DNA of 35,032 nucleotides from Candidatus Tayloriibacteriota bacterium. GTDB lineage: Bacteria; Patescibacteriota; Minisyncoccia; Phycocordibacterales; UBA6065. The position numbers and the translations under genes were made by a program. Position 1 is the first letter of the stretch, and the number at the start of each line of letters is the position of its first letter. The notes beneath the pieces are model-generated. The model was not told the DNA's origin, did not search any database, and saw only the letters and a list, made by a program, of their open reading frames with translations. Location: positions 89,866-124,897 of the forward strand of contig JACRJQ010000008.1 in assembly GCA_016215405.1 (NCBI GenBank). The letters are read 5' to 3'. Below are positions 1-35,032 of this stretch, piece after piece.

Positions 1-79
1 GAACAGCATGGGTGGTGAGGCCGAGGTCGCAGATCGCCTGAGCCGCTAGCTTTACAAGGTCCTTTTCCGTGGTTCTCAT
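1..79 (-). CDS. N-terminal fragment of a CDS running off the window edge (MRTTEKDLVKLAAQAICDLGLTTHAV...)
   Basis: ATG at 79 on the minus strand, open to the window edge; too short to assign a family. Confidence 0.4.
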   Translation of the reverse strand, partial: MRTTEKDLVKLAAQAICDLGLTTHAV

Positions 80-112
80 TTTTCCCTTTCGGGTTCCCGC
101 TAACATGATCGC

Positions 113-139
113 ATCGCAAGAGCGGTTCGCTCTTGCGAT
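113..139. repeat. Perfect 12-bp hairpin ATCGCAAGAGCG-gtt-CGCTCTTGCGAT
   Basis: Direct inverted repeat in intergenic DNA. Confidence 0.8.
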
Positions 140-161
140 AAAGGCCCTGAGGAGGCCTTTT
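140..161. terminator. Hairpin AAAGGCC-N7-GGCCTTTT, terminator-like
   Basis: 7-bp stem followed by a T run. Confidence 0.5.
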
Positions 162-231
162 GGCGGTCCGCGGGCCCTTAGGGGGCTCGCGATAGGCCCT
201 ATATTCCGGATCCGCGAGGGAAAGTCAAACG

Positions 232-261
232 AAAAGCCCGCGCCGTAGGGCGCGGGCTTTT
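232..261 (-). terminator. Intrinsic terminator of the rpsF-ssb-rpsR operon (likely bidirectional)
   Basis: AAAAGCCCGCGCC-gtag-GGCGCGGGCTTTT, 13-bp stem immediately after the rpsR stop. Confidence 0.85.
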
Positions 262-269
262 CCCCTCTG

Positions 270-473
270 CTATCGAGCGATGTAAGGAAGGAGTCCCATG
301 AAGCGGGCCCTCTTTACCGCCTCGGCGAGCTTTCGCTGATTCGTCGAGGAGACGCTCGTGCGCTTCCTCGAGAGGATTCGCGCATGAGGATTGAGGAACC
401 TCTTGAGGATGTCCGTATCCTTATAGTCGATATGCTGGATGTTATGCTGCTTGAAAAAGCACTGCTTGCTCAT
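270..473 (-). CDS. rpsR: 30S ribosomal protein S18
   Basis: 67 aa with typical S18 core (IDYKDTDILKRFLNPHARILSRKRTSVSSTNQRKLAEAVKRARFMGLLPY); downstream of ssb. Confidence 0.95.
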   Translation of the reverse strand: MSKQCFFKQHNIQHIDYKDTDILKRFLNPHARILSRKRTSVSSTNQRKLAEAVKRARFMGLLPYIAR

Positions 474-496
474 AATGGTCTTGGGTTAATTGTTTC

Positions 497-961
497 TTAG
501 AACGGGATGTCTTCCGGATTTATGTCCTCTTCCGGATACTCTATCGTATCCACCTCCTTCGCCTTCGATGCCGCTTTCGCAGGAGCACCTGCCGCAGGAG
601 CGGCCGACGGCGCCCCTGGGCCGAAGCCTCCTGGCTTCGATCCGAACTGGACGCGGTCCGCGACGATCTCGGTGCGATACTTCTTCTCCCCCGACGCCTT
701 GTCGTCCCACGAGCGGGTCTGGATCCTTCCCTCGACCATAACCTGCTGCCCCTTCTTGAGGTACTGGGCCGCGGTCTCAGCCTGTCGGCCGAAGACTACG
801 ACGTTATGGAAGTCGGTAGATTCCTGCTTCGCGCCGTTCTTGTCTTTCCAGACTCGATTGGTGGCGACGGAGAGGGACGCTACCTGGATCCCCGACGGCA
901 GAGCCCGGAGCTCTGGGTCGCGCGTGAGGTTTCCGACGATGAGGGCTTTGTTGAGATACAT
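497..961 (-). CDS. ssb: Single-stranded DNA-binding protein
   Basis: MYLNKALIVGNLTRDPELR... OB fold and acidic C-terminus ending DINPEDIPF. Confidence 0.95.
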   Translation of the reverse strand: MYLNKALIVGNLTRDPELRALPSGIQVASLSVATNRVWKDKNGAKQESTDFHNVVVFGRQAETAAQYLKKGQQVMVEGRIQTRSWDDKASGEKKYRTEIVADRVQFGSKPGGFGPGAPSAAPAAGAPAKAASKAKEVDTIEYPEEDINPEDIPF

Positions 962-1013
962 AATGCGTAACTTTTACTTTTAATTGGGACCAAGTTAGCT
1001 TTATTGTATCAGA

Positions 1014-1499
1014 TTAGGAGACGAGCTTGTCGATGGACTTATCGAGCTCCTCCTGGGTCGCAGGAGCCTTCTTCTCTGCCTTGGCCTCCTCTTCCTTTCC
1101 CGCCTCCCTCTTCTCGTCTCCGAGTATCTTCGGGCCGTAGATGGTGTTCTCTCGCGCCGTCTTTATGACGATGTGGCGGATCACCTTGTCAGACCCCTTG
1201 AGAGCCTTGTCCACCTCGGACGCCGACTCCTTTGGACCCTCGAACTTTATCCATCCGAAATACGCGCTGTCAAAACGGTGCCTTACGGGACCGATCGGCT
1301 TTATCATCGTATAGGCGAGATTTCGAAGCTTAGGGAATTCCTCCGATATGACCGTCGCTCCCGTGCTCCCGAGAATCGCCTTTATAGCGTCTACCTCCTT
1401 CGGTAGGTTCTCTGGAGAAACAGTGGGAACGACGTGGAAGCCCACTTCGTAGACGGTCGCCTTCTCCGTCTTAGCTGTCTCTTTTGTCATTTTTTGCAT
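1014..1499 (-). CDS. rpsF: 30S ribosomal protein S6
   Basis: S6-like sequence and rpsF-ssb-rpsR order; charged, Lys/Glu-rich C-terminal extension. Confidence 0.88.
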   Translation of the reverse strand: MQKMTKETAKTEKATVYEVGFHVVPTVSPENLPKEVDAIKAILGSTGATVISEEFPKLRNLAYTMIKPIGPVRHRFDSAYFGWIKFEGPKESASEVDKALKGSDKVIRHIVIKTARENTIYGPKILGDEKREAGKEEEAKAEKKAPATQEELDKSIDKLVS

Positions 1500-1653
1500 G
1501 ACTAGCTTATAAACCTGTCCTTGCTATAAGCCGTCCGCCGGCTGGGCGGACTATTCCAAAGCAAGTCCCGATAGAATACCAGAAAACCCTTATTTTGCAA
1601 GAATTCCCTAAGAAATCGCCATTCTCAGATCCTTGAGAATTTGAGGATGGTGG

Positions 1654-2517
1654 CTAGAGCCTAAAAAGCCTCATCGCGTTCTCGACAAGCTGCTTTCGTC
1701 CGGATTCGGCGCCCGCCCCCTTTATATCGAGTATCTTTTCTGCCGTATGGACGACGAACGAGGGCTCGTTGCGCTTTCCCCTCTCGGGCACCGGAGAGAC
1801 ATAGGGACAGTCCGTCTCCGACATGATCCGATCGAGAGGCGTCGCTTCGACGAGTTCCTTGTACTGCTTCGCGAAAGTGACGACGCCGGTATAGGAGAGA
1901 TGGAATCCTAGAGAGAGGAATTCCCTGGCGTCTTCGAGCGTGCCAGCGAAGAAGTGCGCGTCGCCACGGAGCCTGTCTCCCGCTTTTTCTTTGTACCCTA
2001 TCAAGATGTCGAGGACGTCGCGGTATGCGTCGCCGCCCGCGCCGGAGCGGATATGAAGCATCAAGGGCAGATCCAGCTCTAATGCGAGCTCTATCTGGGC
2101 GATGAACGCCGCACGTTGCCTCTTCCGCTCTTCATCTGACGGCGTGCGGTAATAATCGAGCCCGCATTCGCCTATGCCGACGACCTTCTTACCGCCCTCT
2201 TCGACGAGAGACCGATAGAAATCCGCGTCGAAATCCTCGCCCTTCGATTCGAATGGCGCCGTCTCGGGACCTATCTCGTCTTTATCGTGGAATGACGGAT
2301 TCACGTGGATAGGATGGAGCCCGACTATAGAATAGACGCCCTCCGAAAACCTGCGCGTCATCTCGACGGCGCTTTTCGAGGTAGCTTGTTTAGTGCCGAC
2401 GTTAATCATCCAGACTCCCGCACGGAGAGCCCTTTCGACCGTCGCCTCCCTGTCCGCGTCGAACGCGGCGAAGTTCGCGTGGGCATGGACGTCTATGTAT
2501 CGGGGTCTCTGGGACAT
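1654..2517 (-). CDS. tatD: TatD family hydrolase / metal-dependent DNase
   Basis: YIDVHAHANF, GIGECGLDYYR, LPLMLHIRSG, ETDCPY motifs; start reassigned to MSQRPRYIDVHAHA at 2517 (ORF opens at 2583). Confidence 0.9.
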   Translation of the reverse strand: MSQRPRYIDVHAHANFAAFDADREATVERALRAGVWMINVGTKQATSKSAVEMTRRFSEGVYSIVGLHPIHVNPSFHDKDEIGPETAPFESKGEDFDADFYRSLVEEGGKKVVGIGECGLDYYRTPSDEERKRQRAAFIAQIELALELDLPLMLHIRSGAGGDAYRDVLDILIGYKEKAGDRLRGDAHFFAGTLEDAREFLSLGFHLSYTGVVTFAKQYKELVEATPLDRIMSETDCPYVSPVPERGKRNEPSFVVHTAEKILDIKGAGAESGRKQLVENAMRLFRL

Positions 2518-2563
2518 GACCCAAGCGTACAGGAAACGGGCTCGAAAAGTCCACTCCCGATCT

Positions 2564-2605
2564 GAAATCAAAAACAGTATCATATATGATACTGTTTTTG
2601 ATTTC
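2564..2605. repeat. Perfect 42-nt palindrome GAAATCAAAAACAGTATCATATATGATACTGTTTTTGATTTC
   Basis: Sequence equals its reverse complement; core shared with 21305-21342. Confidence 0.97.
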
Positions 2606-2638
2606 CCTTCCGTCGATCGGCGTACCGCCCTCCTCGGA

Positions 2639-4078
2639 CTATTCCTTTCGAAGGAACAGGGGGGCTTCCGGCATCTTGTGCGCGCGGACCAGCGCGAGGA
2701 TCGATTCGGAAACCATAGGGAGTATGGGCTTGAGGAGGATACCTATCCCGTAGACGCGAGAGACGAGGTCGGAGATCACCTCTACCGCCGCGGCCTTGTC
2801 CGTCTTTACGAGCTTGAACGGCGCCTTTTCCTGGATGAGCCCGTCGGCCTCCGCTATCGCCTTCCATACGACGTTCGACGCGGCCTGGATGTCGAAAGAG
2901 TCCATGGCCTTTAGATATTCCTTAGGCGCTTCGGCCTCTGCGACGCTCACAGGAGACTCGATATGCGTCGTCGCCATCTTCATAACGCGAGAGACGAGGT
3001 TGCCGAGGCCGTTCGCGAGGTTGGTGTTGTACGCCAATTTGAAGCGCTCCATGGTAAAGGGCGAATCTTCGAACGAACCTATCTCACGCGCTACGAAATA
3101 GCGCAGGGCGTCGGTGCCGTATTCGCGCACGACGTCGACAGGGTTCACGACGTTGCCGAGAGATTTAGACATCTTCACTCCCCCATCGCCGGTCACGAAG
3201 CCGTTCACGACGACGGTGTGGGTCGGAGGCAAATCTGCGGCGAGGAGCATCGCCTGCCACATGACCGACTGGAAACGCGTATTGTCCTTGCCGCAATACT
3301 GGGTCGGCGTGCCGTTCTTCCAGAACATATCGAATTTGGCCGTATCCTCCGGCCAGCCGAGGGTCGAGATATAGTTCACGAGCGCGTCGAACCAGACGTA
3401 CATGACATGGCTGTCGTCTCCGGGCACAGGGACCCCCCATGACATCTTCGATTTGAGGCGCGATATCGAGAAGTCTTCAAGGCCTCTCTTTATGAATTCC
3501 CTCATCTCGTTCATCCTGAACTCGGGCACGATGGAGTGGCCCTTCTTGTCGTAGAGGGCGAGGAGCCTGTCGCCGAAGGCCGAGAATCGGAAAAAATAGT
3601 TCTCCTCGTCGATAGTCTCGATCTCGAGATGCGGATGTATGGGGCATTTGCCCTCGACAAGCTCGCTCTCGGTCTTCGTCTCTTCGCAGCCGACGCAATA
3701 TCGCGACCTGTAGTTCTTCTTGTAGATATAGCCGTTCTTCTCCACCCTCTTCCAGAACTCTTGAGCGGCACCCTCATGATGGGCGTCCGTGGTGCGTATG
3801 AAATGGACGTCTTCCGAGACGCCTAACAACGGGAGTATCTTCTTGAAATTCGCCGCCGATTCGTCGACGTACGCTTTGACGTCTTTCCCCGCCTTCTCTG
3901 CGGACTTGAAGAGCTTCTGGCCATGCTCGTCTGTGCCGGTGTTGAAGAATACCTCGAAGCCGGAGAGGGTCTTCCACCTCGCGACGATATCGGCGCGCAC
4001 GAACTCGAGAGCGTGCCCCATGTGAGGCTCCGCGTTAACGTACGGCAAGGTCGTGGTTATATAAAAAGGCTTTTTCAT
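2639..4078 (-). CDS. metG: Methionyl-tRNA synthetase (no fused C-terminal tRNA-binding domain)
   Basis: TTLPYVNAEPHMGHA (HIGH-like), DEHGQK, KMSKSLGNVV. Confidence 0.96.
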   Translation of the reverse strand: MKKPFYITTTLPYVNAEPHMGHALEFVRADIVARWKTLSGFEVFFNTGTDEHGQKLFKSAEKAGKDVKAYVDESAANFKKILPLLGVSEDVHFIRTTDAHHEGAAQEFWKRVEKNGYIYKKNYRSRYCVGCEETKTESELVEGKCPIHPHLEIETIDEENYFFRFSAFGDRLLALYDKKGHSIVPEFRMNEMREFIKRGLEDFSISRLKSKMSWGVPVPGDDSHVMYVWFDALVNYISTLGWPEDTAKFDMFWKNGTPTQYCGKDNTRFQSVMWQAMLLAADLPPTHTVVVNGFVTGDGGVKMSKSLGNVVNPVDVVREYGTDALRYFVAREIGSFEDSPFTMERFKLAYNTNLANGLGNLVSRVMKMATTHIESPVSVAEAEAPKEYLKAMDSFDIQAASNVVWKAIAEADGLIQEKAPFKLVKTDKAAAVEVISDLVSRVYGIGILLKPILPMVSESILALVRAHKMPEAPLFLRKE

Positions 4079-4131
4079 AGGTAAGTTTAAGGATATCCCA
4101 AAGGCGCTGAAAGTCTAATGTCTAGGCCGTT

Positions 4132-5247
4132 TTAAGCCTCTATCGTCTGCGGAGCCCTTTTGTCCTTCTGCATGTCGTCGATAAGCTCCATGAGCATGGA
4201 GGCTACCGGGACGGAGAGGATGATACCGAGAAAGCCCGCGAGCTCGAAGCCCACGAGAAGGGAGAGGATGACGAGTATCGGGGGTATGCCGACGATCTTC
4301 TTCACGACGAGAGGGTATATCAGATGGTTCTCGAACTGCTGGATGATGAGATAGAGGCCCGCGACGATGAAGGCTGAGGTGGCGCCGCCGTCGAGGTAGA
4401 CGCTCGCGACCGCAGGCACCGCCGCGATGATAGGGCCGAAGAGAGGGATCATCTCGAGGAATGCAGCGAGAACGGCGAAGAGGAGAGCGTTCTTTACTCC
4501 GAGGACCATAAGGCCGAGATAGACGAGTATGCCCACGAGGATGGCGAGGACGAGCTGGCCCTGCATCCAGAGTCCGATCTTCGTCTGGGTCCTCCTCCAG
4601 AGCCCTATCACGTAGCTCTCCTTAGAAGCCGGGATGACGACGCGCAAGAACTTCTCGACACCGTCATCTTGCACCGCGAGATAGAACGAGAGAGCGATGA
4701 TGATGAAGAACGATATTATCCCTCCGAATACCGAGCTCGCCGAGTGGACGAATCCGGCAGAAACCGCGGTGATGGCCTCGTTTATGCCCTGAAGAGCGCC
4801 CTGGATCGAGAAGTCGTCCGAGCGCGGGCTCTGGATCGCCTGTTGTCCCTCTTCGATGCCGCGCGCGACCGACATAGCGATTTCTTTCGACTCTTCGGTC
4901 TTCTCTGCCCCTAAAGGATTCCAGAGCTCTGTCGATTCGAGATACTCGGGAACGGAATTGAGGAATGCGGAAGTGTCCTGGAGGAATTGAGGCACTAAGG
5001 TATAGAACGCTCCGACGAGGACGCTCGCGATAAGCGCGTAGACGATGAGGGCCGAGAACACGCGATAGACGCCTCGCCTCATGAACCATTTGATCATAGG
5101 CTCGAGAGACGAGGCTATGACGACGGCGGTCAGGACGACGAGAACGATCCCTTTAAGCGAGAAAAGCGCGAACGTCGTAACGATAAGAAGTATCGCCTTT
5201 ACGATAGTGCCGGTCGTTATCTCTATGCGCGCCGTTCCGTTTATCAT
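4132..5247 (-). CDS. AI-2E transporter family (PerM/YdiK-like) membrane permease
   Basis: Multiple hydrophobic helices; family-like segment FLEMIPLFGPIIAAVPA. Confidence 0.85.
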   Translation of the reverse strand: MINGTARIEITTGTIVKAILLIVTTFALFSLKGIVLVVLTAVVIASSLEPMIKWFMRRGVYRVFSALIVYALIASVLVGAFYTLVPQFLQDTSAFLNSVPEYLESTELWNPLGAEKTEESKEIAMSVARGIEEGQQAIQSPRSDDFSIQGALQGINEAITAVSAGFVHSASSVFGGIISFFIIIALSFYLAVQDDGVEKFLRVVIPASKESYVIGLWRRTQTKIGLWMQGQLVLAILVGILVYLGLMVLGVKNALLFAVLAAFLEMIPLFGPIIAAVPAVASVYLDGGATSAFIVAGLYLIIQQFENHLIYPLVVKKIVGIPPILVILSLLVGFELAGFLGIILSVPVASMLMELIDDMQKDKRAPQTIEA

Positions 5248-5253
5248 GGGTTT

Positions 5254-5259
5254 ATGATA
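5254..5259 (-). promoter_or_regulatory. -10-like hexamer TATCAT, 6 nt upstream of ATG at 5247
   Basis: TATCAT-AAACCC-ATG on the minus strand. Confidence 0.55.
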
Positions 5260-5272
5260 CTACGAAGTCGCC

Positions 5273-6544
5273 TTAAAAGCTGAGCACCTTCTCTATCGCC
5301 TCCTTATTAAGGCCCTTGCCTATGGCCGCGACGGTAAGCTTCCGGTTATCGAACATGAGACCGGCGACCCGCATGATGTCCTCGGCCGTGATTATGGAGA
5401 ATATGCCCTCGAACTCCTCGGGGGTGCGCATCTTGTCAGAGAGTATCTCCTGGTCCGCGAAGAACTCCGCCATGCTGTCGGAGGTCTCGAGCGACATTAT
5501 CGTATGAGCCTTTATGAACTCCCTCACTTTGTGGAGCTCGGCATCCGAGACAGGCTCACTCTTAAGCCTCGCGACCTCGCCTAAGGTCGCGCCTATTATC
5601 TCGGGGACCCTCTCTGCGGTGGTGCCTGTATAGATCGAAAAATTGCCGAACGAATTATACGAAGATCCCGACGCGCCGATATAATAGCCGGCCCCCATCT
5701 CGTCGCGGAGCTTCGCGAAGAGGCGCGACGACATTCCGCCGCGCAAGACGTTCTTTATAAGGTGAGCGACGAACCTGTCTGGGTGGCGCCTGTCGAACGT
5801 TCTCCAGGCGAGGACGATGTGCGATTGGTCCGTATCTTTCTCAAGGAGGACGGTCTCTGGCGCGGCCTGCTCTCTGTCTTTAGTGAGGAATTCTTTGCCC
5901 GCCTCTCCTCCGTAGGCGGCGCCAAAGGTATTTTTCGCCCACTCGAGCATGAGCGCCTCGTCGATCCCTCCCGCTATGGTCACTATGGTGTTCCGCGGCG
6001 TGTAATGGAGGTTGTGATACGCGATAAGGTCGCCGCGGGTAATGGCCCTCACAGTCTCCTTGGTCCCGAGGATATCGCGTCCGGCAGGCTCTCCCCCGTA
6101 CATGTGCTCGCGGAGAGCATCGTGCACCCTCTCCTGCGGATCGTCTCGGTACATGTCGATCTCGCCCAAGACGACGCCCTTCTCCTTCGCTATCTCTGCT
6201 TCGGGAAAGGTAGAGTTTATATATATGTCGGCGACGATATCTCCGATATCCTCGAAATGCTTTACGTCTGCCTTTGCATAGAACCCCGTCACCTCGTTCG
6301 TCGTAAAAGCGTTGTACGCGGCGCCGATGGAGTCGAGCTCTATGGTTATATCTCGCGAGGAAGGCCGCTTCGAGGTCCCCTTGAAGCACATGTGCTCGAG
6401 GAAATGCGAGATGCCGGATTGCTCGGGTGTCTCGTAATAGGCGCCGGTCGCGATGTTTACGAGCACGGTGACCGTGGGGTTCCCTTTCATGGGGACTGTT
6501 ATGACGCGGACGCCGTTTTGAAGTGTGGTTTTGGTGAATCGCAT
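5273..6544 (-). CDS. M16 family zinc metallopeptidase (mitochondrial processing peptidase-like)
   Basis: HFLEHMCFKGT (HxxEH motif) plus conserved downstream E. Confidence 0.93.
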   Translation of the reverse strand: MRFTKTTLQNGVRVITVPMKGNPTVTVLVNIATGAYYETPEQSGISHFLEHMCFKGTSKRPSSRDITIELDSIGAAYNAFTTNEVTGFYAKADVKHFEDIGDIVADIYINSTFPEAEIAKEKGVVLGEIDMYRDDPQERVHDALREHMYGGEPAGRDILGTKETVRAITRGDLIAYHNLHYTPRNTIVTIAGGIDEALMLEWAKNTFGAAYGGEAGKEFLTKDREQAAPETVLLEKDTDQSHIVLAWRTFDRRHPDRFVAHLIKNVLRGGMSSRLFAKLRDEMGAGYYIGASGSSYNSFGNFSIYTGTTAERVPEIIGATLGEVARLKSEPVSDAELHKVREFIKAHTIMSLETSDSMAEFFADQEILSDKMRTPEEFEGIFSIITAEDIMRVAGLMFDNRKLTVAAIGKGLNKEAIEKVLSF

Positions 6545-6651
6545 ACGGTGTTAATACGAAACGAGTATAGCATTTTGCCTCGATTCATCGCCTTAAATCT
6601 TCGGGCCGAGATTCATCAGTTTTTTAGTCCTTTCCTTTGTCGGGCACAGGT

Positions 6652-6670
6652 AATCCGCCCGAAGCGGATT
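6652..6670. repeat. Short hairpin AATCCGCCCGAAGCGGATT
   Basis: Near-identical (18/19) to the hairpin at 32333-32351. Confidence 0.8.
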
Positions 6671-6732
6671 CCTTTCAGCTCGCGCCGTCGCACTCCGCTA
6701 ATCCCGTCAAAGGAAATGGACGGAGGGTTAAG

Positions 6733-6771
6733 AGAAAGGCCTGTTTTAGCAAAGCTAAAACAGGCCTTTCT
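6733..6771. terminator. 18-bp perfect hairpin AGAAAGGCCTGTTTTAGC-aaa-GCTAAAACAGGCCTTTCT
   Basis: Direct inverted repeat in the glyS/M16 intergenic region. Confidence 0.75.
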
Positions 6772-6782
6772 TGAGCCATTCC

Positions 6783-6808
6783 AAACACCTCAACCAGTTG
6801 AGGTGTTT
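6783..6808. repeat. 12-bp hairpin AAACACCTCAAC-ca-GTTGAGGTGTTT
   Basis: Direct inverted repeat adjacent to 6733-6771. Confidence 0.75.
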
Positions 6809-7040
6809 GCCTTAATCTCCAACCCTCGGACGAGTCCTCATTCTTTCGAGCGAGGTGAGGAACGGGATGGGACCTGTTCCGTAAAACCTTTTGAGACGGT
6901 ACTCCGTCCAAAAGGTGTACTGCTCCTGTAAGGAGATGCCCGAGGAGTAGCCTCCGAGGGACGCTTGCGCCCCGCAGCGAGAAAAATGCGGGTCGGCTAA
7001 AAGAAAAGCTCTTTGTCTCTTGTCTGAAAGGCAAGTAAAA

Positions 7041-8369
7041 CTATCTTCCCAGCTTCTGAGAAAGATACGATGTGAGGTCCTTAAGCTCGATCTTCTCTTG
7101 GGCGCCCGTATCGCGGTCGCGAACGGTGACCGGATTGCCATCTTTCTCTATCGTCTCGAAATCGACAGTGACGCAGAAAGGCGTCCCGATCTCGTCCTGG
7201 CGGCGATACCTCTTGCCTATCGATCCCGCCTCGTCGTATTCGACCGAGCCGAACTCCTGCCTGAGAACCTTGTAGAGCTCGCGGGCCTTAGAGGTAAGCG
7301 CTTCCTTGTTCTTGAGGAGCGGGAACACGGCGACTTTGACCGGAGCGACCGATGGCGAGAGCGCGAGATACACCCTCTTCTCTCCCCCGAGCTCGTCTTC
7401 GCGGTAGGCCGACGAGAGGACGGCGAGGACCGTGCGATCGACGCCGAACGAGGGCTCGATCACATGAGGAACGAAGCGGACCTTCGCTTCTTCGTCGAAA
7501 TACGAGAGGTCGACCCCGGAGACGCGCGTATGAGCCTTGAGGTCGAAATCGGTGCGGTACGCGAGGCCGTAGAGCTCCTTGCGACCCATCGGATAGTCGA
7601 ACTCGAAGTCGATCGTCCTCTTCGAATAATGAGCGAGGTCGCCCGGAGCGATCTCGTGCTCGTGGACGCTCTCCTTCGGAAGGCCGATGTCATCGGTAAA
7701 GGCGTGAATCTGCGACACGAAATGGTCGAACGTCCCCTCCCATTCTTTTGGATCTACGAAATACTCTATCTCCATCTGCTCGAATTCGCGGGTACGGAAT
7801 ATGAAATCTCGGGGCGATATCTCGTTTCGGAACGCCTTGCCTATCTGGGCCATGCCGAACGGGAGCTTGGGATGGAACGTATCGAGGATGTTCTTGAAGT
7901 TCACGAACATGCCCTGAGCGGTCTCGGGCCTCAGATAGGAGACGGAGGAGTCGTCCTCCATGGCGCCTACGTACGTCTTGAACATCATGTTGAACTGGCG
8001 CTCCGCTCCGAGCTTGCCTCCGCACTCGGGGCATTTCGCTTTATCCTCGAGGTGATCGGCGCGGAAGCGCCTTTTGCATTTATCGCATTCGACGAGGGGG
8101 TCTGAGAATCCTCCCACGTGTCCGGAGGCGACCCACGCGTTCTGATTCATGAGGATCGCCGCGTCCATGCCGTACATATCGTCGCGGCTAAGGACGAATC
8201 TCTTCCACCAGATATTCTTTATGTTGTTCTTCAAGGCGACGCCATGAGGGCCATAATCCCACGTGCCCGCGAGGCCGCCGTATATCTCCGAGCCCTGGAA
8301 TATGAAGCCTCGCCTCTTCGCGAGGGAGAGTATCGATTCCATCACCGCGTTCTCTTCTTTCTTTTTCAT
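7041..8369 (-). CDS. glyS: Glycyl-tRNA synthetase (single-chain, class II)
   Basis: GFIFQGSEIYGGLAGTWDYGPHGVALKNNIKNIWW, RPETAQGMFVNFKN, FRNEISPRDFIFRTREFEQMEIEYF. Confidence 0.96.
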   Translation of the reverse strand: MKKKEENAVMESILSLAKRRGFIFQGSEIYGGLAGTWDYGPHGVALKNNIKNIWWKRFVLSRDDMYGMDAAILMNQNAWVASGHVGGFSDPLVECDKCKRRFRADHLEDKAKCPECGGKLGAERQFNMMFKTYVGAMEDDSSVSYLRPETAQGMFVNFKNILDTFHPKLPFGMAQIGKAFRNEISPRDFIFRTREFEQMEIEYFVDPKEWEGTFDHFVSQIHAFTDDIGLPKESVHEHEIAPGDLAHYSKRTIDFEFDYPMGRKELYGLAYRTDFDLKAHTRVSGVDLSYFDEEAKVRFVPHVIEPSFGVDRTVLAVLSSAYREDELGGEKRVYLALSPSVAPVKVAVFPLLKNKEALTSKARELYKVLRQEFGSVEYDEAGSIGKRYRRQDEIGTPFCVTVDFETIEKDGNPVTVRDRDTGAQEKIELKDLTSYLSQKLGR

Positions 8370-8392
8370 AGTGATTTAAATGGGATGACCGC

Positions 8393-10312
8393 CTATTCCT
8401 GCACCGCCTCGTCTCCCGCCTTGTAGAAGAGGTCCGAGGACGTCCTCGTCGAGAGGGATTGGGCCGAATTCCTCAGGGTCGCTCCGGTGAAGGTATCGAG
8501 GCCGACGATCGAAGCCTGACTTACGATCTCCGGCGCCGAGCCTACCTGATTCGCAGAAGGCTTAAAGGATACCTGGAAGGCGACCTGCTTCGCGCCGGAG
8601 CCTACGGAGGCGTTCCGCGGCACGGACCCGACGTTCCATGTGACGATGCCTCCCGTGGGATTGTAGCTTATGTTCGCGTCGGCAGGGCTCGTGACTCCCG
8701 TCCATGAGACGTACGGAGGAAGGGCCGCCTCCACCCGTGCGCCCGTAATGCTATTCGAAGTGTTCGTGACTGTCCATACCACGGTATAGGTCGTCGGCTG
8801 GTCGACGCGAGGGGGCACGGGACCGCTATTCGATATAGGCCCCTGCGAGCGGAGGACGCGAGCCGAGAGCGAGAGGTTAGAGACGAGCTTTACGGAACGG
8901 CCCGACGCGGCGAGAACCTCCTGCGGAGCGCCGCTCTCGTCGACTCGGCCCCCCTGGGCGGACGCGGATACGGAGATGAGGGGGTTTATAGCCGATTCGC
9001 CAGGAATCGACGAGACGGAAGAGAACGAGAACGTCACGCGTCCGCTCTCGCCCGGAGCGAGGGAGTCGAGGCCCGCGGTCCTGCCCGCCTCCCAAACGAT
9101 CGCGTTAGAGAGCGAATCGTAATAGCCGCCGTTCTCGACGGAGACAGACCCCTTGTCGAGGACGTTTCCAGAAAGCTTCGCCTCGATGCGGGCGCCGCTT
9201 ATCCTCCCTTGGCTGTTGTTCTGCCAAAGGATGTCCGCGCGCACTACCTTGCCCGGCTCGGCGGCGAGGTCTGCCCTTTCGCCGTTGAGAGCGACGTCGA
9301 GGGCGAGGAACGGCCTCTCTATGGCGAAGGAATGGTCGCGGCTGATGATAGTCGTCGCTATCTCGCGTTCGTTAGACTGGCTCTGGATGCCGACATTCGC
9401 GCGCACCACCTTCTCTTCCCCGTCTTGGCCTTCGAGGGAATACCTTATTGCGAAGCTTTTCTTCGCTCCCGGCGCGAGGTCGCCGATGCGCCATATATTG
9501 TTGCCGTAAGACGGCTGCGGAGTCGCGGACACGACCGAAAACCCGAACGGATATTCGAGCGACAGGAGAAGGTCTTTGACGGGCGAAGGGGTGTTCGAAG
9601 ATACGGTGACCACCATGTCGGAAGACTGGCCGCCGAGGACCTTCGAGAGGGCGTCTATGGCGACGAGGACAGGAGAGGACGAGACCGCGACGCGATAGGA
9701 TTTTTCCTTGAAGAATATGGCGTTCGATCCCGCGGTGCGATATTCGGCGCTGAATTTTATCTCTCGTCCCGTTCCCTCGGGACCGAACATGATCGAGCGA
9801 AGAGTCTTTTGCGCGATCGAGTTAGAGCCGATATCGCCGAGGGGAAACCTCACCTTGCCGAGGTCCCTCTCGGGGTATTCGGGATCTTTCGTGCCCTCAG
9901 GGTATTCCGCGACGAGCTCGACGAGCTCGATCCCGGTCGTATTCCTGTTCACCACGGAAACATTGAGGGCCAGGACGTCGCCGCCCGCGACCGAGGAAGG
10001 GCCTTCTATGAGGATGTCCACGTTCTGGACCGAAACGAAATTCTTACCTCCGAAGAGCGTATATCCCCCTATCGCCGCGGCGACGAGGAAGAAACCGAAC
10101 GCGGCTACGAAAAGGTAGCTGTAAGCCTTCCGTATCTTCTTCATCGATCCCTTGACCTCTTCAGGTCGGGGCTCTTCCCCTTTCCACTCTTCGGGCACGC
10201 TCTCATCCCTGGCATGCAGGTCGTGCCGAGGCGATTCTGGAAACCGATCGTCCCGCGAATAGAGGCTCTTTTGAACTCGCTCGAGCGGGCTTTTCTTATC
10301 GGATTGGAACAT
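8393..10312 (-). CDS. Large membrane-anchored extracellular protein with DUF11-like repeats
   Basis: One N-terminal TM segment (YLFVAAFGFFLVAAAIGGYTLFGG) followed by repeated TYTVVWTVTNTSNSITGARVEAALP-type beta modules. Confidence 0.7.
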   Translation of the reverse strand: MFQSDKKSPLERVQKSLYSRDDRFPESPRHDLHARDESVPEEWKGEEPRPEEVKGSMKKIRKAYSYLFVAAFGFFLVAAAIGGYTLFGGKNFVSVQNVDILIEGPSSVAGGDVLALNVSVVNRNTTGIELVELVAEYPEGTKDPEYPERDLGKVRFPLGDIGSNSIAQKTLRSIMFGPEGTGREIKFSAEYRTAGSNAIFFKEKSYRVAVSSSPVLVAIDALSKVLGGQSSDMVVTVSSNTPSPVKDLLLSLEYPFGFSVVSATPQPSYGNNIWRIGDLAPGAKKSFAIRYSLEGQDGEEKVVRANVGIQSQSNEREIATTIISRDHSFAIERPFLALDVALNGERADLAAEPGKVVRADILWQNNSQGRISGARIEAKLSGNVLDKGSVSVENGGYYDSLSNAIVWEAGRTAGLDSLAPGESGRVTFSFSSVSSIPGESAINPLISVSASAQGGRVDESGAPQEVLAASGRSVKLVSNLSLSARVLRSQGPISNSGPVPPRVDQPTTYTVVWTVTNTSNSITGARVEAALPPYVSWTGVTSPADANISYNPTGGIVTWNVGSVPRNASVGSGAKQVAFQVSFKPSANQVGSAPEIVSQASIVGLDTFTGATLRNSAQSLSTRTSSDLFYKAGDEAVQE

Positions 10313-10318
10313 GAGAGG

Positions 10319-10324
10319 ATTATA
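10319..10324 (-). promoter_or_regulatory. -10-like TATAAT, 6 nt upstream of ATG at 10312
   Basis: TATAAT-CCTCTC-ATG on the minus strand. Confidence 0.65.
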
Positions 10325-10329
10325 GCATT

Positions 10330-10818
10330 TTATAGCTGCGTCTCTTTGAGAGCCTTGTTTATGGCCATGATCCTCTCCCTCTCGCTTTTGCCTTGGAGCG
10401 AGGACAGGTCGAGATAGCCGAGAGCGGAGAGGACGGCGGAGAGGGCGCCGAGCTCTTCCCCGTTCTCGCCAAGGAGGACGCCTAGAGACGAGAAGAGGCT
10501 GTCGTTACGCTCCTCTCCCTGGACGAGCCTCTTTACGAGCGAAAGCACTCGGGCGCGCGCCGCCTCTCCCCCCTTAGGAAGCTCCTCTCTCTGGGCGCCG
10601 GTGAGCCTCCAGAACTCTCTGCCTCTCACGAGAGAGAGGGTGACGAAGGAAAAATCGTCGAGATTATAGCGGAGCTTCGAATCGAGCTTGCGCACTCCCT
10701 GAGCCCTCGCCGTGACGAGGCCGAAGTCTTCCGTGTATATCGAATAGGATTTCGAAGCCTCGCCCGAAGGAGAGCTTGCAAGTATCCACCCTCTGGTCGT
10801 ATAGACGGCATATGACAT
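10330..10818 (-). CDS. recO: DNA repair protein RecO, short form
   Basis: N-terminal OB-fold-like sequence (ARAQGVRKLDSKLRYNLDDFSFVTLSLVRGREFWRLTGA); only 162 aa. Confidence 0.7.
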   Translation of the reverse strand: MSYAVYTTRGWILASSPSGEASKSYSIYTEDFGLVTARAQGVRKLDSKLRYNLDDFSFVTLSLVRGREFWRLTGAQREELPKGGEAARARVLSLVKRLVQGEERNDSLFSSLGVLLGENGEELGALSAVLSALGYLDLSSLQGKSERERIMAINKALKETQL

Positions 10819-10824
10819 GGATAA

Positions 10825-10830
10825 ATTGTA
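10825..10830 (-). promoter_or_regulatory. -10-like TACAAT, 6 nt upstream of ATG at 10818
   Basis: TACAAT-TTATCC-ATG on the minus strand. Confidence 0.55.
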
Positions 10831-10943
10831 CCAAGAATATCGCTTGCTTCGGCCGAGGCTTTGGGGTAGAACGGTCCTAAAGGCCGGCTCTTTGCAATCG
10901 GCATCGACCGGAGGCTTTCGAAGGAAATCTACCCCATCCAGCT

Positions 10944-11546
10944 ATGAACCAACTCCTACTTCTCATGTCAGGACCCTCGGGAGCGGGCAAAGGCACCCTT
11001 TCTCCCCTCTTGTGCGCCGCGAGAGGCTTCCCGCTATCCGTATCGGCAACGACTCGGCCGCCAAGGCAAGGAGAGGTCGATGGCAAGCATTACCACTTCC
11101 TCTCGCCTAAGCGCTTCGAGGAGATCGTCGCGAGCCAGGGATTCTTGGAATGGGCAATAGTCCACGGCAAGCATTCCTATGGGACGCTCCGCGGCGAGAC
11201 CCTCGCTTCCCTACGAAAGCACGGAAAGCTCCTCGTCGAAGCTGACATCCAGGGGCACCGACAGATCCGACGCTCGAAAGAGCCCCAGATCGAGGTCGCT
11301 CTCAAGAGCGTCTTCATCGCTCCAGGGAGCATGGACGAGCTGCGCGAGCGCATCCTCAATCGGCAGCCGGATATGCCCGCAGACGAGCTCTCTCGGCGGC
11401 TCTCTTCGGCGGAAGCCGAGATGGCCGCGAGGTTCGAATACGACCACGTGGTCGTAAACCGCAAAGGAAGGCTCGACAAGGCCCTCTGCGAGCTCTGCAG
11501 CATAACCGACCTCTGGCTCTCGGGCTGCGCCGTATCCACGGCATGA
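10944..11546 (+). CDS. gmk: Guanylate kinase
   Basis: LMSGPSGAGKGTL P-loop, SATTRPPRQGEVDGKHYHFLS, FLEWAIVHGKHSYGT. Confidence 0.93.
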   Translation: MNQLLLLMSGPSGAGKGTLSPLLCAARGFPLSVSATTRPPRQGEVDGKHYHFLSPKRFEEIVASQGFLEWAIVHGKHSYGTLRGETLASLRKHGKLLVEADIQGHRQIRRSKEPQIEVALKSVFIAPGSMDELRERILNRQPDMPADELSRRLSSAEAEMAARFEYDHVVVNRKGRLDKALCELCSITDLWLSGCAVSTA

Positions 11547-11610
11547 GCCACACGATGGCTAAAAACGCGAAACGCCCCAGGTGCATCCTGCGGCGTTTTT
11601 CTTTTATCGG

Positions 11611-14600
11611 CTATCTCTTGAATCCTATCCTGAACCTATATTCCTCTATGGCAAGCTCCTCTTTCTGAGGAAGGCTTCCGTGCTCGACCCCTGTGACGAG
11701 AGTCACGCGACGGATGTCTTGGATGAACCCTCGGACGAGCTCCTTGCCCTTCTCGTCGGAATCGAGGATAAGCGACACCTTGTCGCCTACAGTGAGGCCC
11801 TCAGACTTGCGAAGGTCTTGGATCGCGCGGATAAGGTCTCGAGCGACGCCTTCCCTCTTGAGCTCGGGCGTGACGATCGTGTCGAGCTCGACGCCCTTCG
11901 CGTCTGCTCCGGCGCCGGTTATGAGAAGCACCTCTTTGACGTTCGTCTCGTCTTTGAGGATCTCTCTTAGCTCGTCCCAATAGTCGGGCTCCGTGCCGTC
12001 GTGCTTTATGGTGAGTCGCGAGAGAGGCTGCCTCACCGGTATCTTGTTCGAAGAGCGCTGCATATGGGCCATAGAGGCGAACGACCTGGCGAGAGACATG
12101 GCGGCGAGAGCGCGCTCGTCGGGATTTCCCGCCTCGGGCCAGTCGCATAGATGGACGCTCTCAGGTCCGACTGCGGGCTTTACCTTCTGGTAGAGGTCTT
12201 CGGCATAGAAAGGAGCGAATGGCGCGATGAGCTTCGATATCGCGAGGAGGACGAAGCGGGTCGTGTCGAGGGCCGCCTTCTTGTCGAGGGCGTCGTCTGA
12301 CTTGAACCTGTCGCGCGAGCGCCTCAGGTACCATGTCGAGAAATCGTCCACGAACTCGCGGATCGCGCGGGTGGGCTCGAGGAGCTTGTAGCTGTCGAGC
12401 TTCGACGTCGAGAGGTTCACGAGCTCGAAGAGGCGGGCCAGTATCCACTTATCGAGCACGTTTCGGGAGTCGCCCTTAGGCGCGGCGCTCTCGCCTTTTT
12501 CCGCATATATCTCGTAGAACGTATAGACGTTCGAGAGCATATTGAAGAGCCTCTTTACGATCTCGTCTACGGTCTTCTCGTCGAAGTTCTTCGAATCGCC
12601 GGGCTGGTTCACCGAATACATCCAGAAGCGCAGGGCGTCCGCGCCGTATTTTTCGATCATGTCCCACGGGTTCACCACGTTGCCTACCGACTTCGACATC
12701 TTCTTGCCGTCCTTATCGAGGATATGGCCGAGGCATATGACGTTCTTGTACGCCTTGCCCTTACCGAGCAAGCCTCCGATGGCATGGAGCGTATAGAACC
12801 ATCCGCGCGTCTGGTCGATCGCTTCGGATATGAAATCAGCCGGATACGGAAGCTTCTTTTTGCCCCAGAATCCCTTGAACTTCTCGTCGAACGGGAAATG
12901 GTCCTGAGCGAACGGCATGGCTCCAGAATCGAACCAGACGTCCATCACCTCCTTTATGCGGCGAAGCTCTTTGCCCGAATCCGAGATAAGCACGATATCG
13001 TCGATGTACGGCTTGTGGAGATCGAGAGCGAACTCCTCGTCGTGCGGCAAAGGCACATAGTCGAAAGCGTGCATCTCGGCGGTCTTTTGGAAATGCCGGC
13101 GAGAATCGTGGAAGAGCCTGTTTATAGAAGGGTCCGCCTCGATGCCGTTATAGAGGGTATTGAGCACGGCGCCATGGCTCACGATGAGGACGTTCTTTCC
13201 TTCGTAGGCTCTCTCTATATGGGCAAGGGCTTCGAACGCGCGCTTCTTCACCTGAGCGGGGTTCTCGGCGCCAGAGAACTTGACTCCGCGACGGACGAGA
13301 GTCTCGGTCTCTTTCCAGAGCTTTCCCTCCCTCTCCTCTCCAACGTTATATTCTCGGAGGCGCTTGTCGTAGACGATCTCGTTCGAATCGATGCCGACCA
13401 TCTCGGCTATTATCCGCGCGGTCTCCTTGGTGCGCAGGAAGTCCGAGGCGACGATGACGTCGACCCCCCATTCGCGGAGCTCTTTGACGCGCTTCATGAC
13501 CTGTTCGCGCCCGTTCTTGGTGAGATGGTACTTGTCGAGCTCGCGGAAATTCGATATGCCCATCACGTTCGATTCCGACTCGCCGTGGCGCAAGAGCATA
13601 TAGCGGTTGCGCGCTTTCTTCGCGCGCTTCTTAAGGGTCGCGACCGAATCGACGACCATGGTCTCCGAGCCGTCCTCGCTCTGCCAGATAGGCAAAGGCG
13701 TGCCCCAGTACCTCTCGCGGGATATCGCCCAATCCTTTAGGTCGCGGAGCCATTCGCCGAATCGGCCGTCCTTTATGTGCGAAGGCTCCCAGTTTATCCC
13801 CTCGTTCTCCTTTATGAGGGAATCGCGGACCTCGGACATCCTTATATACCAGGAATCGCGCGCGAAATAGATGAGGGGCGTCTTGCACCTCCAGCAATGC
13901 GGATAGGTATGCTCGTGCTTCTCTTTCTTGAAAAGGAGGCCCTTGCGCGCGAGGTCTTTTACGATCTCGACCGCGGTCTCCTCGTCCTTCACGAACCTTC
14001 CCTCCAAGAACTCTGTGCCTTCTATGAAATGACCGGAGTCGTTCACGAGATGGCGCTTCGGAAGGCCCGCCTTCGTCCCGAGCGCGAAGTCGTCCGCTCC
14101 ATACATGGGCGCTATATGGACGATGCCAGTTCCGTCGGTCGTAGTCACGAAATCGGCCGCATAGACCTTAAACGCGTTACCGGCTTTCTTGGCTTCGCCT
14201 CTCGAGAGGCCGTCGCGAAGATACGTATAGAGCGGCTCGTAGGAAGATCCGACGAGCTCCTTCCCCTTTATCACCGAATCGAGGGAGTGCTCTTTGCCCG
14301 CGAACACCGTCGCGACCCTCTCTTGCGCGAGGATGTACGTCTTTCCCTCGCACGAGACTCGGGCATAGGCGATATCCTCTCCGACGGCGAGCGCCACATT
14401 CCCAGGAAGGGTCCACGGCGTCGTCGTCCACGCGAGAAAATATTCCTCCTTCTCGCCTATCGCCTTGAAAGCGACATAGACGGAAAGCTCCTTTATATCC
14501 GCATAGCCTTGGGCGAGCTCATGAGAAGAGAGCGCGGTCCCGCATCGAGGGCACCACGGCACCACGCGATAGTCTTTATAGAAGAGGCCCTTTTCGTGTA

Positions 14601-15102
14601 TCTTTCCCATTATCCACCAGAGCGACTCTATGTATGAGCTCTCATAGGTGACATACGGGCTCTCCTGGTCGACCCAATAGCCGATGCGGTCGGTGAATCT
14701 GCCCCACTCGTCCATATATTTCCAAACGCTCTCGCGGCACTCCTTGTTGAACTTGCCGACGCCGTACGCCTCGATCTCCTTTTTCGATTTAAAGCCGTGA
14801 GCTTTCTCTACCTCGAGCTCTACGGGAAGGCCGTGGGTGTCCCACCCTCCTTTCCTGCGCACGCGAAACCCCCGCATGGTCTTGTAGCGCGGGATGGCGT
14901 CTTTGAACGCGCGTGCCTCTACGTGATGTATGCCGGGACGGCCGTTCGCGGTCGGGGGCCCTTCGTAGAACACGAATTCTCCCTTCGGGGCGGGCTTTTC
15001 GAGGGTCTTTTTAAAGATATCTCTCTCTTTCCAGAACCCGAGGATCCTCTCTTCGGACTGGGCGAGCTTCGATTTCGGCTTGGTCTCTTGGGAATCTGCC
15101 AT
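11611..15102 (-). CDS. ileS: Isoleucyl-tRNA synthetase with an inserted histidine-phosphatase domain
   Basis: GPPTANGRPGIHHVEAR, GWDTHGLPVE, WTTTPWTLPGNVALAV editing motif, DVWFDSG, KMSKSVGNVV; insert spans about 13050-13612. ATG start at 15102 preferred over the TTG start at 15123. Confidence 0.95.
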   Translation of the reverse strand: MADSQETKPKSKLAQSEERILGFWKERDIFKKTLEKPAPKGEFVFYEGPPTANGRPGIHHVEARAFKDAIPRYKTMRGFRVRRKGGWDTHGLPVELEVEKAHGFKSKKEIEAYGVGKFNKECRESVWKYMDEWGRFTDRIGYWVDQESPYVTYESSYIESLWWIMGKIHEKGLFYKDYRVVPWCPRCGTALSSHELAQGYADIKELSVYVAFKAIGEKEEYFLAWTTTPWTLPGNVALAVGEDIAYARVSCEGKTYILAQERVATVFAGKEHSLDSVIKGKELVGSSYEPLYTYLRDGLSRGEAKKAGNAFKVYAADFVTTTDGTGIVHIAPMYGADDFALGTKAGLPKRHLVNDSGHFIEGTEFLEGRFVKDEETAVEIVKDLARKGLLFKKEKHEHTYPHCWRCKTPLIYFARDSWYIRMSEVRDSLIKENEGINWEPSHIKDGRFGEWLRDLKDWAISRERYWGTPLPIWQSEDGSETMVVDSVATLKKRAKKARNRYMLLRHGESESNVMGISNFRELDKYHLTKNGREQVMKRVKELREWGVDVIVASDFLRTKETARIIAEMVGIDSNEIVYDKRLREYNVGEEREGKLWKETETLVRRGVKFSGAENPAQVKKRAFEALAHIERAYEGKNVLIVSHGAVLNTLYNGIEADPSINRLFHDSRRHFQKTAEMHAFDYVPLPHDEEFALDLHKPYIDDIVLISDSGKELRRIKEVMDVWFDSGAMPFAQDHFPFDEKFKGFWGKKKLPYPADFISEAIDQTRGWFYTLHAIGGLLGKGKAYKNVICLGHILDKDGKKMSKSVGNVVNPWDMIEKYGADALRFWMYSVNQPGDSKNFDEKTVDEIVKRLFNMLSNVYTFYEIYAEKGESAAPKGDSRNVLDKWILARLFELVNLSTSKLDSYKLLEPTRAIREFVDDFSTWYLRRSRDRFKSDDALDKKAALDTTRFVLLAISKLIAPFAPFYAEDLYQKVKPAVGPESVHLCDWPEAGNPDERALAAMSLARSFASMAHMQRSSNKIPVRQPLSRLTIKHDGTEPDYWDELREILKDETNVKEVLLITGAGADAKGVELDTIVTPELKREGVARDLIRAIQDLRKSEGLTVGDKVSLILDSDEKGKELVRGFIQDIRRVTLVTGVEHGSLPQKEELAIEEYRFRIGFKR

Positions 15103-15148
15103 ATGTAAGGTGTAGAGTAGCAATTTTGGCCTCTTTTATCAAAACGAA

Positions 15149-15171
15149 GGGCCGCGCTCTGTGCGCGGCCC
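15149..15171. terminator. Hairpin GGGCCGCGC-tctgt-GCGCGGCCC
   Basis: 9-bp GC stem between the hypothetical CDS and ileS. Confidence 0.6.
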
Positions 15172-15175
15172 GGTC

Positions 15176-15682
15176 TTATTTCATGAAAAGGACGATGTCC
15201 CCGGCGGCGAGTATCCGCGGCGAATCCGGAAGGACCTGCGCCGTGAAGTGGTCTCTCTCCCACTCGAACGCGACCATGGTCGGATAGTCGTCTCCGAAGA
15301 AGAGCCCTGTGTTCATGCACACGAGCCTCCCTTTTCGCGCCTCCTGCGGGTAGCTTCCGACGAAAGCGACGCATTCGTCCCGGTTAGCGGGACGCGAATG
15401 GCCGAGAGGGCCTCGCAAAGGGTTGAGGAACCTGTGAACGGAGACCTCTTCCTTCGCGCGCTCTATGCAGAACGCGGCGAGAGTCGCGATCGGGAACTTC
15501 GACTCCCTCTCCGAGAACACCCTCGCTTCGCCGCTTATGTTGGCGAACTGAGCCCGAACCGAGAGGAGAGAAGAGGAATTGTAAGAAAGCATAAAGCGCT
15601 GAGGATTGAACCGTCCGGTCCTCCGCGCGACATACATCGCTTCGCCTACGCTTACGATACGTGAATTTGTCATAAAGAGCAT
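15176..15682 (-). CDS. Hypothetical protein (MLFMTNSRIVSVGEAMYVARRTGRFNPQRFML...)
   Basis: Open frame between ileS and argS; the ORF's upstream extension to 15808 overlaps argS and its terminator, so a start near 15682 or 15673 is preferred. Confidence 0.6.
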   Translation of the reverse strand: MLFMTNSRIVSVGEAMYVARRTGRFNPQRFMLSYNSSSLLSVRAQFANISGEARVFSERESKFPIATLAAFCIERAKEEVSVHRFLNPLRGPLGHSRPANRDECVAFVGSYPQEARKGRLVCMNTGLFFGDDYPTMVAFEWERDHFTAQVLPDSPRILAAGDIVLFMK

Positions 15683-15707
15683 CAGGGTTGATTCTGCCTT
15701 TTCGCCG

Positions 15708-15752
15708 GGGAAAGTCAAAGGCCCGCGCGAAGCGCGGGCCTTTGACTTTCCC
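15708..15752. terminator. 21-bp perfect hairpin directly after the argS stop
   Basis: GGGAAAGTCAAAGGCCCGCGC-gaa-GCGCGGGCCTTTGACTTTCCC. Confidence 0.85.
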
Positions 15753-17471
15753 TTACATCCTCTCGGGAACCTTCGCGCCGAGGAGGCGCAACCCGTTCTC
15801 GAGCACAATCCGGACCGCAGCGGTGACCGCGACCTTCTGGGGAGAGCCGGGGTCAGCGGCGTTCACGATCTGGGTGTTCGCGTACCACGCGTTGAACATC
15901 GACGAGAGCTCTATGAGATATGTCGCGACGTGGTGCGGCGCCTTTTCCGTCGCCGCGCGGGATACGGTCTCCGGGAACCGCGCGAGATGCCTTTCGATAG
16001 CGCTCTCTCCTGCGCTTTCGCCAACCTTTCCCTTCACCCTCTCTTTCTTCGCCTTCTCGAGGATCGACTTAGCGCGAACGGCGGTATAGAGGAGATACGG
16101 CCCGGAATCGCCTTCGAAGGAGATCGATTTCTCGAAGTCATAGATTATATCCGACGACGTGACCTGCTTGAGTATCGAGTATTTTATGGCCGCGACGGCG
16201 ACAAGAGACGCTACCTCCGCCTTTCTCTTCTCGTCCATGTCCCTGTCCTTGAGCCTCTCTGCGACCATCGCTTCGACGTCTCGTACGAGGGACTCCCCCG
16301 TTATGACGTTCCCTTTTCGCGACGACATCTTCCCGGATGCGAAACGAAGCATGCCGTGAGAGACGTGCTCGGTCGCTTTCGCTGCTTCAGGCTCGATCTG
16401 CTCGAGAGCCTTGAGCACCACCCTAAAGAAATCGGACTGCTCGTTCGCTGTTATGACGATCGACCGGTCGGCCCTCACTTTCTTCCACTTCTTCGTGTTG
16501 AGCCCGAGCTCCTTCGCCTCATATGTCGGCACCCCCATGGAATTCACGAATACGCGGGTATGGAGCTTCGGATCGAACCTCTCTCCCTTAAAGACTATGG
16601 CCCCTTCCGACCTCTCGAATATGCCCTTCTTGAGATACTCTTCGACGAGCGCCACGCCGTCATGGACCACCTCGCTTTCGAGCACGTAATAGTCGAACTT
16701 CGTCCCCAGCTTCTTGTATATCTCCTCGAAATGGGCGAGGCTCCATTTGCGACCGACCTTATAGAGCTTCATGAGCTTGCGGTCCCTTCCTTCGAATATC
16801 GATTTGTTGAGCTGGTCGATCTCAGGCTTCGCGGCGGGATCGTCTTCGTACGCATTCGAGCCTTCGACGTAGCAATCGCCTAGGAAGGCGGTCCTCTCAG
16901 AGAGCGGCGCTCGCTTCGACGGCATCCTCTCGATGTTCCTCTGTATGCTCCAGAGGGCTTTCGCGACATGAAGGCCGACGTCGCCCTGATAGCACATGCG
17001 GCGGACCTTGGCGCCTTGGGATGCGACGAGGCGAGCGATCGCCTCTCCTATGGCGTTCGACATGAGATGGCCGATATGGAATACCTTGAACGGATTAGGG
17101 TCCGTATACTCGACGAGGATCTTTCGTCCGCGCCATTCGTTCGACGAGCCGTAGAGCTCTTTGCGCTTGAGGATCGTCTCGAGCTCGGCCGCGTAGAAGT
17201 CCTTCGAGAGATGGAAATTCACGAAGCCTGCCCCTGCGACCTCGACCTTCTCTACGAAGCCTATGTTCTGACGGGCAAGCTCTGCGGCGATCTTGCCTGC
17301 GAGCTCGCGAGGGTTCGCCTTCGCCGACTTTGCGAGCGAGAGCGCGACATTCGTCGCGAAATCGCCAAAAGAAGGGTCGGCTGGGTGCTCGAGCACTATC
17401 TCGGACGCCGAAAGGCCGAGCGCCTTAAGAGCCTGTTCTATAGCCTTTTTTAGCTTGGTTTGAATATCCAT
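15753..17471 (-). CDS. argS: Arginyl-tRNA synthetase
   Basis: VEYTDPNPFKVFHIGHLMSNAIGEAIARL, GDVGLHVAK, SSRKGNVITGE. Confidence 0.95.
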   Translation of the reverse strand: MDIQTKLKKAIEQALKALGLSASEIVLEHPADPSFGDFATNVALSLAKSAKANPRELAGKIAAELARQNIGFVEKVEVAGAGFVNFHLSKDFYAAELETILKRKELYGSSNEWRGRKILVEYTDPNPFKVFHIGHLMSNAIGEAIARLVASQGAKVRRMCYQGDVGLHVAKALWSIQRNIERMPSKRAPLSERTAFLGDCYVEGSNAYEDDPAAKPEIDQLNKSIFEGRDRKLMKLYKVGRKWSLAHFEEIYKKLGTKFDYYVLESEVVHDGVALVEEYLKKGIFERSEGAIVFKGERFDPKLHTRVFVNSMGVPTYEAKELGLNTKKWKKVRADRSIVITANEQSDFFRVVLKALEQIEPEAAKATEHVSHGMLRFASGKMSSRKGNVITGESLVRDVEAMVAERLKDRDMDEKRKAEVASLVAVAAIKYSILKQVTSSDIIYDFEKSISFEGDSGPYLLYTAVRAKSILEKAKKERVKGKVGESAGESAIERHLARFPETVSRAATEKAPHHVATYLIELSSMFNAWYANTQIVNAADPGSPQKVAVTAAVRIVLENGLRLLGAKVPERM

Positions 17472-17538
17472 ATTCTCTTAGGACGGCTCGAAGTAAAGCT
17501 GCTTTCATTCTAGCAACAATCCCGATATTTATATACTT

Positions 17539-17973
17539 TTACTTGCCCGTAGAGCCGAAACCCCTCTCTCCCCTGTCTGACGCCGAGAGCTCGCCGTCCT
17601 TGACCTCTTTGAACTTCACTTCCTCGTATTCGTGAATTATCATCTGAGCCACTTTGTTGCCGGGCTCGAACGTGTACGGCTCCTTGCCGAGGTTCATAAC
17701 GCCGACGCGGACTTCGCCGCGATAGCCGGAGTCGATGACGTTGCCGTACGTGATGATGCCGTGCTTGAAAGAGAGGCCGGATTTCTCATAGATGATGCCG
17801 ACGCAGCCTGCCGGTATCTCCATCTTGAGCCCGGTATTGATCGAGGCGCGCTCGAGGGGCGCGAGGGTGACCTTCTCTCCCACATAGAGGTCAAAGCCCG
17901 CGTCTCCAGGCAAAGCGTATTTCGGAATAGGCACGTTATCGCGGACACGGACGATCTTGAGCGTCTTTTTCAT
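17539..17973 (-). CDS. dut: dUTP diphosphatase
   Basis: PGDAGFDLYV, EKSGLSFKHGI, NVIDSGYRGEV, GNKVAQMI, C-terminal RGERGFGSTGK. Confidence 0.95.
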   Translation of the reverse strand: MKKTLKIVRVRDNVPIPKYALPGDAGFDLYVGEKVTLAPLERASINTGLKMEIPAGCVGIIYEKSGLSFKHGIITYGNVIDSGYRGEVRVGVMNLGKEPYTFEPGNKVAQMIIHEYEEVKFKEVKDGELSASDRGERGFGSTGK

Positions 17974-17979
17974 ACGGGT

Positions 17980-17985
17980 ACTATA
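17980..17985 (-). promoter_or_regulatory. -10-like TATAGT, 6 nt upstream of ATG at 17973
   Basis: TATAGT-ACCCGT-ATG on the minus strand. Confidence 0.5.
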
Positions 17986-18655
17986 TCAGTCTTTTGATCG
18001 TCGCCCAGAGCTTATCGTGGACATCCTCGCGAGAGAGTATCTTCTCGCCCTTGGCACATCCTATGACATCCCATCGGTATTTTTTCGCGACATAAGCATA
18101 TGCGCCGGCAGCGTTCTTTAGATGGTTCAGGTCTGCCTCGTGTATATCGCGCTTCTTTCCCTTCGTATACTCCCTCTTCCCCTTCTGGTCGACGAGCTTT
18201 TGGCCAACCTCCGGCGGCATGTAGAGAAGAATGACCTTGTCAGGCCGCGGTATGCCGAAGATCCCGAATTCGAGCTCGTCGAGCCATTTGAGGAATCTGT
18301 CCCTCGCGGCCTTTCCTTTTATCTTACCTGTCTGATGGCCCATGTTGGCGGAGACGTACCTATTCGAGACGACGACCTTGCCTTCAGAGAGCCACTTCTT
18401 CACTTCGGACGATTTATCGAAACGGTCGAGCGCGTAGAAGAGAGAGCCGCGATACGGCCCGACTTCATCGGCTGTTCCGTATTCGCCGCGTAGATATTTC
18501 TCGACGAAGACCGCAGAAGGCTTTCCGTATTGCGGAAAGTCGAGCTCCATCACCTCTCTTCCCTCCTTTCTGAGGCGATCGACGAGGAGTTTGGTCTGGG
18601 TGCCCTTGCCCGAGCCGTCGGTCCCGTCGATCACGATAAAGGCTCCCTTTTTCAT
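17981..18655 (-). CDS. tmk: Thymidylate kinase-like protein
   Basis: FIVIDGTDGSGKGTQTKLL P-loop, ALDRFDKSSEVKKWLSEGKVVVSNRYVSANMGHQ. Confidence 0.88.
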   Translation of the reverse strand: MKKGAFIVIDGTDGSGKGTQTKLLVDRLRKEGREVMELDFPQYGKPSAVFVEKYLRGEYGTADEVGPYRGSLFYALDRFDKSSEVKKWLSEGKVVVSNRYVSANMGHQTGKIKGKAARDRFLKWLDELEFGIFGIPRPDKVILLYMPPEVGQKLVDQKGKREYTKGKKRDIHEADLNHLKNAAGAYAYVAKKYRWDVIGCAKGEKILSREDVHDKLWATIKRLI

Positions 18656-19824
18656 TATCTTTGCTTGAGGACCTTATCTATCCTCCTCGCCAGGAGGATC
18701 ATGTCCCTCTCCTTCGCTCCGCGCGTAGTCTCGCCAGCGGTGCCGAGCCTTATGCCCGACGGGTCGACCGGAGACCTTTGGTCGAACGGTATCGCGTTCT
18801 TGTTCACGATGATGCCCGCGGCTTCGAGCCTATCGGACGCCTCCTTGCCTCCTACGCCCTGCGATGCGACGTCGACGAGGATTAGGTGCGAGTCGGTCCC
18901 GCCCGAGATCACCCTCCAGCCGAGCTTTGAGAGCTCCGAAGAGAGCGCCTGAGCGTTCTTTACCACCTGCTTCGCGTACTTCCTGAAGGCGGGCGACGCC
19001 GCTTCTTTGAGGGCGACGGCTATGGCCGCCGTCTGATTCATATGAGGGCCTCCCTGAAGGCCGGGAAAGACCGCCTTGTCTATCTTCTTATCCAATCCGC
19101 GGTCGTCTTTACGGGCGAAGATGAGGGCTCCGCGCGGGCCGCGAAGGGTCTTGTGAGTGGTCGTCGTCACGATATCGGCATAGGGGAAAGGCGAGGGATA
19201 CGCGCCGCCGGCGACGAGCCCTGCGATATGAGACATGTCGACCATGAGATACGCACCGCAAGAATCGGCGATAGCGCGGAACTTCTCCCAGTCGATCGTA
19301 CGAGGGTATGCGGTGAAGCCGGCGATTATCATCTTTGGCTTTTCGCGAAACGCGAGGTCGCGAAGCGCTTCATAATCGAGCACCTCCGAGTCTTTCGATA
19401 CGCCGTAAGGGACTTGGACGAAGAACTTGCCCGTCGCCGAGACCTTGTGGCCGTGGGTGAGATGCCCTCCGTGATCGAGGCTCATGCCCATCACCTTGTC
19501 CCCTTTCTCGAGGAGGCCTACATAGACCGCGAGATTCGCCGGAGAGCCCGACAGAGGCTGCGTGTTCACGTGCCACTCGCTCTCCTCGAGCCCGAAGAGC
19601 TTGAGGGCGCGGAGCGAGGCGAGGTCCTCCACTTTATCGACTACGGAATTCCCTCCGTAATAGCGCTTGCCGGAATACCCTTCGGCATATTTATTCGTAA
19701 GCTCCGAGCCGAGCGCGGCGAGGACGTCTTTCGATACGTAATTCTCCGAAGCGATAAGATTGATCGCCTTATTCTGCCTCGCTTTTTCAGCCTTTATGAG
19801 CTTTTCTACAACCTTGTCTTTCAT
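18655..19824 (-). CDS. glyA: Serine hydroxymethyltransferase
   Basis: NLIASENYVSKDVLAALGSELTNKYAEGYSGKRYYGG; DIVTTTTHKTLRGPRGALIFAR PLP-lysine motif. Confidence 0.97.
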   Translation of the reverse strand: MKDKVVEKLIKAEKARQNKAINLIASENYVSKDVLAALGSELTNKYAEGYSGKRYYGGNSVVDKVEDLASLRALKLFGLEESEWHVNTQPLSGSPANLAVYVGLLEKGDKVMGMSLDHGGHLTHGHKVSATGKFFVQVPYGVSKDSEVLDYEALRDLAFREKPKMIIAGFTAYPRTIDWEKFRAIADSCGAYLMVDMSHIAGLVAGGAYPSPFPYADIVTTTTHKTLRGPRGALIFARKDDRGLDKKIDKAVFPGLQGGPHMNQTAAIAVALKEAASPAFRKYAKQVVKNAQALSSELSKLGWRVISGGTDSHLILVDVASQGVGGKEASDRLEAAGIIVNKNAIPFDQRSPVDPSGIRLGTAGETTRGAKERDMILLARRIDKVLKQR

Positions 19825-19966
19825 GGGATTGGTAGGATTAAGAGTAATTTCCGCAGGTCGTAGAGAGGTTAGATCATGGGATTTGCCTAGTGGTTAGATT
19901 GTATCAAAGCCGGATAGGCAATAAAAGCAAAGCCTTCGAGCGCTTCTTTCTTTGCGTGGGCCAGGC

Positions 19967-19972
19967 TAGAAT
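19967..19972 (+). promoter_or_regulatory. -10-like TAGAAT, 6 nt upstream of ATG at 19979
   Basis: TAGAAT-GAATCT-ATG. Confidence 0.55.
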
Positions 19973-19978
19973 GAATCT

Positions 19979-21274
19979 ATGACACGACAAATCATCATCG
20001 TAGACGACGTCGCGCCGGAGCCTAACGCGATGCTCCAAGCCCTTTACTCGCGAAGCCCCAAGAGCGTCACCGAGCATCTCGAGCAGGTAAAGAAGAACGG
20101 TGCCGAGAAATTCATGGCCTCTTACTACGTAGGCTACGGCCACAAGTCGATCGGCGACTGCGGCACGACCTCAATCTTCGTCGAGAACGTCTCTATGCTC
20201 GTGGCGAAAGCGGTCCAAGACTGGCCGCTCTATAGCGGACAAGAGGCCTCGACCCGCTACCTCGATATGTCGAAGCAAGAGGTGCTCGACCCTCTAGGCT
20301 CCGCCGAGGGTAGGGCGATACAAGACGAGTGGATGCGATTCTACGTCCACGCCCTCGAAACTCTCCAGCCCGCGCTCAAGGCCCGATTCCCTATAAAGGA
20401 AGGCGAGAAAGAAACCCTCTACGACAAGGCGATCAAGGCGCGCGCCTTCGACATCGCCCGCGGATTCCTGCCTGCCGGCGCGACCACCTATGCATCGTGG
20501 CACACGAACCTCCGCCAAGCCCACGACCACTTAAAGGAGATGCGCCACCACCCTCTCGAAGAGGTGCGCGAGGTCGCGAAGGAGATCGTGAAGTCCCTCC
20601 AGGCGAAATACGGCTCGAGCTTCCTTCACAAGGAATACGCCGTCGAGGAGGAATACCTCGCGAAGTCGGAATCCGAATTCGCCTACTTCGATGACCTGTC
20701 GATAAAGGATTTCTCGTATGAGGTAAGGCTTGATCTCGACGGCCTCAAGAAGCACGGAAGGCTCCTTACGGAAAGGCCCCCGAAAGCAGAGCTCCATCAT
20801 CGCTTCAGGCAATACGGAGACATCGTATTCTCCTTCCCTCTCGATTTCGGGTCATACCGCGACCTCCAGAGGCAGCGAAGCTCGGTACAGGAAATGCCTC
20901 TCCTTACGACTCGCCACGGCTTCCATCCATGGTATCTCGAGCAGCTTACGCCCGAGCTCAAGAGAGAGGCGCTCGAGGTCCTCAAGGCTCAAGAGAGTCG
21001 CATCGCCGCCCTTTCAGCGTCAGACGAGGTAAAGCAGTACTATACGGCGATGGGATATACAGTCGCGGTAAAAATGTCCTGCTCTCTACCGTCTGCGGTC
21101 TATATCGCCGAGCTCCGCTCTGCAGACACCGTCCATCCGACCTTGCGCGTCGAGGCGCAGCGCATGGGCGACGCCATAAAGGCGGCCGTACCCGGCATCG
21201 CCATGCATCACGACACCTCTCCAGGAACATGGAATATCAAGCGCGGCGCGCAGGATATCGTTAGAAAAGAATAG
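19979..21274 (+). CDS. thyX: ThyX-like flavin-dependent thymidylate synthase family protein, apparently two ThyX-like halves
   Basis: First half YGHKSIGDCGTTSIFVENVS...SGQEASTRYLDM; second half FSFPLDFGSYRDLQRQRSSVQEMP...ELRSADTVHPTLRVEAQRM. Confidence 0.75.
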   Translation: MTRQIIIVDDVAPEPNAMLQALYSRSPKSVTEHLEQVKKNGAEKFMASYYVGYGHKSIGDCGTTSIFVENVSMLVAKAVQDWPLYSGQEASTRYLDMSKQEVLDPLGSAEGRAIQDEWMRFYVHALETLQPALKARFPIKEGEKETLYDKAIKARAFDIARGFLPAGATTYASWHTNLRQAHDHLKEMRHHPLEEVREVAKEIVKSLQAKYGSSFLHKEYAVEEEYLAKSESEFAYFDDLSIKDFSYEVRLDLDGLKKHGRLLTERPPKAELHHRFRQYGDIVFSFPLDFGSYRDLQRQRSSVQEMPLLTTRHGFHPWYLEQLTPELKREALEVLKAQESRIAALSASDEVKQYYTAMGYTVAVKMSCSLPSAVYIAELRSADTVHPTLRVEAQRMGDAIKAAVPGIAMHHDTSPGTWNIKRGAQDIVRKE

Positions 21275-21304
21275 AATACATCTCGCTCCCACGAGCAAAC
21301 AGGT

Positions 21305-21342
21305 AACTAAAACCAGTATCATATATGATACTGGTTTTAGTT
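21305..21342. repeat. Perfect 38-nt palindrome AACTAAAACCAGTATCATATATGATACTGGTTTTAGTT
   Basis: Sequence equals its reverse complement; shares a 20-nt core with 2564-2605. Confidence 0.97.
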
Positions 21343-21394
21343 GTCTTTTTGTCCGTAGCGAGAAAGCCGGGGACGGGGCCTGGGCCAGCCGTTC

Positions 21395-21934
21395 CTAATA
21401 CCTCTCAGTGTCGCTGTGAACGAGGTCATATTGGACCCCGGCTTTCGCGAAGAGAGCCTTCGACTTCTCTCCCCTCTGATAGTCGCGGAAAGACACCACT
21501 CTCTTTATACCCGCGGCGACGATGAGCTTCGCACACACGTAGCAAGGCGTCATCTGGCAATAGAGCGTCGCTCCCTCGACGGAGACCCCTCCCTTTGCAG
21601 CCTGCATAAGGACGTTCTGCTCCGCGTGTATGGTGCGTATGCAGTGCTCGGATATCACGCCGTCATCGTTTATCACCTTGTGCATCTCGTGGCCCACCTC
21701 GTCGCAATGAGGCTGCCCTGGCGGAGACCCCACGTAGCCAGTAGCGAGGACCTGCCTGTCTTTCGCTATGACGGAGCCGGAGCGTCCGCGATCGCAGGTC
21801 GCGCGCTTCGCAGCGGCGTGCATGATCTCTATGAAATACTCGTCCCAAGACGGTCTGACGTGCTTTTCAGGCGCAGAAGAAGGAAGAGGAGCGGCTCCTT
21901 TCACCGGCTTCTTTTTCGAGGTTTGTTTTGCCAT
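21395..21934 (-). CDS. dCMP deaminase family protein (ComEB-like)
   Basis: HAEQN and PCYVCAK zinc motifs; start set to MAKQTSKKKPVK at 21934 because the upstream ORF extension is implausible. Confidence 0.88.
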   Translation of the reverse strand: MAKQTSKKKPVKGAAPLPSSAPEKHVRPSWDEYFIEIMHAAAKRATCDRGRSGSVIAKDRQVLATGYVGSPPGQPHCDEVGHEMHKVINDDGVISEHCIRTIHAEQNVLMQAAKGGVSVEGATLYCQMTPCYVCAKLIVAAGIKRVVSFRDYQRGEKSKALFAKAGVQYDLVHSDTERY

Positions 21935-21940
21935 GCCGAA

Positions 21941-21946
21941 ATGATA
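21941..21946 (-). promoter_or_regulatory. -10-like TATCAT, 6 nt upstream of ATG at 21934
   Basis: TATCAT-TTCGGC-ATG on the minus strand. Confidence 0.55.
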
Positions 21947-21968
21947 CTCCTCATTGGAGAAATAAAAA

Positions 21969-21990
21969 AGCCCGCTCGTGAAAGCGGGCT
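21969..21990 (-). terminator. Hairpin AGCCCGCT-N6-AGCGGGCT followed by a T run on the minus strand
   Basis: Intrinsic terminator downstream of the small ORF 22011-22187. Confidence 0.75.
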
Positions 21991-22010
21991 CGCAGATCGA
22001 GGCCGAAGCC

Positions 22011-22187
22011 TCAATGAGGGATGATGACGTTATCCGGAGGCGGAGGCGAGGGCCTGAGGGGCGGAACCAGGCTGTGGTCCATCTCCCAAGCCGCGAGGCC
22101 GCGCAGGTCGCTTCCCCCTTCGAGGAAGCGCTCTGTCTGCATCGCGCCGAGACAAACGTCTTCGACGGGGTCGGTCGTTGTTTCCAT
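22011..22187 (-). CDS. Small 58-aa hypothetical protein METTTDPVEDVCLGAMQTERFLEGGSDLRGLAAWEMDHSLVPPLRPSPPPPDNVIIPH
   Basis: ATG-to-TGA ORF below the supplied track cutoff, followed by its own terminator-like hairpin and fitting the gap between flanking genes. Confidence 0.45.
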   Translation of the reverse strand: METTTDPVEDVCLGAMQTERFLEGGSDLRGLAAWEMDHSLVPPLRPSPPPPDNVIIPH

Positions 22188-22256
22188 GGAAAAGAGGCTT
22201 GTATATATGATACATCACTTCCAAGCCCTAGAGAGGGACGTCGAAGGTGGATACGC

Positions 22257-22679
22257 CTAGAGAAAGGATGGATTCTCGTCGAGCCACGAGGAAACCATGT
22301 CAGGCACATCGGAGATGTCTCTGTACCGCCTGAAGACGAACGGCCCTTCCCCATGTATGCCTTCGATGAGGCCAGAGACCACCGCGCCTTCGCGAGCGAG
22401 GGCGAGAAGCGGCCTCTTGTGATGCTTTACGTGCGTCGCCATCTCGTAGCCGAGGCCTAAGGACGGCAGGTCGCATATCGCGAGCATGAGATCCGACGTC
22501 TCGACGCATTCGTGTATGTCGCGCCTATAGACGTCTTGAGGTAGGCCGGGACCCAAGAACTCTATTATCTCGAGGCGAGGATCGGCCTTAAGCCTCTCGC
22601 GCATAGCGAGCACTCCGTCGATGAACTCCCGAGGGGCGTTCTTGAGCGCGCATCCGACGTAGAGCTTGGCCTTTTTCAT
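22257..22679 (-). CDS. Nucleoside 2-deoxyribosyltransferase-like protein
   Basis: KLYVGCALKNAPREF N-terminus and ETSDLMLAICDLPSLGLGYEMATHVKHHKRPLLAL, typical of the Rossmann-like NDT fold. Confidence 0.65.
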   Translation of the reverse strand: MKKAKLYVGCALKNAPREFIDGVLAMRERLKADPRLEIIEFLGPGLPQDVYRRDIHECVETSDLMLAICDLPSLGLGYEMATHVKHHKRPLLALAREGAVVSGLIEGIHGEGPFVFRRYRDISDVPDMVSSWLDENPSFL

Positions 22680-22685
22680 GAGACC

Positions 22686-22691
22686 ATCCTA
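22686..22691 (-). promoter_or_regulatory. -10-like TAGGAT, 6 nt upstream of ATG at 22679
   Basis: TAGGAT-GGTCTC-ATG on the minus strand. Confidence 0.45.
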
Positions 22692-22697
22692 TCAGGC

Positions 22698-22735
22698 AAA
22701 GCAAAGCCGCGCACGGAGGTGCGCGGCTTTGCTTT
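22698..22735. terminator. 17-bp hairpin AAAGCAAAGCCGCGCAC-ggag-GTGCGCGGCTTTGCTTT
   Basis: Intrinsic terminator at the end of the secE-nusG-rplK operon. Confidence 0.85.
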
Positions 22736-22743
22736 TATAGACC

Positions 22744-22850
22744 TTACTTCACATCAACCCCCGCGTATTTTTCTGCTGAAAAATCCCGTGGGCTCGCCTC
22801 GCGCCGTCACGCTCCGGCCGGTTGATGTTTATTACTTCACATCAACCCCC
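22744..22850. repeat. 19-bp direct repeat TTACTTCACATCAACCCCC (22744-22762 and 22832-22850) flanking a 69-nt module
   Basis: Second copy is the 3' end of rplK; first copy lies downstream. Confidence 0.9.
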
Positions 22851-23254
22851 ATGTTCCTCGCCGTTCCCTCTACCATCCTCATCGCCGCGTTTATATCGGT
22901 CGTATTAAGGTCTGGGAGCTTCTTCTCGGCGATCGCCTTTACCTGAGCTTTCGTGAGAGCGCCTACCTTAGCCGAGTTCGGCTTGCCGGAACCCTTCTCT
23001 ATCTTGAGGGTCTTTATGATCATCTGAGACGCAGGCTCGGTCTTGTAGATCATCTTGTACGATCGGTCGTCATAGACCTCGATGATCGTAGGAACGGTCT
23101 CGCCCACGCGGGTCTTCGTCTCATCGTTGAAGCGCTTTACGAATTCGCCGATGTTGATGCCGGCCGAACCGAGAGCGGGGCCGAGCGCCTGGCCAGGAAC
23201 GGCCTTGCCGCCTGGGATCTGGAGCTTGAGCATCTTTGTTACTTTCTTTGCCAT
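22832..23254 (-). CDS. rplK: 50S ribosomal protein L11
   Basis: LKLQIPGGKAVPGQALGPALGSAGINIGEFVKRFND. Confidence 0.97.
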   Translation of the reverse strand: MAKKVTKMLKLQIPGGKAVPGQALGPALGSAGINIGEFVKRFNDETKTRVGETVPTIIEVYDDRSYKMIYKTEPASQMIIKTLKIEKGSGKPNSAKVGALTKAQVKAIAEKKLPDLNTTDINAAMRMVEGTARNMGVDVK

Positions 23255-23272
23255 AGTAGGGAGTAGATTATA

Positions 23273-23818
23273 TTAAAGCTTCTTAACTTGCAAGAAATCG
23301 AGCTCGACAGGAGTCTCGCGGCCGAACATCGAGACGAGGACCTTCACCTTGCCCCTCTCGGTATCCACTTCGGAGACCTTGCCCTCGAGGTCCTTGAACG
23401 GGCCGTCTGCGATCTTCACCGCATCCTCGATGGCGAGGTTTATCTCGTGCTTGACCGATCCCGTGTCCATGCGCCCTACAAGCTGGTCGATCTCCTTTTG
23501 GGTAAGGGGCACCGGATGGACGCCTGAACCGACGAAGCCCGTCACTCGGGGCGTGTTGCGGACGACGTACCACGAATCGTCCGTCACGATCATATCAACG
23601 AGGATGTAGCCGGGATAGACCTTCTCCTCCTCCTCTACGCGCTTGCCGCCTTTTACCTTTATCTTCTTCTCCGTCGGCACGAGAACGCTGAAGATCTTGT
23701 CCTGCATGTTGAGGGAATCGATGCGCTGCCTGAGGTTTCGCGCGACCGCGTTCTCATAGCCGGCATAGGTATGTATGGCGTACCAATGGCGCTCTCCGCC
23801 TGTTTGCTGTTTCGACAT
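23273..23818 (-). CDS. nusG: Transcription termination/antitermination protein NusG
   Basis: HWYAIHTYAGYENAVARNLRQRI; VYPGYILVDM; VGSGVHPVPL; KOW domain DGPFKDLEGKVSEVD. Confidence 0.97.
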   Translation of the reverse strand: MSKQQTGGERHWYAIHTYAGYENAVARNLRQRIDSLNMQDKIFSVLVPTEKKIKVKGGKRVEEEEKVYPGYILVDMIVTDDSWYVVRNTPRVTGFVGSGVHPVPLTQKEIDQLVGRMDTGSVKHEINLAIEDAVKIADGPFKDLEGKVSEVDTERGKVKVLVSMFGRETPVELDFLQVKKL

Positions 23819-23830
23819 AGTTTGAATTTA

Positions 23831-24013
23831 TTACTTGAGAAGGAAGTCCTGTACGCCGAGAGAGAATGCGTAATCGGCGATAGAGAGGACCACGGCGGTG
23901 ACGACGGAGAGCCCTATGACGATAAGGGTGTAGTTGAGAGCCTGGCTCTTCGTAGGCCAGTTAACGTGCTTCATCTCGCCCCTGGTCTCTTTGATGTATT
24001 CGACAAGCTTCAT
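23831..24013 (-). CDS. secE: Preprotein translocase subunit SecE
   Basis: 60 aa, ETRGEMKHVNWPTKSQALNYTLIVIGLS, adjacent to nusG. Confidence 0.93.
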   Translation of the reverse strand: MKLVEYIKETRGEMKHVNWPTKSQALNYTLIVIGLSVVTAVVLSIADYAFSLGVQDFLLK

Positions 24014-24102
24014 AATGTAGAGAAAATTTCCTAATAAAAACCGCCCCGGAGGGCTAAGTTCCTATATAGTACTACTACTTCGGCGGCAAAGCAAGCCCTC
24101 GC

Positions 24103-24537
24103 CTACTTCGCCTTCGTACCCTCGGGTATGTCCGGATTCGGCTCAAGGAGGGAGAACTTACCGTCCGCGGTCGAGACCGCGAAGAGCATCCCGTTCGACT
24201 CGAAACCTTTGATCTTGCGAGGCTCGAGATTGGTGACGAACATGCACTTCTTGCCTACGAGGGTAGCCGGCTCGGGAAAATAGGCCGATATGCCGGAGAC
24301 GATCTGGCGCACGTCCCTCTTCATCTCCTCCATGACCACATGCGCCACGGGGGTGCCCGAAGCCACTTCGGCGGAGTCTGCCGCGCCCCCGACAGGAGCG
24401 ATCGTCGCCACCGGCTCCGTGACCTGGCCGAAATCGACAGAGAGCTTCAGGAGCTTGTCCGTCGCCGGGATCTTCTCGGCGGAGAGTATCTTTCCGACCT
24501 TTATCTCTACCTTCGCGAAATCGTCGTATGAGATCAT
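24103..24537 (-). CDS. Stand-alone tRNA-binding (EMAPII/Trbp111-like) domain protein
   Basis: FAKVEIKVGKILSAEKIPATDKLLKLSVDFG ... VTNLEPRKIKGFESNGMLFA, as in MetRS C-terminal domains. Confidence 0.88.
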   Translation of the reverse strand: MISYDDFAKVEIKVGKILSAEKIPATDKLLKLSVDFGQVTEPVATIAPVGGAADSAEVASGTPVAHVVMEEMKRDVRQIVSGISAYFPEPATLVGKKCMFVTNLEPRKIKGFESNGMLFAVSTADGKFSLLEPNPDIPEGTKAK

Positions 24538-24543
24538 ATATGT

Positions 24544-24933
24544 TTATTCCTTATTCTTAAGTCGATCTATGTAGCTTTGCAATATTATAGAGGCTGCCGA
24601 AGCGTCTATCGTATCGGTCTTCCCTTGAAAATGAGCCGCCTGATGGGAGCTTAGGAGCTCCGGCTCATATACGACTACGATGCCGGTCGCTCGCTCGAGC
24701 TCGTCCGCGAACATCCTGATCTGCGACATGATCGGGTTATCGTTCATCTTGAAGTCCTTCGATTCGCCCAAGACGACGGTCTCTATCCCCTGGCTCTTCA
24801 CGAGCTTCGCGAGCTCCGCGACGAGAAAGTTGTCGTTCGGAAATACGGCCTTCGGAAAAGCCATCATCCCCTTGTCGTCGGAGACGGCGATGCCCACTCT
24901 TTTCTTTCCGTAGTCTATGCCGAGAAGGCGCAT
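24544..24933 (-). CDS. ruvX: RuvX/YqgF family putative pre-16S rRNA nuclease
   Basis: MRLLGIDYGKKRVGIAVSD; Asp-rich C-terminal motif DTIDASAASIILQSYID. Confidence 0.93.
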   Translation of the reverse strand: MRLLGIDYGKKRVGIAVSDDKGMMAFPKAVFPNDNFLVAELAKLVKSQGIETVVLGESKDFKMNDNPIMSQIRMFADELERATGIVVVYEPELLSSHQAAHFQGKTDTIDASAASIILQSYIDRLKNKE

Positions 24934-24961
24934 GTTTTGTTCTTATTATCCCGTCTCGCGT

Positions 24962-25077
24962 GATCGGATAGAGCGCGGAGGAGGTGAGATTCGAACTCAC
25001 GGTCCCCTTGCGGAGACGACAGTTTTCAAGACTGTTCCATTAGACCGCTCTGGCACTCCTCCGCGCTCTATCCGATC
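24962..25077. repeat. 22-bp perfect inverted repeat bracketing tRNA-Ser
   Basis: GATCGGATAGAGCGCGGAGGAG (24962-24983) and its exact reverse complement (25056-25077). Confidence 0.95.
24976..25062 (-). tRNA. tRNA-Ser (anticodon UGA), no encoded CCA
   Basis: Cloverleaf with long variable arm; anticodon stem ACAGT/ACTGT with loop CTTGAAA; T-arm GTTCGAATC. Confidence 0.95.
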
Positions 25078-25177
25078 CATTGGCCCTTAAGTGGGCCAGC
25101 CCTATCGCAGCATCAACCTTACAACAAAACCTCCATAAAACGCAAAAAGCCGGCTTATGCCGGCCTTTCGCGACGCT

Positions 25178-25384
25178 TTAGACCGCCGCCGGCTTCTTCT
25201 TCGAGAAGAAGACGATGTAGATTATGTCGAGGACGGCGAGCGAATTTATAAGAAGGAGCGCGATGAACCACTTCTTGTGGCCGTTATGCGCCGCCTTCCA
25301 TAATGACACCCCCTTCCATGGCAGGGTCCAAAGCATGAGAAGGATTATCACCTCCCTCCCGTATGTCGCTAAAAACTGTTCCAT
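25178..25384 (-). CDS. Small membrane protein, DUF5652-like
   Basis: Two TM helices with LWTLPWKGVSLWKAAHNGHKKWFIALLLINSLAVLDIIYIVFF. Confidence 0.75.
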   Translation of the reverse strand: MEQFLATYGREVIILLMLWTLPWKGVSLWKAAHNGHKKWFIALLLINSLAVLDIIYIVFFSKKKPAAV

Positions 25385-25443
25385 GCCTAAGATTATAAAC
25401 CCTAGAGCCGTTTATCGAAAGCGATGTTATACTCAATCATCAT

Positions 25444-25902
25444 ATGAAAACCTTCTCATGGCAGACCCCCGAATACGCCTATAAGGAGAAAACTTCCGAC
25501 TGGTATTGGACGGTAGGCATCATCGCGGCGGCCCTCGTCGTCGTCTCCATAATATTCGGCAACGCCCTCTTCGGAGGCGTGATCGCGATCGCCGCGTTCT
25601 CGCTCGCCCTCTTCTCGTCGAGGAAGCCCCCTGTCGTATCGGTCGAGGTGAGCGATAAGGGCGTGAAGGTAGGAAAGATCCTCTACCCGTATCCGTCTCT
25701 CGATTCCTTCGGTATAGACGAGGAGCGCCTCGGCGGACCGAAGCTTTTCCTCAAATCCAAGAAAGTGGTGATGCCTCTCGTCGCGGTCCCGATCGCCCAT
25801 CCAGACATCGCAGAGCTCAGGGAGTTCCTCAGCGAAAGGCTCTCGGAAGAGACATTCGAGCAGACCCTCATGCAGGCGATATTCGAGAGGCTCGGATTCT
25901 AG
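25444..25902 (+). CDS. Hypothetical protein with two N-terminal TM helices
   Basis: MKTFSWQTPEYAYKEKTSDWYWTVGIIAAALVVVSIIFGNALFGGVIAIAAFSLALF; upstream TATACT at 25428. Confidence 0.7.
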   Translation: MKTFSWQTPEYAYKEKTSDWYWTVGIIAAALVVVSIIFGNALFGGVIAIAAFSLALFSSRKPPVVSVEVSDKGVKVGKILYPYPSLDSFGIDEERLGGPKLFLKSKKVVMPLVAVPIAHPDIAELREFLSERLSEETFEQTLMQAIFERLGF

Positions 25903-25960
25903 GACCGTTATTTTCTTTCAATTTTCTGCCTTTTGCTGTAAGTTAGAGAGCGCGTCGAAT

Positions 25961-26032
25961 CCCCCCGTCGTTCAATGGATAGGACATGAGTTTGCGGAAC
26001 TCAAGATTGAGGTTCGATTCCTCACGGGGGGA
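25961..26032 (+). tRNA. tRNA-Arg (anticodon GCG), no encoded CCA
   Basis: Acceptor CCCCCCG/CGGGGGG; D stem GTTC/GGAC; anticodon stem TGAGT/ACTCA with loop TTGCGGA; T arm TGAGG-TTCGATT-CCTCA; A in D-loop position 20. Confidence 0.92.
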
Positions 26033-26100
26033 CAATATATCGTGCGGAGCGAGATACGATCTCCGATTGGGGTACTGGCCCTGTAAGGACCGCTATCTCC

Positions 26101-26134
26101 AAGAAAAATCCCAGCCTAGGCTGGGATTTTTCTT
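26101..26134. terminator. 16-bp perfect hairpin AAGAAAAATCCCAGCC-ta-GGCTGGGATTTTTCTT
   Basis: Bidirectional terminator between tRNA-Arg and rpsT. Confidence 0.85.
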
Positions 26135-26396
26135 ACTTTATCTTCCTTATCATCGCCGAGAGGCGGGACTTCTTGCGGGACGCCGCGTTCCTCTTGATCG
26201 CGTTCGTCTTCGCGGCCTTATCGATCTCGGAGTAGGCCTGAGGGAGGAGCTTCATCGCCGCGGACTTGTTTCCCTGGGAGACGAGCTTCTTTATATCCTT
26301 CATCACGCCCGAGATCTCATCGCGGTGGCGGACATTGAACACTCGCTTGCGCTTCGATGCGCGGAGTGCCTTTTTAGCTGAAGATGTGATTGGCAT
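26133..26396 (-). CDS. rpsT: 30S ribosomal protein S20
   Basis: MPITSSAKKALRASKRKRVFNVRHRDEISGVMKDIKKLV..., NAIKRNAASRKKSRLSAMI. Confidence 0.93.
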   Translation of the reverse strand: MPITSSAKKALRASKRKRVFNVRHRDEISGVMKDIKKLVSQGNKSAAMKLLPQAYSEIDKAAKTNAIKRNAASRKKSRLSAMIRKIK

Positions 26397-26464
26397 ATGT
26401 GGGCGTTACTTTAACAGCAGGGCGCTGAAAAAGCAAGGCTGTGCGCGTTTTCCGGCCCACAGAG

Positions 26465-26470
26465 TATAAT
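26465..26470 (+). promoter_or_regulatory. -10 TATAAT, 6 nt upstream of GTG at 26477
   Basis: TATAAT-GTCAGC-GTG. Confidence 0.65.
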
Positions 26471-26476
26471 GTCAGC

Positions 26477-27043
26477 GTGATAACCCATATCAAAGGAACG
26501 GTCATAGATAAGGAGGAGCGCGCCGCCGTGATCGAGGTCGCGGGCATAGGCTATAGGGTGTTCGTCACCAGCACGACCCAAGAAAGGCTCCGCGAAGGCT
26601 CCGAAGCCTCCCTTTGGACCCACCTCGCGGTCCGCGAAGACTCGCAGAGCCTCTATGGCTTCCCCTCCAAAGACGAACTCTCTTTCTTCGAGCTCCTCAT
26701 ATCCATATCGGGGATAGGCCCGAAGACCGCCCTCGGCATCCTCAACGTCTCGTCCGTATCCAATATCCGCAAGGCCGTATCGACCGGAGACACCTCCCAT
26801 CTCACGAAGGTCTCGGGCGTTGGCTCGAAGCTCGCGAACAAGATCGTCCTCGAGCTTAAGGGCAAGTTCGGCGCCGAAGAAGAGTCCGGCATATCGCTAC
26901 GTGACGAGGTCGACGCCCTCGAGGCCCTCAAAGCCCTCGGCTTCGGGCACAAAGAAGCCCGAGACGCCCTCAAGGAAATCGAAGGGACGGTAACCGACAC
27001 CGGCGCTCGGGTGAAAAGGGCCTTAAAGATCCTAGGAAAGTAG
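26477..27043 (+). CDS. ruvA: Holliday junction DNA helicase subunit RuvA
   Basis: ITHIKGTVIDKEERAAVIEVAGIGYRVFV; ISGIGPKTALGIL; VSGVGSKLANKIVLELKGK; GTG start preferred over the ATG at 26441. Confidence 0.93.
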   Translation: MITHIKGTVIDKEERAAVIEVAGIGYRVFVTSTTQERLREGSEASLWTHLAVREDSQSLYGFPSKDELSFFELLISISGIGPKTALGILNVSSVSNIRKAVSTGDTSHLTKVSGVGSKLANKIVLELKGKFGAEEESGISLRDEVDALEALKALGFGHKEARDALKEIEGTVTDTGARVKRALKILGK

Positions 27044-27045
27044 CG

Positions 27046-28311
27046 ATGCTCGAACAGAACCTCTATCGCCTCAAAAAACTCATCCCCGCGCGATTCTTTG
27101 CGGGAGTCCAGCCGGCATATCACTATGCGATGGCGCTGTGGGGCGCTCTCTATCACGCGTTCCCTTCCCGGCACATGACGGTGATCGCGGTCACAGGGAC
27201 CAAAGGAAAGAGCTCTGTCGTGGAGATCTTAAACGCGATATTCGAAGAGGCTGGATACAAGACGGCCCTCACCAACACCATAAGGTTCAAGGTCGGAAAC
27301 GAGAGCGAGGAGAATCTCTACAAGATGTCGATGCCGGGCCGGACGTTCATGCAGGCGTTCCTCGCTAGAGCGGCGAAGGCGGGTTGCACCCACGCGATAC
27401 TCGAGGTGACGAGCCAGGGCGCCTCTCTCTTTCGCCATAAGTTCATCGACTTCGACGGGCTCGTATTCACCAACCTCGCGCCCGAGCACATCGAGGCTCA
27501 CGGTTCGTTCGATAACTATATCGCCGCGAAACTCTCGATAGCTGACGCCGTCGTGAGATCGAAAAAGAAGAGAACGGTCCTTGTCGCGAACGCCGACGAC
27601 GAGAAGTCAGAGAGATTCCTCGCGAAGGCGTTCAAGGAGAAAAAGACCTACTCGCTGTCAGATGCGAAGCCCTACGTCCTCCATAAAGAAGGTTTCGAGA
27701 TGACGGCGCGAGGCGTCCCGATGAGGTCCCGCCTCTCAGGGGACTTCAATATACAGAACGAGCTCGCGGCGATAACGATGGCCGAGGCTTTCGGAGTGTC
27801 GGCCGAGGTGGCGAAGAGAGCAATCGAAAAATTCTCGGGCATCCCCGGACGCGTCCAGAGGATAGACGAAGGACAGGACTTCACCGTGATAGTCGACTAC
27901 GCCCATACCCCTGATTCTCTCCAAAAGCTCTATGACGTCTTCCAAGGTTCGAGGCGTATCTGCGTCTTGGGGAACACGGGCGGCGGGCGCGATACATGGA
28001 AGCGAGACGAGATGGCGAAGATCGCCGAGAGGTCGTGCGACGAGATAATACTCACGAACGAGGACCCTTACGACGACGATCCGAGAAAGATCCTCTCGGA
28101 CATGGCGGAAGCTATGACGGAGAAGAGGCCTCAGATCGTGCTCGACAGGCGCGAAGCGATACGCGCCGCCCTTCAGACCGCGAAGACTGGCGATTCCGTC
28201 CTTATCACCGGCAAAGGGACCGATCCTTACATCATGGGTCCCAACAACACGAAAATCCCTTGGAGCGATGCGGCGGTAGTCCGCGAGGAGATAGCGAAGC
28301 TCGGAAAATAA
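27046..28311 (+). CDS. Mur ligase family, MurE-like UDP-MurNAc-peptide synthetase
   Basis: VTGTKGKSSVVEILNAIFEEAGYKTALTNT; FDGLVFTNLAPEHIEAHGSFDNY; GIPGRVQRIDEGQDFTVIVDYAHTPDSL; TNEDPYDDDP. Confidence 0.92.
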   Translation: MLEQNLYRLKKLIPARFFAGVQPAYHYAMALWGALYHAFPSRHMTVIAVTGTKGKSSVVEILNAIFEEAGYKTALTNTIRFKVGNESEENLYKMSMPGRTFMQAFLARAAKAGCTHAILEVTSQGASLFRHKFIDFDGLVFTNLAPEHIEAHGSFDNYIAAKLSIADAVVRSKKKRTVLVANADDEKSERFLAKAFKEKKTYSLSDAKPYVLHKEGFEMTARGVPMRSRLSGDFNIQNELAAITMAEAFGVSAEVAKRAIEKFSGIPGRVQRIDEGQDFTVIVDYAHTPDSLQKLYDVFQGSRRICVLGNTGGGRDTWKRDEMAKIAERSCDEIILTNEDPYDDDPRKILSDMAEAMTEKRPQIVLDRREAIRAALQTAKTGDSVLITGKGTDPYIMGPNNTKIPWSDAAVVREEIAKLGK

Positions 28312-28323
28312 AATCGTCAAAGA

Positions 28324-29559
28324 CTATTCCGCGAAGAGGGCATTGAGCACCTGCCTCGTCCTCTCTCCTACCCTCCCCGTCTCGCCCTCGATCGAGTATT
28401 TCTTCTGGAAGAGAGCGACAGACGATCTCGTACACGCCCCGAAGAGCCCCGATATCGGACAGTCGTAAAGGGTCTTGCCTTCCGGAGGATAGACTCCATT
28501 CCACGCGAGGGCTATCTGAAGGGCAAGGACGTCAACGCGATAGGTCTGCGCGGACGCAAGGTCTTTCTTCCATTCATACGGCAAGATGGCCACCTCGCGG
28601 CGAGGATTGTCCTCTGCGTCGGGAGAGAAGAACGCCTTGAGCCCGAGATACGTCTGATAGGCATACTCGCGCAAGACAGCGTCCCTTACCGCGGGGTCTT
28701 GGAACTGAGGCTCGTATATATAGCCGTACTCCACGAGCATCGAAGGCACCTCGGCCGTATTGTATCTGCCGACGGCGACGAGCTCTCGGTCCTCTACGAT
28801 CCCCTCTTTCTCGCGGGGCGCGTTGCTCACCGAGAGGAGCTCGCCGAAGCGGTCCTTGAGCGCCTGGGCAACGTAGCGCGAAGCGGAGGAGTTCGAATAC
28901 TGCCTCGCAGGAACGTAGATCGCGTAGCCGGAGAGCTCGCCTGGCCTGTTGCGCTTGCGCGAGCCGTAATCGTTTATATGTATGTGTATGGCGAAATCGA
29001 AATCGCTCTCGCCGAGCCATTTGTTTATCCCATAGAGCCTCAGAGCGACGTCGCTCGCGACGGTCTGGTGAGAGACTCCCGCCTTCGGAAAAGAGAGCTC
29101 GCCCTCCTCCACGAGCCGCTCGGTCATGCTCGCCTGTTCGTTCCTCCATGCCTGTATCTCCTCTCGCTTCGCCACGAAATACTCGGCGAGCTCAGGATTC
29201 CAGCCGTCTTTGCCGCGGCCCAAGACGACCTCGAACCGAGGATCGTCCTCGAGGAATCCTCGCAGATAGGAAGCGAGAGCGAGATTGAGGTCGCGCTCCT
29301 TGACCGAGCCGTACTCCGCCCCTCCGTAATCGGGCTCGTGGCCGGGCATGAGGAATATCCTCACCCTGCTTTGAGGAATGGTCGTGGTCGCCTCGGCGTA
29401 TTTCTCCTTAAGGTCCTTGGTGCGTACGGTATCCGCGCCGAAGGTGGCAGCCATATTCCCCGTCTCCGCCCACTCTGATATGCGCCCCTCTTGCGAGAGC
29501 GCGTAAAGAGAGACCGCGATGACGGCGACAGCCGCGAAGCTCTGTAGATAGGATTTCAT
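28324..29559 (-). CDS. Secreted N-acetylmuramoyl-L-alanine amidase-like protein with C-terminal peptidoglycan-binding domain
   Basis: RIFLMPGHEPDYGGAEYG, DFAIHIHINDY, SMLVEYGYIYEP; C-terminal SGLFGACTRSSVALFQKKYSIEGETGRVGERTRQVLN. Confidence 0.75.
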   Translation of the reverse strand: MKSYLQSFAAVAVIAVSLYALSQEGRISEWAETGNMAATFGADTVRTKDLKEKYAEATTTIPQSRVRIFLMPGHEPDYGGAEYGSVKERDLNLALASYLRGFLEDDPRFEVVLGRGKDGWNPELAEYFVAKREEIQAWRNEQASMTERLVEEGELSFPKAGVSHQTVASDVALRLYGINKWLGESDFDFAIHIHINDYGSRKRNRPGELSGYAIYVPARQYSNSSASRYVAQALKDRFGELLSVSNAPREKEGIVEDRELVAVGRYNTAEVPSMLVEYGYIYEPQFQDPAVRDAVLREYAYQTYLGLKAFFSPDAEDNPRREVAILPYEWKKDLASAQTYRVDVLALQIALAWNGVYPPEGKTLYDCPISGLFGACTRSSVALFQKKYSIEGETGRVGERTRQVLNALFAE

Positions 29560-29603
29560 AGCGTTTGCTACATTAAAGCATCCGTTTGTTATAAGGTATA
29601 GGC

Positions 29604-30545
29604 ATGCCCGAGCTGCCCGAGGTACAGACTACGGTCGACGGTATAAATGCTCTCGCGAAAGGCGCGTCGATAAAAGACGTGTGGACCGACTACGGGAGCG
29701 CGTTTCATGCCGGAAAAGACGATATCAAAGACCCGGATTTCTTCGCGCGCTTCAAAAAGCTCGTCCGAGGGGCGCGGATCGAAGGAGCGGCGAGGAGGGC
29801 AAAGAACGTCCTCATCGCGCTCTCCAACGGGCGCACGGTCATCGTCCATATGAAGATGACGGGCCATTTCCTCTACGGCAGATACGAGAAGCGAAAGAGC
29901 GGAAAGGACGGGAAGGAAGAATGGCTCGCCTCAGGACCGGGCCCTTTGCGCGACGATCCGTTCAACCGGCACATCCGGCTCGTCTTTATCCTTGATAACG
30001 GAAGGCACCTCGCCCTCTCCGACCTGCGCCGGTTCGCAAAAGTCACGATAGCGGAGAGCGATCGCTTGCACGAGTCGAAGCATCTCTCTGAGAGCGGCCC
30101 TGAGCCTCTCGACCCTTCGTTCGACCTTCAGGCGCTCGAAGCTCGCCTCGCCCGGCGTCCTCAAGCTCCTATAAAGCTCGCCCTCATGGATCACACCCTC
30201 GTCGCGGGCATAGGCAACATATATTCGGACGAGATCCTGTGGCGAGCTGGCGTCCACCCTCTAGAGAAGGCGAAAGACGTCCCGAAAGGAAAGGTCGCTC
30301 TCATATTCGCCGCCATGAAGGAGACCTTGAGGAGGGGCATCGCTCTCGGCGGCGACTCGATGTCCGACTACCGAAACGTCCTCGGGCTCGAAGGGAAATT
30401 CCAAGAGAGGCATAGGGCGTACAGGAGGACCGGAGAGAGATGCTCGAAAGCCGGCTGCAAAGGCGTCATAAGGCGGATAAAGATAGGAGGAAGGAGCGGG
30501 CATTATTGCGACCTCCACCAGAAAAAGCGAGCCCCTAAGCCTTGA
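29604..30545 (+). CDS. mutM: Formamidopyrimidine-DNA glycosylase
   Basis: MPELPEVQTTVDGI; IALMDHTLVAGIGNIYSDEILWRAGVHPLEKA; C-terminal zinc finger with altered spacing/ligand. Confidence 0.95.
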   Translation: MPELPEVQTTVDGINALAKGASIKDVWTDYGSAFHAGKDDIKDPDFFARFKKLVRGARIEGAARRAKNVLIALSNGRTVIVHMKMTGHFLYGRYEKRKSGKDGKEEWLASGPGPLRDDPFNRHIRLVFILDNGRHLALSDLRRFAKVTIAESDRLHESKHLSESGPEPLDPSFDLQALEARLARRPQAPIKLALMDHTLVAGIGNIYSDEILWRAGVHPLEKAKDVPKGKVALIFAAMKETLRRGIALGGDSMSDYRNVLGLEGKFQERHRAYRRTGERCSKAGCKGVIRRIKIGGRSGHYCDLHQKKRAPKP

Positions 30546-30576
30546 TAGTTTAATCCTTCTATTCGATACTTACGCT

Positions 30577-31548
30577 ATGGATTTCCTCAAGAGCCTCAAC
30601 GAAGAGTTCGGCTGGTTCATATGGGGCCTCCTCGGCCTCGGCCTCATCTGGTTCTTTACCGGAGGAGCGAACAATCCGAGCGCGCACGAAGGCCAATTCA
30701 TAAAGCCCCTCGCGCCTCTCGATACCGGCGAGATATACGGCGACTACTACAGCGGAAAGCCTAATTACGGCAAGGAGTCGCTCAACCTCCCAGAGTCTCC
30801 GGCCGAAGCGGTGCGCAAAGCCGCGAACGTCCTCGAAGGCTTCCTTGCCGAAGCCGAAGAAGCGAAGCAGGTCCATATCACCTCCCTCCTCGCCAAAGGG
30901 CTATATTTCGACGGCATAGCGGGCGCCAAGCGCGACGACCCAGACGAGGAGTATCTGCGCATCGTGTCGAGCGAGCACGCCAAAGGAAAGATCTCGCTCT
31001 CAGGCCTCGTCCTTAGAGGAGTAAGCCTCGGCTCGGCTGCGCCTCTCCCGAGAGCAGACGAGCTCCCCATACTCGGCACGAGCGCCAAGAAGACCGATGT
31101 GATCCTCTCGCCCGGGGGCAGAGCCCTCATATCTTCGGGAAGATCCCCTATCGGCACGTCCTTTAGGGCGAACATCTGCTCGGGATACCTCGACCAGTTC
31201 CAAGAATACTCGCCGGGCCTCGTCGCAGAGTGCCCAGAGCCCCTCGCCGAGCTCGCGCTCGTAGGCCCCGCCCTGGAAGCGCCTTGTCGCGACTTCATCG
31301 AAAAGCTCCCGCGGTGCAGGATATATCAAGGAAGATTCCCTTCCGACGTGTCGGCTGCCTGTCGGTCTTTCGTAGCCGAGAGCCTCAACTACAACTCATG
31401 CACCCTGCGCCACCAGAAAGACGCGGGCTTCTACAAGGACGAATGGAGGCTCTTCCTCGACCAGGAAGCCGAGATGTGGGGCAACAAGAACGAGATCATC
31501 CGCCTGCTCGACCCCAAAGGAAGCACGATAGACGCGATCACGTACTAG
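30577..31548 (+). CDS. Hypothetical membrane-anchored protein with Cys-containing C-terminal domain
   Basis: N-terminal TM FIWGLLGLGLIWFFTGG; C-terminal region with several Cys (RANICSGYLDQFQEYSPGLVAECPEPL...APCRDFIEKLPRCRIYQG...AACRSFVAESLNYNSC). Confidence 0.65.
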   Translation: MDFLKSLNEEFGWFIWGLLGLGLIWFFTGGANNPSAHEGQFIKPLAPLDTGEIYGDYYSGKPNYGKESLNLPESPAEAVRKAANVLEGFLAEAEEAKQVHITSLLAKGLYFDGIAGAKRDDPDEEYLRIVSSEHAKGKISLSGLVLRGVSLGSAAPLPRADELPILGTSAKKTDVILSPGGRALISSGRSPIGTSFRANICSGYLDQFQEYSPGLVAECPEPLAELALVGPALEAPCRDFIEKLPRCRIYQGRFPSDVSAACRSFVAESLNYNSCTLRHQKDAGFYKDEWRLFLDQEAEMWGNKNEIIRLLDPKGSTIDAITY

Positions 31549-31558
31549 GCGCTCCCTC

Positions 31559-32035
31559 CTATCTGTCGAACCACCTGAAAAGCACGATCCCGGCAGAGAC
31601 CGAGACGTTGAGCGACTCCTTCTGTCCCCTCATGGGTATCTCTGCGACGAGGTCCGATATCGAGAGGACCGATCGGGAGACGCCGGAGACCTCGTTCCCG
31701 AATACGACGAGGGATTTCCGGGCGGGTTTTATCTCCTTATAATCGACCGACCCTTTTCCCTGCTCGACAGAGAGAACCTCGAACCCATCATCCTTGAGCT
31801 TCGAGATCAGAGCGATAGGATCTTCCAGATACTGCCAGGCGACGCTCTTTTCGGCGCCGAGAGAGCATTTCGCGAAGTCCGTACGAGGCCCGTTAAAGCG
31901 ATCGAGAGGGGTCGGCGTATAGCCCGTGAGGTAGATCTTGGAGACTCCGACAGCGTCGGCGGTACGGAATATCGCCCCGACGTTATGGACGGAACGGATG
32001 TCGTGCAGAAGGAGCGCAATCTCGCGTCTATTCAT
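31559..32035 (-). CDS. SpoU/TrmH-family RNA 2'-O-methyltransferase
   Basis: LLLHDIRSVHNVGAIFRTADAVGVSKIYLTGYTP; LVVFGNEVSGVS; IPMRGQKESLNVSVSAGIVLF. Confidence 0.93.
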   Translation of the reverse strand: MNRREIALLLHDIRSVHNVGAIFRTADAVGVSKIYLTGYTPTPLDRFNGPRTDFAKCSLGAEKSVAWQYLEDPIALISKLKDDGFEVLSVEQGKGSVDYKEIKPARKSLVVFGNEVSGVSRSVLSISDLVAEIPMRGQKESLNVSVSAGIVLFRWFDR

Positions 32036-32041
32036 ATCACA

Positions 32042-32047
32042 ATACTA
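32042..32047 (-). promoter_or_regulatory. -10-like TAGTAT, 6 nt upstream of ATG at 32035
   Basis: TAGTAT-TGTGAT-ATG on the minus strand. Confidence 0.5.
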
Positions 32048-32099
32048 ACCGTAAATTGTCATTTAGCAATTTTCTGCTATCATCAACATGCTTTTTTAT

Positions 32100-32172
32100 C
32101 CGCCCATAGCTCAGTCGGTAGAGCAGCTCCCTTTTAAGGAGATGGTCCCAGGTTCGATTCCTGGTGGGCGGA
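32100..32172 (+). tRNA. tRNA-Lys (anticodon UUU), no encoded CCA
   Basis: Acceptor CCGCCCA/TGGGCGG, D arm GCTC/GAGC, anticodon loop CTTTTAA, T arm CCAGG-TTCGATT-CCTGG. Confidence 0.95.
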
Positions 32173-32180
32173 CAAACGTA

Positions 32181-32205
32181 AAAATCCTGCCTGTGGCAGG
32201 ATTTT
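32181..32205 (+). terminator. Hairpin AAAATCCTGCC-tgt-GGCAGGATTTT downstream of tRNA-Lys
   Basis: 11-bp perfect stem with T run. Confidence 0.75.
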
Positions 32206-32332
32206 AGCTTGGCCGAGCCGCGGGTATATCGCGAGCCCAGAGCGATACCAAGGCGGGGTCGCGGAATTCGCGAGCGACGGTGAGCGAAGATCCGTGACGA
32301 CAAGGACCTGCGCCTCAGAAAAGCCGCAAATG

Positions 32333-32351
32333 AATCCGCCCGAGGCGGATT
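32333..32351. repeat. Short hairpin AATCCGCCCGAGGCGGATT
   Basis: One mismatch from the hairpin at 6652-6670. Confidence 0.8.
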
Positions 32352-32532
32352 TCTAGTTTGGCTGGACTGAAGCGATGCTCTACGTTTCGAAAGATCGCGA
32401 CGATAGAACCATAAAAGTGCATAACTCCTTTGACACCTCGCGCATAGGGAGCTAACCTTTTCCTGTCGCGCCCCATTCGGAGCGCGAACCTCACGCGAAG
32501 GTCTATCGCGAGCTCTTCAAATATCCAGCATC

Positions 32533-32844
32533 ATGTCTACTGGGGCAACCGCCACTGCCAAGGAAACGCTCATCGTAAGTCGCACAGGCGACCCGAAATG
32601 GTTCTTCCTCCCACCGGGAACGGAGATCCCCCTCAAACAAAGGCTCAAGGAGCCGCAGACCTTCCGAATGGGAGGCCTGAACTTCTACAGCGCTGAAGCC
32701 GAAGACCTCGGCCCGAACCAGCGTCAGCGATATTTCTTGTTCTCCGTCTCGATGGAGAACGCGCTCAAGCTCCCGGAGGAAGTAACCTCCAAATTCAATT
32801 TCCCCCCGTCAGAAAAATACCCCCACGGCATCGTCAACGAATAG
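32533..32844 (+). CDS. Hypothetical protein
   Basis: 103-aa ORF without a stronger competing frame. Confidence 0.5.
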   Translation: MSTGATATAKETLIVSRTGDPKWFFLPPGTEIPLKQRLKEPQTFRMGGLNFYSAEAEDLGPNQRQRYFLFSVSMENALKLPEEVTSKFNFPPSEKYPHGIVNE

Positions 32845-32894
32845 ACGGCCGGAGGGAGGCTTTCGAGGCTCGCGCATCGCGCGGGCCTTTAGTT

Positions 32895-33611
32895 TTATAG
32901 GTCTAAGGCGAGCTTTTCGAGCTCTCGCTCGAAATCGACCTCGCCTCGATGGGCGCGATGATATATAGAAACGAGGCTGCTGAGAAGGGCGTCTATCTCC
33001 CCTTCTTTCCATGCCGATAGATATCTCTTGGCTTTGCCGTAGACGAACGGATTGATGCCCGCCTCGGTCGCGGATGACGTCCTCGACGCGAGGGCGAGGG
33101 ATTTCGCCTGCCAGAACAATATACCGTGGATCTCTTCGGGGGCAGCGTCGCCTTCAAGAGCCTCGCGCAAGCCTACCCAGAGCGCCTTCTTGTCTTTGGC
33201 AGCTAGAGCATCAGCGAGGTGGAAGAAGCTTCCTGACTCTTTCTTCTTTTCCTCCGTCGCCTCGTATTCGGTCACCTTTTCCGCCCTCTTCTCGAGCTTC
33301 TTCAAGACCTCTTTGGTCAGCTTACCCTCGAAGAATATGAAGATGTTCGGAGACTCTTGTATCGCGTCCATCTTCTCGAGCATCACCTCGCGGACGTCTT
33401 TGTTCTCCAAGGTCCTGTCCATGAATATGATCTGCTTGTTCTCGAAAAGCCCTTGGGTCTGCGTAAGCTCCTCTATCTTCTCTATGGTTATCTCCTCGGA
33501 TGTGATCATCCCTGCCGACGCATCCGGCTTCTTCGCCTTTAACGCCTCGAAGAGCGCGTGAGATTTCTCTCGCGCCTTCTCGACATCCGATCCGTGGATT
33601 ACGTACAGCAT
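32895..33611 (-). CDS. holA: DNA polymerase III delta subunit-like protein
   Basis: MLYVIHGSDVEKAREKSHALFEALK..., LFENKQIIFMDRTLENKDVREVMLEKM, NIFIFFEGKLTKEVLKKLEK; C-terminal clamp-loader-like helices. Confidence 0.7.
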   Translation of the reverse strand: MLYVIHGSDVEKAREKSHALFEALKAKKPDASAGMITSEEITIEKIEELTQTQGLFENKQIIFMDRTLENKDVREVMLEKMDAIQESPNIFIFFEGKLTKEVLKKLEKRAEKVTEYEATEEKKKESGSFFHLADALAAKDKKALWVGLREALEGDAAPEEIHGILFWQAKSLALASRTSSATEAGINPFVYGKAKRYLSAWKEGEIDALLSSLVSIYHRAHRGEVDFERELEKLALDL

Positions 33612-35032
33612 TATCGTTTATCCATCTCCCCCCAATTATCTCCGACTTTCGCGTCCGCGACGAGGCGGATGCCGTAGATGTCTTTTGGGTCGATGATCGA
33701 TTCCATTATCTTCTGTATCTCGGGCTCGACCTTCTCGACAGCGGAGCTTTTAACCTCGAGAACGATCTCGTCATGCACCTGCATGAGTATCCTGGCGTCC
33801 TTCGACAGGCCCTCCCTGTCGAGGTATCGGTCTATGCGCACCATCGCGAGCTTCACGACGTCTGCTTCGGTCCCTTGGATAGGCGCGTTGATCGCCATAC
33901 GCTCCGCGGCCGCGCGGATAAAGGGGATCTTCGACTTGATGCCGTCGAAATAGCGGCGACGGCCGAAATAGGTCTCGGTATACCCCTTGCGGGCCGCTTC
34001 GGATTTCACCGACTCGAGATAGTCGCGCAGACCGTGGAATTTCTCGAAGTACTCGTTATAGAACTTCTGCGCCGTCTTCCTGTCGACCCCCATGTTCTTC
34101 TGGAGCGCCATGACGCCCATGCCGTACATGACGCCGAAATTGATGACCTTCGCCTGGCTTCGCATCGCCTTGGTGACGTTTTCCTCCGGCACGCCGAATA
34201 CCTGGGCTGCGACGGCTGCGTGGACGTCTTCGCCCCGCCTGAAGATGTCTATGAACTTCTCGTCCTTAGAGAGGAACGCCGCGATGCGCAGCTCGATCTG
34301 GGAATAGTCGAACGCGACGAGCTTCCACCCCTTCTCCGCTATGAAGGCGTTCCTTATCCTTCGGCCGAGCTCTGATCGGTTCGGGATATTCTGTATCGAA
34401 GGGTCTTTCGTCGCCATGCGTCCCGTGACGGCACCTGTTTGGATAGACGTCGGGTGGATGCGGGAGCCCTCGTCGAGGAGAGGCGGGATAGCGTCGATAT
34501 ATGTGCCTAAAAGCTTCGCGAGCTCTCTGTATCTCAATATCTCGCCTATGATCGGATGCTCATCGGCCAATTTCTCGAGCTCGGATTCTTTGGTCGAGAG
34601 AGCTCCTCCTGCGGTCTTTTTCTTGGACTTCAATCCGAGCTTGGTGAAAAGTATCTCCCCCAATTGCTTCGGCGAGCCGATGTTAAATTCGGTATCCGCC
34701 ATCTTCCAGATCGACTTCTCTATCGCTCCGAGCTCCTTGCGGTATTCGTCCCCGAGCTTCGCGAGGTATGCCTTGTCGATCTTCACGCCCGTCTCTTTCA
34801 TCTTCTCTACGAGGGGCATGAGAGGCTTCTCGATCTCTTCCCAGACCCTTTTTAGGCCCCGCTTCCCCACCTCGGCTTCGAGCGCTTTGTACGCCTCGTC
34901 GAAGGTCTTCGCCCTCGTGAAATCCATGATGTCCGCAGCTTGAGGGTCGGAGATGTTCGAGTTGAGAAGCCAGAGCATGACGGCGGCCTCTTTAAAACGG
35001 ACTCCTTCGGCGGACGCGTCTATGACCGGCGT
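33611..35032 (-). CDS. polA: DNA polymerase I, C-terminal polymerase part (5' end beyond the window)
   Basis: DPSIQNIPNRSELGRRIRNAF, LVAFDYSQIELRIAA, RSQAKVINFGVMYGMG, RMAINAPIQGTEADVVKLAM, QVHDEIVLEV; frame stays open to the window end. Confidence 0.95.
   Translation of the reverse strand, partial: TPVIDASAEGVRFKEAAVMLWLLNSNISDPQAADIMDFTRAKTFDEAYKALEAEVGKRGLKRVWEEIEKPLMPLVEKMKETGVKIDKAYLAKLGDEYRKELGAIEKSIWKMADTEFNIGSPKQLGEILFTKLGLKSKKKTAGGALSTKESELEKLADEHPIIGEILRYRELAKLLGTYIDAIPPLLDEGSRIHPTSIQTGAVTGRMATKDPSIQNIPNRSELGRRIRNAFIAEKGWKLVAFDYSQIELRIAAFLSKDEKFIDIFRRGEDVHAAVAAQVFGVPEENVTKAMRSQAKVINFGVMYGMGVMALQKNMGVDRKTAQKFYNEYFEKFHGLRDYLESVKSEAARKGYTETYFGRRRYFDGIKSKIPFIRAAAERMAINAPIQGTEADVVKLAMVRIDRYLDREGLSKDARILMQVHDEIVLEVKSSAVEKVEPEIQKIMESIIDPKDIYGIRLVADAKVGDNWGEMDKR

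Follow-up and report, generated by a model that had tools for sequence, protein, structure and literature searches.

The ileS gene in a 35,032-nucleotide stretch of DNA from a member of the Patescibacteria (CPR), referred to here as the window, raises the question of what a complete second enzyme is doing inside an aminoacyl-tRNA synthetase. An initial annotation of this DNA proposed that an entire histidine phosphatase domain is nested within isoleucyl-tRNA synthetase (IleRS). This proposal is borne out, as a single ORF encodes both proteins and the Pfam domain His_Phos_1 (PF00300) is matched at amino acids 509–662 of this ORF with an E-value of 2.4e-29 (102.9 bits versus a gathering cut-off of 21.7). 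The interval originally given for the insert, 13050–13612, is correct to within approximately 30 bases of the borders obtained by alignment with 30 relatives (Table 1).

The window IleRS and its insert

The minus-strand ORF (11611–15123) is uninterrupted. Its likely start is the ATG at 15102, and the frame also offers a possible TTG start at 15123. The encoded protein matches TIGR00392 with 882 bits (cut-off 621.4) and contains the Pfam domains tRNA-synt_1, Anticodon_1 and DUF5915 together with the class I signature motif KMSKSVGN, which identifies it as an IleRS. The predicted structure of the full-length protein is confident (AlphaFold pLDDT 90.4, pTM 0.83), and its best fold matches in the PDB are the type-2 IleRS structures 8c8v/8c8u and 1ile. 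Because this is the sole IleRS of the window and of the genome (836 kb, estimated completeness 100%), it is presumed to charge tRNA-Ile. The ValRS frame of the genome (816 aa) has no match to the insert. The genes for MetRS, GlyRS, IleRS and ArgRS lie on one strand of the window within 15 kb (2639–17471). A 431-aa ORF at 19979–21274 has a Thy1 (ThyX) match confined to its first half (aa 23–209), and no Pfam match in its second half.

Table 1. Positions of the inserted phosphatase, its flanks and the surrounding genes in the window
Feature	Position	Strand	Remarks
ileS, IleRS with inserted histidine phosphatase	11611..15102	-	1163 aa from the likely ATG
IleRS flank following the insert (DLHKPYIDDIVLISDSGKEL..DVWFDSG)	12904..13023	-	lacks the second Cys pair
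Inserted clade-1 histidine phosphatase	13024..13608	-	NRYMLLRHG to just before DLHKPYIDD
RHG motif (nucleophile His)	13582..13590	-	R and H each kept in 123 of 124 single inserts
IleRS flank preceding the insert (DWAISRERYWGTPLPIWQSEDGSE..KKAR)	13609..13716	-	lacks the first Cys pair of the usual zinc knuckle
argS, upstream neighbor of ileS	15756..17471	-	TIGR00456, 376.7 bits

The insert is located in the connective region between SRxRYWG and DVWFDSG. Modeled alone it is also predicted with confidence (pLDDT 92.4, pTM 0.90); structure prediction, which had been suggested as a check, thus returns both an IleRS fold and a phosphatase fold. The closest folds (Foldseek, E-values down to 5e-12) include PSP1, PhoE and a riboflavin-pathway phosphatase, all small-molecule histidine phosphatases. 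In fold and catalytic residues the insert resembles the clade-1 phosphatases PSP1 (4ij6), PhoE (1h2e), the alpha-ribazole phosphatase CobC and the archaeal dPGM (NF038349). However, unlike these named enzymes it is nested in a synthetase, and it scores below every equivalog cut-off (74.1 bits versus 225 for dPGM, 57.5 versus 162.9 for CobC, 37 versus 350 for PspA and 54.1 versus 261 for GpmB) and therefore falls into no named subfamily. That it serves as the glycolytic phosphoglycerate mutase is unlikely, since the dPGM cut-offs are missed and the genome encodes a 508-aa PF01676 metalloenzyme of the size of a cofactor-independent mutase.

The RHG motif, the second arginine, the acid glutamate and the second histidine are all present in the window insert. 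Among 124 single IleRS inserts, the second arginine and the second histidine are found in every example and the glutamate in 123. The sole exception at the RHG motif is the protein of locus L087, whose domain alignment is truncated. The initial annotation took the catalytic residues to be intact and suggested an active enzyme, with conservation of the catalytic histidines and arginines in relatives as the check; each residue is kept in at least 123 of the 124 inserts. Inserts from outside the genus are only 31–38% identical to that of the window (alignment of 28 inserts). The retention of catalytic residues in inserts that are mostly 30–40% identical indicates strong selection on function, and purifying selection on these residues maintains the insert. 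Given this conservation the insert is very likely an active enzyme, and probably a phosphomonoesterase tethered to the synthetase. The catalytic residues of inserts in ValRS are kept slightly less strictly, and one such insert lacks the second histidine.

One hint in the initial annotation does not hold, namely that the insert takes the place of a CPxCG-type metal site. Of 116 inserted IleRS proteins, 60 keep both cysteine pairs and 47 have lost both, and loss of the cysteines is therefore independent of insertion.

Distribution of the insert

We identified the insert in the IleRS of 57 of 60 relatives within the order. Two of the remaining genomes (G028 and G035) have a plain IleRS of 974–980 aa, and in the third (G044, 68% complete) the phosphatase is seen only as a free-standing gene. 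The linker that follows the insert reads LPQNENGEPDLHKPYID in the plain IleRS of G035 versus PLPHNENYELDLHRPYID in inserted relatives. Its apparent partial preservation seems to reflect secondary loss of the insert.

Of 191 genomes sampled evenly across the class, 124 match; 121 of these matches read through from IleRS and three are free-standing. A sample of the phylum contains the insert in 47 of 287 genomes (11/12 from the order, 7/11 from the rest of the class and 29/264 elsewhere), with an ileS match in 275 of the 287. Named carriers, identified by scanning a genome collection with a genus-level insert profile, include Kaiserbacteria, Yonathbacteria, Nomurabacteria, Campbellbacteria, Lloydbacteria, Vogelbacteria and Liptonbacteria. 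Profile scans across CPR ileS genes thus show an insertion that recurs far more widely than first reported. An insert at the equivalent place in ValRS occurs in seven of the 287 phylum-sample genomes and in two of the 60 relatives.

That the two genes were joined by an error of assembly or binning is vanishingly improbable: the same junction is common to well over 100 independently assembled genomes (the relatives and class genomes counted above, and named CPR genomes from many projects), which excludes a chance or chimeric contig, and the GC contents of insert and IleRS core are equal (0.573 and 0.572). Beyond the CPR, the insert is absent from all 200 Pseudomonadota genomes searched, and the matches in Vibrio are free-standing genes. 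Loci related to the insert were not found in viral contigs using a close relative as the query, and a viral origin was set aside.

Exchange, gain and loss of the insert

Comparisons within the genus indicate that insert and backbone have different histories. Across four backbone regions, identity between the window IleRS and that of its congener G003 (L011) is 72, 77, 78 and 65%, whereas their inserts are 36% identical. Conversely, between the window IleRS and those of congeners L006–L010 the backbone is 42–58% and the insert 55–59% identical. The switch in identity coincides with the domain borders. Across 7260 pairs of inserted IleRS proteins, the N- and C-terminal halves of the core are well correlated in identity (Spearman 0.77) compared with core and insert (0.29), and 21 pairs combine an insert identity of at least 50% with a core identity below 50%. 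These comparisons show the insert behaving as a cassette that moves between IleRS backbones of divergent sequence.

The IleRS core tree requires 17 state changes, at least 13 of which are forced by well supported branches, and whole-gene transfers contribute to these changes. A single origin of all IleRS inserts as one clade is rejected (AU test, p-AU 0.003). In the phosphatase tree, the insert of L044 (G032, from the same order) branches apart from those of the rest of the order, although its IleRS core groups with the order, as if the phosphatase at this site had been exchanged for another one. The many gains, losses, duplications and exchanges suggest that the insert has a useful job near protein synthesis.

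Stand-alone phosphatases beside ileS

The stand-alone phosphatases most closely related to the insert are the products of genes immediately upstream of a plain ileS. Seven members of the class with an uninserted IleRS have the gene order argS-phosphatase-ileS (Staskawiczbacteria L138, L156 and L174; L178; L207–L209). The gene preceding the phosphatase is confirmed as argS in L138, L174 and L178, and by position and sequence it looks like argS in L207–L209. The phosphatase stop codon is 4–5 bp from the ileS ATG in L138, L156, L174 and L178, and in L142 one extra gene lies in between. In G132 (L210), a free-standing phosphatase is located upstream of an IleRS that already carries the insert. In the window, argS and ileS are separated by 650 bp containing a small ORF (15176–15808) without a Pfam match, flanked by two hairpin-like GC-rich inverted repeats.

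The occurrence of the same phosphatase as a separate gene adjoining uninserted ileS supports a functional tie to IleRS, in agreement with the coupling originally envisaged. The domain may have been inserted from a neighboring gene or released from IleRS.

Multiple and other inserts

Several synthetases carry more than one insert. In one family, IleRS proteins of 1441–1551 aa contain tandem phosphatases (L086, L089, L092–L094). The 1572-aa IleRS of G301 (L075:1167-5882) has three histidine phosphatase domains at three sites, and the ValRS of the same genome (L076) has one more. Two phosphatases are found in the ValRS of L078.

Other enzymes are inserted as well. The IleRS of L077 carries a GNAT domain. 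In the 1544-aa IleRS of G338 (L087:641-5272), a serine hydrolase and a NUDIX domain are inserted in the editing region, and the histidine phosphatase at the usual site is divergent and partly aligned. The inserts of L173 and L105 are serine hydrolase-like, the former by a weak match below the cut-off and the latter by sequence resemblance. A 1277-aa ValRS (L083:827-4657, G288) combines HAD hydrolase, serine hydrolase and histidine phosphatase inserts, and the IleRS of L114:2845-7020 has an HD domain at its C terminus in addition to a phosphatase. Proteins of 437–462 aa from a single family of the phylum (L084, L085 and L090) join a histidine phosphatase to a membrane region that by eye is DedA-like.

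It is tempting, if still speculative, to regard the branched-chain synthetases IleRS and ValRS in Patescibacteria as carriers of exchangeable enzyme cassettes (histidine phosphatase, GNAT, NUDIX, HAD, serine hydrolase, HD). Together these would surround aminoacylation with a hitherto undescribed, built-in layer of protection or quality control, the outcome of recurrent gains, losses, duplications and exchanges.

Possible functions of the insert

Our best guess, to which we assign a probability of about one in three, is that the insert is a tethered clean-up or detoxification phosphatase. It would be attached to IleRS so as to act where the synthetase works. There it would remove phosphate from a small phosphorylated or nucleotide-like molecule that either forms at IleRS (in some lineages also ValRS) or poisons it. 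The phosphatase would then be one of several interchangeable inserted protective enzymes, along with the GNAT, NUDIX, HAD and serine hydrolase domains. We favor clean-up because the phosphatase stays near ileS even when it is separate, because the turnover of inserts is high, and because the inserted enzymes resemble known protective enzymes acting against synthetase inhibitors. In particular, detoxification of aminoacyl-nucleotide compounds that inhibit synthetases is carried out by two GNAT enzymes, MccE and RimL, and by MccF, which is serine-protease-like (PMC3817062).

Of the substrates originally proposed (an aberrant adenylate, an alarmone or a small phosphoester), a small phosphoester would fit better than a pyrophosphate-linked alarmone, since the closest folds are small-molecule phosphomonoesterases. 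Phosphomonoesters are the usual substrates of clade-1 histidine phosphatases. However, we know of no natural aminoacyl-adenylate mimic that is a simple monoester, and this mismatch weakens the clean-up reading. Nearly every genome of the order has the insert, a distribution as compatible with housekeeping as with protection.

Nearly as likely is that the insertion site is a tolerated hot spot. The loop that separates the two zinc-knuckle halves would accept compact domains with adjacent termini, the phosphatase would perform ordinary metabolism uncoupled from charging, and the fusion would be incidental to genome compaction or to coupled expression. Consistent with this, the insertion lies at approximately position 490 of the IleRS profile in more than 100 proteins, unrelated domains are inserted in several loops of the same synthetases, and the phosphatase also occurs free-standing. 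However, the free-standing gene adjoins ileS rather than lying elsewhere, insertions are seen repeatedly in IleRS and in ValRS, the synthetase closest to it, and tandem copies accumulate within the same protein. The congener comparison likewise suggests either that backbones were replaced around an insert that remained in its organism or that cassettes are actively exchanged.

The position of the phosphatase inside IleRS and also ValRS would suit removal of a phosphorylated product or side product of aminoacylation (AMP, PPi-derived species or Ap4A breakdown products). Such removal would relieve inhibition or shape alarmone signaling. The NUDIX domain in the IleRS of L087 points the same way, as this family is known for hydrolysis of dinucleoside polyphosphates. 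We nevertheless consider by-product control unlikely. Most other synthetases in these genomes make the same products, and insertions were seen only in IleRS and ValRS, on which the search concentrated. In addition, the closest folds are monoester metabolite phosphatases, and AMP hydrolysis would presumably waste nucleotide in a nucleotide-poor organism.

Some histidine phosphatases have phosphoproteins as substrates, and the insert might act on the synthetase itself, as a built-in protein phosphatase that undoes phosphorylation by which the enzyme is inactivated, for example of the KMSKS-loop serine by HipA/HipT-type kinases. There is precedent in the inactivation of GluRS and TrpRS through phosphorylation by HipA and HipT kinases (PMC6581861, PMC10627512). 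However, a search that was positive in four control genomes found no HipA_C kinase in any of the 60 relatives, and the closest folds are again small-molecule phosphatases, which makes this explanation quite improbable and reversal of a HipA-type kinase a poor candidate.

Relationship to known systems

The window IleRS has all of the domains and motifs of type-2 bacterial/eukaryotic-like IleRS (TIGR00392; 1ile, 8c8v), including KMSKSVGN, the CP1 editing domain, Anticodon_1 and DUF5915. However, it differs from these in its approximately 190 extra residues, which constitute a complete second enzyme, and in lacking the second zinc-knuckle cysteines. Extra synthetase domains are of a known kind, and an IleRS with a GNAT domain is already in NCBIfam (NF040702, ileS_w_GNAT). 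That family, like the L077 protein, is similar to the window IleRS in carrying an additional small-molecule enzyme. In the window protein this enzyme is a phosphatase rather than an N-acetyltransferase: a Pfam scan gives no GNAT match, and its NF040702 score of 304 is well below the cut-off of 1999.

A CPR TyrRS with a fused PheRS B2 domain and traces of domain swapping has been described (PMC5370408), although IleRS is not mentioned there. Both cases involve a CPR synthetase with a fused domain and traces of domain swapping. However, B2 is an N-terminal RNA-binding domain, whereas the window insert is an enzyme nested in the catalytic region. In the literature searched (fusions, inserts, CPR synthetases and related mechanisms) we found no description of a histidine phosphatase nested in IleRS or ValRS or of its cassette behavior; most subscription journals and domain-architecture pages were outside this scope, and an earlier notice is possible.

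It is unusual for an essential synthetase to house another intact enzyme that most of a bacterial class has retained and that is swapped between backbones. In automatic annotation such proteins go unnoticed, being labeled isoleucine--tRNA ligase. The finding shows that IleRS and ValRS are natural recipients of inserted domains, and it raises a testable question: which phosphorylated compound needs handling beside isoleucine charging in CPR bacteria.
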